Shown here piece by piece: positions 1 through 64,000 of a stretch of 64,000 bases of DNA (position 1 is its first letter; each line of letters begins with the position of its first letter). Origin of the DNA: Candidatus Dormiibacterota bacterium (GTDB lineage Bacteria > Acidobacteriota > Polarisedimenticolia > Gp22-AA2); NCBI GenBank assembly GCA_035635555.1, contig DASQAT010000046.1:124001-188000 (forward strand), given 5' to 3'. The notes below the pieces were generated by a model that was not told where the DNA came from, searched no databases, and saw only the letters and a program-made list of their open reading frames with translations. Position numbers and translations under genes: made by a program.

Positions 1-267
1 ATCGGCGCCGGGCTCTACACCTATGTCGAGAGCGGGTTCTACCCGGTGTCCGGGCCGCGCTCCCTGCTCATCGACAAGGTATCGCTCCCGCCGCAGGCCT
101 ACATGGAGGATGTGCTCTACTTCCCGGTCCCGCAATCGGGTCTCAACGGCGTGCCCCTGCGCCTGCTCTTCAAGGTGAGCGGGCTCGACGACCCGATCCA
201 GGTCGTCTTCGAAGTGCCGCGCACGCTCGGGATCTTCGAGAAGGACAAGGGCAGGGGGGACCGTTGA
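1..267 (+). CDS. C-terminal end of an unknown protein (5' truncated by window edge)
   Basis: Only the last 88 residues are visible. The frame is open from base 1 (reading IGAGLYTYVESG...) to a TGA at 265-267. The visible part is a mix of short hydrophobic and polar stretches ending in a charged tail (EKDKGRGDR); I recognise no domain. Its stop overlaps the TTG start of trpE (TTGA, 264-267), so it is probably the gene before trpE in the same transcript and may be translationally coupled to it. Any trp promoter or leader must therefore lie upstream of the window or inside this gene. Function unknown; the reading frame itself is well supported by the overlap. Confidence 0.65.
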   Translation: MGAGLYTYVESGFYPVSGPRSLLIDKVSLPPQAYMEDVLYFPVPQSGLNGVPLRLLFKVSGLDDPIQVVFEVPRTLGIFEKDKGRGDR

Positions 268-1729
268 CGAACGGCTTCAGCGTCGATGCGGCGGATCTCC
301 CCGGACTGGCGCGCCAGGGCAATATCATCCCGGTGTGTCGCGAGATGGAGGCGGACCTGCTCACGCCGGTCGCCGCCTTCCTCCGCATCGCGCGGGGAGC
401 GCGCCAGCCGTTCCTCCTCGAGTCGGTGGAAGGGGGCGAGGCGATCGCCCGCTACTCGTTCCTCGGACGCGATCCCACGGCGCTCGTGCGCTCCACGGTC
501 GACGGCGAACTGTCGGGCGGCGATCCGCTGCGGGCGCTGCGACGGGCGATGTCCGGGAACCGGCCGGTGCGCCTGGGGGATCTGCCGCGCTTCACGGGCG
601 GGGCGGTCGGTTACCTGTCATACGACGTCGTGCGGCTCCTCGAGCGGCTGCCGCGCTCGATCGAGGACGACGTGCGCCTCCCGGACATGATGTTCGGGAT
701 CTACGACACGGTCCTGGCGTTCGATCACCTGAAGCAGCGGATCCAGATCGTCTCGAACATCCGGACGGAGGAGGGGGGCCGTCCTCTGGGGGCCGGCGCC
801 CTGCGCGAGCGCCACGGTGCGGCCTGCCGGCGCATCGAGGCGATGGAGAGGCTGCTGCTCCGCCCCGCGCCGGCACCGGCGCCTCGGCGGCACCGGCGGG
901 GTCGCTGGAAGGCGAACATCAGCGAGGCGCTCTACAAGGAGAATGTCAGGCACGCCAAGGACTACATCCGGGCGGGCGACATCTTCCAGGTGGTCCTGTC
1001 GCAGCGCTTCGAGCGGCGGGCCGCGGCCGCGCCGTTCTCCATCTACCGCGCCCTGCGGCGCATCAATCCGTCGCCGTACATGTACTACGTCGACTTCGGC
1101 GAGGTGGCCCTGGCGGGCGCCTCGCCGGAGATGCTGGTCCGGGTCGAGGGGGACAGGATCAGGACCCGGCCGATCGCCGGCACGCGGCCGCGCGGGCGGG
1201 ACGAGGAGGAGGACCTGGCCCTCGAGGATGAGCTGCGGACCGACCCCAAGGAGAGGGCGGAGCACGTCATGCTCGTGGACCTCGGCCGGAACGACCTGGG
1301 GCGCGTCAGCCGGCCCGGCACGGTCGAGGTCAGCCGCTTCATGGGCGTGGAGCGTTTCTCGCACGTCATGCATCTGGTCTCCGAGGTCACCGGACGGCTG
1401 CGGGCCGACCGGGACGCGTTCGACGGCCTGCTGGCCTGCTTCCCGGCGGGCACGGTCTCCGGCGCCCCGAAAGTGCGCGCCATGGAGATCATCGAAGAGC
1501 TCGAGACCAGCCGGCGCGGCCCGTATGCCGGTGCCATCGGCTACGTCGATTATTCGGGAAACCTCGATTCCTGCATCACCATAAGGACGACCGTCCTGGC
1601 GCGGGGGGTGGCGCACGTGCAGGCGGGGGCCGGGATCGTGGCCGATTCGGTGCCGCAGCAGGAGTACCGCGAGTGCGTCAGCAAGGCCGGGGCGCTCATC
1701 GACGCCATCGAGCGCGCGGAGGCCCGGGC

Positions 1730-1733
<4 letters not shown>
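264..1733 (+). CDS. trpE: Anthranilate synthase component I
   Basis: 489 residues. Converts chorismate to anthranilate using ammonia supplied by TrpG, the first committed step of tryptophan synthesis. The N-terminal domain carries the LLES motif (residues 51-54), which in characterised TrpE belongs to the tryptophan feedback site, so feedback inhibition is likely. The C-terminal chorismate-binding domain has PIAGTRPRG, the VDLGRNDLG block (about 337-345) and GTVSGAPK (396-403). Length is typical. The start is taken as TTG in a TTGA overlap with the upstream gene; no better start keeps the N-terminal domain. It ends in a GTGA overlap with trpG. First recognisable gene of a ten-gene aromatic cluster. 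Confidence 0.96.
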
Positions 1734-2292
<559 letters not shown>

Positions 2293-2311
<19 letters not shown>

Positions 2312-3342
2312 AGGACGACGCTCTCCAGGCCATCGTCACGGGGCTTCTGGAAGGCGGCCGTCTGCAGCCGCGTGAGGCCCGGGAGGTGTTCGAGGGGATC
2401 ATGGACGGACGGCTCCCGCCGGCGCGCCTGGCGGCCCTCCTGATCGCCCTGCGGATGCGGGGGGAGACCGTGACGGAGATCACGGAGTTCGCCCGCGTGA
2501 TGCGCGAGCGCGCCACGCCGGTGCGCTGCGACGCCCGCGTCATCCTGGACACCTGCGGCACGGGAGGCGACGGCGCCGGAACCTTCAACATCTCGACACT
2601 TGCGGCGTTCGTGGCCGCGGCCGCCGGCGTCGTGGTGGCGAAGCATGGCAACCGCTCGGTCAGCAGCCGCTGCGGCAGCGCCGATCTTCTGCAGGGCCTC
2701 GGCATCCGCGTCGACGTCCCGGCCGAGACGGTCGAACGATCGCTCCGGGAGATCGGGATCGGATTTCTGTATGCGCCCCGTCTCCACGACGCGATGCGTC
2801 ACGCGGCGCCGGTGCGCCGTGAGCTCGGCGTTCGCACCGTGTTCAACCTGCTCGGGCCCCTGACCAATCCGGCCGGCGCGCGCCACCAGCTCCTGGGACT
2901 CTACGATCCCGCGCGCCTCGAGATCGTCGCGGAGGTCCTGCGAGAGCTCGGCTCGGAGCGGGTCATGGTGGTGCATGGCGAGGGCCTGGACGAGATTGCC
3001 CTGCACGGCAAGACGCGGGTCGCCGAGCTCGATCGCGGCGAGATCCGCGTTCGCGAGATCGTGCCGGAAGACGCGGGGCTCGGGCGCGCCCGTCTCCGGG
3101 ATCTTCTCGGTGGCGATCCCGCCGAGAACGTCCGGATCGCGCGCGGCATCCTGGACGGGGAGCGCGGCCCGCGCCGCGATGTCGTACTTCTGAACGCGGC
3201 GGCGGCGCTCCTGGTCGCGGGGCGCGCGACCGACCTGGTCCAGGGAGCGCGGCAGGCCGCCGAGGCGATCGACTCGGGGGCCGCGCGTAACGTGGTGGAG
3301 CGGCTGCGCGCGCTCTGCCCGATCGACGACGCGACGCGCTGA
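2293..3342 (+). CDS. trpD: Anthranilate phosphoribosyltransferase
   Basis: 349 residues. Transfers phosphoribose from PRPP to anthranilate. The glycine-rich PRPP loop GTGGDGAGT starts at about residue 89, followed by NISTLAAF and KHGNRSVSSRCGSADLL, all hallmarks of the family; GPLTNPA lies in the middle. Normal length. The GTG start at 2293 lies inside the end of trpG. There is a 23-base gap to trpC, the only real gap between trp genes here. Confidence 0.96.
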
Positions 3343-3365
3343 CAGGCAGCGGGGGAGGCTCGGGC

Positions 3366-4157
3366 ATGGCCGACATTCTCGACCGGATCGTGCAGGCGAA
3401 GCGGGCGCAGGTGGCGCGCGACAAGGAGAACGTGTCGCCGCGCCGTTTGATCGAGCTCGCGACCAGCGCCCCGCCCCCGCGGGACCTGCCGGCGGCCCTG
3501 CGCCGCGAGGGGCACATCAACATCATCGCCGAGATCAAGAAGGCGTCTCCCTCCCGGGGAGCCATCCAGGCGCGCGCCGACGCGGCGGGCGTCGCCCAGG
3601 CGTACGCGTCGGCGGGCGCCGTCGCGCTCTCGGTCCTGACGGAGTCGGGCTTCTTCCTCGGGACACCCGAGGACCTGGCTCAGGCCAAGAGATCCGTGGC
3701 GGTGCCAGTGCTCCGGAAGGATTTCATCCTGGAGGAATACCAGGTGTACGAGAGCCGCGTGCTGGGGGCCGACTCGCTTCTGTTGATCGTGCGGATCCTG
3801 CCATCCCGGGATCTGACGACCCTCATCGGCGTGTCGCGCTCGCTCCACATGGAGCCGCTGGTGGAAGTGCACACCGACGAGGAGGCGCGGCGCGCGGTCG
3901 ACTGCGGCGGCACTCTGATCGGGGTCAACAACAGGAATCTTCAGACCCTCTCCGTGTCGATCGACAACTCCCTGCGCATCGCGGAGTGGCTGCCGGGCAG
4001 CGCGGTGCGGGTCAGCGAGAGCGGCATCGAGACGCGGCAGGACATCGATCGGCTGCGCGCGGCGGGGTACCACGCCTTCCTGATCGGTGAGCGGCTGATG
4101 CGCGAGCCGGACCCGGGCGCGGCGCTCCTGAGTCTCCTCGGGGACACGACGTCATGA
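3366..4157 (+). CDS. trpC: Indole-3-glycerol-phosphate synthase
   Basis: 263 residues. Ring-closes CdRP to indole-3-glycerol phosphate. TIM barrel with the catalytic AEIKKASPSRG strand (Glu56, Lys58 by family analogy), VLRKDFILEEYQVYESR, GVNNRNLQT and VSESGI. Monofunctional, not fused to TrpF as in enterics. ATG start; the 3' end overlaps trpF by ATGA at 4154-4157. Confidence 0.96.
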   Translation: MADILDRIVQAKRAQVARDKENVSPRRLIELATSAPPPRDLPAALRREGHINIIAEIKKASPSRGAIQARADAAGVAQAYASAGAVALSVLTESGFFLGTPEDLAQAKRSVAVPVLRKDFILEEYQVYESRVLGADSLLLIVRILPSRDLTTLIGVSRSLHMEPLVEVHTDEEARRAVDCGGTLIGVNNRNLQTLSVSIDNSLRIAEWLPGSAVRVSESGIETRQDIDRLRAAGYHAFLIGERLMREPDPGAALLSLLGDTTS

Positions 4158-4792
4158 TCGTGCGCGTCAAGCTGTGCGGGCTCACGCGGCTCGAAGACGT
4201 CCTTCTGGGCGTGGAGCTGGGCGTGGACGCCTTCGGCTTCAATTTCGTCGAGGACAGCCCGCGGCGGATCACGCCGGCGCAGGCCCGGGACCTGTGCGCC
4301 GCGGTGCCGCCGTTCACGTCCCGGGTCGGCGTGTTCGCCGACCAGCTGCCGCGTGTCATGGAAGCGACGGCGCTCCTGGCCGGGCTGACGTGCCTGCAGC
4401 TGCACGGCGACGAGCCGCCGGAGTCCTGCCGCTCGATCGCCCTGCCGTGGTACAAGGCGCACCGGGTCGGCCCGGACTTCGTGCCCGAGTCGGTGTCGCG
4501 CTACCGCTCCTCGACCTGCCTTCTGGACGCCCACGTGCCGGGGAGAAAGGGTGGAACGGGGACGACGTTCGACTGGACCGTGGCGCGCCTAACGTCGGCG
4601 TACGCCCGGGTCATCGTGGCCGGGGGACTGACGCCCGTCAACGTGGGGGACGCGATCGCCGCGGCCCGTCCCTACGGCATCGACGTCAGCAGCGGCGTCG
4701 AGAGCGCCCCCGGGAAGAAGGACCGCAGGCTCCTGAGCGCGTTCATGAAAAGGGTGCGTGAGGCGGCGATGAACGTGGAGGAGAACGGATGA
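4154..4792 (+). CDS. trpF: Phosphoribosylanthranilate isomerase
   Basis: 212 residues. Amadori rearrangement of PRA to CdRP. VKLCGLT at the N-terminus carries the general base Cys8; LQLHGDE, GTTFDW (general acid Asp), [10 protein letters not shown] and [10 protein letters not shown] are the barrel motifs expected of TrpF. The order trpC-trpF means it is encoded before trpB with a further ATGA overlap at 4789-4792. Confidence 0.95.
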
Positions 4793-5982
4793 CGACCCCC
4801 GACGCCCGCGGGCGCTTCGGTCCCTACGGGGGGCGCTTCGTCCCGGAGACTCTGATGAGCCCGCTCGAGCAGCTGGAGGAGGCCTGGCGCCAGGCGCGGA
4901 GCGACCCGGGGTTCCTGAAGGATCTCGACCGTTATCTGCGGACCTACGCCGGGCGCCCGACCGCCCTGTACCGGGCCGACACCCTGTCGACCCGGCTGGG
5001 CGGCGGCACGCGCGTCTATCTGAAGCGCGAGGACCTCGCCCACACGGGCGCGCACAAGATCAACAACACGCTCGGACAGGCCCTCCTGGCGCGCCGTATG
5101 GGGAAGAGGCGCGTCGTCGCCGAGACGGGGGCCGGGCAGCACGGCGTCGCGACCGCCACGGTCGCCGCCCTGTTCGGACTGCGCTGCACCGTCTACATGG
5201 GTGACGAGGACATGCGCCGCCAGGCCCTCAACGTCTACCGGATGCGTCTTCTCGGGGCGGAGGTGAAGCCGGTCCTGGCGGGCAGCCGCACGCTGAAGGA
5301 GGCGATCAGCGAGGCGATGCGCGACTGGGTGACCCACGTCAACGACACGCACTACATCCTCGGCTCGGTCCTGGGAGCCCACCCGTACCCCGCGATGGTT
5401 CGCGACTTCCAGTCGGTCATCGGCCACGAGGCACGGCTGCAGATCCTGGAGGCGGAAGGACGGATGCCGGACTGCCTTCTGGCCTGCGTCGGCGGGGGCA
5501 GCAACTCGATCGGGCTGTTCCACGCCTTCCTCGACGATCGCCAGGTGCGGATGATCGGCGTCGAAGCCGGTGGAACGAGCCTCGACCCCGGATGCCACGC
5601 CGCCCGATTCGCGGGGGGGAGTCTCGGGGTTCTGCAGGGCACCCGCACCTTCCTGCTGCAGGACGAGGCGGGCAACATCCTGCCCACGCACTCGGTGTCG
5701 GCGGGGCTCGACTACGCCGCCGTCGGCCCCGAGCACGCGTACCTCCGCGATCAGGGCCGCGTCGTGTACACGCACGTGTCGGACAGCGAGGCCCTCGAGG
5801 CCTTCCACGCCCTGGCGGAGACGGAGGGGATCATTCCGGCGCTCGAATCGGCGCATGCCGTCGCGTACCTGCTGCGGGAAGGGGGCGACGGCCGGCTGGG
5901 CCGCCTGATCATCGTCAACCTGTCGGGACGCGGTGACAAGGACGTGGGACATCTCGCGAGTCTCGAGGGAGAGGGAGCATGA
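4789..5982 (+). CDS. trpB: Tryptophan synthase beta chain
   Basis: 397 residues. PLP enzyme condensing indole with serine. HTGAHKINN holds the PLP lysine (Lys90), preceded by LKREDLA; the phosphate-binding GGGSNSIG loop, GAGQHG and the C-terminal HAVAYL region are present. Corresponds to the common TrpB1 type that pairs with the adjacent TrpA. ATGA overlaps on both sides. Confidence 0.97.
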
Positions 5983-6827
5983 CCCCGTCCGTTGCACCGG
6001 AACCGCCCGGGGAGGGACGCATTGCGCGGGCCTTCGCCGAGGCTCGAGCGCACGGACGCTGCTGTCTCATCCCGTACATCACGGCGGGGGACCCGGATCT
6101 GGCGAGGACGCGATCGATCGCGCGGGGGCTCGCCGCCGCCGGCGCGGACCTCCTGGAGATCGGCGTGCCGTTCTCCGACCCCATCGCCGACGGTCCGGTG
6201 AACCAGAGGGCGTCGGAGAGGGCTCTGCGCAACGGAGTGACGATGCGCACCTGCCTCGATCTCTCGGCCCGGCTGCGAGCCGACGGGGCCCCGCCGATCA
6301 TCCTTTTCACCTATTACAATCCGATCCATCGGATGGGTCTCGAGTCGTTCGCGGTGGCCGCGGCCTCCTCGGGCGTGGACGGTGTCCTCGTCACCGATCT
6401 CCCCCCGGAGGAGGCGGACGAGCTGCAGGCGGCCCTCCGCCCGAGGGGCGTCGACCTGATCTTCCTGCTGTCGCCGACCTCGTCGAAACAGCGGATCGAA
6501 CGGATCTGCCGGAACGCATGCGGGTTCATCTACGTCATCTCGCGGACGGGCGTGACCGGGGCGCGCGAGGACCTGCCGCCCGGTTTGGAGGCGCAGGTGC
6601 GGGCGGCGCGGGACGCCTCGAGGCTGCCGATCGCCGTCGGGTTCGGCATCAGCCGCCCCGAGCAGGCCAGGAGGATCGCGGACTTCGCGGATGGCGTCGT
6701 GGTGGGCAGCGCCCTGGTGCGGCTCATCGAGGAGCACGCCGGCTCCGCCGGTCTGGAGGAGCGGGTCGAAGAGTTCTGCCGGACGCTGCAGGCGTCGCTG
6801 CATCTCCGTCCGGCGGCAGAATCCTAG
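5979..6827 (+). CDS. trpA: Tryptophan synthase alpha chain
   Basis: 282 residues. Cleaves indole-3-glycerol phosphate and channels indole to TrpB. Catalytic Glu60 in [11 protein letters not shown] and Asp71 in PIADGPV keep the 11-residue spacing of enteric Glu49/Asp60. YITAGDPD near the N-terminus and VTDLPPEE in the middle are typical. Overlaps trpB by ATGA; the aroQ start codon follows its TAG stop directly (6828). Confidence 0.96.
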
Positions 6828-7238
6828 ATGACGCGACGGAAGCGTCGGGGGGAGAAGGATGGCGTCGAGAGGACGGGCGTCCGGCGTCTGCCGGCGCCGG
6901 TCGACCCGATGGAGGATCTGCGGCGGAGGATCGACGCCATCGATCGCAGGCTGGTGGCGCTGCTCAACGAGCGCGCCGGATGCGCCATCGCGCTGGGGCG
7001 CGTCAAGCAGGAGCGCGCCCTGCCGATCTACCAGCCGGCGCGCGAGGAGGAGGTCCTGGGCAACGTGCAGAGGACGAACTCCGGGCCGCTGCAGTCCGAG
7101 GCGCTGCGCAGGCTGTTCGAGCGGATCATCGACGAATCGCGCCGGATCGAGCGCATCGCGACCGACCGGGGCAGGGAGAACGACGCGGTCGGGGGGGTGT
7201 CGCCGGACCCGGCCGATCCGGAAGGGCATCAGGATTGA
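6828..7238 (+). CDS. aroQ: Chorismate mutase, AroQ type
   Basis: 136 residues. Converts chorismate to prephenate, the branch leading to Phe and Tyr. After a basic 25-residue N-terminal tail, an all-helical AroQ domain follows: MEDLRRRIDAIDRRLVALLN, then ALGRVKQ, a YQPAREEEVL helix and RIIDESRRIE. Acidic/proline C-terminal tail of about 20 residues with no recognisable domain. Monofunctional: no prephenate dehydratase or dehydrogenase is fused. The ATG lies directly after the trpA stop. An internal start near Met29 (PMEDLRR) is possible and would remove the basic tail. Confidence 0.9.
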   Translation: MTRRKRRGEKDGVERTGVRRLPAPVDPMEDLRRRIDAIDRRLVALLNERAGCAIALGRVKQERALPIYQPAREEEVLGNVQRTNSGPLQSEALRRLFERIIDESRRIERIATDRGRENDAVGGVSPDPADPEGHQD

Positions 7239-7283
7239 GAGGGAGTCGCTGCACGCCGTGAGAATGAGGAGCGAGGCAACGCC

Positions 7284-8300
7284 ATGGTCATCGTGATGAA
7301 CGAGCACGCCACCGAGGATCAGATCGAGAAGGTGATCGCCGCGCTGACCCAGAAGGGGTACGACGCGCACCGGTCGACCGGAACCACGCGGACGGTGATC
7401 GGCGTCGTGGGCGCCAGCAGGACACCGCTCGATTCCCGGGAATTCGAGATCATGCCGGGTGTCCACGAAGTGGTGAGAATCACCGAGCCGTACAAGCTGG
7501 CCGGACGCACGTTCCAGCCGGAGGACACGGTCATCCGGATCGGCGACGTCCTGATCGGCGGCCGCGACCTCATCATGATCGCGGGGCCCTGCGCGGTCGA
7601 GAGCGAGAAGCAGCTCGATATCATCGCCAGCTCCGTGAAGCGGTACGGGGCCCGCATCCTGCGCGGGGGGGCCTTCAAGCCGCGCACCTCCCCCTACGCC
7701 TTCCAGGGCCTGGGAGAGGAAGGCCTGCGCCATCTGCGCCGGGTGGCGGACCGGCACGGTCTCCTCGTGGTCACGGAGGTGATGGACACCAGCCAGGTCG
7801 GGTTGGTGGCCGAGCACGCCGACATCCTGCAGGTGGGGGCGCGCAACATGCAGAATTTCAATCTCCTGAAGGAACTGGGGAAGCAGCGCAAGGCTGTGAT
7901 GCTCAAGCGCGGTCTCTCCGCCACGATCCAGGAATGGCTGCTGTCGGCGGAATACATCATGGCCGGCGGGAACCGCGACGTCATGCTGTGCGAGCGCGGC
8001 ATCCGCACGTTCGAGAACATGACGCGCAACACCATGGACATCTCGGCCATCCCGATCATCAAGAAGCTCAGCCATCTTCCGATCCTCGCCGACCCGAGTC
8101 ACGGCACAGGGCTCCGGGACAAGGTCATCCCGATGGCCCGCGCGGCCGCGGCGGCCGGCGCGGACGGCATCATGGTCGAGGTGCACCACGAGCCGGAGGC
8201 GGCTCTCTCGGACGGCCCGCAGTCGATCTACCCGGAGCAGTTCGCGGAGCTCATGGCCCAGCTCCGGATCATCGCGCCGGCCATCGGCCGGACCCTCTGA
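7284..8300 (+). CDS. aroF: 3-deoxy-7-phosphoheptulonate (DAHP) synthase
   Basis: 338 residues. Condenses PEP and erythrose 4-phosphate, the entry step of the shikimate pathway. The N-terminal ~90 residues form a small alpha/beta domain (IEKVIAALTQKGYDAHRSTG) like the regulatory ferredoxin-like domain of the Thermotoga/type I-beta enzymes; the barrel has AGPCAVES, GGAFKPRTSPYAFQG, GARNMQNF, LKRG and DPSHGTG. A GAGG element lies about 10 bases before the ATG. Placing it with trp and tyrA means one transcript supplies chorismate and both outlets; the N-terminal domain suggests feedback by Tyr or Phe (inference). Confidence 0.95.
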   Translation: MVIVMNEHATEDQIEKVIAALTQKGYDAHRSTGTTRTVIGVVGASRTPLDSREFEIMPGVHEVVRITEPYKLAGRTFQPEDTVIRIGDVLIGGRDLIMIAGPCAVESEKQLDIIASSVKRYGARILRGGAFKPRTSPYAFQGLGEEGLRHLRRVADRHGLLVVTEVMDTSQVGLVAEHADILQVGARNMQNFNLLKELGKQRKAVMLKRGLSATIQEWLLSAEYIMAGGNRDVMLCERGIRTFENMTRNTMDISAIPIIKKLSHLPILADPSHGTGLRDKVIPMARAAAAAGADGIMVEVHHEPEAALSDGPQSIYPEQFAELMAQLRIIAPAIGRTL

Positions 8301-8305
8301 CGGCC

Positions 8306-9226
8306 GTGAGCCGGACGTCGGCGCCGCCGTTCCGCCGCATCGCGATCGTGGGCGTGGGTCTGATCGGCGGCTCCATGGGACTGGCGCTGCGGCGGTCCCT
8401 ACGCGGCGTGCGGGTGGTCGGCATCGACCGACAGCCGGTGCTCCGCAGGGCGCGCGCGCGGGGTGCCCTGGACGAGTCGACCACGAACCTGGAAGAGGGT
8501 CTCGCGGGGGCCGACCTGGTGGTGCTCGCCCTGCCGGTGGACGCGATACTTCGAGCTCTCCCGCGTGTGGCGCGCGGCCTCCCTCCGGGAGCGATCCTCA
8601 CCGACGTCGGCAGCACCAAGCAGGAGATCGACCGCGTCGTCCGTCGCCTCGGTCTGCGGGCGCGCTTCGTCGGGGGGCACCCGATGACCGGCTCGGAGCG
8701 CTCCGGGATCGAGCACGCGGACGGCCGCCTGTTCGCGGGGGCCCCCTGGGTGCTCTGCCCCGCGGGGCGCGCGGCCGGGCGCCGGCGCGGCTCCGGTCCG
8801 GCGGGCCTCGCGGCCACCCGTCCCGTGCGTCGGCTGTCGGCCCTGGTGACGCGTCTCGGGGCCCGCCCGGCCCTCCTCGATCCGCGCGCGCACGATCTCA
8901 TCGTCGCCCGCCTCAGCCACCTGCCGCAGCTCGTGAGCGTGGCGCTGACCAACGCCGCCTGCAGCCGCGAGGCTCGACCCTTCCTGCACCTGGCCGGTCC
9001 GGCGCTGCGGCAGATGAGTCGTCTCGCCGACAGCCCCCCCGACCTCTGGAACGGCATCCTGAAATCCAACCGTCGGGCCGCGGCGCGCGCCCTCGACGAC
9101 GTCATCGGGGAGCTCGGGCGTCTCAGGGCTTCCCTGAGGACGGGGACGTCGGCCCGCTTCCGCAAGGCGGCCCTGGCGCGGTCCCGCTTGACCGCCGCCG
9201 TGCGCAACGGAGGCCTGCTCGGTTAG
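8306..9226 (+). CDS. tyrA: Prephenate dehydrogenase
   Basis: 306 residues. Oxidative decarboxylation of prephenate to 4-hydroxyphenylpyruvate. The NAD-binding fold begins IAIVGVGLIGGSMGLAL (Gly16, Gly18, Gly21); DVGSTKQ and GGHPMTGSE are family signatures; the helical C-terminal half has RLSHLPQLVS. No ACT domain, so shorter than the feedback-regulated forms. The GTG start at 8306, five bases after the aroF stop, is chosen because the Rossmann motif starts 11 residues in; the frame stays open far upstream but that part is antisense-like. The last gene of the aromatic cluster. Confidence 0.94.
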   Translation: MSRTSAPPFRRIAIVGVGLIGGSMGLALRRSLRGVRVVGIDRQPVLRRARARGALDESTTNLEEGLAGADLVVLALPVDAILRALPRVARGLPPGAILTDVGSTKQEIDRVVRRLGLRARFVGGHPMTGSERSGIEHADGRLFAGAPWVLCPAGRAAGRRRGSGPAGLAATRPVRRLSALVTRLGARPALLDPRAHDLIVARLSHLPQLVSVALTNAACSREARPFLHLAGPALRQMSRLADSPPDLWNGILKSNRRAAARALDDVIGELGRLRASLRTGTSARFRKAALARSRLTAAVRNGGLLG

Positions 9227-9229
9227 AAT
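9224..9229 (+). promoter_or_regulatory. Candidate -10 box overlapping the tyrA stop
   Basis: TAGAAT at 9224-9229 begins with the tyrA stop codon and lies 35 bases before the beta-propeller gene start. No convincing -35 at 17±1. It could separate transcription of the next gene from the aromatic cluster. Weak on its own. Confidence 0.3.
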
Positions 9230-9263
9230 CCACGGACCCCGCCGACTGGGGTGAGGTGTGGGC

Positions 9264-10319
9264 ATGGGATCTTCGGGGTGGAACGGACCGGGGCGGCGCC
9301 TTCGCGCTTCGCTGATCCTCTGCGGTCTCCTGACACTGCAGGGAGTCTGGAGCGTCGCCGCCGCGCAGGAGCCGGGAGAGACTCCCTCGGAAGGACGTCT
9401 CCTCGTCCTCAACAAGGGCGAGGACAGCCTCATGGTGCTCGACGTGCCGTCCTACAGGCGTCTCGCGACCATCCCCGTCGGGAAGGAGCCGCACGAGGTC
9501 GTCGCCACGCCGGACGGCCGGAAGGCCTACGTGTCCAACGTGCGCGACAAGACCGTCTCGGTGGTCGACCTTGCGGCCCTGCGAGTGACGCGCACGCTGC
9601 GCTCGGACCGATTCGACACGCCGCACGGACTGGCCATGACGCCGGACGGTCGATCCCTGCTCCTGACGAGCGAAGGCAGCCGGCGCTTCTTCCTGATCGA
9701 TGCGGCGCGCGACGTCGTGATGCGCTCGGTCACCACGACTCAGGCGCGGCCGCACATGGTCGTGGTCCTCGAAGGAGGGAAGAAGGCGTACGCCGCGAAC
9801 GTCGATTCCGACAGTGTGACGCTTCTCGGGCTGCCCGACCTGCGCATCCTCAAGAATGTCCCCGTGGGGGACGGGCCGGAAGGGATCGCCGCGACCGCCA
9901 ACGGCAAGTGGGTGCTGGCGGCGCTGCAGAGGACCGACCAGGTCGCGATCCTGGACGCCGGCAGCGGCGCCGTCCTGGCGCGGCTGCCGACGGGCCAGAC
10001 GCCCATCCGGGTGGCCGTCACTCCGAACTCCTTCACCGCCCTCGTGACCAATCGCGCCTCGAACGACGTCACCGTCCTCGACGTGCTGGCGCGGAGGGTG
10101 AAGACGACCGTGACCGTCGGGCGGAGACCCGGCGGCGTGACCACCAACGCCAGCGGCTCGCGCGCCTATGTCTGCAACAACGACTCGAACACCGTGTCGG
10201 TCATTTCCATTCCCGGGTTCGAGGTGGCGCAGACGATACCGGTCGGCGCGCAGCCGGACGGTATCGCGTTCGTGCCCCGCCGCGAGCCGCCCGGCCGCAA
10301 GCGCTCCCGTTCGTCCTGA
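9264..10319 (+). CDS. Exported YVTN/YNCE-type beta-propeller protein
   Basis: 351 residues. An N-terminal signal peptide (SLILCGLLTLQGVWSVAAA, cleavage near AAA-QE) is followed by about seven 40-residue repeats of the type 'I.VG..P.GIA.TPDG..AYV.N...N.VSVID': for example ATIPVGKEPHEVVATPDG, KNVPVGDGPEGIAATANG and QTIPVGAQPDGIAFVP. This is the YVTN/40-residue beta-propeller pattern of periplasmic or surface proteins. No catalytic residue can be assigned; such proteins bind ligands, metals or partners. ATG at 9264 is preferred over GTG 9258 because GAGGTG lies 6-8 bases upstream of it. A basic, serine-rich C-terminus (RKRSRSS) is odd for an exported protein. Confidence 0.85.
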   Translation: MGSSGWNGPGRRLRASLILCGLLTLQGVWSVAAAQEPGETPSEGRLLVLNKGEDSLMVLDVPSYRRLATIPVGKEPHEVVATPDGRKAYVSNVRDKTVSVVDLAALRVTRTLRSDRFDTPHGLAMTPDGRSLLLTSEGSRRFFLIDAARDVVMRSVTTTQARPHMVVVLEGGKKAYAANVDSDSVTLLGLPDLRILKNVPVGDGPEGIAATANGKWVLAALQRTDQVAILDAGSGAVLARLPTGQTPIRVAVTPNSFTALVTNRASNDVTVLDVLARRVKTTVTVGRRPGGVTTNASGSRAYVCNNDSNTVSVISIPGFEVAQTIPVGAQPDGIAFVPRREPPGRKRSRSS

Positions 10320-10339
10320 CTTCGGCCACGGAGACCCTG

Positions 10340-11260
10340 ATGATCGCGACGAACAACGGCTCGTTCCCCTGGAGGACACCGGACACTCCCGACCGCCTCG
10401 AGGGGGCGGCGCTCGATCGGGTCACGCGCGAGGCGATCGACGCCCAGATCCGGGCCGGTCTCGACCTCGTGACCGACGGCCTCGTGCGCAGGACGGATCC
10501 GGTGACCCACGTGGCCGGGAGCCTGGAGGGGGTGGCACCGGGAGAGCAGCGGCAGGATCTCCCAGGGAGCGGTGGGTCGTACCGTGTGCCCGTCGTCCAT
10601 TCGGAGGTCGCCTGGAAGAAGCCCATCCTGACCGAGGATTTCCTGTTCGCGAAGGGAGGCAGCAGCCGGCCGGTGAAACCGGTGCTCCTCGGCCCCTATA
10701 CCCTCTCGCGCATCGCCGAGGACCGCGCATACAACGACCCGATGGCGCTGGCGGTGGGGTTCGCCATCGCGCTCAACCTCGAGCTGAAGGCGCTGCAGGC
10801 GGCCGGCGCCACCTGGATCCAGGTCGACGAGCCGGCGATTCTCCTGGAGAAGGAGGACTTCCCGACCTTCACCCGACTGTGGGAGGTCCTGGGACGCGGC
10901 GTCACCCTGAGGCTCTGCCTCCACCTCGAGGGCGGGGACATCCGGGGGATCTATCCCGGCATCGCGCGCCTCAAGCGTCTCGCCTGTCTGAGCCTCGACT
11001 GCGTGCGCGGTCGGGCGAGTCTCGACCTGCTGCGCGACACGCCGTTCCCGGAGACTCTCATGCTCGGCCTGGGCCTGGTGGACGGCGGGACCGAGCCCGC
11101 CGAGAGCGCCGAGGAGATCGCGTCGCTGCTGCGGTCCGTCCCGGGACTGCCGCCCGCCGATCGGCTCGTCCTCGGGACCGCCTCCGACCTGGGGCGGCTC
11201 CCCCCGGAGGCGGCCTTCGCCAAGCTCCGGGCGCTCGCGCGCGCGCGCGACCTGGGCTAG
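10340..11260 (+). CDS. MetE C-terminal-domain-like protein, zinc ligands not conserved
   Basis: 306 residues. Single TIM barrel like the catalytic half of cobalamin-independent methionine synthase: TNNGSFPW start, GLDLVTDGLVRR, KPVLLGPYTLSR, IQVDEPAIL. In MetE zinc is held by His-x-Cys, a Glu and a Cys in a D-C-G segment. Here the His-x-Cys position reads RLC (within LRLCLHLEGGD), the Glu region reads LSLDC, and the D-C-G region reads TASDLGRL, so at most one ligand remains. The folate-binding N-terminal half is absent, as in core-MetE proteins. Either a core-MetE relative using other ligands or a non-methionine-synthase member of the UROD/MetE superfamily. The ATG lies 20 bases after the previous gene. 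Confidence 0.75.
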   Translation: MIATNNGSFPWRTPDTPDRLEGAALDRVTREAIDAQIRAGLDLVTDGLVRRTDPVTHVAGSLEGVAPGEQRQDLPGSGGSYRVPVVHSEVAWKKPILTEDFLFAKGGSSRPVKPVLLGPYTLSRIAEDRAYNDPMALAVGFAIALNLELKALQAAGATWIQVDEPAILLEKEDFPTFTRLWEVLGRGVTLRLCLHLEGGDIRGIYPGIARLKRLACLSLDCVRGRASLDLLRDTPFPETLMLGLGLVDGGTEPAESAEEIASLLRSVPGLPPADRLVLGTASDLGRLPPEAAFAKLRALARARDLG

Positions 11261-11279
11261 AGGCGTGTCCGGGGACGCA

Positions 11280-11288
11280 TGCTATACT
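11280..11288 (+). promoter_or_regulatory. Extended -10 promoter TGCTATACT
   Basis: TGn-extended -10 (TG at 11280-11281, TATACT at 11283-11288), about 20 bases before the GTG of the next gene, leaving a short leader that contains GAGG at 11295-11298. No -35 seen. One of a recurrent set in this window. Confidence 0.5.
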
Positions 11289-11308
11289 CCCTGCGAGGTC
11301 CGACACGA

Positions 11309-11917
11309 GTGTGGAAACAAGACACATTCCGAGCGTACCGCCTCGCGGCCGTCCTGGTGTGCGGGACGCTTCCGTCTGATGCTCGGGCGGCGGCTGCCGC
11401 CGCACCGCCTCCCGTCCCGCCGGCCGCACGCTCGGACGTGCGCCTCACGATCACCGAGAACGCCCTGCTCGACTGGCTCAAGGCGGCGACACCCTACACG
11501 TTCAGCGTCGGTAACCAGATCCTGAAGGTCGAGCTGACTCTCTCTGAGCCTCGCGAGCTGCAGCTGCTCGACTCGCGGGCGACCCTGAAGATTCGCCTGA
11601 GGGGGAACAGTCTTGGAGTGGACCAGGTGATCCAGCCGGTGTTCACGCTGAATCACGACGCGGCCCGGGGCAGGTATTACATCGTGGTCTCCAGTCTGCC
11701 GGTGCAGCTCCCGGGGTTCGGGGGCATCGACCTCAAGGATTCGTTTCCGAAATTCGAGGTCCCGGAGCTCCTCGAAGACCTCTACAGGTTCGGCGACCGC
11801 CCCATCGCGCTGAACCTCGATATCCGCCGCATCGCCGTGCTCGAGCACGCCCTCGAGGTCGGCGCCGATGTGAATTTCGCGCCCGCATCCACCGCGGCGA
11901 CCCGCGGCGCCCGTTAG
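11309..11917 (+). CDS. Exported protein of unknown function
   Basis: About 202 residues from the GTG at 11309. N-terminal region RLAAVLVCGTLPSDARAA looks like a signal peptide, followed by an Ala/Pro linker and a domain of about 160 residues rich in alternating hydrophobics: LTITENALLDWLKAATP, VELTLSEPREL, ATLKIRLRG, YYIVVSSLPVQLPG. The beta-rich pattern with an N-terminal helix loosely resembles SMP/YceB-like lipid-binding folds; that is a guess. The GTG is preferred over an ATG at 11279 because GAGG lies 10 bases upstream and the ATG overlaps the putative -10 box. Eleven bases before the ABM-domain gene, probably one transcript. Confidence 0.65.
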   Translation: MWKQDTFRAYRLAAVLVCGTLPSDARAAAAAAPPPVPPAARSDVRLTITENALLDWLKAATPYTFSVGNQILKVELTLSEPRELQLLDSRATLKIRLRGNSLGVDQVIQPVFTLNHDAARGRYYIVVSSLPVQLPGFGGIDLKDSFPKFEVPELLEDLYRFGDRPIALNLDIRRIAVLEHALEVGADVNFAPASTAATRGAR

Positions 11918-11927
11918 GAGAGCGCAC

Positions 11928-12218
11928 ATGATCGTGGACCTCGTGACTTTCCGCGTGAAGAACGGCAAGGAGCAGGAGTTCGAGGCGCTGAATCAGGACG
12001 CGCTGAAGCTGATGCGCAGGTCCAGGGGCTTCATCAGCCAGGTCATGCTGCGCAGCCTGGAGGACCCCGGGGAGTACCACGCGGAGGTCCGCTGGGTGAG
12101 CAAGGAGTATCGCGATCGTTTCACAGCGCGCGCGGACAGCGATACCACCGCACTGATTCAACGGGGCGCCTCGATCCTCGAGAGCGCCCCGGCCCACCGC
12201 CTGCTCGAGCCTGTTTGA
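11928..12218 (+). CDS. Antibiotic biosynthesis monooxygenase (ABM)-domain protein
   Basis: 96 residues, a single dimeric alpha+beta (ferredoxin-like) domain: IVDLVTFRVKNGKEQEFEAL, MRRSRGFISQVMLRSLEDPGEYHAEVRW. This matches the ABM/YgiN-like fold found in small heme-degrading or quinone monooxygenases and in many proteins without a known substrate. SD-like GGAGAG before the ATG. No heme ligand can be assigned, so the biochemical role is open. Confidence 0.75.
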   Translation: MIVDLVTFRVKNGKEQEFEALNQDALKLMRRSRGFISQVMLRSLEDPGEYHAEVRWVSKEYRDRFTARADSDTTALIQRGASILESAPAHRLLEPV

Positions 12219-12222
12219 GAGG

Positions 12223-12242
12223 GGAGGGGGCTAGCCCCCTCC
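12223..12242. terminator. Perfect inverted repeat between convergent genes
   Basis: GGAGGGGG-CTAG-CCCCCTCC, an uninterrupted 8-bp stem with a 4-base loop, lies between the ABM gene (stop 12218) and the minus-strand hydrolase-like gene. The loop holds the TAG stop of the minus-strand gene (12231-12233). Symmetric, so it can act on both strands, but neither side has a clear U-tract. Confidence 0.5.
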
Positions 12243-13745
12243 GCCCCGACCCGCGGCGCGCCCCTGCGAGGCCAGGCGTGTCTCAAGAAAGGACACCAGG
12301 GTCGCCATCAGCCCGGGGTCCGTCGAGGTGAGCTCGAAGTGCGCCCCCGGTCCGGAGACGATCAGACTGCGCGGGGCTTCGCCGCCGGCGGGAACCGCCA
12401 GCGCGCGCGTCGTCGCGAGGGGTGTTCCCTCCTCTGAGCCGGCGATCAGGAAGACCGCGCCGGCGGGCAGACGCGCGAGAGAAGCGCGGTAGGCGTCGGG
12501 GCGTCCCCAGGGGGACATGAGGACCAGGGCCCTCGGGCGCGCGTCGTCTCCCTCCGGGAGCTCGGCGCGCGCCGCCAGGAGCGCCCCCAGGCCCCCACCG
12601 ACGATCCCCAGCCTGCGCCGGTCGACTCCGGGCTGACGGGCCAGAAACACGAGACCGGCGCGCACGTCCCCCTCGGCGTCGCGCAGGCTGTCGCCGAGAT
12701 GAGCGCTGAAAGCGTGCGCGTCGGGGAGGGACGTGCTGACGCTGGCCCCGTGGCCGCGCAGATCGATGGCCAGCGCCACGAGACCCCTCCCGGCCAGGGC
12801 GCTCGCCGCCGCGGCGCAGGCGGACCGGCTCGATCCCAGAGGATGGAGGAGGAGGACCCCCGCGGCCGGCGCGCTCGCGGCCGAGGCTCCACCGGCCGGA
12901 CGATCCCGCGGACGATAGAGGGACCCGTACAGCGTCTGCCCGTCGGCGGCCTGGAGCCTGACCAGTCTTGCCCCGGCCGCTTCCGTCTCCCTGCGGTCCG
13001 CGTCCAGGAGATCCCTCAGGCCGGATTCGATGCGTCGATCGATCTCCCTCGCGTAGGCGCGTCCCCCCTCCCGCCCGATGGCGCGAAGCGTTTCGCGCAG
13101 GGCGGCGTCCGTGCCTCGTGTCTTCAAGTAGAGATCGAGGTCGATCGCGACCGCCTTGTCCCGCTCGCCGATTGCGTGGTACGCCTCCGCCAGGTGTTCC
13201 TGGATGACGCCCACACCGGGGGCCAGTCTCGATGCCTCCTCGAGGAGGGCGACAGCCAGGGGCAGGTCGCCCCGCATCCTGTAGGCCCACCCCAGAGAGT
13301 CCTTGATGAACCCCATACGCCGGGGGGCGTACTGCCGCTCCTCGGCCAGGCGCACCGCCGTTTCGAGGACGGTGACGGCCCGGTCCGGGTTCATCCGGTT
13401 GCGCGCGTAGAGGTACCCGAGGGCGTTCAGGAGATCGGGATCGTCCGGGCTGGCCCGCACCGCGCGCTCGTACCACGACGCCGCGATGTCCGGCCGGCCG
13501 GCGCGGGCGTGGAATTCGGCGAGGATGCCGCAGGCGCGCACCAGGCTCGGGTTGGTCTTCGGCTCGGGATAGGCGCGCACGAACTCTTCGAGGGCTGCGG
13601 CCTCCTCGGCGGCGGGCAGATCGCGCGCCAGGATGTCCTGGAACGCCCTGCGCGCCGCCCGGTGCGTTTCCTTCTCGCAGGCCAGGTGAGGGATCAGGGC
13701 CGCCAGGATGATGCCGACGGCGACGCGGGCGGTCACACCCCTCAT
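12231..13745 (-). CDS. TPR protein fused to an alpha/beta-hydrolase-like domain lacking its nucleophile
   Basis: 504 residues. The N-terminus (VAVGIILAALIPHLAC) is a signal or weak lipobox with Cys23. Residues ~30-230 are tetratricopeptide-like repeats (WYERAVRASPDDPDLLNALG, SLGWAYRMRGDLPLAVALLEEA). Residues ~280-495 are an alpha/beta-hydrolase fold: VLLLHPLGSS, AIDLRGHGAS, then IVGGGLGALLAA where the GxSxG elbow should be. The nucleophile position is Gly385 (codon GGC, 12591-12593) instead of Ser; the His region reads GPGAHFE. It is therefore probably a binding protein, not an esterase. The start overlaps the sensor-kinase stop by ATGA (13742-13745), so it is co-translated with that kinase and may sense for it or be controlled with it (inference). 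Confidence 0.8.
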   Translation of the reverse strand: MRGVTARVAVGIILAALIPHLACEKETHRAARRAFQDILARDLPAAEEAAALEEFVRAYPEPKTNPSLVRACGILAEFHARAGRPDIAASWYERAVRASPDDPDLLNALGYLYARNRMNPDRAVTVLETAVRLAEERQYAPRRMGFIKDSLGWAYRMRGDLPLAVALLEEASRLAPGVGVIQEHLAEAYHAIGERDKAVAIDLDLYLKTRGTDAALRETLRAIGREGGRAYAREIDRRIESGLRDLLDADRRETEAAGARLVRLQAADGQTLYGSLYRPRDRPAGGASAASAPAAGVLLLHPLGSSRSACAAAASALAGRGLVALAIDLRGHGASVSTSLPDAHAFSAHLGDSLRDAEGDVRAGLVFLARQPGVDRRRLGIVGGGLGALLAARAELPEGDDARPRALVLMSPWGRPDAYRASLARLPAGAVFLIAGSEEGTPLATTRALAVPAGGEAPRSLIVSGPGAHFELTSTDPGLMATLVSFLETRLASQGRAAGRGGGG

Positions 13746-16700
13746 TCGCCCGCCTGCCGCGGACCGGGAGCGTGCGCGGGTCCCGGGCCGACCGCAACCG
13801 CGCTCGCCGGCAGCGTGAGCGTCACCACGGTGCCACGCCCCGGGCGCGATCGAATCTCGATCGTGCCGCCGTGCTCTTCGACGCTCCGGCGCGCCAGGCC
13901 GAGGCCGAGGCCCGTGCCGCCGCTCTTGGTCGAGAAGTAGGGCTCGAACAGCCGTGGAAGGATATGCTCCGGGATCCCCTCGCCTGTGTCCGTGACCAGG
14001 ATGGCGACCCGGGCGTCTCCGCGTCTTCCGCGAGCGACCGAGGCTCCGACCACCAGCCTGCCGCCAGACGGCATGGCCTGCAGCGCGTTTTCGATCAGGT
14101 TGATCAGGGCGCGCACCATGACCGCCCTGTCCACCGTGACGAGCGGCAGGTCGGCCGGCACGTCGCTCTCGATCACGATCCCCGCCGGCGAGGCCTTGAC
14201 GTAGGGTGCGAGCGCCTCCGCGATGAGAGCGGCGACCGCGAGAGGTTCCGGACGCAGCTGCGGCAGCCGTGCGTAGGTGGAGAACTCGAAGGCGATCTCC
14301 CGCAGCACGGCCACCTGCTTCTGGATGTTGTCGAGACAGGCGTTCAGGACCGACTCGAAACGCGCGTCCTTGGCCTTGAACACCCGTCGCACGTGCTCGA
14401 CCGACAGCTGGATCGGCGTGAGCGGATTCTTGATTTCGTGCGCCACCCTCCGGGCCATCTCCGCCCAGGCGGCCAGACGGCCGGAGCGCACGATCTCGGT
14501 GACGTCCTCCAGGAGGACGATCAGCCCCGGCGGCCGTCCTTCCTCCGGAGCGAAGGGTATGAACACGGCCCGCATGCGGCGCGGCCCCGCGCTCTCGAGG
14601 CCCGAGGGTGGGTCCGCGCTCGGGCGGGGCATTTCCACCTCGACCTCGCCCTCGGCCTGTCCCAGAAGCGCCCGGCGCAGGGCCGCGAGGAGAGGCGCTA
14701 CGGCGGGATCGCGCGCCAGGTGCCCGGGGAGATCCTGCCCGCCCTGCGGCGCGCCGAGGCTCCCGGTCAGGAAACCCTGCGCGGCGGGATTGATCGTGAT
14801 TATCGTCCCCGAGCCGTCGATCGACACGACACCGGTCGTGGCGCTGCGCAGGATCTTCTCGATGTAATCGCCGCGACGCCTGAGGTCGTCGCGTTGACGC
14901 TTGAGGGAGCCGGCCATGCGGTTGAAGGCATCGACGAGGACCCTCGTCTCGTCCCCGCCGGATCGTTCGACCCGGACGTCCAGATCGCCCGTCGCGACGC
15001 GGCGCGCGGCGCGCGACAGCAGGGCGACCGGCCGGGACACCCGCCGCGCCAGGAGGTTGCCGACGATCGCCAGAAGGAGGATGGCGAAGCAGGTGACGAT
15101 CAGGACGGCGTCCTCGATCTCTCCTTCGCGGCGGGCGGCCACGCGGCTGTGCTCGATGAGGGGGATGGTGATGGCGCCGATGGTCCCCTGGCGGTCGATG
15201 CGCATCGGAGCCGCCAGGGTCAGGAAATCGAGGTCGCCCGACTTCTCCTCGGCCAGGAAGAACGGCTCCCGCTCGAGGTAGATGGCGCGGTAGGACTGTC
15301 CGTTCATGCGCTCGTCGAGCAGACCCGAGCTGTAGAGCTCGCGGGTGCTCGTCGCCAGCAGCTCGGCGTCCCGGTACACGTTGATGTCCTGCCGCACGAT
15401 TCGCCCCAGCCAGAAGACCACGTCGTCGTCGATCACCCCGCCCTCCTCCGGGCGGGTGACGGTGAGGTAGTCCTCGGCCACGTGCCGCGCCACCTGCAGC
15501 GAGGCGAGCCCGGACGTAGTGATGTCCCTGTCGATCTCGCGTGTCGTCGATCGTGTGGCGAAGAAGGCGAGGGTCAAAAGAGGCAGCAGTCCGGCGATGA
15601 GGAACACGGTCACCAGACGCCGCGAGTAGGTGGCCCCGAGGGTCAGCCGCGGCAAGCGGGGGCGGGCGGCCCAGGCCACGGCGCGGGCGACCCCGGCGAC
15701 CAGAAGCGCCAGAAAGCCGTTCAGGAGGAAAAGACGCAGCGTACCGGCCAGGATGGTCGTGCGGCTCGGGTGCAGGTGGGCCAGGGCGAAGATCTCCTTC
15801 GGCCCGCGGAAATACAGGATGAACGCCTGGCCTCCCCGCAGATCGTCCGTGCGCCAGGCGCGCCCGGACTTGTCCACCGCGGCCAGCGTTTCCGGGGAGG
15901 GTGCGGGGATCTCGCCGCCCGATTCGTAGAGCGGTGCCAAGGACGGCGTGAAGACGGCGACGAGCGGCTCCGTTCGCAGGATCTCGGGACTGCCGCGCGA
16001 GGGGGCGGGCGCCCGGAACAGCCCGGCGCCCAGAGTCCCGCCGCCGAGGATCGGCAGGTTGTCGTAGTCGTCCGACACGGTCAGGACGACCAGGAGCGGC
16101 AAGCGCGCGCCACCGACCCAGAACGCCCCGACGATCGCCGGCTTGTGCACCGTCATCTCGGGGCGCGACGGCAGCTCGACGACGCCCCGACCGACGGCGG
16201 CCCGGGCCTCCTCGAAGGGAACCTCGAGCATCGGCGCGAAGTCCAGGGCGAAGCGGCCCAGCAGCGCACCATGGGAATCGAAGACGCGAAGGGACGAAGC
16301 CAGGCCGCGATCGGCGACCGGTGTCGCGTGCCAGAGACGGTAGGGCGCCGAATCGGATCCCTCGGCGGCGAGGGCCGCGACCGCCGCGAAGTCCGGATCG
16401 CGGGCCAGAGACAGGGCCTCGCGCAGGGCCTGGCGGCGCATCTGCTTCTGGTCCAGCACCAGAGGCCGCAGCTCGTGATCGAAATAGGCCCGGCGCAGAC
16501 GATCGTACGAGTGGTGCAGGACGGGGCCGTACGCGATCGTCAGGAGAAGCACCAAGCCGGCCGACCGGAGCGCGAACGGGATCCCCTCCGACTCGGCCCC
16601 CCGCAACAGGCGGAGCAGTCTCCAGTCGCCGGGACGGTCCGCGTGACGCAGGGCCAGCTCGAGAAGCGCGAGCAGCACGAATCCCGCCCCCAGGACCAGC

Positions 16701-18208
16701 AGGAAGAGCGACGCCTGCAGCAGGAAGCGCGGCGACAGCAACTCGCCCGGCTCCACGCGGCTCACGTCGACCCGCGCGTCGACCACCAGGCGATCCAGCA
16801 CCACACGCAGGGTGGCCCCGGCCGCGCACGCGACTACGACGGTCGCGAGGAGCGCAGCACGCCGTGTCCGCCGACGCCGGCCGGGATGCTCCTCGGTGCG
16901 CATCGAGCGCAGCGCCAGCCCGAAGATCCACGCCTGGGCGCAGCAGATGGCGGCGGTCAGAAGAAGATCGGCGGGCGAGCGCAGAAGTCCCGCGTACCCC
17001 GAGGAGGCGTAGATCGAGATGTCGTAGGCGGCGAGGCGAGGCAGACTCGAGGGGTCGGCCATGATGAGCAGGATGAAGCGGATCGTCCACAGTGCGAGCG
17101 ACCCGGCGAGGACCCGCCCGATCGGAGAACGGATGACGCCGGCCCGGAGCGGAAGACACCAGCCGAACAGGACCGCGGCGGCGGCCGCGAGTCCGCCTGC
17201 CAGGCGCAGGTGGCGGCGACGATCGCCGATCTCCTGGGTTGCGCGGCGATCCCGCAGGTTGACGATCGCGAGCCGTCCGCCATCCGGGGCGCGCAGCGGA
17301 AAGGCGAGGGACAGCGCCCCTTCGCCGCCCAGGCGTCCCCAGTGGCGGTCTCCCTGCCGCTCGAAGAGCTGCGCCAGGTCATCCATCTCGGAAGGGTTCT
17401 CCCGGAATCGGACGGTGGCGGGGCCCGCATCCCGCCAGCGCGGCAGGAAGGACAGCTGCGCTCCCGCGGCGTCCCGGGGCTCTCCCTCCCCGGGCGGCTC
17501 GAGCACGAACTCCGCGACCCAGCGCGTGCCATCGCCGGAGCAGACCGCCGCGTACAGGCGGCGCGAGGCTTCGCGGCCCCCGATCCCGTAGACCGGCCCC
17601 GGACAGGGCCGGGCCAGGAGGGTCCGCGGCGCTTCCGAGCTGTTCCCGTCCCACGCCACGACGGACCCATCGTCCCGGTAGATGGACGAACCCAGAAGCT
17701 CCTGGGGCAGGACGCTCGACGAGCGCACGCGCTCCGCGAGAACGAACGCGGAGCGACGATCTGCGAATGGAGCGCGGCCCCGCTCGAGCGGCCGGGACAG
17801 GTCGGCGAGGAACGACCCGAAATCCGCTTCGATGGCGCGGGCCTGAGTCTCCAGCCGCTGCCGCGCCGAGGCGTCCCAGCGCTCCCGGATGAGACGGGCG
17901 CCGCGGTTCTCCAGCAGTCCGAGCCCCCCGAGGGCGAGGCACCCCGCGGCGATCGCCAGAAGAGGCGCGCGCAGGCGTCCGGCGCGGGGACGCCATGGCC
18001 ACACGGCGACGAGCGGGGGAATGCCGGCGCACACCATCAGCGCGATCCGCTGCGATGGTCCCAGCAGGGCGAAGCCCCGCGACAGATCGACGCACGACGC
18101 GATGAGGACCAGCCCTTCGAAGACCAGGAGGAGGATGGGGGTCGCACGCAACAGGGCCGCGGCGGCGCCGGGGACGGCCGTGTCGCTGGGCAATCGCGTG
18201 GCTGACAT
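13742..18208 (-). CDS. Very large membrane sensor histidine kinase, NtrY-like C-terminus
   Basis: 1,488 residues, about twice a typical NtrY. The first ~1,000 residues contain roughly twelve hydrophobic segments in clusters separated by long soluble stretches (for example TPILLLVFEGLVLIASC near the N-terminus, LTIAYGPVLHHSYDRL in the middle, FLIAGLLPLLTLAFFATRST near the end). Then a membrane-proximal HAMP domain (LSRAARRVATGDLDVRVERS), a PAS-like region (TTGVVSIDGSGTIITIN), the phosphoacceptor His1257 in HEIKNPLTPIQLSVEHV, and a HATPase with NLIENALQAMP, DTGEGIPE, LFEPYFST and GLGLGLA. All catalytic motifs are intact. No response regulator is adjacent, so the partner is elsewhere. Downstream gene coupled by ATGA. 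ATG start; a promoter-like TTGACT-N17-TAGCAT lies upstream. Confidence 0.92.
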   Translation of the reverse strand: MSATRLPSDTAVPGAAAALLRATPILLLVFEGLVLIASCVDLSRGFALLGPSQRIALMVCAGIPPLVAVWPWRPRAGRLRAPLLAIAAGCLALGGLGLLENRGARLIRERWDASARQRLETQARAIEADFGSFLADLSRPLERGRAPFADRRSAFVLAERVRSSSVLPQELLGSSIYRDDGSVVAWDGNSSEAPRTLLARPCPGPVYGIGGREASRRLYAAVCSGDGTRWVAEFVLEPPGEGEPRDAAGAQLSFLPRWRDAGPATVRFRENPSEMDDLAQLFERQGDRHWGRLGGEGALSLAFPLRAPDGGRLAIVNLRDRRATQEIGDRRRHLRLAGGLAAAAAVLFGWCLPLRAGVIRSPIGRVLAGSLALWTIRFILLIMADPSSLPRLAAYDISIYASSGYAGLLRSPADLLLTAAICCAQAWIFGLALRSMRTEEHPGRRRRTRRAALLATVVVACAAGATLRVVLDRLVVDARVDVSRVEPGELLSPRFLLQASLFLLVLGAGFVLLALLELALRHADRPGDWRLLRLLRGAESEGIPFALRSAGLVLLLTIAYGPVLHHSYDRLRRAYFDHELRPLVLDQKQMRRQALREALSLARDPDFAAVAALAAEGSDSAPYRLWHATPVADRGLASSLRVFDSHGALLGRFALDFAPMLEVPFEEARAAVGRGVVELPSRPEMTVHKPAIVGAFWVGGARLPLLVVLTVSDDYDNLPILGGGTLGAGLFRAPAPSRGSPEILRTEPLVAVFTPSLAPLYESGGEIPAPSPETLAAVDKSGRAWRTDDLRGGQAFILYFRGPKEIFALAHLHPSRTTILAGTLRLFLLNGFLALLVAGVARAVAWAARPRLPRLTLGATYSRRLVTVFLIAGLLPLLTLAFFATRSTTREIDRDITTSGLASLQVARHVAEDYLTVTRPEEGGVIDDDVVFWLGRIVRQDINVYRDAELLATSTRELYSSGLLDERMNGQSYRAIYLEREPFFLAEEKSGDLDFLTLAAPMRIDRQGTIGAITIPLIEHSRVAARREGEIEDAVLIVTCFAILLLAIVGNLLARRVSRPVALLSRAARRVATGDLDVRVERSGGDETRVLVDAFNRMAGSLKRQRDDLRRRGDYIEKILRSATTGVVSIDGSGTIITINPAAQGFLTGSLGAPQGGQDLPGHLARDPAVAPLLAALRRALLGQAEGEVEVEMPRPSADPPSGLESAGPRRMRAVFIPFAPEEGRPPGLIVLLEDVTEIVRSGRLAAWAEMARRVAHEIKNPLTPIQLSVEHVRRVFKAKDARFESVLNACLDNIQKQVAVLREIAFEFSTYARLPQLRPEPLAVAALIAEALAPYVKASPAGIVIESDVPADLPLVTVDRAVMVRALINLIENALQAMPSGGRLVVGASVARGRRGDARVAILVTDTGEGIPEHILPRLFEPYFSTKSGGTGLGLGLARRSVEEHGGTIEIRSRPGRGTVVTLTLPASAVAVGPGPAHAPGPRQAGE

Positions 18209-18252
18209 CGGGTGTCGGAGAGGAGGCTGCTCGTCTCCCCGGGCGAATCGTT

Positions 18253-18281
18253 ATGCTAATCTACGCCCGCCCGTGAGTCAA
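18253..18281 (-). promoter_or_regulatory. Candidate sensor-kinase promoter TTGACT-N17-TAGCAT
   Basis: On the minus strand, TTGACT (18281-18276), exactly 17 bases, then TAGCAT (18258-18253), 45 bases before the kinase ATG at 18208. Its -10 hexamer overlaps the plus-strand TGCTAATCT element of the divergent peptidase gene, so both polymerases would compete for the same DNA. Confidence 0.5.
18254..18262 (+). promoter_or_regulatory. Extended -10 promoter TGCTAATCT
   Basis: TG at 18254-18255 and TAATCT at 18257-18262, 24 bases before the GTG of the M28 peptidase gene. No -35. Overlaps the opposed kinase promoter. Confidence 0.45.
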
Positions 18282-18286
18282 CAAAC

Positions 18287-20644
18287 GTGAGCCCCGACAC
18301 GCGCATCGTCCGCGGGCATCCTGTCCGCGCGCATCAGCCGGAATCTTCCCTGGACCGGTGGGGCCTGCGCGCCATGTGCGCGACGCTCGTCGTCCTGGTC
18401 CTCTCGTCTCTGCCCGCGCGCGCCGGGAAGCCGGACGGCACGGCCGGAGCCGCCGCCTTCCGTCATGTGCTGGAGCTGGCGGGCAAGGTCGGCCCGCGCA
18501 GGAGCGGCACGGACGCGGACGGGCGCGCCATCGAATACGTGGCCCGCGAGATGGAGAGCGCCGGGCTCGCCGTCACCCGGCAGGCCGTGCCGATCGCGAC
18601 CTTCGACGAGGGGGAGCGATCGGTCGGCTCGTGGAACGTGATCGGCGAGCTGCCCGGAGCCACGCGCGACACCATCGTCCTGGCGGCGCACCACGACTCG
18701 AGGAACGTGGCGGTCCCCGGAGCCAACGACGATGCTTCGGGTCTGGCGGTCCTCCTGGAGGTTGCGCGCATCGTGGTGCGTGGGCCGCACCGGCTGACCT
18801 ATCGCTTCATCTCCTTCTGCGCGGAGGAGGAGGGGCTCCTCGGATCGCGTTACTACGCCGAGCACTCCGACCTGTCGCCGGTGCGCGTCATGATCGCGCT
18901 GGAGATGGTCGGCCGGGGGGAGCTTCTCGTCGGTCCGGTCCCGGAACCGCCCGCGCTCTGGGCCCAGCGTCTGCTCCTGCGCGCCGCCCGGGAGACCGGG
19001 ACGCGGGACGTCGTGGCGCGACCGCTCTGGACTCTCGCTCCGAGGTTCCTCGATCTGCCATTCAGCGCCGACCACGAGGCGTTCCTGGAGCGGAAGATCC
19101 CGGCGTTCCTCGTCCTCGGAACGTTTCCGGCCTGGGCCTACCACACCACGGAAGACGGGGTGAACGGGGTGCGCCCGGCGGCGCTCGATCGGGCCGTGCG
19201 GGTCGTCGGCCGAATCCTGCAGGACCTCGACGCGTCGCCCGCCACGGATGAGGACGATCCGCACTATCTTCCCCTGATGCTGTTCGGGAGGGGATTTCTG
19301 CTTCCCTCGAACGCGCTGCTGATCCTCTCGTGCGCGGCCCTCCTCGGCTGGGGTCTCCTGGCGCTCGTCCGCCTCCGGGTCGTCGCCAGGCCTCGCGCCA
19401 TCATCGAGACCTTGCGGGTGCTGATTGTGACCGGGGCGGCGACCGCGATCGGTCTGTCCGGCCTGTTCCTGTCCGAAAGGGTCATGGAGCGGATCCACGA
19501 AGTGCGCTATCCCTGGATGGCGCACCAGGGACTGCACGTCGCCCAGGGGATCGCCTGGACGCTGCTCACCTCCTGGCTCGGTCTCAACCTGTTCCGACGG
19601 ATCAAGCCGACCGTCGAGCCCGGTCCCTATCTGGCGGCGGCGTTCATCGTGCCGGTCGCCTGGGTGGCGGCGGCCCTGCGGGGAGGGTTTCCCGAGATCG
19701 CGGCCATCATGGCGGTGCCGATCCTGATGCTCCTGGCCTCGCGCAATTTCGACAGCACCGGCCGGAGGCTCGCACTCGGTCTGGGCGCCGCGGCGCCGTT
19801 CTTCTGTCTGCTGGCGCTCCGGGACTACCGCACGCTGGTCGACCTGGGCGGCGTGTCGCCGTCCCCTCGCCTCCTGTTCGGCATCCTGTTTTCGGTCACG
19901 TTCCCTCTGGCGTTGTACCTGGCGCACGTCGCCTCGTACCAGGACTGCCTGCACAGCCGCGTCTGGTGGTGGCTGTCCGGGCGTCACGTCGGTCTGGCCG
20001 CTCTCGCCCTGTCGCTCGTCCTCCTGGGTGTCAACGCGATCCTGCCGTCCTACGACTTCCGGAACCGCCAGGTGGTGAGAGTCCGGGAGCGGGTCGATCT
20101 GAACGGCAGACGGGCCGTGGCGACGATCCGATCGACCGACCGCCTGCGCGGCGTGCGCCTCCAGGGTGGGGGAGGCCACGCCGTCGATCCGGAGGAGACG
20201 ACGGAGCGCATCGAGATGCCGTTCCCCGGCGATGAGATCGACTTCGCGGCCGACGCCGTCCAGACGACCGGCGCCGGCGAAACACTCGTCACGACGCACC
20301 TCACGGCCCCTCTCGCGACCGACCGGGTCAGCTATGTCTTCTCCTCCCGCTCCGGGTTCCGTGTGCCGGGACGCGGCGAAACACTGCGCCACCGATACAC
20401 CTTCAGCGAGATCGCACCGCGGCGCGACCCGATCGGCACGTTCCGTCTCGTCCTTTCCGAGGGGGGCGACCTGTCGCTCGAGCTGAGGGCGGACTTCGAA
20501 GAGGATCTTCTTGGGCTCCGGCCGTCCTCGGACCTGCCGCGCGTTTTCGTGCACCAGGCGACCATCGAAGGATCGCGACACCTCCTGGGCCCGGCGCGCG
20601 CCACAGCACCGCGCCCCGCGGAGGGCGCGCCCGGCGACCGTTGA
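18287..20644 (+). CDS. Membrane-anchored M28-family zinc peptidase
   Basis: 785 residues. Signal or anchor segment CATLVVLVLSSLPARA (31-46). The M28 domain (~55-300) has the co-catalytic zinc pattern: AAHHDSRN (His135-His136-Asp137), GANDDASG (Asp148-149), CAEEEGLLGS (Glu180-182) and SADHEAFLE. After about residue 325 there are around eight membrane segments (ALLILSCAALLGWGLLALV and onward), then a ~160-residue C-terminal soluble beta-rich domain (FSSRSGFRVPGRGETLRH). This resembles the Fxna/ERMP1-like layout of M28 peptidases with a transmembrane C-half. Probably an aminopeptidase acting outside the cytoplasm. The GTG at 18287 gives a 30-residue leader before the hydrophobic core; ATG 18374 is the alternative start. 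Confidence 0.85.
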   Translation: MSPDTRIVRGHPVRAHQPESSLDRWGLRAMCATLVVLVLSSLPARAGKPDGTAGAAAFRHVLELAGKVGPRRSGTDADGRAIEYVAREMESAGLAVTRQAVPIATFDEGERSVGSWNVIGELPGATRDTIVLAAHHDSRNVAVPGANDDASGLAVLLEVARIVVRGPHRLTYRFISFCAEEEGLLGSRYYAEHSDLSPVRVMIALEMVGRGELLVGPVPEPPALWAQRLLLRAARETGTRDVVARPLWTLAPRFLDLPFSADHEAFLERKIPAFLVLGTFPAWAYHTTEDGVNGVRPAALDRAVRVVGRILQDLDASPATDEDDPHYLPLMLFGRGFLLPSNALLILSCAALLGWGLLALVRLRVVARPRAIIETLRVLIVTGAATAIGLSGLFLSERVMERIHEVRYPWMAHQGLHVAQGIAWTLLTSWLGLNLFRRIKPTVEPGPYLAAAFIVPVAWVAAALRGGFPEIAAIMAVPILMLLASRNFDSTGRRLALGLGAAAPFFCLLALRDYRTLVDLGGVSPSPRLLFGILFSVTFPLALYLAHVASYQDCLHSRVWWWLSGRHVGLAALALSLVLLGVNAILPSYDFRNRQVVRVRERVDLNGRRAVATIRSTDRLRGVRLQGGGGHAVDPEETTERIEMPFPGDEIDFAADAVQTTGAGETLVTTHLTAPLATDRVSYVFSSRSGFRVPGRGETLRHRYTFSEIAPRRDPIGTFRLVLSEGGDLSLELRADFEEDLLGLRPSSDLPRVFVHQATIEGSRHLLGPARATAPRPAEGAPGDR

Positions 20645-20646
20645 TC

Positions 20647-20655
20647 TGATAAGAT
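20647..20655 (+). promoter_or_regulatory. Extended -10 promoter TGATAAGAT
   Basis: TG at 20647-20648, TAAGAT at 20650-20655, about 46 bases upstream of the tusA-like ATG and just after the peptidase stop. No -35. Confidence 0.45.
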
Positions 20656-20700
20656 CACGCCCTTCCCCGACCGGCCGCGCGCCGGCGGGCGGGAGTCAGC

Positions 20701-20961
20701 ATGGACGCGCCGCTCGAGGCGGATGAAAGGATCGACACGGTCGGCCTGTACTGCCCCGTGCCGATCATCAAGACCGCGGAGAGACTCAGGAAGATGGGAG
20801 CCGGACGGACCCTGGAGATCCTGTCGGACGACCGCGTCATTTTGATCGACATGCCGGCCTGGTGCCGCTCCACCGGGAACGACTATCTGGGTCACAGACA
20901 GGAACGGGGAGAGTACCGGTTGTTCGTGAGAAAGGCGCGCCAGGGAGGGTTCACTCGATGA
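20701..20961 (+). CDS. TusA/SirA-family sulfur carrier
   Basis: 86 residues, one SirA/TusA domain: DTVGLYCPVPIIKTAERLRKM with the CPxP motif (Cys18-Pro19-Val20-Pro21), the persulfide-carrying cysteine of TusA. A second cysteine (Cys55, PAWCRSTGN) matches the frequent second Cys of YeeD-like members. The stop overlaps the start of the PP-loop gene by ATGA (20958-20961), which strongly suggests it hands sulfur to that enzyme. Cytoplasmic. Confidence 0.88.
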   Translation: MDAPLEADERIDTVGLYCPVPIIKTAERLRKMGAGRTLEILSDDRVILIDMPAWCRSTGNDYLGHRQERGEYRLFVRKARQGGFTR

Positions 20962-22019
20962 CCGATCGACCGGCGGGGCGACCGGAGAAGGTGCGGGCGA
21001 TCGGTCTGCTCTCCGGGGGCCTCGACAGCACGCTGGCCGCACGCGTCCTTCTCGAGCAGGGGATCGAAGTCATCGGGCTGCACTACTCCACCGGGTTCTG
21101 CATGAACGATCATCGCCGGGCGATGGCCCGACCCGACGAGGATCCGAAGCGGATGCGCAACGAGGGGCTGCGGGCCGGTGCGGATCTCGGCATCCCGATC
21201 GAAGTCCTGGACGCCGGCGAGGCCTATCTCAAGATGGTCCTGAATCCGAAGCACGGATACGGCGCCAAGGCCAATCCGTGCATCGACTGCCGCATCTTCA
21301 TGATCCACGGAGCCGCCGAGTACATGCGCGAGCATGGCGGACACTTCGTGTTCACCGGTGAAGTCCTCGGGCAGCGGCCGATGTCGCAGCACATGCAATC
21401 CCTGCGTCTCATCGAGAAGGAATGCGGGATCGAGGGATACCTCCTGCGGCCGCTGTCCGCCAGGCATCTGCCGCCCACGCTGCCGGAGCAGCTCGGCTGG
21501 GTGGAGCGCGACAGACTCCTCGGGATCTCCGGCCGATCGCGCAAGGAGCAGATGGAGTGGAGCCGCACCTGGGGGATCAGCGACTACCCGCAGCCGGCCG
21601 GGGGATGCTGCTATCTGGCCGATGAGAACTTCGCCCGCCGCTTCCACGACAAGAAGCTCTACAGCGAACCCGATCAGATCCGGCAGGACGAGATGATCCT
21701 CCTCAAGGTGGGACGGCACTTCCGTCTGTCGCCTCAGGTGAAGATCATCGTCGCCCGCGACCAGAGCGAGAACCAGTTCCTGTCGCGCTTCGAACTCCCC
21801 GGCTGGCGATTCGAGGCGCTCGACTGCGGCAGCCCGATCACCGTCGTCGAAGGGGAGCCGGACGACGACCTCAAGATCCTGATCGCTTCGATCACGGCGC
21901 GTTACTCCGACCGCCGCCACGAGGCGCTCGTCGAAGTGGCGGCCCGCCGGGACGGCCGCGAGGAGCGGCTGCTGGTGCCGCCGGTCGCCGACCAGGTGCT
22001 CGAAGGGTACCGCCTGTGA
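20958..22019 (+). CDS. PP-loop ATPase of the MnmA/ThiI-like tRNA thiolation group
   Basis: 353 residues. The PP-loop SGGLDS (19-24) adenylates its target, as in MnmA, ThiI and TtuA. ANPCIDCRIFM gives a CxxC (Cys108, Cys111), FTGEVLGQRPMSQH and ISGRSRKEQM are conserved blocks of a distinct MnmA-like subgroup, and PQPAGGCCYL holds Cys217-Cys218. It is not a canonical MnmA. The C-terminal third (~240-353) is a separate domain without obvious motifs. ATGA-coupled to the TusA-like carrier; likely a tRNA thiouridylase or other sulfur-inserting enzyme. The start is ATG 20958: earlier in-frame codons lie in the tusA gene. Confidence 0.82.
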   Translation: MTDRPAGRPEKVRAIGLLSGGLDSTLAARVLLEQGIEVIGLHYSTGFCMNDHRRAMARPDEDPKRMRNEGLRAGADLGIPIEVLDAGEAYLKMVLNPKHGYGAKANPCIDCRIFMIHGAAEYMREHGGHFVFTGEVLGQRPMSQHMQSLRLIEKECGIEGYLLRPLSARHLPPTLPEQLGWVERDRLLGISGRSRKEQMEWSRTWGISDYPQPAGGCCYLADENFARRFHDKKLYSEPDQIRQDEMILLKVGRHFRLSPQVKIIVARDQSENQFLSRFELPGWRFEALDCGSPITVVEGEPDDDLKILIASITARYSDRRHEALVEVAARRDGREERLLVPPVADQVLEGYRL

Positions 22020-22056
22020 GATCGGACCCGGCGTGTCCGCGGGCGCGGCCCGCCGA

Positions 22057-22065
22057 TGCTATAAT
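22057..22065 (+). promoter_or_regulatory. Extended -10 promoter TGCTATAAT of the tRNA pair
   Basis: A perfect TATAAT (22060-22065) with TG at 22057-22058, 13 bases before mature tRNA-Val. No -35 hexamer in the GC-rich region 17 bases upstream. The best-scoring member of the recurrent TGCTAnnnT set. Confidence 0.65.
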
Positions 22066-22077
22066 CCCGCGCGGTGC

Positions 22078-22152
22078 GGGCCGTTAACTCAGCGGGAGAG
22101 TGCTATCCTCACACGGTAGAAGTCGCTGGTTCAAATCCAGCACGGCCCACCA
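22078..22152 (+). tRNA. tRNA-Val (CAC)
   Basis: Cloverleaf: acceptor GGGCCGT / ACGGCCC (7 pairs), D arm ACTC-AGCGGGA-GAGT, anticodon stem CTATC / GGTAG around loop CTCACAC (anticodon CAC, codon GUG), variable AAGTC, T arm GCTGG-TTCAAAT-CCAGC, discriminator A. CCA is encoded (22150-22152). Confidence 0.95.
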
Positions 22153-22183
22153 CGCCTTCATCGCGCCGTTCGTTTCCGAAAGT

Positions 22184-22259
<76 letters not shown>

Positions 22260-22340
22260 ATCCTGTCCCTGAACGGAACCGCCTTCCCTCGAGACGGCCT
22301 GGCGCCCGCACCCCGATTCGTGGTAGATGAAAAGGGACAA

Positions 22341-22365
22341 CCCGCGGTCGACGGTCGACTGCGGG
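22341..22365 (+). other. Strong hairpin just upstream of the six-Cys peptide RBS
   Basis: The 25 bases 22341-22365 are self-complementary end to end (CCCGCGGTC... / ...GACTGCGGG, one G-U pair, 3-base loop), giving an ~11-bp stem. It ends 6 bases before the CAGGAGG ribosome-binding site (22371-22377) of the next gene. It could be processing or termination structure for the tRNA transcript, or a translation control hairpin. No U-tract follows. Confidence 0.45.
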
Positions 22366-22384
22366 CGATGCAGGAGGTCCTCGG

Positions 22385-22645
22385 ATGCGCCGTCCCTCGA
22401 ACCTGGCTGTGCGTTGTGCGGCGTTGGTGTTCGTGACGGTTCTCCTGGCGGCGGTCCTTGCTGCGGCCCCGATGCCGGCACCGTCGCCTTACGCGTCCGC
22501 ACTGTCGGGTCTGTTCGCCGGGAGCGTGTACGCCGCACCGTCCACCTGCGGAAACACCGGCTGCAACCGCTTCGGGCATTGCTCCAAGGTCCACGGCTAC
22601 AACTGCCGGTTCGCAGGCGGCGAGTGCCAGCAGACGGCCTGCTGA
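22385..22645 (+). CDS. Small exported six-cysteine peptide (paralogue of 53887-54156)
   Basis: 86 residues. Basic N-terminus and a hydrophobic core (CAALVFVTVLLAAVLAAA), then a spacer with P.P..PY.SAL and an AA cleavage-like site near residue 51, then a 35-residue mature part with Cys55, 60, 66, 74, 81, 86. Spacing is C-x4-C-x5-C-x7-C-x6-C-x4-C, with YNC before the fourth cysteine and CQ after the fifth. The same framework occurs in the 89-residue gene at 53887. Excellent SD (AGGAGG, 8 bases before ATG). I recognise no named family; six even cysteines suggest a three-disulfide mini-protein, but metal binding or post-translational modification are also possible. Confidence 0.8.
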   Translation: MRRPSNLAVRCAALVFVTVLLAAVLAAAPMPAPSPYASALSGLFAGSVYAAPSTCGNTGCNRFGHCSKVHGYNCRFAGGECQQTAC

Positions 22646-22750
22646 TTCTCTGAGCACCCCGGGTAGCCCGGCGATCCGCGGGCGCTCTTCCCCCGGCGCC
22701 TGATGCGGGTGTGAACGCACGATCCGCCGACGGAAGAGGAGACGACTCCC

Positions 22751-23902
22751 ATATCCCTGCCCGCCGACCGCCTACGGGGAGAGTTCCCCGCGCTCGAGAC
22801 CGGCATTCATCTCCTCAGCCACAGTCTCGGCCCGGTGCCGCGGGCCGCGCGCCGGGCGCTTCTGACCTACGTGGATCTCTGGGAACGCCAGGTGCGCGAG
22901 GACGTCTGGACGGAGCACTGGTGGGACCTGTCGGCCGAGGTCGGCGATCTCATCGCGCGTGTCCTGGGCGGGAGGCCCGGCACCGTGCAGGTGCAGCCCA
23001 ACACGTCCGTGGCGCTCTCCACCGTGATCTCGTGCCTCGATCTGGGCGCGGGGCGCAGACGGAAGGTCGTGACCTCCGCCCTGGACTTTCCGACCACGGG
23101 GTACGTCTGGCAGGCGCAGCGCCGGTCGGGCGTCGAAGTGACGATCGTTCCCTCCGACGACGGCCTGACGACGCCGATGGACCGGCTGCTGGACGCCATC
23201 GACGAGAGCACGGCCCTGGTGTCGCTGTCGCACGTGTCGTACAGGAGCTCGCACCGTCTCGACCCGCGGCCGATCGTCGAGAAGGCGCGCCGCGTCGGCG
23301 CCCTCGTCCTCCTCGACACCTACCAGTCGGCCGGTGTCCTCGAGATGGACGCGGACGGCTGGGGGGTCGATTTCATGATCGGCGGCACGATCAAATGGCT
23401 GTGCGGAGGTCCCTCCTGCGGCTACCTGTACGTGAGGCCCGATCGGATCCAAACGCTCGAGCCTCGACTGACCGGCTGGTTCGCGCACGCGGAGCCGTTC
23501 CTGTTCGAGCACGCCCCGATGCGGTACGACGCCTCGGTGCGGCGGTTCGCCCAGGGGACGGCCAACGTTCCCGGCCTGTACTCGTGCCGGGAGGGGCTGC
23601 GCATCGTCCTGGAGGTCGGGCTGCAGGCGATCGCGACCGAGTCCCGGCGCCGGACGGCATGGCTCATCGAGGCGGCCCGTCAGCGCGGCTTCACCGTGAA
23701 CAGTCCGGCTCAGGACGGTGAGCGCGGCGGAGTCGTCATGATCGCCGTCGAGCGCCCCGGAGACATCGCCCTCCGCCTCAGGGAGCGCGGCGTCCTGGTG
23801 GACTGGCGTCCCGGTGTCGGTCTGCGTCTCGGGCCGCACTTCTTCAACACGGACGACGAGGTGCGGGAAACCCTGGATGTCCTCGGGCGACTTCTTCCCT
23901 GA
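22751..23902 (+). CDS. Kynureninase-like / class V aminotransferase-fold PLP enzyme, non-canonical start
   Basis: About 383 residues. Fold type I class V PLP enzyme: HSLGP near the N-terminus, VQPNTSVALSTVIS (phosphate-binding region), LVSLSHVSYRSS, LLDTYQSAGVL and IGGTIKWLCGGP with the PLP lysine (Lys215). The His/Trp-rich N-terminus (WERQVREDVWTEHWWD) and SHVSYRS resemble kynureninase-like proteins more than cysteine desulfurases, but substrate is not assignable. The first ATG/GTG/TTG in frame (GTG 22835) would cut off FPALETGIHLLSHSLG. The only upstream candidates after the stop at 22712 are ATA 22751, 9 bases after AGGAG, or CTG 22757. I use ATA 22751; a sequencing error for ATG is possible. 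Confidence 0.78.
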   Translation: MSLPADRLRGEFPALETGIHLLSHSLGPVPRAARRALLTYVDLWERQVREDVWTEHWWDLSAEVGDLIARVLGGRPGTVQVQPNTSVALSTVISCLDLGAGRRRKVVTSALDFPTTGYVWQAQRRSGVEVTIVPSDDGLTTPMDRLLDAIDESTALVSLSHVSYRSSHRLDPRPIVEKARRVGALVLLDTYQSAGVLEMDADGWGVDFMIGGTIKWLCGGPSCGYLYVRPDRIQTLEPRLTGWFAHAEPFLFEHAPMRYDASVRRFAQGTANVPGLYSCREGLRIVLEVGLQAIATESRRRTAWLIEAARQRGFTVNSPAQDGERGGVVMIAVERPGDIALRLRERGVLVDWRPGVGLRLGPHFFNTDDEVRETLDVLGRLLP

Positions 23903-23906
23903 ATCG

Positions 23907-23926
23907 CCCGCCCGCGAATGGGCGGG
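23907..23926 (+). terminator. Weak terminator-like hairpin
   Basis: CCCGCCC-gcgaat-GGGCGGG, a perfect 7-bp GC stem with a 6-base loop, five bases after the PLP-enzyme stop. No T-run follows, so intrinsic termination is uncertain. Confidence 0.35.
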
Positions 23927-24067
23927 TGGGAGGGCGTCCCCGGGGAGACCCCTGCGCGCGGCGGCCGGGGACGCCATCCCGGGCGATGAGCCCGCGCATC
24001 CCGCCGACCGCGGGGCGGCGGCGGGGGACACTCGCGAACGCCGCGCCCAAGGCGCGCCACATCCTTC

Positions 24068-24096
24068 TTGACGCACCCCCTCCGGCGACGTATATC
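24068..24096 (+). promoter_or_regulatory. Sigma70-type promoter TTGACG-N17-TATATC
   Basis: TTGACG (24068-24073), exactly 17 bases, TATATC (24091-24096), 30 bases before the zinc-ribbon gene ATG. One of the few promoters here with a good -35. Confidence 0.6.
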
Positions 24097-24125
24097 TGGC
24101 GGCGATTCATCCGGGAGAACAATCG

Positions 24126-24407
24126 ATGGCCGGTCCGCTGACGCCGGCCGCGCGGGCGCAGGACGCCGACCTGGCGCGCTGCCCTGGGTGCGGCTCCGGG
24201 GATCTGTTCACGATCGAGATCGCCCGCCCCCAGGGGATGGCCTGGCGCGGCGTGTACTGCGCCGGAGAATACGATCGCGATCGCCGGCGCTTCCTGAGGC
24301 GGAGCTGCGGCTACGCCGGAGCCGCCGTCGAAGAGGTGCCCGAAGCGAGCGGGAGCCGCCCTCCGACACTATCCGTGGCGGGCGGGGAGGACGTGCGCGC
24401 CTCGTGA
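24126..24407 (+). CDS. Small zinc-ribbon-like protein of unknown function
   Basis: 93 residues. CPGCGSGDLF (Cys19, Cys22) and two further cysteines (Cys45 in VYCAGEYD, Cys61 in RRSCGY) could bind one zinc. The middle is Arg/Asp rich (EYDRDRRRFLRR). Preceded by a good promoter and GGGAGAA. Cytoplasmic; no partner suggested by context. Ends 13 bases before the stop of the convergent peptidase gene. Confidence 0.6.
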   Translation: MAGPLTPAARAQDADLARCPGCGSGDLFTIEIARPQGMAWRGVYCAGEYDRDRRRFLRRSCGYAGAAVEEVPEASGSRPPTLSVAGGEDVRAS

Positions 24408-24420
24408 CGCGGGAGCGCGC

Positions 24421-26109
24421 CTATTTCCCCGACGTGGTCGAGGTCGCCGCGAGGGCCGAGGCCCGGGCGGCCGCGAACTCGTCCCCCTTGTTCCACCGCG
24501 GCATGCCATCGACCTGGGCGACCCTGTACCCGACGTAGAGCGCGATGCGCGCGCTCTCTGCCGACCCGGAGAGATCGAAGGACGGATCGTACTCGTCCTT
24601 CGGCCGGTGGTAGCGCTTCTCCTCGTACTCCTTCCAGATCGTCTCACCGTATCCCTTGGGTTTGCCGATGTAATCGAGCCCCGGGTCGAGGCTGAAGGCG
24701 GGAATTCCGACCTTGGCGAAATTGAACTGATCGGAGCGGTAGAACGAGCCCTGCTCGGGATGCTGGTCGGCGACCACCTTGAAACCGAGCGCCCTGGAGG
24801 CCTCGTCGACGACGTCCCTCAGAGTCGAGCGATCGGCCCCGAGGAAGGTGAAGTCGGCCGGACGGCCCCACACGGGCGTCCCGTCCATGTTGATGTTGGC
24901 GGCGGTCAGGTGCGTCGGGATGATCGGGTGCGTGGCGTAGTACTCGGAGCCGCGCAGACCGCCTTCCTCGGCGGCGCAGGCGATGAACAGGACGCTGCGC
25001 CGCGGCGCTCTCGGGAAGAGCGTGAACAGCCGCGCGGTTTCCAGGAGCGTGGCCACGCCCGAGGCGTTGTCCTGGGCGCCGTTGTAGATATCGTCGCCAT
25101 CCTCGGGGTTGCCGCGCCCGAGGTGATCGTAATGCGCGGTGTAGACGACCGCCTGATCGCGCAGCTTCGGATCGGAGCCGCGCAGCAGACCGACGACGTT
25201 CCACGTCATGATCGGCCGGATCTTCGTGACCATCGTCGCCTGCACGCGCAGCGACAGGGGCACCGGACGGAACTCGCGGGTCGCGGCCGCCCGGCGGAGG
25301 ACATCGAAGTCCTGGCCGGCCGCCTTCAGGATGTCGCGGCCGAAGGACTCCGTGATCCAGGAGGCGATCTGGAGAGCGGGCGGGCCGCCGGGTGACAGGG
25401 CGACGTAGGGCCGCTCGCGGCCCCAGGAATTGCGCACGACGCTCCAGCCGTATCCCGCCGAATCGTCGGTGTGAATCAGGATCGCACCCGCGGCCCCCGC
25501 GCGCGCGGCGCTCTCGAACTTGTAGGTCCAGCGACCGTAGTAGGTGAGGGCCTTGCCGCCGAACAGCGCGGAGTCATCGGAGGGTGGATCGTTGACCAGC
25601 ATGACCAGCACCTTTCCCCGGACGTCCTCCCCTTTGAAATCGTCCCACCTGTACTCGGGCGCCGTGATGCCATACCCGACGAAGACCAGGGGCGCGTCGA
25701 TCTCCTCGGTCTCCTTCTGCGTCTCCGCGCTCGCGACGTAGTCCTCGAGCCAGCGGGCCTCGAAGGTCCGCGCGCCGCCTTGGATCGCGAGGCGGCTTTG
25801 TCGATCGGTCTCGATCCCGACCAGGGGCACCTCCTGCAGGTAGGAGTCCTTCGAGGCGCCCGGCGCGAGCCCGAGGAGACGGAACCGGGTCTCGAGATAG
25901 AGCGCCGCCAGCCGTCCACCCTTCTGGCCGGTGCCCCGGCCTTCCATGACGTCGTCGGCGAGGAAGCGCAGATCGGCATCGATGCGATGCGGGTCGGCTG
26001 CGTCGAGAACACGCTTCAGGCCGGCGACCGGCGGGGCGGGGGCGGCGTAGGCCGCGAGCGGCTGCAGCAGAAACATAAGGACGACGATCGGGCGGTGGGG
26101 GGTCCGCAT
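24421..26109 (-). CDS. Exported M28-family zinc peptidase
   Basis: 562 residues. Signal peptide (PIVVLMFLLQPLAAYA). A protease-associated (PA) insertion covers about 130-290 (LVFVGYGITAPEYRWDDFKG, GKVLVMLVNDPPS). The M28 core has zinc-binding YTAHYDHLG, NGAQDNASGVATLLE and CAAEEGGLRGSEYYA, plus SDQFNFAKVGIPAF and a late His in YHRPKDEYDP. All metal positions look intact. A secreted aminopeptidase of the M28 group; different from the membrane M28 at 18287. ATG 26109 is chosen for the signal peptide. Confidence 0.9.
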   Translation of the reverse strand: MRTPHRPIVVLMFLLQPLAAYAAPAPPVAGLKRVLDAADPHRIDADLRFLADDVMEGRGTGQKGGRLAALYLETRFRLLGLAPGASKDSYLQEVPLVGIETDRQSRLAIQGGARTFEARWLEDYVASAETQKETEEIDAPLVFVGYGITAPEYRWDDFKGEDVRGKVLVMLVNDPPSDDSALFGGKALTYYGRWTYKFESAARAGAAGAILIHTDDSAGYGWSVVRNSWGRERPYVALSPGGPPALQIASWITESFGRDILKAAGQDFDVLRRAAATREFRPVPLSLRVQATMVTKIRPIMTWNVVGLLRGSDPKLRDQAVVYTAHYDHLGRGNPEDGDDIYNGAQDNASGVATLLETARLFTLFPRAPRRSVLFIACAAEEGGLRGSEYYATHPIIPTHLTAANINMDGTPVWGRPADFTFLGADRSTLRDVVDEASRALGFKVVADQHPEQGSFYRSDQFNFAKVGIPAFSLDPGLDYIGKPKGYGETIWKEYEEKRYHRPKDEYDPSFDLSGSAESARIALYVGYRVAQVDGMPRWNKGDEFAAARASALAATSTTSGK

Positions 26110-26161
26110 GAAGTCTCCTCTCGGGTCAAGGGGTCGGGCGCCGCACGTGCGGCGCGGGGCG

Positions 26162-26190
26162 AGTATAGCGGCCGGCACCGGGCGCGGCAA
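26162..26190 (-). promoter_or_regulatory. Promoter TTGCCG-N17-TATACT for the exported peptidase
   Basis: Minus strand: TTGCCG (26190-26185), 17 bases, TATACT (26167-26162), 53 bases before the ATG at 26109. Lies in the short gap after the truA stop (26195). Confidence 0.55.
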
Positions 26191-26194
26191 TACG

Positions 26195-27025
26195 TCAGGG
26201 GGCGGTCGTGGCGCGCGAGGCGTCCCGGCCGCCGGTCTCGGGAGCGTAGAGCACACGCTCGAGGAAGAGACCCGAAGGAGGAGCGGTCCAGGCGGCGGGG
26301 TCGTCAACGGTTTCCGACAGGAACCGCGTCATGGCCTCGACGGGGAGATTGTGGAGACCGATCTGGACCAGGACCCCCACGACCCGCCGCACCATGCGCG
26401 GCAGGAAATGATCCGCTTCGAGGGTGAGGGAGGTCAGGAAATCTCCGCGCCGCACTGCGGAGTGGAAGACCCGCACGCGCGGCTCGGTGATCTCGGCGCT
26501 GCGGTCCGCGAACGAGGTGAAATCGTGGCGGCCGAGGAGGGTCTGCGCCGCCTGCTCCATCGCCCGGGGGTCGAGCGGCTGCCGGACCCACCAGATGAGA
26601 CGCTTGAAGAAGGCGGAGCGGCGCGTGGCGATCTGGTAGCGGTACCGGCGCGCCGTCGCATCATGCCGCGCGTGGAAGGACATCGGCACCTCGCGGGCCT
26701 CCAGAACGTTGATGTCCGCCGCCAGCGTCCCGTTCAGCGCCTCGGCGATCGCCGGGGAGGGCAGCGTCGAGCGGGTGAAGAAGTTCGCCACCTGCCCCTC
26801 GGCGTGCACGCCCTGGTCGGTGCGTCCCGCTCCGATCAGCTTCGGCGCCTCTCCGAAGAGGTCATGGATGGCCGACAGGATTTCGCCCGCCACGGTGCGC
26901 TGCCCCTTCTGGACCTGCCAGCCGGCGTAGCGCGTCCCTTCGTACTCGACGAGCAGGCGGATGTTCCGTGTCGGTCCGCCGGGGCCGCCTGGCGTTCGGC
27001 GCGGAGCGCGCGACCCGCGGTTCAG
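26195..27025 (-). CDS. truA: tRNA pseudouridine synthase A, apparent CTG start
   Basis: 276 residues from CTG 27025. Makes pseudouridine 38-40 in the tRNA anticodon arm. NIRLLVEYEGTRYAGWQVQ is the conserved N-terminal strand and loop; catalytic Asp70 sits in GAGRTDQGVHA; SFHARHDATARRYRY and the C-terminal FLPRMVRRVVG are typical. The first ATG/GTG/TTG in frame is GTG 26893, which would delete the essential N-terminal strand. Between it and the upstream gene the only NTG codon is CTG 27025-27023, which overlaps the cyclase stop as CTGA, the same geometry as the ATGA/GTGA/TTGA pairs elsewhere here. Third gene of the rmuC-cyclase-truA operon. Confidence 0.88.
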   Translation of the reverse strand: MNRGSRAPRRTPGGPGGPTRNIRLLVEYEGTRYAGWQVQKGQRTVAGEILSAIHDLFGEAPKLIGAGRTDQGVHAEGQVANFFTRSTLPSPAIAEALNGTLAADINVLEAREVPMSFHARHDATARRYRYQIATRRSAFFKRLIWWVRQPLDPRAMEQAAQTLLGRHDFTSFADRSAEITEPRVRVFHSAVRRGDFLTSLTLEADHFLPRMVRRVVGVLVQIGLHNLPVEAMTRFLSETVDDPAAWTAPPSGLFLERVLYAPETGGRDASRATTAP

Positions 27026-27843
27026 CGCGGCACGATGGCGAGGACGCGCGCCGGGGCGCCTGAACCGCGGCTGATTTTCATCGGCGCGACGATGACACTG
27101 AAACCCCGGACGGGCAGGATGCTGAGATTGTCGAGGTTTTCCACCTGATAACGCCCGGCCAGGAGGAGCGCCTTGTGGGCCTCGAAGGTGGCCGACTTGC
27201 CCGGATCGATGCTGGCGGTGTCGGTCCCGAGCCCGTTCACGTCGCGCTCCTTGAGGAGGAACCGGATCGCGTCGGCTGAGAATCCGGGAAAGTGCATGGC
27301 GCCGGTCTCATCGCGGTTCAAATAGCGGTCCGGGCTCTCCCAGCGGTGGTGCCAGCCGGTGTTGAGGATCACGAGGGAGCGCGCCGGGATCCGTCCGTTC
27401 GCCTTCTCCCAGTCCTGCAGCTCGATGAGCGTCAGGATGTAGTCGGAATTGGCCGCCGACTTCGACTGCACGTCGATCATGACTCCCTGGCTCACCAGGC
27501 GCGTCGGCGGGATCTCGTCCACCGTCGGGAGGCCCTTCCCGAAGTGGGCGGGGGCGTCGACGTGCGTGCCGGTGTGCTCGCCGCACACGAACGAGTTCAT
27601 GTAGTAGCCGTCGGCGAGCTGTGTCAGAGGCTCCAGGCTGAAGGGGACGCCCCCGGGGAAGAGCGGCGTGCCTTCGCGGAGAATGTGGGTCAGGTCGACC
27701 ACTTCGGCGCGGCCGTTGGCGACCTCGTCCAGGCTCAGCGAGAACATCTTGGCGGCACGGACCGGGACGGCCAGGACGAGAAGAAGGAGGGCCGCGAGAA
27801 ACAGACGCGCGCGGGTCCTGCCTCCCGGGGCGATCGGCGTCAT
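27022..27843 (-). CDS. Exported cyclase-family (kynurenine formamidase-like) metal hydrolase
   Basis: 273 residues. Signal peptide LFLAALLLLVLAVPVRA, then a cyclase (PF04199-type) domain: VVDLTHILREGTPLFPGG and HTGTHVDAPAHF, the metal-binding HxGTHxDxPxH motif (His90, His94, Asp96, His100). The family includes kynurenine formamidase and isatin hydrolase. A signal peptide is unusual for KynB and argues for an extracytoplasmic substrate. Start overlaps the rmuC stop by ATGA (27840-27843); stop overlaps truA by CTGA. Confidence 0.88.
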   Translation of the reverse strand: MTPIAPGGRTRARLFLAALLLLVLAVPVRAAKMFSLSLDEVANGRAEVVDLTHILREGTPLFPGGVPFSLEPLTQLADGYYMNSFVCGEHTGTHVDAPAHFGKGLPTVDEIPPTRLVSQGVMIDVQSKSAANSDYILTLIELQDWEKANGRIPARSLVILNTGWHHRWESPDRYLNRDETGAMHFPGFSADAIRFLLKERDVNGLGTDTASIDPGKSATFEAHKALLLAGRYQVENLDNLSILPVRGFSVIVAPMKISRGSGAPARVLAIVPR

Positions 27844-28985
27844 GGCTCGAGACCCCGGGTCCGGAAGCGATCCTCGGCATGCACGGGCCCGGCAGGGAGA
27901 GGCTCGTCGCCGGCCGGCGTCTCCGCCAGGCTGGCGAACTGCTGGAGCCTGTCCCCCAGTCTTCCGGCGTGCTGTCCGGCCTCGTCGAAGGCGCTCTGGG
28001 CGTTGAGCAGGTGTCTCTGGGCCTTCTTGAACGAGTCGCCGAAGATGACGAAATCCCCGTTGAGCTGCTGCAGCCCCTTGAGGATCTCGCGCGCCCGCTG
28101 CTCGATGCGCAGCCCCATCAGCCCGTACGCCACGGCCTGCAGGTAGGCGTAGATGCTGTTGGGGGAGACCGGAATCACGCGGCGCTTCAGGGCGTACGCG
28201 CTGATGTCCTCCTCGCCGGCCTCTTCGGACCGGGTGATGAGCTCGTAGAAGATGTTCTCCGCAGGGATGTACATCAGGGCGATATCGAGCGTCCCCTCCG
28301 AGGGGCGGAGATACTTCTCGGCGATGTCGTCGATGTGCTTTTTGACCTCGCGCGCGAACTGCCGCCGTGCGCGATCCTTCTGCTCGGGCGCGGAGGCGTC
28401 CAGCATCAGGCGGAATCCCGCGAGCGGAAACTTCGAGTCGATCGGCACCATGCCGCCCGGCATGCGCAGCACCGCGTCCACCGTCTGTCCGTCCTGGAAG
28501 GTGTACTGCAGGGTGAACTGCTCGGCCGGGAAGATCTGCTGCAAGAGCGACGCGAGAGCGATTTCGCCCAGGCCCCCGCGGATCTTGGGAGCCTGGAAGA
28601 TCTGCTGCAGACCGCGGATGTCCTGCCCCAGGGCCAGGATCTCCTGGCTGCTCCGCCCCAGCTCGCCGAGACGGTGATTGATGTCGGCGATCAGCCTGCC
28701 GGTGTCGGCGCTGGCCTTCTGCAGGGACCGGGCGTTCTCCGAGAGTCGCTGCGACATCTGCCCTGTGATCTGCTGGAGCGAGACACCGACGTCCCTGGGA
28801 ATCTGCGCGCCGATCTGCGCGACCTGCCCGGCCAGACGTCCGATCTCCTGCTGCAGGAAGACGACCGTGGGGTCGGGCCCCGGCGCCACGCGCGGTGCGC
28901 GGCGCAGCAGCGCGAGCCCGAGAACGATCGCGGCCGCCGCGAGAAGTGCTGTGACGGCTAAAAGGGCAGGGTTCTCGATGGCCAT
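27840..28985 (-). CDS. rmuC: RmuC-family DNA recombination protein
   Basis: 381 residues. N-terminal membrane anchor (LLAVTALLAAAAIVLGLALL), a coiled-coil (QEIGRLAGQVAQIGAQIP to SQEILALGQDI, about 40-130), then the RmuC nuclease-like core: GGLGEIALASLLQQIFP, DAVLRMPGGMVPIDSKFPL, LMYIPAENIFYELI, SPNSIYAYLQAVAYG. RmuC limits inversion at short inverted repeats in E. coli; biochemical activity is inferred from the PD-(D/E)XK-like fold. ATG 28985 is chosen for the anchor; an upstream GTG adds an unlikely 16 residues. First gene of the three-gene operon; -10-like TAGACT at 29058-29063 on this strand. Confidence 0.92.
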   Translation of the reverse strand: MAIENPALLAVTALLAAAAIVLGLALLRRAPRVAPGPDPTVVFLQQEIGRLAGQVAQIGAQIPRDVGVSLQQITGQMSQRLSENARSLQKASADTGRLIADINHRLGELGRSSQEILALGQDIRGLQQIFQAPKIRGGLGEIALASLLQQIFPAEQFTLQYTFQDGQTVDAVLRMPGGMVPIDSKFPLAGFRLMLDASAPEQKDRARRQFAREVKKHIDDIAEKYLRPSEGTLDIALMYIPAENIFYELITRSEEAGEEDISAYALKRRVIPVSPNSIYAYLQAVAYGLMGLRIEQRAREILKGLQQLNGDFVIFGDSFKKAQRHLLNAQSAFDEAGQHAGRLGDRLQQFASLAETPAGDEPLPAGPVHAEDRFRTRGLEP

Positions 28986-29112
28986 GTGGACCCGGGACCG
29001 GCCTGGAGGGAAGCACCATCCCCGCGACACCACGCGGTGCGTCCGGACCGGTCGGGTAGTCTATCGGCGCCCCCCCGGGGTGTCAACTCGCGCGGCCGGG
29101 GCGGCAGGGACC

Positions 29113-30306
29113 TCAGGCGCGCACCAGAAGGAGGGCGAATTTCAGATACCGCGTCTCGGGGACGGAGAGGTGCACCGGATGATCGGGCGCCTGGCTCCGC
29201 ATCTCGACGAGGGTGACGTCCCGTCCCGCGTCGGCGGCGGCGTCGCGCAGCACCTGCAGGAACTCCTCCGGTCCGAGATGGTAGGAGCAGGAGGATGTGG
29301 CGACGATCGCCCCTGGCGCCGCCAGACGGAAGGCGCGCAGGTTGATCTCCTTGTAGCCGCGGACGGCGGCCTCGACGGCGCCGGCGCTCTTGGTGAACGC
29401 CGGTGGATCGAGGACGAGGAGCCCGAACCTTTCCTTGCGCCGGTCGAGATCCTTCAGGTGATCGAAGGCATTGCCCTCGACCCATTCGCAGCGCTCGCCC
29501 AGTCCATTCAGGGCGGCGTTGCGCCGCGCCAGGTCGAGGCACTCCGCCGAGATCTCGATCGAGGTGCAGCGCTCGGCGCCGGCCTTCAGCGCGTAGAGGC
29601 CGAACGATCCGGTGTTGCAGAAGACGTCGAGCACCCGGCGGCCGCGGGCGTGAGGCTGCAGGGCCCGCCGGTTGAGACGGTGGTCGAGGTACAGGCCGGT
29701 CTTCTGGCCGGAGCGCAAGCGGACGAGAAAACGCAGGTCGTCCAGGACGATCTCGATCTCGTCCGGCACCTCCCCCGACAGCAGCCCGGTGCGCGACTCG
29801 AGTCCCTCGCGCGCGCGCACCGGCAGGTCGCTGCGCTCGTAGATGCCCCGGGGGTGCACGGCGTCCTGGAGCGCCGAGACGATGTCCGCGCGCAGGCGCT
29901 CCATGCCGAGGGTTGAGATCTGCACCGCCAGGCAGGTTCCGTAGCGATCCACCGTCAACCCCGGGAGCATGTCCCCCTCGCTGAAGACGAGACGGCAGGA
30001 TTCACCGGCGGGATAGAAGTGACGGCGATAGGCGACGGCCTGGGCGATGCGCCGGCGCAGGAGCTCACCGTCGAAAGGCTCCTCCTTCCTGCGGGTCAGG
30101 AGCCGGACCACGATGTTCGAGGCGGGGTTGTAGTAGCCCCCCGCCAGGAAGCGGCCGCGGTGATCCACCACCTCCACGGGGTCGCCCGGCGCGGTGCCGT
30201 CGCCGACCTTTTCGATCTCCCCCGAATACACCCAGAGGTGCCCGGCCTTGACGCGCCGTTCGCGGCCTTTTTTCAGAACGACCCGTCCGGGTCTCGGCGC
30301 CTGCAT
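29113..30306 (-). CDS. rlmI: RlmI-like 23S rRNA (cytosine-5) methyltransferase
   Basis: 397 residues. N-terminal PUA domain (KKGRERRVKAGHLWVYSGEIEKV), a middle domain, then a SAM-binding Rossmann fold with VLDVFCNTGSFGLYAL, CTSIEISAECLDLARRNAALN and LLVLDPPAF. Matches RlmI/YccW, which methylates C1962 of 23S rRNA; related family members have other targets. No SD before the ATG, and a TAGAAT box ends only 6 bases upstream, so the mRNA may be leaderless. Confidence 0.88.
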   Translation of the reverse strand: MQAPRPGRVVLKKGRERRVKAGHLWVYSGEIEKVGDGTAPGDPVEVVDHRGRFLAGGYYNPASNIVVRLLTRRKEEPFDGELLRRRIAQAVAYRRHFYPAGESCRLVFSEGDMLPGLTVDRYGTCLAVQISTLGMERLRADIVSALQDAVHPRGIYERSDLPVRAREGLESRTGLLSGEVPDEIEIVLDDLRFLVRLRSGQKTGLYLDHRLNRRALQPHARGRRVLDVFCNTGSFGLYALKAGAERCTSIEISAECLDLARRNAALNGLGERCEWVEGNAFDHLKDLDRRKERFGLLVLDPPAFTKSAGAVEAAVRGYKEINLRAFRLAAPGAIVATSSCSYHLGPEEFLQVLRDAAADAGRDVTLVEMRSQAPDHPVHLSVPETRYLKFALLLVRA

Positions 30307-30312
30307 CGGCGC

Positions 30313-30318
30313 ATTCTA
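30313..30318 (-). promoter_or_regulatory. -10 box directly upstream of the rlmI start
   Basis: TAGAAT on the minus strand (30318-30313). Transcription starting ~7 bases downstream would begin at or next to the rlmI ATG (30306). No -35. Confidence 0.4.
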
Positions 30319-30334
30319 GCGCGGCGGCGACGGT

Positions 30335-31999
30335 TCAGATCATCGGCAGCTTGAGACCGCTGCGTCTGGCGAAGAGGATCGCTTCCGGGTAACCGGCGTC
30401 GGCGTGGCGCATCACGCCGGTTCCAGGGTCGGTGGTCAGGACGCGCTCGAGGCGGGCGGCGGCCTCCTTCGTGCCGTCGGCGACCACGACCATGCCGGCG
30501 TGCAGCGCGTAGCCGATACCGACCCCCCCGCCGTGGTGCACCGAGACCCAGGAGGCGCCCGCCGCGGTGTTCAGGAGGGCGTTGAGGATCGGCCAGTCGG
30601 CGATCGCGTCCGAGCCGTCGCGCATCCCCTCGGTCTCGCGGTTGGGGGAGGCGACGGAGCCCGCGTCGAGGTGATCGCGCCCGATCACGATCGGAGCCTT
30701 GAGGTCGCCGCGCGCCACGAGCTCGTTGATCTTCAGTCCGAAACGGGCCCTCTCGCCGTATCCCAGCCAGCAGATGCGCGCCGGCAGCCCCTGGAAGGCG
30801 ACCCGGTCGCGCGCCAGGCGGATCCAGCGGCCGAGCGCCTCGTCTTCGGGGAACATCGAAAGGACCGCCTCGTCGGTGCGGTGGATATCTTCGGGTTCGC
30901 CCGACAGGGCCGCCCAGCGGAACGGGCCTTTCCCTTCGCAGAACAGCGGCCGGATGAACTCGGGAACGAAACCGGGAATCTCGAAGGCGTCGTCGACGCC
31001 CGCCTGCTTCGCCTCCTGGCGGATGTTGTTGCCGTAATCGAAGACGACGGCCCCCTTCCTCTTGAGGACCAGCAGGGCGCGCACGTGCGCCGCGACGGAC
31101 CGGTTCGAGCGGGCCAGGTATTCGCGGGGGTCGTCCTGGCGCAGGCGCAGCGCCTCCTCGTACGGAAGACCGTGCGGGACGTAGCCGTTCAGGAGATCGT
31201 GGGCGCTGGTCTGGTCGGTGACCAGGTCGGGCACGAGCGGTCCTTCGGCCAGACGGGGCAGGACGTCGGCCGCGTTCCCCAGGAGCCCGATCGACAGCGG
31301 CTCGCGTTTCTCGATCGCCGCCCGGGCCAGCGCGAGCGCCTCCTCCAAGGTGTCGGCCTGGCGGTCGAGGTAGCGCGTGCGGAGGCGGCGGCGGATGCGG
31401 TCCGGATCGACCTCGACGGCGATCACGACAGCACCGTTCATCGTCCCGGCGAGCGGCTGGGCGGCCCCCATCCCCCCCAGGCCCGAGGTCAGGAGGAGTC
31501 GTCCCGCGAGGCTGCCGCCGAAGAATCTCCTCGCCGCCGAGGCGAACGTCTCGTACGTCCCCTGCAGGATCCCCTGGCTGCCGATGTAGATCCAGGAGCC
31601 GGCCGTCATCTGGCCGAACATGGTCAGCCCCTTCCGGTCCAGCTCGCGAAAACGCTCCCACGTGGCCCAGGCCGGGACCAGAAGGGCGTTGGCGATGAGC
31701 ACGCGCGGCGCGAGCCGGTGCGTTCGGAACACGCCGACCGGCTTGCCGGATTGCACCAGGAGGGTCTCGTCGTCCTCCAGGTCCCGCAACGTCCTGACGA
31801 TCGCGTCGTAGCACTCCCAGGTGCGCGCCGCTTTGCCGGTGCCGCCGTACACGATGAGCTCGTCCGGCTTCTCGGCCACGTCCGGATCCAGGTTGTTCAT
31901 CAGCATCCGCAGGGCGGCCTCCTGCGTCCATCCTCTGCACGTCAGGGACGCGCCGCGGGGGGCGCGGACCAGGCGGGCCCCGGCGGCCTGGTGCTTCAT
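30335..31999 (-). CDS. hutU: Urocanate hydratase
   Basis: 554 residues, standard length. Second step of histidine degradation: urocanate to imidazolonepropionate, with tightly bound [75 protein letters not shown] and [10 protein letters not shown] are all HutU blocks. ATGA overlap with hutH (31996-31999). The next pathway enzyme (HutI) is not in the window. Confidence 0.97.
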
Positions 32000-33528
32000 C
32001 GCAGTCTCCCCGCGGCCTTCTCGGCGGCCGCGCGGACGGTCCCGTCCTGGATCGCGCGATCGACGGAGCCGATATCGTCGGCGATCACGCGGTCGGTCTC
32101 CATGAACGGAACGACGCTCCGCACCGCCTCCCAGGCGGCCCGCGCCCCCCGCCCGGGGCGCAGGGGGGCGAGAAAATCGAGCGCCTGGCAGGCGGACAGG
32201 ATCTCGATGGCCAGGACCTGGCGCGCGTGCTCCACGACCAGTCGCGCCTTGCGCGCGGCGATCGGTCCCATCGAAACGTGGTCCTCCTGGTTCGCTTCGG
32301 TCGGGATGGAGTCGACGCTCGCCGGATGGCAGAGGATCTTGTTCTCCGAGACCAGGGAGGCGGCCGTGACGTGCGCCATCATCAGGCCCGAGTTGACACC
32401 GGCCTCGCGCGTCAGGAACGGCGGCAGGCCGCTGAGGACCGGATTCATCAGCCGGTCGATGCGCCGCTCCGAGATGGACGCCAGGGATGCGGTTGCGATC
32501 GCCAGCAGGTCGAGCGCCAGCGCCGGCGCCTCGCCGTGGAAATTGCCTCCCGACACGACGTCCCCCTCCTCCGGAAAGACGATCGGGTTGTCGGTGACGG
32601 CGTCCACCTCCACCTCGAGGATGGATCGGGCGAAGCGCATGCCGTCGCGCGCGCTGCCATGGACCTGGGGCATGCAGCGCAGCGAATAGGCGTCCTGCAC
32701 GCGGCTGCACCCCGCGTGGGACCGCGCGATGTCGCTGTCCTCCAAAAGGGCCCGGAGGTTGGCGGCGCTGTCCAGGTGTCCGGGGTGCGGCCGCACGTCA
32801 AGAAGACGCGCGTCGAAGGCGCGGTGGCTCCCCTTCAAGGCCTCGAGCGTCAGGGCCCCGGCGATGTCGGATACGGCCGCCAGGTTCTCCGCTTCGAGGA
32901 GCGCCAGGACGCCGACCGAGGCGATGAACTGCGTGCCGTTGATCAGAGAGAGACCCTCCTTGGGTCCGAGGCGCAGAGGCTCGACCCCGGCCTTCTCGAG
33001 GGCCGCCGACGCCTTCATCCGCGTGCCCCGGAGCACGGCGTCCCCTTCGCCGAGGAGCGCCAGGACGAGATGGGACAGCGGCGCCAGGTCGCCGCTGGCG
33101 CCGATCGAACCCTGCTCCGGGACGATCGGCAGGAGGTCGGCGTTGAGGTGGGCGAGGAGGGTCTCCACCACCAGGGGTCTGACCCCCGAATGACCCCGCG
33201 CAAGGACGTGCGCGCGCAGCAGCATCAGCGCGCGGGTTGCGTGAGCCGGCAGCGGGCTCCCCACCCCCGCGCAGTGACTGCGGATCAGGTTGAGCTGCAG
33301 CTCCTCCAGCCGCTCGCGCGGAATGCGGATGTCCTTGAGGAGGCCGAACCCGGTGGTCACGCCGTAGACCGTCTGGTCGGCGGCGACGATCCGGTCGACG
33401 ACCGCGCGGGCGCGCTCGAGCCTGGCGCGCGCCGCAGCGCCCAGGGTCACGCGCGCGCCGCCCCTCGCGACGGTCGCGATCTGCTCCAGACTGAGGTGTG
33501 CTCCGTCGAGCTCGATTATGGAGGGCAT
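31996..33528 (-). CDS. hutH: Histidine ammonia-lyase
   Basis: 510 residues. Deaminates histidine to urocanate. The MIO cofactor triad Ala144-Ser145-Gly146 lies in [20 protein letters not shown] near the N-terminus supplies the catalytic Tyr; [17 protein letters not shown] and NPIVFPEEG are typical. ATG 33528 gives the usual N-terminus ([18 protein letters not shown]); the upstream extension is not conserved-looking. First gene of the hutHU pair. Confidence 0.97.
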
Positions 33529-33580
33529 CCCGGCGTGGCTCCGTGCGCTTTCCAGAGCGGAAACTCGCGGAACGGCTCGA

Positions 33581-33589
33581 AGTCTAGCA
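33581..33589 (-). promoter_or_regulatory. Extended -10 promoter TGCTAGACT for hutHU
   Basis: Minus strand: TG 33589-33588, TAGACT 33586-33581; a poor -35 (TTGTGG, 33609-33604) is at 17 bases. 53 bases upstream of the hutH ATG. Confidence 0.5.
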
Positions 33590-33715
33590 CAGCGACCGGG
33601 GGCCCACAATTCGGGGGGCGGGCGTGCAATCGCTCCGGATTGGACCTAACTTATTGATTGCGGGCCCCGTGGCGGGGCAGGCCGGAGCGCCCCCGGGGTC
33701 TGCAGGAAGGCCGCC

Positions 33716-34255
33716 GTGGTCGTGCGCTGCCCGCATTGCAAGACCGTGATCCGCCTGCGCGAGGTGGACGGGCAGTCCCGCGTCGTCAAGTACCTCTGCA
33801 ACACCTGCCAGGAGATCGTGCGGATCGATCTCGTGCAGGACGAGGTCAAGTCTTCGTCGAGCGCCGATTCGTTCGAGAAGACCGAGCACCGGAAGAAGAT
33901 CCTGGTGGCGGACGACACAGCCACGGTGCGGAAAATCGCGGCGCGCCTCCTGGCCTCAGCCGGGTACGACGTCCTCGAAGCGGAGGACGGCCGGCAGGCG
34001 CTCGAGCTGGTGCAGAACGAGCACCCCGACCTCATCCTTCTCGACCTCCTGATGCCCAAGATGACCGGCTTCGACGTGCTGCGGGAGATCAAGAAGACCG
34101 GCCGGGTCAAGGAAATTCCGATCCTGATCATGAGCGGTGTCTTCAAGAAGGACGTCCTCGACTTCCTGCAGGCGGCCGGGGTCACCGGCTTCCTGGACAA
34201 GGAGCAGATCAAGGATTCTCTGCTGTTCAGGGTGCAGCAGATCCTCGCCGCCTGA
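33716..34255 (+). CDS. Zinc-finger/receiver-domain response regulator
   Basis: 179 residues. The N-terminal MJ0042-type zinc finger (VRCPHCKTVIRL, then YLCNTC; Cys5, Cys8, Cys28, Cys31) is joined by a Ser-rich linker to a receiver domain (~60-179): KILVADDTATVRKIA, phosphoacceptor Asp110 in LILLDLLMPKM, LIMSG, and Lys in GFLDKEQ. No DNA-binding output domain, so it may act by protein contact, as such proteins are proposed to do in delta-proteobacteria and acidobacteria. No kinase nearby. GTG start with AGGAAGG 5 bases upstream. The 187-base gap to hutH contains a small perfect hairpin (33664-33678). Confidence 0.85.
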   Translation: MVVRCPHCKTVIRLREVDGQSRVVKYLCNTCQEIVRIDLVQDEVKSSSSADSFEKTEHRKKILVADDTATVRKIAARLLASAGYDVLEAEDGRQALELVQNEHPDLILLDLLMPKMTGFDVLREIKKTGRVKEIPILIMSGVFKKDVLDFLQAAGVTGFLDKEQIKDSLLFRVQQILAA

Positions 34256-34292
34256 TCGTCCCGCCCGCCCTCGATCGGACCTCCCCGTTTTC

Positions 34293-34301
34293 TGCTAGCA
34301 T
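34293..34301 (+). promoter_or_regulatory. Extended -10 promoter TGCTAGCAT for purA
   Basis: TG 34293-34294, TAGCAT 34296-34301, 69 bases before the purA ATG. No -35. Confidence 0.45.
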
Positions 34302-34369
34302 ATCGTGGCAAAGGAACCCTCCCGCGGGCCCGTCCTTTGTCGATCCCGGCGAACCAAAACGGAGAACGG

Positions 34370-35704
34370 ATGTCCGGATACGTCGTAGTCGGTACGCAAT
34401 GGGGTGATGAAGGCAAGGGAAAGATCGTCGACCTGCTGACCGAGCGCGTGGACATCGTGGCGCGCTACGGAGGCGGCCCCAACGCGGGGCATACGATCTG
34501 CGTGGGGTCCCGCCGCTTCGCCCTGCACCACGTTCCGTCCGGCATCCTGAGGGACGGCGTCCTGTGCGTCATCGGAAACGGCGTCGTGATCGAGCCCGCC
34601 TCCCTCCTCAAGGAGATCGCCGACCTGAGGGAGGCCGGCGTGCGCGTCGAGGACAACCTGCGCATCAGCGACCGGGCGCACCTCATCCTCCCGTACCACC
34701 GTGGCCGCGACATCGCACGCGAGGAGGGGGTGCCGAACGGCAAGATCGGCACGACACGGCTGGGGGTCGGCCCGACCTACGAGAGCAAGGCCGGTCGCTA
34801 CGGCCTGCGGGTGGCCGATCTGGGGGACGCGGCGGGTCTAGGCGCCAAGGTGGAGAGCCTGGCGCGGATGGCCGGGGGCGCAGGCGGCGGCCGGCTTCCG
34901 GCGGAGTGGAGCCCGGATCCCGGCGCCGTGGCGGAGCAGTTCCTGGAGTTCGGGGCCCTCATGAAGCCGTTCGTCGCCGACACCTCCCGTCTCCTGAACG
35001 AGAGGCTGGACGAGGGGGCCGTCGTCCTGTGCGAGGGGGCGCAGGGGACGATGCTCGATCTGGACCACGGAACGTACCCGTTCGTGACCTCGTCGAGCTC
35101 GACGGCCGGGGGAGCCTGCACCGGCCTCGGGATCAGCCCGATCCGCGTCGACGGCGTGATCGGAGTCCTGAAGGCGTACTCCACGCGGGTCGGGGAGGGG
35201 CCGTTCCCGACGGAGCAGGACAACGACACCGGTCAACGCATCCGGCAGCGAGGGCGGGAATTCGGCAGCACGACCGGCCGGCCGAGGCGTTGCGGCTGGT
35301 TCGATGCCCTGGTGGCGCGCTACTCGGTGATGATCAACCAGGTCGAGTGCCTGGCGCTGACCCTGTTCGACGTTCTCGACGACTTCGACGAGATCCCGAT
35401 CGCCGTGGCGTACGAGCACGACGGCCGCCGGATCGACTTCCCGCCGACCGATCCCGCGGTGCTCCGCGCCTGCCGGCCGGTGTATGAAGTTCTGCCCGGC
35501 TGGAAAAAGGACACGTCGACGGCCCGCCGTTTTGCAGACCTGCCGGAGCAGGCGCGCCGCTACGTGGAACGCCTGGAGGAGGTCGTGGGATGCGGGATCG
35601 GCATCATCTCGACCTCGCCGCAGCGGGACGGGACCATCGTGCGGCCGGAAGGGCGCATCGATCGCTGGCTGCCGGTGCGCCAGCCGGTCCGGGCTTCTTC
35701 CTGA
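34370..35704 (+). CDS. purA: Adenylosuccinate synthetase
   Basis: 444 residues. GTP-dependent ligation of aspartate to IMP in AMP synthesis. P-loop-like GTQWGDEGKGKIVD at the N-terminus with the catalytic Asp, GGGPNAGHTI with catalytic His, CEGAQGTMLDLDHGTYPFVTSS, GEGPFPTE and GRPRRCGWFDAL are all diagnostic. ATG 34370 with GGAGAACGG just upstream is preferred over 34337. Six bases separate it from the convergent PLP-enzyme gene. Confidence 0.97.
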   Translation: MSGYVVVGTQWGDEGKGKIVDLLTERVDIVARYGGGPNAGHTICVGSRRFALHHVPSGILRDGVLCVIGNGVVIEPASLLKEIADLREAGVRVEDNLRISDRAHLILPYHRGRDIAREEGVPNGKIGTTRLGVGPTYESKAGRYGLRVADLGDAAGLGAKVESLARMAGGAGGGRLPAEWSPDPGAVAEQFLEFGALMKPFVADTSRLLNERLDEGAVVLCEGAQGTMLDLDHGTYPFVTSSSSTAGGACTGLGISPIRVDGVIGVLKAYSTRVGEGPFPTEQDNDTGQRIRQRGREFGSTTGRPRRCGWFDALVARYSVMINQVECLALTLFDVLDDFDEIPIAVAYEHDGRRIDFPPTDPAVLRACRPVYEVLPGWKKDTSTARRFADLPEQARRYVERLEEVVGCGIGIISTSPQRDGTIVRPEGRIDRWLPVRQPVRASS

Positions 35705-35710
35705 CGGGGG

Positions 35711-36871
35711 CTACACCGTGTCCAGCGCCTGCCGGAAATCGTCGACGAGGTCGTCGGGGCTTTCGATCCCGCAGCTCACCCTCACCAGATCGTCCGTCAC
35801 CCCGAGCCGCTCCCGGTCCTCCCGCTTCATCCCCGCGTGGGACGAAAGGGCCGGCTGGGTGATGAGCGACTCGACTCCTCCGAGACTGGGCGCGAAGTAG
35901 GGGATGCGCAACGACGCGATGAGCCGCCGGGCCGCCTCCGCTCCGCCCGCGAGGCGCAGGCTCAGCATCCCCCCAAAACCGGACAGGAGACGACGCGCGT
36001 GCGCGTGGTCCGGATGCGTCTCGAGACCCGGGTAGTTCACCTCGCTCACCTTGGCGTGCGCCGCGAGGAAGCCCGCCACCGCCAGCGCGTTGGCGTTCTG
36101 CGCCCTGACCCGCAGAGCCAGGGTCTTGGTGCCGCGCGCCAGCAGGAAGCCGGCGTGCGGATCCAGGGTGCCGCCGAGGAGATTGAGCATGCGGCGCACG
36201 CGCTCGACCCGCTCCGCGCTGCCGAGCACGCAGCCTGCCACCAGGTCGGAGTGGCCGTTCAGGTACTTCGTGGCGCTGTGGAACGAGAGGTCGAAGCCGA
36301 TCGACAGGGGCCGGAAGTTCACCGGGCTCGCGAAGGTGTTGTCGATGACCGAAGTGAGGCGCTCGCGGCGCGCGAACTCGACGACCTCCGTGAGGCGCGG
36401 CACCCGCATGAGCGGATTGCCGATCGTCTCGACGAGGAACAGGCGGGTCGAGGGCCTGACGGCCCCCTTCCAGGTCTCGGGGCGCCGCTCGTCGACGAAG
36501 GAGCAGGAAAGCCCGAGGTCGTCCAGGTGCTGCGTCAGGAAATCGTGCGTGCCACCGTACAGGCAGCTGCCGGCGAGCAGGTGATCCCCCTTCTTGAGAA
36601 AGGCGAGCAGGATGGTGGTGACCGCCGCCATCCCCGAGGAGGTCGCGACGGCGGCCTCGGCCCCCTCGAGGGCCGCCAGGCGATCGTGCAGGGCACGCTG
36701 CGACGGAGTGCTGTTGAGACGGATGTAACGGATGTCGTGGTAGTCCGTCCCCGGCTCCATCGAGAAGACGGTCCCCTGGTAGATCGGGAACACGACCGAG
36801 CCCTCCGGGCCCGGACGGCGCTCGCCCGAGTGAACGGCAACGGTCTCCATCCTGTAGTCGGTCCTGTCCAT
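35711..36871 (-). CDS. Cys/Met-metabolism PLP enzyme (cystathionine gamma-synthase/lyase type)
   Basis: 386 residues. Fold type I PLP enzyme: METVAVHSGERRPGPEGSVVFPIYQ, YSR-like region IRYIRLNSTPSQRALHDRLAALEG, ATSSGMAAV, DNTFASP and SFHSATKYLNGHSDL with PLP Lys202, ending GGVESLITQPALSSHAGM. It could be a gamma-synthase, gamma-lyase or O-acetylhomoserine sulfhydrylase; these cannot be separated by reading alone. ATG 36871. Divergent from the ABC-transporter genes across 112 bases. Confidence 0.85.
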   Translation of the reverse strand: MDRTDYRMETVAVHSGERRPGPEGSVVFPIYQGTVFSMEPGTDYHDIRYIRLNSTPSQRALHDRLAALEGAEAAVATSSGMAAVTTILLAFLKKGDHLLAGSCLYGGTHDFLTQHLDDLGLSCSFVDERRPETWKGAVRPSTRLFLVETIGNPLMRVPRLTEVVEFARRERLTSVIDNTFASPVNFRPLSIGFDLSFHSATKYLNGHSDLVAGCVLGSAERVERVRRMLNLLGGTLDPHAGFLLARGTKTLALRVRAQNANALAVAGFLAAHAKVSEVNYPGLETHPDHAHARRLLSGFGGMLSLRLAGGAEAARRLIASLRIPYFAPSLGGVESLITQPALSSHAGMKREDRERLGVTDDLVRVSCGIESPDDLVDDFRQALDTV

Positions 36872-36916
36872 GGACCCTCCTTGCGGGATTCGGGCCTTCC
36901 GCGTGCGCCCGCACCA

Positions 36917-36925
36917 TGCTAGCCT
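36917..36925 (+). promoter_or_regulatory. Extended -10 promoter TGCTAGCCT
   Basis: TG 36917-36918, TAGCCT 36920-36925, 58 bases before the ABC ATPase ATG. On the other strand the same bases read TAGCAT (36921-36916), 45 bases before the divergent PLP-enzyme start, so the element may serve both. Confidence 0.4.
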
Positions 36926-36983
36926 TCCGTCCCCGAAATTGAAAGCGCTCCGCGGGCTGCGACGCGCGGCGGGGAGAGAGATC

Positions 36984-37747
36984 ATGAAGAGTCCGGGTCG
37001 CGACCTCATCACCGTCGAGGACCTGCGCAAGAGCTTCGGCGAGGCGGAGGCTCTGCGCGGCGTCGGCTTCTCCGTCCCCGAGTCCGCGCTGGTGGTGATC
37101 ATCGGCCCGTCCGGCTGCGGCAAGTCGACCCTGCTGCGCTGCCTGAACGGTCTCGAGCTGTTCGATTCCGGCCGGGTGCACATCGCCGACATCACGCTGG
37201 AGCGGCACAACGGCGCGGTCCCGGGCGACATCAAGCAGAGACTCCGCCGGCTTCGGGAAGAGGTCGGAATGGTGTTCCAGAGCTTCAACCTGTTCCCGCA
37301 CATGACCGCCCTGGAGAACGCGGCGAAGGCGCCGATCGTGGTGAAGAGGATGAGCCGCGAGGAGGCCTACGAACGGGCGCGGGGGCTCCTGATCAAGGTC
37401 GGCCTGGGGGATCGGCTCGACTACTATCCGTCGCAACTGTCGGGGGGCCAGCAGCAGCGCGCGGCGATCGCGCGCGCCCTCACGATGGCGCCCAAGGTGA
37501 TGCTGTACGACGAGCCGACGTCGTCGCTCGACCCCACCCTGGTCAACGAGGTCCTGCAGATCATGCGACGACTGCACAACGAGGGAATGACGCAGGTCGT
37601 GGTGAGCCACGAGATGCGCTTCGCGCGCGACGCCGCGGACACCATCCTGTTCATGCACGAAGGCCGTCTCGTGGAGTCCGGTCCTCCGGCCCAGATCTTC
37701 GGCGCGCCGCACGACCCGCGCACGCGCGAGTTTCTCAAGGGCTTCCT

Positions 37748-37751
<4 letters not shown>
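36984..37751 (+). CDS. Polar amino-acid ABC transporter ATPase
   Basis: 255 residues. Walker A GPSGCGKST (41-49), signature LSGGQQQRAAIARAL, Walker B VMLYDEPTSSLDP, switch His in VVSHEMRFARD. GlnQ/ArtP type. ATG 36984 with GGGGAGAGAG upstream; an ATG at 36870 overlaps the divergent gene's start and adds a non-family tail. GTGA overlap (37748-37751) with the receptor-permease gene. Confidence 0.93.
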
Positions 37752-39331
<1,580 letters not shown>

Positions 39332-39341
39332 TCCTTCCCTC

Positions 39342-40835
39342 ATGGCACATCCTCTCGATCCCCTCCTTCTGACGCGCGGGCAGGCGGCCCGCTTCGGACG
39401 GCGGGTCCTCGATGCCACTCTCGATCACATCTACAGCCGTTCGCGCGCGACCTACAGCGGAGCCTCGAAGGCCGAGCTCGATCGCCTGTTCGACGAGCCG
39501 CTTCCCCAGAGCGGACGGTCTCCTGTCCGAGTCCTGGAGGAGTGCCGGCGGAAAGTGTTCCGCCACTCCATGCACATGTCGCATCCGAGGATATTCGGCC
39601 TGTTCAATCCCGCCCCCCTTCCGGTCGCGGCCTTCGCCGAGCTGCCGGTCGCCTTCCTCAACCAGTCGGTCGACGCCTGGAAGGCGGGCCCCTCGGCCAC
39701 GCACCTGGAGATGCGGCTCGTCCGCTGGATGAACGACCTCATCGGGTTCGGTCGCGACGCCTTCGGCGTTTTCACGAGCGGGGGAGGGGTGGCGAACGCC
39801 ATCGCTCTCAAGATGGCCCGCGACCGGGTGACCGGAATCAGGACGAGGACCACCGGTCTGCCGCGCAGGATGGTGGGTCGGCTGAGGGTCTATGCTTCCG
39901 AGCAGGCGCACTTTTCCATCGCCCGTTCGCTCGATCTCCTGGGATTGGGTGAGGAGGCGCTGGTCCGCATCGAAGCCGACGCAGGAATGAAGATGCGTCT
40001 CGATCATCTCGCCTCCGCAATCGCGCGCGACGTCGGAAGGGGACTCGTGCCGATGGCCGTGGTGGCGACCGCGGGGACCACCAACACCGGGAACATCGAT
40101 CCGCTCCGGGGTGTTGCCGCGATCGCGCGGGCTCATCGTCTGCACTTTCACGTGGACGCGGCCTACGGCGGTGCCTTGCTCTTCTCCAATCGCTTCGCGG
40201 CGCGCCTGGACGGTCTCGACCTCGCCGACAGCGTCACGATCGATCCGCACAAGTGGCTGTTCCAGCCGTTCAGCCTCGGTGGTCTGTTCGTGCGCGACGG
40301 ACGCAGGCTGAACCGGAGTTTCACGACGGAGCCCGGGTATCTCAAGAAGGACCTCGAGGCGGAGGCGGGCCGGCTCGACTTCTATCATTATTCCCTGGAG
40401 GGCTCCCGTTCGTTCCGGGGTCTGCGGTTCTGGTTCAGCCTGAAGTCGCTGGGCCGTCAGGGCCTCGGCCGGCTGGTGGATCACACGATGGACGTGGCGC
40501 GTCACCTGGAGGGGGAGGTGCGTCGCAGGAGCTGGCTGGAACCGCACCCTGCCCCTGTGGAGTGCGCCAGCCTGTGCTTCCGGTACCTGCCCGGCTGGGC
40601 GAGCCGTCTGGCGCCGAGGGGGCGCGCCGCTCCGTCCCTGCGGGCCCGCCTGAACCGCGTGCAGGTCCTGATCCAGCAGGAAGTCGAGAGACGCGGCTTC
40701 GCCTGGTTTCCGACCATCGCGATGGACCGGACCGTCTATTTCCGCTTCGGAGTGTTCAACTACCTGACACGGAACGCCGACGTCGATTCGGTCCTGTCGC
40801 ACATCCGTCGCACCGCCTCCACCCTGGGACTCTGA
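39342..40835 (+). CDS. Group II PLP-dependent amino-acid decarboxylase
   Basis: 497 residues. HVDAAYGGALLF (His270, Asp272) and TIDPHKWLFQPF with PLP Lys304 are hallmarks of the group that includes aromatic amino-acid, glutamate and 2,4-diaminobutyrate decarboxylases. GVFTSGGGVANAIAL and VATAGTTNTGNIDPL also fit. C-terminal small domain has YFRFGVFNYLTRNADVDSVL. The substrate is not readable, but it is in line with an amino-acid ABC importer, suggesting import and decarboxylation of the same amino acid. Weak SD; the ATG is 10 bases after the permease stop. Confidence 0.88.
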   Translation: MAHPLDPLLLTRGQAARFGRRVLDATLDHIYSRSRATYSGASKAELDRLFDEPLPQSGRSPVRVLEECRRKVFRHSMHMSHPRIFGLFNPAPLPVAAFAELPVAFLNQSVDAWKAGPSATHLEMRLVRWMNDLIGFGRDAFGVFTSGGGVANAIALKMARDRVTGIRTRTTGLPRRMVGRLRVYASEQAHFSIARSLDLLGLGEEALVRIEADAGMKMRLDHLASAIARDVGRGLVPMAVVATAGTTNTGNIDPLRGVAAIARAHRLHFHVDAAYGGALLFSNRFAARLDGLDLADSVTIDPHKWLFQPFSLGGLFVRDGRRLNRSFTTEPGYLKKDLEAEAGRLDFYHYSLEGSRSFRGLRFWFSLKSLGRQGLGRLVDHTMDVARHLEGEVRRRSWLEPHPAPVECASLCFRYLPGWASRLAPRGRAAPSLRARLNRVQVLIQQEVERRGFAWFPTIAMDRTVYFRFGVFNYLTRNADVDSVLSHIRRTASTLGL

Positions 40836-40875
40836 CGGCGACGGCGCGTCCCCCTCAGGAGGGGCCGCCCGAAGG

Positions 40876-40902
40876 CCTCTCCGGAGGCTCCTTCCGGAGG
40901 GG
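40876..40902 (+). terminator. Possible terminator hairpin after the decarboxylase gene
   Basis: CCTCTCCGGA-ggctcct-TCCGGAGGGG, a 10-bp stem with one G-U pair and 7-base loop, 41 bases after the decarboxylase stop. No T-run. Confidence 0.35.
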
Positions 40903-40925
40903 GCGGGAAGACCGCTCGAATCAAG

Positions 40926-40954
40926 TTGACAGCGGTACCGTTTCACCGTACATG
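40926..40954 (+). promoter_or_regulatory. Candidate promoter TTGACA-N17-TACATG
   Basis: A consensus -35 (TTGACA, 40926-40931) followed at 17 bases by a poor -10 (TACATG, 40949-40954). It lies 150 bases upstream of the giant secreted-protease gene and would give a leader of about 147 bases, ending in AAGGAGG (41096-41102). Confidence 0.35.
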
Positions 40955-41107
40955 ACGATGGAGAGACGGGCGGCCTGACCGCACGGGGACCCCCTTCCCT
41001 GTTCGTCGCGCCTCTTCCGTCGTGGCGAACTCTGCTTGAATAAAACAGACACGTTGTCCACCGGCCCTAATCCCGCTAAGCATTCGTCCATTTCCAAGGA
41101 GGTCTCC

Positions 41108-44100
41108 ATGGGTTGCAGCCTGAAGCGGCGGTCGCTTGCCAGTGCGGTGCTGGCGTCGGCGCTTGTTTTCGGCGCCCTCGCCCTCGTCAGTTTCGCCACC
41201 TGGGCGTCCCGCGACGGCAGCGTGCAGGCACGGCAACAGAACCTCGATCCGGCGCAGTACGGCGAGATGGAGTTCGCCAAGAAGGTGTTCCGGCCGCCGG
41301 CGAACGAGCGCAAGCCCGGTCTGTCTCCGCTGCTGGCCATCCAGCCTGTCCTGACCCCTCCGCACGACAAACGAAAGCACATGATCGACACGGCGATCGG
41401 GTTCATCGATCCGGGCGCCATCGCGGATCTGCGATCGAAGGCGCCTCTCCTCGCGGACACGCCGGGGCGGCGTCTCGGGGCCGGCAAGCGGGGGGAGATC
41501 GCTCCCGGCTTCGATGCCCTCCAGATCAGCGAGGCGGCCCTGAAATCGCGCTCCATGGATGACATCGCGAGCGATCTGAAGGGCATGGGGGTGAAGGTCC
41601 ACGACCTGATGGAGAGCCGCACGCTGCTGGTGGAGATCCCGCAGGGAGCGGAGTCCGCCGTCGGGGCTGCGGGGTTCGTCGAGGCGGCGATGCCCTGGTT
41701 CGCGGCGTTCCGCGTCGATCCCCGCCTGGGACGGATGCCGATGATCCAGGCGTCACGGGCCAGGAGCGAGGACCTGGACGTGATCGTGGTGTTCTTCGGA
41801 GGCACGTCCGAGAGCGAAGCGCGGCGTGAGGTCGAAGAGGTGGCCGGGCCGGGCTCCGCCGCGCAGTTTGCGATCGACGGACTGTCCTACGAGACGAGCG
41901 TGCATTATTCCAAGATTTCCCGCCTGGCGCACCAGAAGCGGGTCCGTTACGTGTACGAGCGCTCCGAGTTCGCTTTGATGAACGTCGAGACTCCCACGAC
42001 CGCGATGGTCGGAAACATCAAGGAGAACCTGCCGTTCCAGAAGCCGTACCAGGACGTCGGTGTGGACGGCGGCGGGAGCGGCGCTCTGCTGTGCACGCAG
42101 TCCCCGACCCGGACCTGCGCGACGAACAACGACTGCACGAGCAATACCCAGTGCGTCGCGGCCGGAAACCCGACGGCGTGCTGCACGGGGGCGGGCACCG
42201 GCACCTGCACCGGCCCGGCACCGGGGGGCGTGTGCACGCTGCAGAGATATAACAACGATACCGCGGCGGTCCCTCCGCAGATCGTGGCGGTGACGGACAA
42301 CGGGATCTCGGCCGACTCCGTGCAGTTCTCGCACACGGCCACCCAGGTGGGCGACATCACCCATTCCATGCCGAGCGCGGCCCACCGGAAGGTGCACGCC
42401 ATCCAGAACGTCCAGGACAACGGCACGAGCTGCGACGGAACCCTGTCCGGCAGCGGCACCCATGGCAACATCGTGGCGGGAGTCATCGCGGGCGACGGGA
42501 CCTCGGTCGGGTTCAGGGTCACGAAGACCACGGTCAACATCCGCCCGAAATACGAGAACCTGGAGATGGACGGCGTCGCCAGGGGCGCCCGCATCCTCCT
42601 GCAGGACGCCGCCCTGCCCCTTCTGTGCACGACCAACGAGATGATCGAGCACGGCGGCAACGTCCTGCCGGGCTCGCTCCTGGATCGGCTGAATCTGGCG
42701 ATCTGCCCGAAGAGCGGGGGGACCGGCACCTGCGCCGGGATCACAGGTGGCGCGAACGAGGTCCACCTGCACGTGATGCCGTTCGGCACCCCGAACTTCG
42801 ACCTGCTCCTGCAGAACCTGTCGGACGGGACCTATCCGCAGGAGGCCCACGACATCGATCAGTTCCTGGTCAACAACCGGGACTACATGGTGTTCGCGCC
42901 GGTCGGGCACGAGGGAACGAACCAGGTGCAGAAGTGGTTCTCGAACTTCAACGGTCAGCAGCACAATCAGTATCCGGACCTGTTCGACGGCTCGGTCGGC
43001 GACAACGATCCGAACATCCCCCGCCCGCTGCAGGTCTCGCCCCCGGCGACGGCCAAGGACCTCATCTCGGTCGGCGGGCACTTCCAGGACGTGCAGACGC
43101 AGTTCAGCTCGAATCTCGAGGAGAACGTCCTGAACTTCACGTCCAAGGGACCGGCCACGGCCGGATCGCTGCGGACGGCGCCCCTCGTCGTGGGAGTGGC
43201 CGCGGACGTGACCGGGTTCTTCAACGCCGTCAACACCATCTCGGTCGCCGTCTGGAGAAGCCGGGACAACGACAACCTGGGCCCGGTCGACGCCATCCTC
43301 GACGACGCGAATTTCGGGACCTCCTTCGCCTCGGCCGAGGTGGCCGGGCAGGCGGCCCTCATCCGCGACTATTTCGCGCAGGGGTTCTACCCGACCGGGG
43401 CGCGCGTGACCGGGGACCGCGTTCCGAACGTCTCCGGACCGCTGGTGAAGGCGGCGGTCGTCGCGTCCGCCAATTTCCTCGAGTTCCTGGAGACGGAATA
43501 TCCGAACCCCAACGACTCGACCTTGGCGTTCACCCGTGCGTTCAATTTCGCCAGTCCGATCGGGGGGGTCACCGTCGGCGTGATCGGCAACAACGAGCAG
43601 GGGTACGGCCGGCCGGTCCTGACGTCCGTGCTGCCGCTCGCGAACTGGCCCAAGGGGAAGGGAATCGGCACGCCGAACACCATCGAGTATCCGTCCGCCG
43701 GTCTGATCGTCTACGACGAGATCGCCACCGGAGAGCAGGGGATCAACAACACGCGGACCGTCATCGAGCACCTGTTCAAGGTCGATTCGGACAGCACCCG
43801 CACGGTCGGGAGCTCACGGGTCGTGGACCGCGGTCAGCTGCGCATCGCCCTGGCGTGGGCCGACCCGCCGAGCGCGGCGGGATCGGCGGGGGCCCTGGTC
43901 AACGATATCGACCTGGAAGTGGTCTCGCCCGGCCCGGACGGCACTCTGGACACCCCCGATGACGTCGTGTACGACGGTAACAGCTACATGGCGGGGGGAG
44001 TCAAGAAAGGCCAGTGGAGTCTGGCGCGTCCGCCCGCGGCCACCGACGTCTCCGACACGCGCAACCCGGTCGAGGCGGTGCACCTGTCCGCCGATCCGGA

Positions 44101-47100
44101 CGGGGACGGCAATCCCTCCGACTCTCAGCTGGTCGCCGGCACGTGGCGGGTGCGGGTGAAGCGCGGTGTCGGAGGTGCCACGGCGGGTCAGATCACAGTG
44201 CTCACGGGCGCGTCGGAGGACACGTCGAACGCCCAGTGCAGAGCTGCCGGGGACCCGGCGGCATGCTGTACGGGGTTGCTTACGGGCACCTGCACCGGAA
44301 ACGGCAACGGCCGCCTGGATCCGGGGGAGGACACGGATGGCGACGGGTTCCTGGACGCCGAAGGGCAGCCGTACGGTCTTGTGATCGCCGGCCCCGTGCA
44401 GGGCATCGGCACGCAGACGATCGCCGGCACCGCGCGCACCTTCCCGGCGAGCACCGCGACCCTGGACAAGAGCCTGTACGGCTGTGCGGACCAGGTCAAG
44501 GCGACCATCTTCGATCCCGGGGCGAGCGCGGGCGGCGTGACCGCCGGGTCGGTCTTCGAGGTCGTGAACAAGAACGGCGTGGTCGTGGACACGGAGAACG
44601 GCTTCGGCTTCAGCGGAGCTGGCAGCACCTTCTCCTCGGCCCCCTTGCCGCTGCGCGAGGGAAAGCCGGCGGTGCCCGGGAACGGCATCCTCGAGACCAA
44701 TGGCACCACGTCGGACGAGCCGTACTTCGTCCGCGTCCGTTACACCGACACGCCGCGCGACGCGCAGGCGTCCGCACGCATCTCCTGCACGCCCAACCTG
44801 CTCGCCTGGCGTTTCCTCATCGAGAACCAGGACGACACGCAGCAGGACTTCATCGGCGGCGGCTGCGACAACGACCAGTTCCTCGACTCCGGTGAGAACA
44901 TCACCTACTCGGTTACCTTCCTGAATTCGAACCGCGACCAGGACTTCTCGGACGTGTCGGCGACGCTCACCGCCGGTGGGCCGGGCGCTTCGGCGATCCG
45001 GGTGCTGAACTCGCCGCAGTCGATCGGACACCTGCCCGCCGGTCAGATCTCCGGCGTGACCTTCGCGCTGCGCGTGGACCCTGCGGCGCTGGGCGCTGTG
45101 GCCGTAGCGAACCGGGTGGTGGATCTCACGGTCACGCTGCAGTCGACGTCGGGTCAGATCCAGCTTCCGCGCCAGGCGTACACGTTCCGCCACGCCCTGA
45201 ACTCGGACAACGAGACATTCCACTATTCGACCGATTTCCCGGGGGGCGGGCGGGAGATCCGCGACTTCAACAGGAATCTCCAGATCGACCGGCCGGACAT
45301 CACCGACCCGTTCCTGGGAATCGTCAACCCGGACGAGGACATCACCTTCAGCTCGATGTTCATCCCCGGGACCGCGGGCGGCCTCGTCACCAACACCCTC
45401 GGCGAGGACCTGAACGGTAACGGTATCCTGGACGGCGGGGAGTTCGACGTCATTCCGAACGGAGTGCTCGACAAGGGTATTCTGTTCTCGAGCACCGGAC
45501 CGACACCGACCGCCGCCGGGGACAAGGTGCCCTGGAGCTTTGATCTCAACAGCGGCGGCTGGAATGGCTTCCGGCACCCCTCCAGCCGGCCCGGGCCGAC
45601 CGCCCGATCGCTGACCTGGGAATACGTGACCTTCGGGCAGTGCGGCTTCCAATCGGCCATTCGGGATCTCGTCGACCCCAACCTTGCCGGGTTCCAGAAC
45701 AACGGGGCGGGCATCTGGCACACAGGGGACGGCGATCCCACGACCCCCGGGACCGGCAACAACTGCGACACCTACATCCTCGCTGCGAACCCGGCGACAC
45801 CTCCGTCGGCCGAGTTCATCGAGGACTTCCTGGTGTCGCCGATCATCGCCAAGGTGCACCAGACGCTCGACGGCCGCAACCTCCCCTATTCCGCCGAATT
45901 CCAGCGCCTCGGCTTCAATCTCAACATCGAGACGTTCGACTCCCTGACCGGCGGCAGCTTCAACGTCGACAACAACGTCGACGACGACACCGGGGCGTGT
46001 CTCATGTGCCAGGAGTTCGATCTCGCCTACGGCGGCATCGACTACCAGGTCGGCTTCTTCGGGGCCACCGGCGACTTCGGGTTCGATTCCTCGCAGAAGA
46101 ACGCGACGCGCACCTTCGGGAACACGACCGACCCGAACGGTTCGGTCGCCGCCAACAAAGTGGACGGCGACGAGACCGGGTTCAGAGGGTTCGTCTCGGT
46201 CCCGACCCGCACCTCCCCCATGCCGAGCGCTCCGCCGGACCTGCTGCCGTACCCGCTTTCGACCGCGCCGGTGATCCAGTCGTGCCTGCAGCAGCCCTGC
46301 AGGGATTGGGACAACGGCGCCAACGGCCCCGTGCGCAACGTCGATTTCACCCTGGTCGGCTACGCGGGCGGCTTCGTCTATTCGGTGACCGGGCAGGGCG
46401 GGCCGTCGGGCGCGGTGACCCCCTTCAGCGTCAACCCGGGGGTGCGCTGGGAGATCGGCATCGGCTTCTACAACGTGGAATTGGAGGGGGCGACCGCCGA
46501 CTATGGCATGGGCATCGACGACGTGGTGTTCGAGTGGGACGAGCGGCACCCGGTTGACGAGGCCCAGTTCGTCCCCCCGCATACCCCGGCCTGCAACCGC
46601 TTCCTGAACCGTTGCACTCTGACGGGCGTGGCCTGCACCAGCAACGCGCAGTGCACGGGCGGCGTGAACGACACGTGCCAGTTGAGCGGCTCTGCGGCCG
46701 GCGGGCAGTGCGCGACGCTGTCGGTCGACAGGAGCGTCCTCTATGAATGCAACGACTCCCTGACCGTCACGGTCAACGACCCCAAGCGTGCCGGCGTGGG
46801 CTCGGTGCAGGTGCTCGCTGCGTCCAACAGCGACGCCCGCCTGTTCAGCACGGGGGTGGTGACGGCGCTCCATCCGCATGAGTCGTTCACGATCCCGGAG
46901 GTTCCGGCGAATTCCGGTCTGTTCACGGGGACGGTCACGGTGAGCCAGTCCCTGAACGAGCCCGGGCTCCTGTACGTGTCCACGAGCGACACCCAGCTCA
47001 TCTTCTACTACCTGGACCCCGGGTGCGATGCGAACGGCAACGGCACGACGGGACAGACCGATTTCGACAACCTCGACGGTGACGGTGTCGCCTTCAACGC

Positions 47101-50100
47101 CGACAACTGTCCGTTCGACTACAACCCGCTCCAGGAGGACGGCACCTGCACGGCCGGCACGAACTCCGGCAAGCCGTGCAGGGTTGCGGCCGACTGCGGG
47201 ACCGGCGGCGTCTGCCTCGTGGACGGTGACGGCATCGGCTCGATCTGCGACAACTGCCCCGGCAATACCAACGTCGACCAGAAGGACTCGGACGGCGACG
47301 GCGTGGGAGATGCCTGCGACCTCGACGACATCGACTTCGACGGGGTCGTGAACTCGCTCGACAACTGCCCGGACGTCTACAACCCTCTCCAGACTCTGGC
47401 GCAGGGGAGCACCACCAGGGGGGCGGCGTGCAATCAGAACGGCGACCGGGACGGGGACGGCGTCCAGGACCGTCTCGACAACTGCGTCCGGACTGCGAAC
47501 ACGAACCAGCATGACGCGGACGGCCCGGACGGGATTGGCGACGCCTGCGACGGCGACTGCGTCGGAGCGGTCAAGACCACGCTGGCGACGGGCTCGTGCA
47601 GCCGCTCCAGCGACATCATCTGCACGACGAACAGCCAGTGTCCCGTGAGCGGCGTGTGCGCGGAGAATATAAAGAACATCTGCACGAGCAGCACGCAGCA
47701 GTGCACCTGCATCAAGACCTGCAGCCTGTCGGCTGTGATCTGTACTACGGACACGGACTGCCACGGTGGCGCGGGCGACCTGTGCGGCGTCGAGACCTGC
47801 GAGAGGCAGGGCATCACCAACAGCGGGAGCTGCGGGCTAGTCAACGACGACCTCGATACCGACGGCGTCCCCGACGCCCTCGACGACTGCCCGACGATTC
47901 CCAACCCGGCGATCATCCCGAACACCAACCGCCAGGCCGATCAGGACAACGACGGGGTGGGGGATGCCTGCGATTCCCCCTTCATGGTGGACGGCGACAA
48001 CAACGGCATCCCGGATGACGCCCTGTCATTCGCCCTGCTGGCGAACTGCGGCCGGGTGGCGCTGCCGAACATCGTCGTCGAGGCGGCCATGGTGCACGAC
48101 ATCAACGGCGACGGCGACGCATTCTGCGACAGCGGCGAGAAATGCCGGATGACCATTGCGGTGCGCAACGCCGGTCCGTTCCCGTTGACCGACGTGACCC
48201 TCTTCCTGGCGACGGACGATAGCGACATCCAGTGCGTCAGCAAGCCGTCCATGGTGGTCGGCTCTCTGCCGGTCGGCGTGACCCTCGACACATCCACACT
48301 ACCCGGCGGCCTGGGGTACTTCGAATACACCGTCTCGGCCTCCACGCAGACGACCTCCTCCGCCAACCCGGCGAGGGGGGACTTCACCCTCAGCCTGAGC
48401 TCGCGCGAGGCCCGCGGGACGACCCGAAAGGTCGGCATCTCGACCCTCCTGGATCTGGACCTCCCGACCGGAGCGGTCGTGACAGCCCAGCCCAGCAATC
48501 GTCCGGGCGTTCCCGCCGGCACGCTGGTCGAGGACTTCGACACCGACTTCGACGGCAACGGCAAGGTGGATCTGAGCGACGGGCGCAACCTCCAGCTCAA
48601 CGACACGTTCGGATACACGGTCGGGTCGGCGCTGGGCGGTCTGAACTCGCTCGCCGGCATCGGCTGCTTCGGGTATCCAATCCCGCCAGCCGACAACGAG
48701 TGCAGTATCCAATCGGACAACGACATGGACTGGCACATCCACTGCCCCGTTGGAGAATGCGACGCGCCACACGTGGTCGGGTCAAGAACCGACCTGATGC
48801 GGACGCCTCCGGACGGTGTGATGGCGTTCTCGGGCAGAAACTCGCTGCATTGGGGACGCCACGTTGATTTTTCGCGACGTCTGTCCGACACGACGTCGTT
48901 CCGCGCCCTGGCCGCGTACACCACGAACCCGATCAACCTGACGCCGCTGCCGGTGGGGACGGACCTGCTGCTCTCCTTCTACCACATCGCCGACATGATG
49001 GATAACAGCCAGTCGAACGTCCATACCGGCCAGTCCCAGGACTACGGCGACGTCCAGATCCGCTCCGACAGGAACCCCGATCCGACCCCGGGATCGGGGG
49101 ACGACTGGGGACCCTGGGACAAGCTGGTCCCGTTCGAGAACGTCTACGATCACACGCCGTACGTCTGGAGCCAGTACGGCAACGTGTTCTACTGCAACTT
49201 GACGCCGACAGACACCGGTTCGGCGCCGCCCGCGCCAAGGGGCGTCCACGAGACGATGTGCTACCCGCTCGGCGTCTGGTCGCACTGCGGCAACGCCTGG
49301 GGCACAGGCTCGACGATGAGCTGCCCGGGTCCCGGCGTCCAGGGGTCTCTGGCGCCGCCGAGCGGTGCCCTGTGGGTGAGCAGCAAGTTCAACCTGTCGA
49401 ACTACCTGGGCGCGCGCGTCCAGATCCGCTGGATCGCCCAAGGCTGGGAGTTCGACAATAGCGGAACGTCGCAGGACTACCAGACGTATGGCTGCGGCGG
49501 CGGCTCGTGCTGGCAGGACAGCCTGAACGAGGACGGCTGGTGGATCGACGACATCCGCATCACGGGTGTGATCACCCAGCAGGTAGTGCCGGTGGGCGAT
49601 ATCAAGGCGCCGCCAGCCTCGACCTGCCCGGTCACCCCGGCGGGCAAGTGCGACCCGACCCCGGGCGACAAGGGTCTCGTCGTCGCCCTCACGGCCGACG
49701 ACGCCAACCACAACGGCATCTACGAGAATGGAGAGAGCATCACGTTCTCGACGGCCGGCACGACCAATCCTGGCGGCTGCGTGGACGGCGAAGTGCAGTA
49801 CCGCGTCCTGAAGAACGGCGCCCTCTTCCACGATTACTCCGGGAATCCGACCTTCAAGGACTCCCCGACGGGCGACGCCACGTACCAGGTCCTGGCGCGC
49901 TGCACGAGCAACCCGGCGTGCACCACGCTCACCGGCACCAGCATGACGATCAGGGTCTACACCGGGGACGGCGCCGACATCGTGCTGGCCAGCACGGCGC
50001 CGACGAACTGTCCCTCGACGAGAGGTGCGTTCGATTGCGGCGTGACTCACGACAGGACCACCGGCATCACCACGATCAGCTGGGCCTCGCGGCCGCAACC

Positions 50101-50389
50101 CGCACCGCTGGCGGGGTACGACGTCTTCCGAGGCGCGCGGTCGGACGACGGCTCCTCGGGGACGCCCAACCCGCCGGATACCACCCTCGCGACTCTGGCG
50201 ACGCTGCAGTGCAACATGCCGCAGGTGCTACCGATCGGCAGCAACATGTCGGTCACGAGCTCCCTGGTCCCGGCCGTGAACAACGCCATCTACTACCTGG
50301 TCGGACACAGGAACACCACGGGGTCGAAGACGGTGCTCGGCCGCGGCCTCAACAACGCGGTCGAGATCTCCCCGATCAGCTGCCCGTAG
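41108..50389 (+). CDS. Giant secreted S8 (subtilisin-like) peptidase with Cys-rich and TSP3 repeats
   Basis: 3,093 residues. Signal peptide (SLASAVLASALVFGALALVSFATWA), a pro-region (~35-320), then a subtilase domain: Asp397 (VAVTDNGIS), His452 (GSGTHGNIVAGV), Ser739 (GTSFASAEVAG). The His-Ser gap of 287 residues is large, and the oxyanion-hole motif reads APVGHEG (His601) instead of GNEG. A cysteine-rich insert (~329-377) precedes Asp397. Further on: a P-domain-like beta region, Cys-rich segments near 1040-1060 and 1830-1860, Ca-binding thrombospondin type 3-like repeats (~1975-2300: DSDGDGVGDACD, DRDGDGVQDRLDNC), and several beta-sandwich domains; it ends YYLVGHR...SPISCP. Codon use resembles its neighbours. 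ATG 41108 with AAGGAGG. Terminator at 50412. Confidence 0.9.
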   Translation: MGCSLKRRSLASAVLASALVFGALALVSFATWASRDGSVQARQQNLDPAQYGEMEFAKKVFRPPANERKPGLSPLLAIQPVLTPPHDKRKHMIDTAIGFIDPGAIADLRSKAPLLADTPGRRLGAGKRGEIAPGFDALQISEAALKSRSMDDIASDLKGMGVKVHDLMESRTLLVEIPQGAESAVGAAGFVEAAMPWFAAFRVDPRLGRMPMIQASRARSEDLDVIVVFFGGTSESEARREVEEVAGPGSAAQFAIDGLSYETSVHYSKISRLAHQKRVRYVYERSEFALMNVETPTTAMVGNIKENLPFQKPYQDVGVDGGGSGALLCTQSPTRTCATNNDCTSNTQCVAAGNPTACCTGAGTGTCTGPAPGGVCTLQRYNNDTAAVPPQIVAVTDNGISADSVQFSHTATQVGDITHSMPSAAHRKVHAIQNVQDNGTSCDGTLSGSGTHGNIVAGVIAGDGTSVGFRVTKTTVNIRPKYENLEMDGVARGARILLQDAALPLLCTTNEMIEHGGNVLPGSLLDRLNLAICPKSGGTGTCAGITGGANEVHLHVMPFGTPNFDLLLQNLSDGTYPQEAHDIDQFLVNNRDYMVFAPVGHEGTNQVQKWFSNFNGQQHNQYPDLFDGSVGDNDPNIPRPLQVSPPATAKDLISVGGHFQDVQTQFSSNLEENVLNFTSKGPATAGSLRTAPLVVGVAADVTGFFNAVNTISVAVWRSRDNDNLGPVDAILDDANFGTSFASAEVAGQAALIRDYFAQGFYPTGARVTGDRVPNVSGPLVKAAVVASANFLEFLETEYPNPNDSTLAFTRAFNFASPIGGVTVGVIGNNEQGYGRPVLTSVLPLANWPKGKGIGTPNTIEYPSAGLIVYDEIATGEQGINNTRTVIEHLFKVDSDSTRTVGSSRVVDRGQLRIALAWADPPSAAGSAGALVNDIDLEVVSPGPDGTLDTPDDVVYDGNSYMAGGVKKGQWSLARPPAATDVSDTRNPVEAVHLSADPDGDGNPSDSQLVAGTWRVRVKRGVGGATAGQITVLTGASEDTSNAQCRAAGDPAACCTGLLTGTCTGNGNGRLDPGEDTDGDGFLDAEGQPYGLVIAGPVQGIGTQTIAGTARTFPASTATLDKSLYGCADQVKATIFDPGASAGGVTAGSVFEVVNKNGVVVDTENGFGFSGAGSTFSSAPLPLREGKPAVPGNGILETNGTTSDEPYFVRVRYTDTPRDAQASARISCTPNLLAWRFLIENQDDTQQDFIGGGCDNDQFLDSGENITYSVTFLNSNRDQDFSDVSATLTAGGPGASAIRVLNSPQSIGHLPAGQISGVTFALRVDPAALGAVAVANRVVDLTVTLQSTSGQIQLPRQAYTFRHALNSDNETFHYSTDFPGGGREIRDFNRNLQIDRPDITDPFLGIVNPDEDITFSSMFIPGTAGGLVTNTLGEDLNGNGILDGGEFDVIPNGVLDKGILFSSTGPTPTAAGDKVPWSFDLNSGGWNGFRHPSSRPGPTARSLTWEYVTFGQCGFQSAIRDLVDPNLAGFQNNGAGIWHTGDGDPTTPGTGNNCDTYILAANPATPPSAEFIEDFLVSPIIAKVHQTLDGRNLPYSAEFQRLGFNLNIETFDSLTGGSFNVDNNVDDDTGACLMCQEFDLAYGGIDYQVGFFGATGDFGFDSSQKNATRTFGNTTDPNGSVAANKVDGDETGFRGFVSVPTRTSPMPSAPPDLLPYPLSTAPVIQSCLQQPCRDWDNGANGPVRNVDFTLVGYAGGFVYSVTGQGGPSGAVTPFSVNPGVRWEIGIGFYNVELEGATADYGMGIDDVVFEWDERHPVDEAQFVPPHTPACNRFLNRCTLTGVACTSNAQCTGGVNDTCQLSGSAAGGQCATLSVDRSVLYECNDSLTVTVNDPKRAGVGSVQVLAASNSDARLFSTGVVTALHPHESFTIPEVPANSGLFTGTVTVSQSLNEPGLLYVSTSDTQLIFYYLDPGCDANGNGTTGQTDFDNLDGDGVAFNADNCPFDYNPLQEDGTCTAGTNSGKPCRVAADCGTGGVCLVDGDGIGSICDNCPGNTNVDQKDSDGDGVGDACDLDDIDFDGVVNSLDNCPDVYNPLQTLAQGSTTRGAACNQNGDRDGDGVQDRLDNCVRTANTNQHDADGPDGIGDACDGDCVGAVKTTLATGSCSRSSDIICTTNSQCPVSGVCAENIKNICTSSTQQCTCIKTCSLSAVICTTDTDCHGGAGDLCGVETCERQGITNSGSCGLVNDDLDTDGVPDALDDCPTIPNPAIIPNTNRQADQDNDGVGDACDSPFMVDGDNNGIPDDALSFALLANCGRVALPNIVVEAAMVHDINGDGDAFCDSGEKCRMTIAVRNAGPFPLTDVTLFLATDDSDIQCVSKPSMVVGSLPVGVTLDTSTLPGGLGYFEYTVSASTQTTSSANPARGDFTLSLSSREARGTTRKVGISTLLDLDLPTGAVVTAQPSNRPGVPAGTLVEDFDTDFDGNGKVDLSDGRNLQLNDTFGYTVGSALGGLNSLAGIGCFGYPIPPADNECSIQSDNDMDWHIHCPVGECDAPHVVGSRTDLMRTPPDGVMAFSGRNSLHWGRHVDFSRRLSDTTSFRALAAYTTNPINLTPLPVGTDLLLSFYHIADMMDNSQSNVHTGQSQDYGDVQIRSDRNPDPTPGSGDDWGPWDKLVPFENVYDHTPYVWSQYGNVFYCNLTPTDTGSAPPAPRGVHETMCYPLGVWSHCGNAWGTGSTMSCPGPGVQGSLAPPSGALWVSSKFNLSNYLGARVQIRWIAQGWEFDNSGTSQDYQTYGCGGGSCWQDSLNEDGWWIDDIRITGVITQQVVPVGDIKAPPASTCPVTPAGKCDPTPGDKGLVVALTADDANHNGIYENGESITFSTAGTTNPGGCVDGEVQYRVLKNGALFHDYSGNPTFKDSPTGDATYQVLARCTSNPACTTLTGTSMTIRVYTGDGADIVLASTAPTNCPSTRGAFDCGVTHDRTTGITTISWASRPQPAPLAGYDVFRGARSDDGSSGTPNPPDTTLATLATLQCNMPQVLPIGSNMSVTSSLVPAVNNAIYYLVGHRNTTGSKTVLGRGLNNAVEISPISCP

Positions 50390-50411
50390 CCGGCTGAGCG
50401 ACGAGAGTATC

Positions 50412-50440
50412 GAGGGGGTCCTTCGGGACCCCCTCTTTTT
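50412..50440 (+). terminator. Intrinsic terminator after the giant protease gene
   Basis: GAGGGGGTCC-TTCG-GGACCCCCTC, a perfect 10-bp stem capped by a UUCG tetraloop and followed by TTTTT (50436-50440). The best intrinsic terminator in the window. Confidence 0.92.
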
Positions 50441-50497
50441 GTCTGCCATCGCGTGCGGATAAGATGGCCCCGAGACTCACCCGAACCCCGGTGACGG

Positions 50498-51883
50498 ATG
50501 TCGACGGACTCGGTTCCCGCATCGATGAACGCTCCAACCCCGGCGAGGCTCCGCCGCGGTCTCGGCGTCGTCACGCTCGCCGGCACGATCTTCGTGTTCG
50601 TGTCGTCGGGGCCGTTCGGCCTGGAGGCGATGGTGCGCGACGGCGGCCCCGGCGCCGCCGCCCTCATGCTCGTCGTCGGACTCCTGTTCTGGGGTCTGTC
50701 GCATGCCCTTGTGGCCACCGAGCTGTCGAGCGCCATCCCCGAGGAGGGCGGCTTCTTCCGCTGGGTGGAGATGGCGTTCGGCGGCTTCTGGGGCTTCCAG
50801 GCCGCGTTCTGGTACTGGATCAAGATGCTGGCCGACACGGCGATCTACCCGATCCAGTTCGGACAGTATCTGAAGTACTGGTGGCCGGAGCTCGGGTTCT
50901 GGGAGGAGCGCCTGGTGCGGGTGGCGCTCGTGTGGCTGTTCGTCGGCATCAACCTGCGCGGCATCAAGGCGGGCGGACGGCTGGCGGTCGGGTTCTCGCT
51001 CTTCATCATGGCCCCCTTCGCCGCGTTCGTGCTCCTCGGGGCGCCGCACTTCACACTGCACGCCCTGACACCCCTCGTGGCCCAGGGGAAGGGCACGCTC
51101 GAGGGACTCGGTCTCGCGCTGATGCTCGGGATGTGGTGCTACAACACGCTCGATTCGGTCTCGGTCGTCGCGGGGGAAGTGGAGGACCCGACGCGGACCT
51201 ACGGCCGCGCGTACCTTCTGGCGATCCCGTGCGTGTTCCTCGGATATCTGCTTCCCGTCGTGGTCGCCTCGGCGGTCGATCGCGACTACGCGTCGTGGCC
51301 GGACCACCACTTCTCGACCCTGGGCCTCCGGCTCGGGGGGGAGTGGCTCGGCGCCTGGATCGCCCTGGCGGCGCTCTTCGCCAACGTGTCGTTGTTCCAT
51401 GCCGCTCTCATGGTCAACACCCGCGTGCCGATGGTGCTGGCCGCCGAGCGCCGCTTTCCCGCGGTCTTCTCCGCCGTCGGAAGACGGCACGGCGCGCCCT
51501 GGGTGTCGCTCCTGTTCGACGGGGCGGTCTATACGGCGATCGCGCTGGTGACCGACGGATTCGTCGACATCGTCGTCTACAACCAGTGGCTGAACGTCGG
51601 AATCTACACGCTGCTCTACATGACCTTCCTGCGCCTCCGGAAGACCCGCCCCGATCTGCCGCGCCGCTTCAAGGTCCCTGGAGGATGGCCCGGCGCCCTG
51701 GCGATCTGCGCGGGACCGTTCCTAATCTGCTGGCTGGGGGTGCCGATCGGAGGGCGAAAAATGCTCTGGCTGGGGCTTCTGGGACTCGCGAGCGGTCCTC
51801 TGGCCTACTTCGCGCAGCGGGTCTGGCGGCGCCGTTTCCCGGCGCCCGCTACGTCTGCAGCCGCTCCAGGTACCAGGCCTTGA
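50498..51883 (+). CDS. APC-superfamily amino-acid permease
   Basis: 461 residues with about twelve hydrophobic segments. The first helix region reads TIFVFVSSGPFGLEAMVRDGGP, with the unwound G(P)FG motif of APC transporters; later ATELSSAIPEEGGFFRWVEMAFG, GMWCYNTLDSVSVVAGEVEDPTR and AERRFPAVFSAVGRRHGAPW. Similar in plan to the minus-strand permease at 55270-56604, though clearly diverged. Substrate not readable. Its 3' end overlaps the convergent Rieske gene by 35 bases. TAAGAT at 50460-50465 is a possible -10. Confidence 0.9.
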   Translation: MSTDSVPASMNAPTPARLRRGLGVVTLAGTIFVFVSSGPFGLEAMVRDGGPGAAALMLVVGLLFWGLSHALVATELSSAIPEEGGFFRWVEMAFGGFWGFQAAFWYWIKMLADTAIYPIQFGQYLKYWWPELGFWEERLVRVALVWLFVGINLRGIKAGGRLAVGFSLFIMAPFAAFVLLGAPHFTLHALTPLVAQGKGTLEGLGLALMLGMWCYNTLDSVSVVAGEVEDPTRTYGRAYLLAIPCVFLGYLLPVVVASAVDRDYASWPDHHFSTLGLRLGGEWLGAWIALAALFANVSLFHAALMVNTRVPMVLAAERRFPAVFSAVGRRHGAPWVSLLFDGAVYTAIALVTDGFVDIVVYNQWLNVGIYTLLYMTFLRLRKTRPDLPRRFKVPGGWPGALAICAGPFLICWLGVPIGGRKMLWLGLLGLASGPLAYFAQRVWRRRFPAPATSAAAPGTRP

Positions 51884-52958
51884 ACCTGCCGGCGTGCATC
51901 TCCTGGGGCACGTAGACCCCGTGCCGGTGCGCTCTCGAGGCGACCCCCTTCTGCACGAGCTCGCACACGTCCCAGTCCTGGCGCGCGATGCGGTCGATGA
52001 ACTCGATGGCATCCTGCGGGTCGAAGTCGTCCCGCGCCATGGTGGAGGGCTCGAACAGCCACTCCGTCACGACGAGCGTCCGGGCCGGCGCCAGCGGCCA
52101 CAGGGCGCGGTACTGCGCGTAGTCGGGGAACAGATTGAGCATCAAGGTGGGATAGATCATCTCGCCGTCGTACTTTCTCTTCTCCTCGTCGTCGAGGCCC
52201 GACAGGAACGGCCGCCGGGTCGTTCCGGTCAGCGTGAATGTGCAGGCCCCTTCCCGGAAGTAGGCGACGTCGTCAGACCCGGAAGCATCCACGACACCCC
52301 TGCGGTACAGGGGGACGAGGTCACACAGCTCGGGATGCACACCCGGGCAGTGGTAGCACTCCTGATAATTCTCGACCAGGATCTTCCAGTTGCACTCGAC
52401 CTCGTGCGCGGCGCGCGCCCCGACGCGCAGGGTCGCCAGCGGATAGCGCCGGAGGCGCTCCGGGATCGACCCCAGGTGCTCCGCCAGAGGCGTGGCCCGC
52501 TCCCCTTCGAGGTTGATGAACAGGAACCCGCCCCACGCCTCGATCGCGACCGGATGCAGGGAGAATTCTTCCTTGCGGAACCCCTCGCACTCGTGGAGAT
52601 GGGGCGTGCCGATGAGCCTCCCGTCCAGGGCGTAGGTCCACGCGTGGTATGGGCAGGTCACGGCCCCCTTGAGACGTCCCTCGTCCACATTGCACAGCCG
52701 CGCCCCGCGATGCCGGCAGACGTTGTAGAAGGCGCGCGCCCGCCCGTCCCGGTCACGCACGACGATCACGCTCTCGCGTCCGACCGGCACGGTGAAGAAG
52801 TCGCCCGGATCCTTGATCCTCTCCTCGCGCCCGGCGCACAGCCAGGAGCGGTAGAAGATCAGCTCCCGTTCGCGCTCCAGGACTTCCAGGTCGCAGTAGG
52901 CGGATCCGGGCAGCGTGGCATCGAGCCGCATCTCCCCTCGCGTCATCGTCTCGGCCAT
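51849..52958 (-). CDS. Rieske-type ring-hydroxylating oxygenase, large subunit
   Basis: 369 residues. N-terminal Rieske [2Fe-2S] domain: Cys81-x-His83 in CRHRGARLC and Cys102-x2-His105 in TCPYHAWTY. Catalytic domain with mononuclear-iron region NWKILVENYQECYHCPGVH, the usual Asn/Glu...His...His pattern, and DFDPQDAIEFIDRIARQDWD at the C-terminus. Resembles the single-component oxygenases acting on quaternary amines or aromatic acids (such as stachydrine or carnitine oxygenases) rather than multi-subunit dioxygenases; no small subunit or reductase is adjacent. SD GGGAGAG before the ATG. Confidence 0.92.
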   Translation of the reverse strand: MAETMTRGEMRLDATLPGSAYCDLEVLERERELIFYRSWLCAGREERIKDPGDFFTVPVGRESVIVVRDRDGRARAFYNVCRHRGARLCNVDEGRLKGAVTCPYHAWTYALDGRLIGTPHLHECEGFRKEEFSLHPVAIEAWGGFLFINLEGERATPLAEHLGSIPERLRRYPLATLRVGARAAHEVECNWKILVENYQECYHCPGVHPELCDLVPLYRRGVVDASGSDDVAYFREGACTFTLTGTTRRPFLSGLDDEEKRKYDGEMIYPTLMLNLFPDYAQYRALWPLAPARTLVVTEWLFEPSTMARDDFDPQDAIEFIDRIARQDWDVCELVQKGVASRAHRHGVYVPQEMHAGRFKAWYLERLQT

Positions 52959-53062
52959 CGTCGCTCTCCCTGAAACGCCTGCGGGGCCGCCGTTGCCGCG
53001 ATGATACTACAGACTCCCCGCCGTCCCTGCGGGGGGGCGCAGATGAAGGTCGGCTCCTGACG

Positions 53063-53068
53063 TATACT
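53063..53068 (+). promoter_or_regulatory. -10 box upstream of tRNA-Lys
   Basis: TATACT at 53063-53068, 12 bases before the tRNA 5' end. No TG extension and no -35. Confidence 0.5.
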
Positions 53069-53079
53069 CCACCGCGGGC

Positions 53080-53155
53080 GGGCCGTTAGCTCAGGCGGTA
53101 GAGCATCTGACTTTTAATCAGAGGGTCGCTGGTTCGAGTCCAGCACGGCTCACCA
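53080..53155 (+). tRNA. tRNA-Lys (TTT)
   Basis: Acceptor GGGCCGT / ACGGCTC with one G-U, D arm GCTC...GAGC, anticodon stem TCTGA / TCAGA around CTTTTAA (anticodon TTT), T arm GCTGG-TTCGAGT-CCAGC, encoded CCA (53153-53155). Acceptor and T arms are nearly the same as in tRNA-Val at 22078. Confidence 0.96.
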
Positions 53156-53214
53156 TCCCGCTCCCCACGCCGATGGTATCCGCATGCGACGCCCGGGTCA
53201 TGCCGGAGCGCGCC

Positions 53215-53493
53215 TCAGGGGGTCTGGTTCGGACACTGGCCGTTCTCGATACCGGGCGCGGGGCAGCCGTACCAGCATCCGATCGCGAAGGGTGCGGCAG
53301 GGAAACAGAGATTGAGGTGCGGATCGAGAGGAGTTTCAAGCTGGAGGATGGGGCCGGAGCCGTCGCACGAATAGCAGGCGATGGTGACGCTCGCGGGAGT
53401 GATGCCGCCGATGCGACGACCATTGTGATTGCAGCCCATCAGCAGACACAGCGCCATGACGAGAACGCAGCGCTGCGCGAGGTTTTCCGACAC
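53215..53493 (-). CDS. Small cysteine-rich lipoprotein of unknown function
   Basis: 92 residues. Signal VLVMALCLLMG ending in a lipobox LLMGC (lipid Cys21). The mature part has six further cysteines: Cys40, 43, 63, 73, 77, 87, in a Pro/Gly-rich sequence (CYSCDGSGP, CWYGCPAPG). GTG start with GGGAGAGG upstream. It lies on the opposite strand between tRNA-Lys and tRNA-Glu. Not the same spacing as the six-Cys peptides. No family recognised. Confidence 0.6.
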   Translation of the reverse strand: MSENLAQRCVLVMALCLLMGCNHNGRRIGGITPASVTIACYSCDGSGPILQLETPLDPHLNLCFPAAPFAIGCWYGCPAPGIENGQCPNQTP

Positions 53494-53617
53494 GCGCCTC
53501 TCCCTTCCTTCACGTCCATATACCCCCGCGCCGCACGGCTGTCAATCGACCCGAGCCGTGATGGGCGGGGATAGGAGCCGGGCGGAATCCGGCCACGCCC
53601 GGTCGCGCTGCGCCTCA

Positions 53618-53626
53618 TGCTAGGAT
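53618..53626 (+). promoter_or_regulatory. Extended -10 promoter TGCTAGGAT of tRNA-Glu
   Basis: TG 53618-53619, TAGGAT 53621-53626, 14 bases before the tRNA-Glu 5' end. No -35. Confidence 0.55.
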
Positions 53627-53639
53627 ACGCCCCCCGGTC

Positions 53640-53717
53640 GTCCCCATCGTCTAGCCTGGCCCAGGACACCGCCCTTTCAAGGCGGTAACACGGGTTCAAA
53701 TCCCGTTGGGGACGCCA
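53640..53717 (+). tRNA. tRNA-Glu (TTC)
   Basis: Acceptor GTCCCCA / TGGGGAC, anticodon stem CCGCC / GGCGG around CTTTCAA (anticodon TTC), T arm ACGGG-TTCAAAT-CCCGT, discriminator G, CCA encoded (53715-53717). Confidence 0.95.
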
Positions 53718-53785
53718 GACTTACGCGCCCTGCCCCGTTCCAGTGGCCGTTTTAGGGACCAAGCTGCGGCGCCGGAGACGAAGTA

Positions 53786-53816
53786 TTGTCCAGGCGGGTT
53801 CTCGTGGTACTAGAAT
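53786..53816 (+). promoter_or_regulatory. Candidate promoter TTGTCC-N19-TAGAAT for the six-Cys peptide
   Basis: TAGAAT (53811-53816) preceded at 19 bases by TTGTCC (53786-53791). The flank TCGTGGTA next to the -10 also occurs upstream of the paralogue (TCGTGGTAGAT, about 22318-22328). Confidence 0.4.
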
Positions 53817-53886
53817 CTCTTTGGATTCCGCAATCTCCGCCTGCAGGCAAATCTGCACCGGCGGCCACCCAGCGGGAGGAGGAACT

Positions 53887-54156
53887 ATGAAGCGCGCATT
53901 ACGATTCGCGATTCGCGTTCTTGTCCTGGCGGCCGTCATCTCCGGCATCACGATCTTCAGCAGTCTGTCGCCAAAGCCGACGATGCCCTACCTCTCTGCG
54001 CTGGCCGACCTGGGAGCAGTCCAGGCGCTGGCGGCGCAGCGTTGCGAATTCCGCGCCTGCTCGAAGGGGCCGGGTGGAGGGCCGAGCTGCAAGAGCTCCG
54101 GTTCGCCCTACAACTGCAAGAACGTCGCCGGCGGCTGCCAGCTCAGTCCCTGCTGA
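53887..54156 (+). CDS. Small exported six-cysteine peptide (paralogue of 22385-22645)
   Basis: 89 residues. Signal/anchor FAIRVLVLAAVISGITIF, spacer with PKP..PY.SAL, ALAA before the mature part, then Cys53, 58, 68, 77, 84, 89: C-x4-C-x9-C-x8-C-x6-C-x4-C. The YNC, the GG before the fifth Cys, CQ after it and the C-terminal Cys are shared with the gene at 22385. Outer spacings (x4, x6, x4) are identical; the middle loop is longer and Gly-rich. Strong SD GGGAGGAGG 5 bases before ATG. 169 bases after tRNA-Glu. No family recognised. Confidence 0.8.
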   Translation: MKRALRFAIRVLVLAAVISGITIFSSLSPKPTMPYLSALADLGAVQALAAQRCEFRACSKGPGGGPSCKSSGSPYNCKNVAGGCQLSPC

Positions 54157-54168
54157 AACCTGCGCGCG

Positions 54169-54813
54169 TCAGAGCGGGCAGTCCCCGGAGAAAGGGATCT
54201 CCTCCTGTCCATCGCTTGAATGTCCGTAGGTGGTGTCGCCGCTGGGAAGCCCGAAGGCGCGCACCAGGTAGAAATAGGCCGATCCCAGCGGAGGCAACTC
54301 CGGGTCGCTCGGACCGGTCACGTACCACCAGGCTGCCTGCGGGACGTCGTTGGCCAGGCACGACACGCGTCCCAGATCGATGATCGATCCCCCGGAGGAC
54401 AGCCCCGGAAGATCGCCGCGAATGACATCGTGAGAGACGGCACAGGTGACATGGTTCCAATTCACGCGCGGAGGCGTGTCGGCGCTGATCCAGAGATCCG
54501 TGAACGGGATGGGGCACGGGGGCTGCGACACGAGGACCGACTGCGGTGCGATGATCTGACACTCGATGCCGACGTTCGGTCCGTCCACGGCGACGTACTC
54601 GCACAGATAGGGATCCATGTTGACAGCACCGCGGTCGTCGAGCAGGTACTGAGGGTTCCCCGTGCAGGGATCCGTCAGGAAATGAGACTCCTGCAGACAG
54701 AAGGTCGGCACCCAGGGAAGCTCGACGTATCCCCGGTAGGCGGCCGAAGACACGCCTGACGTCGCGAACAGAAGCGCCAGCAGGAGGGCGAATCGGTGAA
54801 CGTGTGGAGGCAT
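54169..54813 (-). CDS. Exported cysteine-rich protein of unknown function
   Basis: 214 residues. Signal peptide FALLLALLFATSGVSSAA; the mature part has eight cysteines spread over short beta-like segments (PTFCLQESHFL, VGIECQIIAP, SQPPCPIPF, ...). The C-terminus GSAYFYLVRAFG...TTYGHSSDG...SGDCPL matches the plan of the giant protease's end (AIYYLVGHR...GRGLNN...ISCP). ATG 54813 with GGAGAG upstream is chosen for the signal peptide. A consensus-like promoter lies at 54891-54919. Extracytoplasmic; function unknown. Confidence 0.7.
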   Translation of the reverse strand: MPPHVHRFALLLALLFATSGVSSAAYRGYVELPWVPTFCLQESHFLTDPCTGNPQYLLDDRGAVNMDPYLCEYVAVDGPNVGIECQIIAPQSVLVSQPPCPIPFTDLWISADTPPRVNWNHVTCAVSHDVIRGDLPGLSSGGSIIDLGRVSCLANDVPQAAWWYVTGPSDPELPPLGSAYFYLVRAFGLPSGDTTYGHSSDGQEEIPFSGDCPL

Positions 54814-54869
54814 GGGCTTCTCTCCTTCCTCTTGGGTTCCCGCGGGTGCGGCGCCGAGCGGGGAGAGAA

Positions 54870-54898
54870 TTGACCAACGTCGTTCCATCATTTATACG
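54870..54898 (+). promoter_or_regulatory. Promoter TTGACC-N17-TATACG for the YciI-like gene
   Basis: TTGACC 54870-54875, 17 bases, TATACG 54893-54898, 61 bases before the ATG. Faces and overlaps the minus-strand promoter. Confidence 0.6.
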
Positions 54899-54919
54899 AC
54901 CAGGATGCGCTTCGGTCAA
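54891..54919 (-). promoter_or_regulatory. Promoter TTGACC-N17-TATAAA for the exported Cys-rich protein
   Basis: Minus strand: TTGACC 54919-54914, 17 bases, TATAAA 54896-54891, 78 bases before the ATG at 54813. Its -10 shares 4 bases with the opposing -10. Confidence 0.65.
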
Positions 54920-54958
54920 CCTGCCTTTTACGGGCCGATTTCGAGGAGGGAGGACCCG

Positions 54959-55252
54959 ATGTACGCGATCGCGATCGTGCGATATCGCAAGCCGCTGGAC
55001 GAGGTTCTCAAGGTCGTCGAGGCCCACCGGGACTACCTGCGGGACTTGAAGAAGAAGGGCTGGCTCCTGGCCTCGGGTCCGCTCGACCCGCGCAACGGCG
55101 GTCTGCTGCTCCTGCGTGTTCCTGACGAGCAGGCCCCTTCCCATCTCGACCGGGTGAGGGACGACGATCCCTTCGTCGCGACGGGGACGGCCCAGTACGA
55201 GATCTGGCCGTGGCTGCCGAACATCGGCCGGGAGGATCTCGATCGCCTGTGA
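54959..55252 (+). CDS. YciI-like protein
   Basis: 97 residues, one ferredoxin-like YciI/YCII domain: MYAIAIVRYRKPLDEVLKVVEAHRDYL, GWLLASGPLDP, DDPFVATGTAQYEIWPW. The His in EAHRDYL and the Asp in SGPLDP match the proposed active-site pair of the family, whose substrate is unknown. Strong SD GAGGAGGGAGG. ATG 54959; longer in-frame starts run into the divergent promoter. Confidence 0.82.
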   Translation: MYAIAIVRYRKPLDEVLKVVEAHRDYLRDLKKKGWLLASGPLDPRNGGLLLLRVPDEQAPSHLDRVRDDDPFVATGTAQYEIWPWLPNIGREDLDRL

Positions 55253-55269
55253 GTGCCGCGGTCGCAGCG

Positions 55270-56604
55270 TCAGCCGGCGGCCGGCGGCACGGTCTCGCGA
55301 CGACGCACCAGCTTCATGATCGCGTAGATGACTGAACCGGTCAGGAGGGCGATCGTGCCGGCGAACCAGTCCTGGCGCGCGGTGGCGTAGAGCGCCACGA
55401 CCCAGGTGCACGCCGGCAGGAGAACGACGACCCAGGCGCCCGCCTTGCCTCCCGGCACCTGGAACCCGGAGATGGGCTCGGGCGCCCTCGAGCGCAGACG
55501 CACCAGGAGGGCCAGGGTCAGAGTGCAGTACGCCCCGGTCACCCACATGTCCACCACCAGGAGTCTTTCGAACGGGACCCAGACGAGCACTGAGTAGATC
55601 CCCGCGTACAGGAGAAGCGCGACGTAGGGAGTCCCGTAGCGCGGGTGCAGCCGCGACAGAATCCTGGGCAGCGATCGGTCCTCGGCCATGGCCCAGCAGA
55701 GGCGGGAGTACCAGACGAGGTAGGCCAGGAAGATCACCATGTAGCTCGCCACGCTGCCGAGGAACGTCCAGGTCTCGAGGGGCCGGCCGCCGAGCATCCG
55801 GCCGATCTCGGCGAAATAGCCCGACGTCCATCCCTCCCAGTGACCGACCGCCGCCAGCCCCGCGAGGGTCGGGGCGGAATAGCTCAGGATGATGATCGGC
55901 ACGATGAGCACCAGCGCCAGCGGGATCGTGCGGGCCGGCCGCTTCACCTCTTCGGCGGCCGTGCTGATCTCGGTCATCCCGGAGTAGTACCACATCGCCA
56001 GCGCCAGGCCGGAGCCGAAGCCGTCGAGGCCGTCCACCCCCGGGGCGCGGAACGGCACGAATGGATTGAAGTGGGCGTGGAGCGCCCCGACGACCACGAT
56101 CCAGACGAGCGGCGCCATCAGGAACAGGCTCAGGAACACCGAGGTCGCGCCGACGATCTCGATGCCCCGGTAGTTCAGGAAGGTCAGAACGAGGATGAAT
56201 CCGACCGCGGCCAGGTTCTGCTGCCACGACGGCATGTCGGGAAACCAGTGCACGAGCGACTTGCCGAACAGGACGGGGTAGAGCGCGTTGTCGAGGAACG
56301 AGGCGATGATCGCCCAGGCGCCCGCCTGGAAACCCCAGTACTCGCCGAAGATCTCCCGCACCCAGCGGTAATAGCCGCCCTCCACGGGGCGCCGCGTCGA
56401 CAGCTCGGCCGTCGCCATGGCCATCGGAACGCTCCAGACCCAGGGGAGGACGAACAGCAGGAGGATGGTCAGTCCGGGACCGACCTGGCCGATGTAGTCC
56501 TCGGTCCCGTAGGGGCCGCCGCACCCGGAGGCGTAGATCAGGCCCATGACGGCCAGGAGTCCGGCGCGCGCCTTGAAGCGCCCGGCCGGGGGAGCGTCGC
56601 TCAA
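55270..56604 (-). CDS. APC-superfamily amino-acid permease
   Basis: 444 residues, about twelve membrane segments. First helix IYASGCGGPYGTEDYIGQVGPG carries the APC substrate-binding motif; ATAELSTRRPVEGGYYRWVREIFGEYWGFQ and MWYYSGMTEISTAAEEVKRPART are conserved blocks. Related to the permease at 50498. The start is TTG 56604, overlapping the DksA/TraR-like gene's stop as TTGA; there is no ATG or GTG giving a better N-terminus in that gap. Substrate unknown. Confidence 0.88.
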   Translation of the reverse strand: MSDAPPAGRFKARAGLLAVMGLIYASGCGGPYGTEDYIGQVGPGLTILLLFVLPWVWSVPMAMATAELSTRRPVEGGYYRWVREIFGEYWGFQAGAWAIIASFLDNALYPVLFGKSLVHWFPDMPSWQQNLAAVGFILVLTFLNYRGIEIVGATSVFLSLFLMAPLVWIVVVGALHAHFNPFVPFRAPGVDGLDGFGSGLALAMWYYSGMTEISTAAEEVKRPARTIPLALVLIVPIIILSYSAPTLAGLAAVGHWEGWTSGYFAEIGRMLGGRPLETWTFLGSVASYMVIFLAYLVWYSRLCWAMAEDRSLPRILSRLHPRYGTPYVALLLYAGIYSVLVWVPFERLLVVDMWVTGAYCTLTLALLVRLRSRAPEPISGFQVPGGKAGAWVVVLLPACTWVVALYATARQDWFAGTIALLTGSVIYAIMKLVRRRETVPPAAG

Positions 56605-56969
56605 CGAGAATTCCTCTCGCTGCGCTCCTGGCACGGGACGCACTGGGTGGCGAACGGCACCGCCTGCAGCCTGGCGAGCGGGATCGGGTCCGAGCAGGAG
56701 GAGCACGCGCCGTACCCACCGGCGTGCAATCGGGCGAGCGCCGCGTCGATCTGGCGGAGGGTTCGATCCAGGGTCTGGAGCACGGCGAGATCGGCCCCGC
56801 CCTCCCGGCTGGCCTTCCAGCCGTGCACCCCCTCGTTGTCACCGGCCGCCGAGCCTGAAGTCTGCTGCGACAGGGCCTGGCGGTAGCGTGTCTCGGTCTC
56901 ACGGCGGCGCTCGGTGAGGAGCCGCATCAGATCGTTTTTCCGTTGCTGGGCTTCCTGATCGCCGGGCAT
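56601..56969 (-). CDS. DksA/TraR-family zinc-finger protein
   Basis: 122 residues. N-terminal coiled-coil helices (RLLTERRRETETRYRQAL, TLDRTLRQIDAALARL) and a C4 zinc finger CSSC...CVPC (Cys89, Cys92, Cys110, Cys113) with DPIPLARLQAVPFATQC, the DksA/TraR signature. Such proteins insert into the RNA polymerase secondary channel; whether this one responds to ppGpp is unknown. TTGA-coupled to an amino-acid permease, an unusual partner. Confidence 0.88.
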   Translation of the reverse strand: MPGDQEAQQRKNDLMRLLTERRRETETRYRQALSQQTSGSAAGDNEGVHGWKASREGGADLAVLQTLDRTLRQIDAALARLHAGGYGACSSCSDPIPLARLQAVPFATQCVPCQERSERNSR

Positions 56970-57030
56970 GACCGTCCACTCGCGCGGGGCCCCGCTTCGT
57001 CCGCCGTTGCGGCGCGCCGGGACGCTCGAC

Positions 57031-57036
57031 TAAGAT
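57031..57036 (+). promoter_or_regulatory. Candidate -10 TAAGAT for the DMT transporter
   Basis: TAAGAT with TTGCGG (57007-57012) at 18 bases; 40 bases upstream of the ATG. Weak. Confidence 0.35.
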
Positions 57037-57076
57037 GCGGCGCCCCCGCACCCGCCCCTCGAGGAGACCGCGCGCG

Positions 57077-57949
57077 ATGGCGATCTGGCTCGTACCGACG
57101 CTCGTCAGCCTGTTCCTCTACGGGATCGGCCAGGGACTGGTCAAGAAATATATCTCAGAAGTGCCGCCGGCCCGCTTCTGTCTTTACTTCGTCGTGGCGA
57201 AGATCGTGCTGAACCTGTCGTACTACGCACTGTTTCAGAGGACGGAACTCTTCTCGTCGGCGGCCGCGCGCTTCGATGCGTTCTGCCTTGTCGCCTACCT
57301 GCTCGACGGCCTGGGCTGGCTGCTCTACTTCCAGGCGATCGTGCACGGACCGATCGCCATCGTCGGGACCCTCAGCGCGGCGTACCCTGCGCTGACCATC
57401 CTGTTCGCTCGCATGTTCCTGCACGAGCAACTCTCCTTCCTGCAGTACGCGGGGGTGGCGCTCGTCATCCTCGGGTGCCTCGGGCTGTCCTACGCTCCGT
57501 CCCCCGCGGGGCAGTCCATCACCGATCCGCGCTGGATTCCTCTGTCGTTCGTCGCCCTTCTCCTCTGGGGCTGCTCGTCGACGCTTCTGAAGGCGGCGTA
57601 CCGCCTTCCCGGCGCCGACGAAGTGAACGTCCTGGTGTTCAGCACCCTGGGAGGCATGGCGACGCTGGGGCTGTACGGCGTCGCGCGCGGGCGGCGGGGA
57701 TCGGCGGGCGCGAGCGAGTGGACGCGGTCCTTCGTTCCGATGGGGATGCTGGCCGGCGGCGACATCGGCTTCATCGTCGCCACGCGCTACGGACCGGTGT
57801 CCCTGACGACGCCCTTGAGCGGCGCCTATCCGGTGATCACGGTGATCTTCGCGCGCCTCGTGCTGGGTGAGCGGATCGGCCCCTTGCAGGGTCTGTGCAT
57901 TGCGGCGATCCTCGGCGGCATGGCGCTCACGCCGGGCACCGGCGGATGA
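57077..57949 (+). CDS. EamA/DMT-family transporter
   Basis: 290 residues, ten hydrophobic segments in two EamA repeats (WLLYFQAIVHGPIAIVGTLSAAYPALTILFAR and the later GFIVATRYGPVSLTTPLSGAYPVITVIFAR). Drug/metabolite transporter superfamily; exports or imports small metabolites, substrate unknown. ATG 57077 after GAGGAG. Confidence 0.9.
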   Translation: MAIWLVPTLVSLFLYGIGQGLVKKYISEVPPARFCLYFVVAKIVLNLSYYALFQRTELFSSAAARFDAFCLVAYLLDGLGWLLYFQAIVHGPIAIVGTLSAAYPALTILFARMFLHEQLSFLQYAGVALVILGCLGLSYAPSPAGQSITDPRWIPLSFVALLLWGCSSTLLKAAYRLPGADEVNVLVFSTLGGMATLGLYGVARGRRGSAGASEWTRSFVPMGMLAGGDIGFIVATRYGPVSLTTPLSGAYPVITVIFARLVLGERIGPLQGLCIAAILGGMALTPGTGG

Positions 57950-57971
57950 GCCGCCGGGCCGGTCTCTTTCG

Positions 57972-59651
57972 TCAGTAGCGGTAGGCCAGCGACACGTAAG
58001 GGAAGGCGTGCCCGCCGTCCGTCCCCAGCCCCCGTCCGTAGTCGACCTTCACCACGAACGGATGGTGCGGCACGAGGAACCGGAGACCGATCCCGACACC
58101 GGCGATCTCCGCCGCCCCGCCCACGGTCGTGCCGGACAGGTAGCCTCCATCCGCGAACAAGGCCCACTTGAACAGACGGGCCGCGGGCGGCTCGAACGGC
58201 GCGTTTTGCCGGTCCCAGGGCTGTCCTTCGGGTGGAGGGGCGATCGGTCCCTGGCGCAGGAACGGGAACCAGATCTCCGCCTGCACGGCGGCCAGGCTGC
58301 GTCCCAGAAACGAGTCCTCACGGAAGCCGCGGACGGTGTTCGCGCCTCCAAGGCTCCACTGCTCGAAGGACGGGACGTGCCGATCGATCGTCCCCCCGAC
58401 CGCGTGCAGGTGGGTCTCGATCCCGGACGGGAAGCGTGCGTGCAGCGTTGCGTCGAGGCCGGGTCTCACGAAGGTCCTCTCGCCCCCGCGGGCGCGCAGG
58501 GAGAAATCGACGCGGGGCGTCAGCCGGGCGGTCAGGCTCGGCCGGCCGTAGGTGTGGCGCCATTCGTAGGTCGCGCCGATGTCCATCGTGTCGGTGGAGC
58601 CCTCCTCCTCTCCCGCGGGAACCTGGTCGAGCGCCGTGCGCTCGCTCTTCAGACCCACCTCGAGTCTCAAAGCATGCGGCGGTTCGAGGTGCAGCGGGCG
58701 GATCCCGACGGTCGTGGAGAACCCGGTCTGACGCTGGTCGGTCTCGACGGCTCCGAGCTGGCGATTGTGGGTGAAATTGGAGAACAGGCTCAGCTCGAGG
58801 TCGTAGAGCCGGCGCGGCGCCTCGCGCAGGGCCAGAAGCGGCGCGTCGTAGGACAGGCTGCCTCCGGCCGCGAAGTTGTAGGTGGGGGAGACGCTGACTC
58901 GATCGAAGTTTCCGAACAGCTGGTCCTTCTCGTACAGCAGACCCGCCGCCCCCTTCGCCCGCGGCCCGTACGATGCGGTCCCGCCGATGTAGTTGGTCTT
59001 GTGGCCCCCCTTCGAGGTGGGCGTGCGGGGCGTGAGACTCTGCAGGAGATAGGCGCCGCGAGGGTAATCGGAGCCCTCCGCGGGCTGGCCCGGTATGAAG
59101 GCGACGGCGTACCCGAGTTTCGTAATCGCCTCGCTGTCGGCGCGATAGCGCTCGAAATTGTACAGGTCACCCTCGTGCGTCAGCAGCAGACTGCGCAGCA
59201 CCGCGCGCGGCGCGTCGGCGGGCACGGGATACAGGTGGAGCTTCTCCTCGAAATCGGGATCGGGCTTGACGCCGATGCGCGACAGGTCAGCGGGGTCGAA
59301 GGTGATGAGGCCGACGATGGCACTGCTCTCCCGCACCCGCACGCGCAGCGACGTCGCGGTGCAGGTGACCGTGAGCGTGGGCACGTACCCCAGGAACCTG
59401 TACCCACGCGCCAGCGCGTCCTCGACGGCGTGCTCGTCGCACTCCTGCGCGGCGACACGCCGCAGCTCCCTTCGCAGGGTTTCCGCCGGGAAGACCGCTT
59501 CTGTCCCCGGGCGTCCCGGCGGATTCACGAGCTCGACCTCGATGCTGCGGACCGGGGCTCCCGCAGGTCCGGCCGCGGTGTCCTGGGCTCCAGGGCCGCG
59601 GCCGCCCAGACCCGCGAGGACCAGAACGATCGTGATCGTCCCGCGCTTCAC
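57972..59651 (-). CDS. Omp85-family outer-membrane beta-barrel protein
   Basis: 559 residues. Signal peptide ITIVLVLAGLGGRGPGAQ. The N-terminal ~190 residues form one or two POTRA-like domains (ETLRRELRRVAAQECDEHAVEDALARGYRFLGY; LTHEGDLYNFERYRADSEAITKLGY). The C-terminal half is a beta-barrel with the VRGF motif in loop 6 (LGGANTVRGFREDSFLG) and ends with aromatic YVSLAYRY. Shorter than BamA; closer to TamA or patatin-associated barrels, role unassigned. GTG 59651 has no SD; TTGACA-N17-TACACA lies so close that the mRNA may be leaderless. Confidence 0.85.
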   Translation of the reverse strand: MKRGTITIVLVLAGLGGRGPGAQDTAAGPAGAPVRSIEVELVNPPGRPGTEAVFPAETLRRELRRVAAQECDEHAVEDALARGYRFLGYVPTLTVTCTATSLRVRVRESSAIVGLITFDPADLSRIGVKPDPDFEEKLHLYPVPADAPRAVLRSLLLTHEGDLYNFERYRADSEAITKLGYAVAFIPGQPAEGSDYPRGAYLLQSLTPRTPTSKGGHKTNYIGGTASYGPRAKGAAGLLYEKDQLFGNFDRVSVSPTYNFAAGGSLSYDAPLLALREAPRRLYDLELSLFSNFTHNRQLGAVETDQRQTGFSTTVGIRPLHLEPPHALRLEVGLKSERTALDQVPAGEEEGSTDTMDIGATYEWRHTYGRPSLTARLTPRVDFSLRARGGERTFVRPGLDATLHARFPSGIETHLHAVGGTIDRHVPSFEQWSLGGANTVRGFREDSFLGRSLAAVQAEIWFPFLRQGPIAPPPEGQPWDRQNAPFEPPAARLFKWALFADGGYLSGTTVGGAAEIAGVGIGLRFLVPHHPFVVKVDYGRGLGTDGGHAFPYVSLAYRY

Positions 59652-59658
59652 AGAGGCG

Positions 59659-59687
59659 TGTGTAGCCGCGAAGCGCGTCTCTGTCAA
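59659..59687 (-). promoter_or_regulatory. Promoter TTGACA-N17-TACACA upstream of the Omp85 gene
   Basis: Minus strand: consensus -35 TTGACA (59687-59682), 17 bases, TACACA (59664-59659). A start of transcription 6-7 bases downstream falls at the GTG (59651). Confidence 0.4.
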
Positions 59688-59847
59688 GTGCCCGCCGGAG
59701 GAGGCCTTCGGTCGTTGCTGCAGAAACGACGCGGGCCGATGGCGAGTCGATTTTCCAGTTGATCCCGTGGGCCCGGCAGGACATACTCCTGCGTCCCCGG
59801 CCGGACGAAGAGAGTCCCGTCCGCCGGCCGGATATGGGAGGAACCCA

Positions 59848-60423
59848 ATGTCACCCGCGCGCCGCCGCGTCCTGCCTGCCTGTCTGGTCGTGATCCTCGC
59901 CGCCGCCCTGGGTCCTGCGCATGTCTTCGCCCGCGACACGGATAAGACCTGGGAGTTCGGGGCCTACGTGGTGTCGAGCAAGTATGCCGGCGGCTCCCAT
60001 ATCGACACCGGGGTCGGCTGGGGGGCGCGCGGCGGGTACCACTTCAAGGCGATGCACGAGCTCGAAGGCAGCTACGACCTGGTCAGCGCCAACAACTCGC
60101 GGGTGTCCGGTCTCACCTACGACGTGACCAAGATCAGCGCCGACTATCTGCGCATGTACTTCATCAAGGGGCACGAAAAGATGATCCCGTTCGCGACTTT
60201 TGGTCTGGGGATCATCGGGATCGACAACGGCACCGACAGCCTGAGCTCGACGTCGCTCAGGTTCGGCGGAGGGTTCAAGTACTTCGTCAAGCCGCGCGGC
60301 GCGCTCCGGTTCGACCTTAGGGGCTACCACTGGCACGGAGACGGCAAGGTGACCAACCGCGACCCGTTTTTCTCGATCGACTTCACGCTCGCGGCGGCCT
60401 TCCTGATCGGCGGCGGAAAGTAA
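59848..60423 (+). CDS. Small outer-membrane beta-barrel protein
   Basis: 191 residues. Signal peptide LPACLVVILAAALGPAHVFA, then an OmpA/OmpX-like 8-strand pattern: WEFGAYVVSSKYAGGS, GARGGYHFKAMHELEGSYDLV, KMIPFATFGLGIIGID, LRFGGGFKYFVKPRGALRFDLRGY, ending in FSIDFTLAAAFLIGGGK. The terminal residue is Lys rather than Phe/Tyr. No peptidoglycan-binding domain. SD GGGAGGAA. Confidence 0.8.
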   Translation: MSPARRRVLPACLVVILAAALGPAHVFARDTDKTWEFGAYVVSSKYAGGSHIDTGVGWGARGGYHFKAMHELEGSYDLVSANNSRVSGLTYDVTKISADYLRMYFIKGHEKMIPFATFGLGIIGIDNGTDSLSSTSLRFGGGFKYFVKPRGALRFDLRGYHWHGDGKVTNRDPFFSIDFTLAAAFLIGGGK

Positions 60424-60443
60424 CCCGCCGCGGGGAAAGAGCC

Positions 60444-60863
60444 GTGCAGATCGCGAATGCGTCGATCGAGATCAGGACCGACTCAAGGACTGCCATCGTC
60501 AACGTGACCGCGGAGGCGCGGAAGGCGCTGTCACAGGCCCGTATCACCCGCGGGCTCGCCGTTCTGACCGTGCCGCACACGACGTGCGGCCTGTGCGTCA
60601 ACGAGGACGAGCCGGGCCTCCGGCGCGACCTGGAGCGGGTGGTCGCGACCCTGATCGATCTCGTGAAGCCGCAGGAGGGATTCCAGCATGACCGCGTGGA
60701 CGACAACGCCCGCGCCCACCTGACCGCGGTCCTTCTCGGCCACTCGCTCACGCTTCCGGTGGTGGACTCGGCCCTGTCGCTCGGGACCTGGCAGAGCCTG
60801 TTCCTCGTGGAAATCGACGGACCGCGCCAGCGCCGGCTCGACATGGTGTTCCTGGGGGATTGA
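60444..60863 (+). CDS. YjbQ-like (UPF0047) protein
   Basis: 139 residues. VPHTTCGLCVNEDEPGL, DDNARAHL and LGTWQSLFLVEIDGPRQRR are the three conserved blocks of YjbQ/UPF0047, small homotrimers with thiamine-phosphate synthase-like side activity; the true function is unknown. GTG start with GGGGAAAG upstream. Seven bases before the next gene, so likely one transcript. Confidence 0.88.
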   Translation: MQIANASIEIRTDSRTAIVNVTAEARKALSQARITRGLAVLTVPHTTCGLCVNEDEPGLRRDLERVVATLIDLVKPQEGFQHDRVDDNARAHLTAVLLGHSLTLPVVDSALSLGTWQSLFLVEIDGPRQRRLDMVFLGD

Positions 60864-60870
60864 CCCCCGC

Positions 60871-62973
60871 ATGTCCGAGCTGCTGCGGGCCTATGTCATC
60901 GTCAGTCTCTGCGGCTGGGCCGTATTTCCCATGGTCCGACGGCTTCTCGCCCCGCTGCCCGACCGCGGCTATGCCGTGGGCCGCTGCTTCGGCTTGGTCC
61001 TGATCGCCTGGGTGGCGTGGATCCTGGCCTGGATGTCCGGCCGCGCCCTCACGACGCCGCTGGCCCTCGGCTCGCTGGTCCTGGTCGCCGCGGCAGGCTG
61101 GATCCCGTCCCTCCTGAAGCGACGGCGTCAGGGGATCGGGGGCGCCCTGGCGGAGCTCTCCGCGCCGGGTCTGCCGCGCCGCCTGCCGGCGTTCATCGCC
61201 TGCACCGAGGCGTTGTTCCTCCTGGGAATGCTGCTCTTCGTCCTCCTGGAGGAGCGCAACCCGGCGGTCGATCCCGACAGCGAGCGTTTCATGGACTACG
61301 CCTTTCTCCGGGCCTGCCTGCGCTCCCCGGGACTGCCGCTCATGGATCCCTGGTTCGCCGGCGGACAGGCGGCGTACTACCACTTCGGATACGCTCTCGT
61401 GGCGTTCCTGGTGCGCGCCTGCGGCGCCGATCCGGCACGCATGCTCGGCAGCGCGATCGCCCTGCCGTATGCCCTTCTCTGGACCGGCGCGTTCGCCATC
61501 GGCGTGACACTCACCGGACGCGCCCGCGGCGGAATCTGGGCTGCCTTTCTCGCACTCGGGGCCGGCAACCTGGAATGGCTGAGGCAGGGCCTCCGGGCCC
61601 TGCGACCCGCGGCGTTCGACTGGTTCGCGTCCTCGCGGGCCATCGACGGGACGATCACGGAATTCCCGTGGTTCAGCCTGCTGTGGGGGGATCCGCACCC
61701 GTACGTCATGGCGATGCCGATCCTCGTGACGGCCCTGGCCTTCGTCCTGGCGGTCACGCTGAATGCGCCGGCTCACGCCGACGCCGGCCGGGGGGCGGAG
61801 AATCGCTTCATCCCCGCCGGGCGCATTGCGGCCCTGGCGCTCCTGGGCGGGGCGGTCTTGGCGGCGCACCCCTGGGACTATCCTCTTTTGTTCGGTTCCG
61901 CGCTGCTGATCGCCGCGTGCGCGGGCGGTCGTCATCGAACGGCCCGGATCGGGTCCATCCTCCTCGCGGCGGCGCTCGCGTGGCCGCTGTTCATCCCCTT
62001 CCTGAAAGGACTGGCGCTGGGCGGGCACGGCCTCGGCCGGGTCGCCGTACGGAGCGCTCCGGGAGAGTGGTTCATGGCGTACGGTCCCTTCGTACTCCTT
62101 CTCTGTCTCGGGGGGCCCCTCCTGCTGCGGACGGTCCGCGACCGGCCGGGTCCCGGGGAGGATGACCGTGCGGCTCATCGCGCGGCGGTGGCGTTCGGCG
62201 CCTGCGCCCTTCTGACGGCGCTGTTCTGCGAGGTGGCCTACGTCCGCGATCTGTTCGCCCCCACACCGCTGGCGCGCATGAACACGGTCTTCAAGCTTTA
62301 CCGCTTCTCGTGGCTGCTCCTCGCCCTGGCGTCGTCGCTCTGGATCGAATCACTCCTCGGCCCGGTCCGGTCGAGGCTCGACGTCCGCCGGTGGGCGGGG
62401 CGCGCGGTCGTGGCCCTGGTGGTGGGGGCGGCGCTCGTCTACCCGGTGTACGGCACGGCCGCCTGGTTGCGGGTGCGCCGGAACGAGGCGGCGCGTCAGG
62501 AGGGAGCGGCCCGCGCGGCGCTCCTTCCGGGCGCCGACGCGGAGGCCCTGTTCCGGGCTCGACTCCCGGGGGATGCCGATGCGGCGGCCTTCCTGGCGCG
62601 CTCGGCGGGCGGTGCGGAGGCGCTCGTGGAGGAGACGGGGGAGCCGTACACCTGGTCGTCGAGAATCTCCACCTTCAGCGGAGTGCCTTCGGTCCTGGGC
62701 TGGGGGAATCACGAGGCGATCTGGCGGGGAGGCTGGGATGAAATCCAGAAACGGACGGCGGACATCGTCCTCGTCTACACGCGTCCCGGATCGCAGGAGG
62801 CCTGCGATCGACTGCGCCGGTACGGCGCAAGATGGATCGTGGCGGGCGGACTCGAGAGGCTGCGCTACGGCCCATCGGTCGACGATTTCGGGAGACTGGC
62901 CCGGCCGGTCTTCGCGAGCAAGGGGACCGCGGTCTACTCGGTCGACGATGTGTGCGCACGGGCGACTCGATGA
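60871..62973 (+). CDS. DUF2298-type polytopic membrane protein
   Basis: 700 residues, about 15 hydrophobic segments. The block around 120-200 (RNPAVDPDSERFMDYAFL, MDPWFAGGQAAYYHFGY, GAGNLEWLRQG) is the DUF2298 (Chlor_Arch_YYY-like) signature; SARG-type loop residues and an Asp/Glu pair early on resemble GT-C glycosyltransferases. C-terminal ~150 residues are soluble (TYTWSSRISTFSGVPSVLGWGNHE), reminiscent of the periplasmic parts of GT-C enzymes. Probably a membrane glycosyltransferase using a lipid-linked donor (inference). ATGA overlap (62970-62973) with a second GT-like protein. Confidence 0.82.
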   Translation: MSELLRAYVIVSLCGWAVFPMVRRLLAPLPDRGYAVGRCFGLVLIAWVAWILAWMSGRALTTPLALGSLVLVAAAGWIPSLLKRRRQGIGGALAELSAPGLPRRLPAFIACTEALFLLGMLLFVLLEERNPAVDPDSERFMDYAFLRACLRSPGLPLMDPWFAGGQAAYYHFGYALVAFLVRACGADPARMLGSAIALPYALLWTGAFAIGVTLTGRARGGIWAAFLALGAGNLEWLRQGLRALRPAAFDWFASSRAIDGTITEFPWFSLLWGDPHPYVMAMPILVTALAFVLAVTLNAPAHADAGRGAENRFIPAGRIAALALLGGAVLAAHPWDYPLLFGSALLIAACAGGRHRTARIGSILLAAALAWPLFIPFLKGLALGGHGLGRVAVRSAPGEWFMAYGPFVLLLCLGGPLLLRTVRDRPGPGEDDRAAHRAAVAFGACALLTALFCEVAYVRDLFAPTPLARMNTVFKLYRFSWLLLALASSLWIESLLGPVRSRLDVRRWAGRAVVALVVGAALVYPVYGTAAWLRVRRNEAARQEGAARAALLPGADAEALFRARLPGDADAAAFLARSAGGAEALVEETGEPYTWSSRISTFSGVPSVLGWGNHEAIWRGGWDEIQKRTADIVLVYTRPGSQEACDRLRRYGARWIVAGGLERLRYGPSVDDFGRLARPVFASKGTAVYSVDDVCARATR

Positions 62974-64000
62974 ACGGCGAGCGGCCGGACGGCGGTTCTC
63001 CCGGACCCGGCGCGCTCGAGCGCGCGGCACCCTGGCTCCTGCTCGTGCTCGCGGGGAGCCTGCGCCTGCCGCGCCTGGACCTCCGCCCTCTGCATCACGA
63101 CGAGGGGACGAACGTCATCTTCCTGCTCCGCCTGCTGCGGGAGGGTGTCTACCAGTACGACCCGTCCAACTACCACGGCCCGCTGCTCTACGTTCTGAGC
63201 GTCGTGCCGCTGTTCCTGTGCGGGACGACGACGGTCGTGCTGCGCCTGACACCGGCCCTGCTGGGCACGGTCATGGCCGCACTGCCGTGGCTCCTGCGCC
63301 GGGAGCTGGGACGCGCCGCGGCCATCGCCGCCGGTGTGCTCCTGGCCGTGTCCCCGTCACTGGTCTACTACTCACGCGACAACATCCATGAGATCTACCT
63401 GGGCGTCCTGACGCTGCTCCTGGTGACGGCCGCCGTCCGCGGGGCGGTCTCGGGCCGGACGACGCTGTTCGCGCTGGCCGGGGCCGCGGCCGGCGGGATG
63501 ATCGCCACGAAGGAGACCGCCTGCCTGACTTTCCTGGCGCTCGCCACGGGACTCCTGGTGTCGAGGGGCGCGGGCCTGCCAAGACCCGGTCGCGCGGCCA
63601 TCGTCGCGTGTCTCGGAACGACGTGCCTGGTGGCGCTCGCGTTCTACAGTGACTTCTTCACCGACCTCGCCGCGCTGGTCCGCCCGTTCGAGGCGATCCG
63701 TCTGTGGGGAGCGCGAGGAGTGCGGGCCGACGGTCACGGCAAACCGTGGTGGTACTACCTCGCGATCCTGGGTCGGGAGGAGCCCGCGATCGTCCTTCTG
63801 GCCGTCTTGGGGACTGCGATTGCCCTGTGGAGGCGTGAGCGCTTCGCGATGTTTCTCACGGGGTGGAGCGGCGCCATCCTCCTCGCCTATTCCGCCATCC
63901 CCTACAAGACGCCCTGGCTGGTCCTCAATGCCGTCCTGCCCATGGCACTCCTCGGTGGGACGGTGTTCACCGGGGGACTCCCCGACGTCGGCGCGGCCGA
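62970..64000 (+). CDS. TIGR03663/GT39-like membrane glycosyltransferase, 3' truncated by window
   Basis: 343 residues visible, open to the window end. WLLLVLAGSLRLPRLDLRPLHHDEGTNVIFLLRLL carries the DE motif in the first extracytoplasmic loop, the metal or catalytic Asp/Glu of GT-C (GT39/GT83-like) enzymes; YDPSNYHGPLLYVL, YYSRDNIHEIYLG, GMIATKETACL and YKTPWLVLNAVLPMALLGG are typical of the TIGR03663 group. Co-translated with the DUF2298 protein. Acceptor unknown. Confidence 0.82.
   Translation, partial: MNGERPDGGSPGPGALERAAPWLLLVLAGSLRLPRLDLRPLHHDEGTNVIFLLRLLREGVYQYDPSNYHGPLLYVLSVVPLFLCGTTTVVLRLTPALLGTVMAALPWLLRRELGRAAAIAAGVLLAVSPSLVYYSRDNIHEIYLGVLTLLLVTAAVRGAVSGRTTLFALAGAAAGGMIATKETACLTFLALATGLLVSRGAGLPRPGRAAIVACLGTTCLVALAFYSDFFTDLAALVRPFEAIRLWGARGVRADGHGKPWWYYLAILGREEPAIVLLAVLGTAIALWRRERFAMFLTGWSGAILLAYSAIPYKTPWLVLNAVLPMALLGGTVFTGGLPDVGAA

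Follow-up and report, generated by a model that had tools for sequence, protein, structure and literature searches.

The 50 bp at 54870-54919 of the window (the whole 64,000-nucleotide stretch of DNA that was analysed) raise two questions. Do they carry a promoter in each direction, one for a yciI-like gene on the plus strand and one for the gene of an exported protein on the minus strand? Does the use of one direction exclude the other? The locus is interpreted here as, probably, an ordinary RpoD-type bidirectional promoter of the Warman/Grainger kind, whose two directions would be largely independent at low activity and would compete partially if either were strong. The two opposed RpoD-type promoters, their common -10 core and their placement for the two genes are retained from the original prediction; its mutual exclusivity of the genes and its dimeric operator are not.

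The yciI-like gene (54959-55252, plus strand) encodes 97 aa matching Pfam YCII (PF03795, E 4.7e-12). The exported-protein gene (54169-54813, minus strand) encodes 214 aa with an N terminus that, by eye, resembles a signal peptide; no Pfam match was listed for this protein at a limit of E 10. Each start codon is preceded at an ordinary distance by a sequence resembling a ribosome-binding site (AGGAGGGAGG, near 54944-54953, for yciI; AGGAG, 54826-54822 on the minus strand, for the exported gene), and a self-trained gene caller chooses identical starts for both genes. A structure of the exported protein predicted from its single sequence was discarded (mean pLDDT 36), and a peptide-pattern scan of the genome contigs with this protein found no relative. 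Its C-terminal half (54175-54546, minus strand; about residues 90-213) has repeated counterparts in its own genome, where 15 matches, the protein itself among them, reach E 0.001, and also across the family. These often lie within much longer open frames; this half is perhaps a lineage-wide exported domain. A gene for a small Cys-rich protein (53887-54156, plus strand; start that, by eye, resembles a signal peptide; without a Pfam match above the cut-off) lies downstream of a tRNA-Glu gene. Between 53000 and 56000, two tRNAs alone reach the curated cut-off of Rfam. A scan of five proteins encoded nearby gave no match to a repressor or activator family that binds DNA; it assigned one of them, whose gene lies two genes away, to the DksA/TraR-type zinc-finger proteins.

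The promoter read towards yciI consists of a -35 hexamer TTGACC (54870-54875) and a -10 hexamer TATACG (54893-54898). The promoter read towards the exported gene consists, on the minus strand, of TTGACC (54919-54914) and TATAAA (54896-54891). Both -35 hexamers match the consensus at 5/6 bases. The letters and coordinates originally given for these elements are exact to the base, as are the two 17-bp spacers, the identical -35 hexamers and the overlap of the -10 hexamers in a self-complementary TATA (54893-54896), which is the centre of the arrangement. The -10 elements of the two strands thus overlap in near-symmetrical sequence, as they do in bidirectional promoters. "Face-to-face", the term first applied to them, is wrong: the genes diverge, and the promoters read outward from the common core, with transcripts predicted to begin at about 54905 (plus) and about 54884 (minus). 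The base at each predicted start, 54905 for yciI (7 bp past the -10) and 54884 for the exported gene, is A on its strand, and the predicted starts are 21 bp apart. An alternative minus register (TAAATG, 19-bp spacer, score 10.3 in the promoter model used below) would place the starts 23 bp apart. Both -10 hexamers lack the final T, and that of the plus promoter ends in G. This T is present in 85% of 142 modelled promoters, and a strict consensus scan that requires it lists neither focal promoter.

The promoter model was based on 819,612 bases of the genome of the window (the window and 38 further stretches), with 624 called genes and 300 upstream regions; the weight matrix was trained on 298 of the latter, the focal ones being excluded. 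In these regions, the motif obtained is TTGACN-N17/18-TANNNT. Since the TAnnnT box emerges 17-18 bp behind TTGAC without prior assumption, the housekeeping promoter of this genome is of the usual type. The focal sequence fits the model in both directions, as a bidirectional promoter should, with scores of 13.7 (plus) and 16.6 (minus). The plus score is reached by 75 of the 298 other upstream regions and the minus score by 37; a score of 13 is reached in 0.67% of 1500 shuffled upstream regions. Each focal promoter is the top match on its own strand of the 145-bp intergenic region, and, as the genes diverge, each gene probably has its promoter in this region.

The overlap exceeds what chance provides. 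Sixty-five divergent gene pairs have a gap of at least 60 bp, 56 of them a gap of 60-400 bp. Among these 56, the focal region alone has overlapping -10 elements with both scores at or above 11; shuffling gives a mean of 0.035 such pairs per set (200 sets), and 0.005 at a threshold of 13. At a threshold of 9, three overlapping pairs are found (two registers of the focal site, and locus L062), with 0.255 in shuffles. Because TATA is self-complementary, a control in which the minus promoter is fixed and the flanks are shuffled is fairer: an overlapping plus promoter scoring at least 13.7 arises in 0.19% of 20,000 trials. Counts were also made over all 820 kb, intergenic and other sequence alike, for pairs with starts 10-26 bp apart. 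At scores of at least 11, there are nine such pairs at four places vs 2.4 per shuffled set; at scores of at least 13, there are two (the focal one and L064:14006) vs 0.2 (five shuffled sets). Distances of 21 and 23 bp are the commonest among model pairs scoring at least 9 in the 820 kb.

The pair at L064:14006 (C35:154006 of the same genome) is a second strong overlapping -10 pair, with a distance of 21 bp and scores of 19.6 and 13.4. The genes on either side of it point the same way, and the transcript of its reverse promoter would accordingly be antisense or non-coding. A search of 247 Acidobacteriota genomes for the fully symmetric pattern TTGAC-N18-TATA-N18-GTCAA gave a single site in each of 3, and a control pattern was matched in one; to judge from these genomes, the phylum does not commonly use this exact design. 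One occurrence, L097:1501-1550, is in a genome (G009) from another family of the order and reads TTGACA-N17-TATAAT in one direction.

Relatives were compared by means of the genome of the window (G000), a sister species (G004) and a member of another genus of the same family (G007). Genes resembling yciI are present in five of the eight genomes of the family; relatives of the exported gene (E 1e-18 or better) are present in three of the twelve genomes of the order, that of the window included. Among genomes with these relatives, the two genes are directly divergent, besides the window, in G004 alone. The G004 contig breaks off within the exported gene, so that 137 of its 214 residues are visible; the genes on the other side resemble, by eye, the permease, DksA-like and transporter genes of the window, in the same order. 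At four-fold degenerate positions, the yciI genes of G000 and G004 agree in only 15 of 39 cases, which means that sites free of constraint are close to saturation. Against this background, 32 of the 50 bp of the promoter zone are identical (binomial P 2e-4). The sequence TATACGAC is kept at 8/8 positions, the minus -35 at 5/6 and the plus -35 at 4/6; the plus -10 is kept at 6/6 and the minus -10 at 4/6 (TATAAA vs TATATG). The G004 minus promoter (TTGACG-N17-TATATG) scores 15.7, and a second minus register there (TATGAT, 19-bp spacer, 14.6) would place the starts 23 bp apart. The G004 plus promoter (TGGACG-N17-TATACG) is without a conserved T in its -35, and its score is down to 9.9; the conditional shuffles reach 9.8 in 3.3% of cases. 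Twenty loci were compared over the 250 bases that precede yciI: L003 alone has promoters scoring at least 8 on both strands, and these overlap at the -10. Across the class (41 genomes), a DNA search returned G000, G004 and four further matches, 22-31 bases long, which were taken as chance.

The two halves do not have the same distribution. In G007, yciI and the exported-gene homologue (58% in its first 40 residues, after which the contig ends) diverge with at least one other gene between them, and yciI is 1.7 kb from the leader of the exported gene. The region upstream of this homologue aligns without gaps with that of the window, from the -35 through a conserved block described below. It has a minus promoter TTGACG-N17-TATAGA, which scores 14.2, and the TATA core is identical in G000, G004 and G007. 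The distance from the minus -10 to the start codon is 83, 82 and 81 nt in these three genomes. A more distant relative of the exported gene, in G002, is preceded by TTGCCC-N17-TATAGA (11.5), closer to the start; an opposite-strand match of 9.5 is located elsewhere in that region. Since the promoter of the exported gene recurs in G004 and G007, and with the G002 relative, the minus half is assigned to the exported gene. The position of the plus -35 reads TTGACC in G000, TGGACG in G004 and TTCACG in G007, and in G007, where yciI is not adjacent, no opposite promoter scoring at least 6 was found in the upstream region of the exported gene. This fits a plus half that is maintained only where there is an adjacent gene for it to transcribe, as far as three species can tell. 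In another genome, G006 (locus L006), the order, by eye, is tRNA-Glu, a homologue of the small Cys-rich gene and then yciI, without the exported gene.

Upstream of the yciI -35, and within what is presumed to be the 5' leader of the exported gene, lies a G+C-rich block of 28 bp (54839-54866). It is identical to G004 at 27 of 28 positions (P 1e-10 against the four-fold sites) and is more conserved than the promoter itself. As it is recognisable in G007 within the leader of the exported gene, the block goes with that gene; a scan found it in no other of the 12 genomes of the order at three mismatches or fewer. An N-terminal extension of the exported protein was rejected as an explanation of the block: a 1-base gap between the block and the G004 start codon shifts the frame. 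A hairpin that would mask the ribosome-binding site of the exported gene (8-nt arms, 54818-54825 and 54862-54869) was also rejected: the G004 arms pair, by hand, two positions out of register, and the G004 fold does not use them. The fold z-scores are -1.2 (G000) and +0.66 (G004). A three-species consensus fold has 15 pairs: in 3 of them both bases change with pairing preserved, and 8 are broken in one species; its covariation term is unfavourable (+1.44). A conserved leader fold is not supported by these sequences.

Promoters of the bidirectional type are known from E. coli and other prokaryotes (Warman et al. 2026, PMC12825309; Middlemiss et al. 2023, PMC10268837), and the present arrangement is probably of this kind. 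The resemblance to the promoters of these papers covers opposed promoters with a common near-symmetrical -10, starts (predicted at the focal locus) that flank it on opposite strands, a geometry that admits one polymerase orientation at a time, and a location between divergent genes for a share of them. At the focal locus, too, only one polymerase was expected to bind at a time; this would follow from the overlap geometry, and PMC12825309 states it for such promoters. The same paper gives 18, 10 or 23 bp as the commonest distances between starts in E. coli, with small variations allowed, and 10 to 23 bp for the five promoters tested; the focal predicted distance, 21 bp, is none of the three commonest. 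The focal locus further differs from the known examples, as there described, by near-consensus -35 elements in both directions, by 17-bp spacers and by its G+C-rich Acidobacteriota context. Bidirectional promoters also lie between the divergent genes acrA/acrR and soxS/soxR of E. coli (PMC12825309). In those pairs a regulator gene stands next to a gene under its control, unlike the focal pair, which has no recognisable regulator.

Could the TTGACC/GGTCAA arms be half-sites of a dimeric regulator instead of -35 boxes? They are identical and symmetric about the TATA core, but TTGAC 17 bp from TA is the promoter motif of the whole genome, and the remainder of the 50 bp is not symmetric, so that this reading is scarcely credible. 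About the axis at 54894.5, 13 of 25 pairs are complementary: 2/2 in the core, 6/6 in the -35 arms and 5/17 elsewhere, where about 4.4 are expected. When the columns of the 92-bp alignment of G000 and G004 were shuffled 2000 times, 38% of the shuffles did as well as the best axis found with 10-bp arms. One dyad, at 54907.5, had appeared attractive on account of a single compensated swap in G004, but was rejected because 38% of column shuffles equal it. The palindrome formerly put forward as a site for a dimeric regulator is therefore at chance outside the promoter elements, and no dyad symmetry beyond these elements was found to be kept in the relatives. An orientation switch, in which the polymerase or a regulator commits the region one way and makes yciI and the exported gene mutually exclusive, is very improbable. 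It would draw on the two -35 elements at 5/6 of the consensus with 17-bp spacers, on the conserved block just upstream of the plus -35, and on the E. coli work, in which (PMC12825309) an improved -35 greatly cut the opposite RNA, bdcR excepted. Yet the five natural promoters of that same work showed little competition at basal activity, no repressor or activator family was recognised among the five neighbouring proteins scanned, no supported operator dyad was found, and the block accompanies the leader of the exported gene in G007, with yciI 1.7 kb away. According to PMC12825309, the divergent RNA was little affected when one -35 was weakened in the five promoters tested, and competition was seen once a -35 had been strengthened by mutation (bdcR excepted) or on activation. 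The mutual exclusion first foreseen finds no support in this source, where competition occurs only at strong activity.

As both -35 elements are near consensus, partial competition is conceivable at the focal locus. A stronger form, in which a double-strong bidirectional promoter lets polymerase orientation set a trade-off between YciI and the exported protein while the 28-bp block tunes the exported side, is improbable. It is also unlikely that the leftward promoter alone is functional, the rightward one being a by-product of TATA and a chance TTGACC, with yciI transcribed from elsewhere or hardly at all. The minus promoter is indeed the stronger of the two, outscores the plus promoter in G004 and recurs in G007, the three species differ at the plus -35 and the plus -10 ends in G; the minus half is surer than the plus half. 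Against this, an overlapping plus promoter as good as the observed one seldom arises by chance (the 0.19% above), the plus -10 is fully kept in G004, and the intergenic regions ahead of yciI in both genomes, G000 and G004, contain no other plus candidate above 6.5.

We therefore return to the ordinary bidirectional promoter as the preferred reading. The sequences and their comparison establish the elements and their geometry, the excess over chance, the conservation in the sister species and the recurrence of the exported-gene promoter in another genus. A polymerase with the housekeeping sigma factor would bind in either orientation and melt the same TATA core, each orientation using its own TTGAC -35, 17 bp from the core. 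Leftward initiation at about 54884 would lead into the exported-protein gene, and rightward initiation at about 54905 into yciI. We infer these start sites, the two-way activity and the following order of events from the sequences compared: the minus half probably arrived with the exported gene, and the plus half would be made of the self-complementary TATA and a -35-like box on the other side.

The arrangement is a well-formed example of a type already known in bacteria, and is also kept by the sister species; it provides a clean, conserved case in the Acidobacteriota, a phylum for which very little literature on such promoters or starts was found. As a natural promoter with two good -35 elements, the locus could be used to test whether such a promoter enters the competition regime that was reached in E. 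coli by mutation or activation. It also suggests how a bidirectional promoter may originate: for a TATA core made for one gene, no more than a -35-like box opposite would be required to serve the neighbouring gene.
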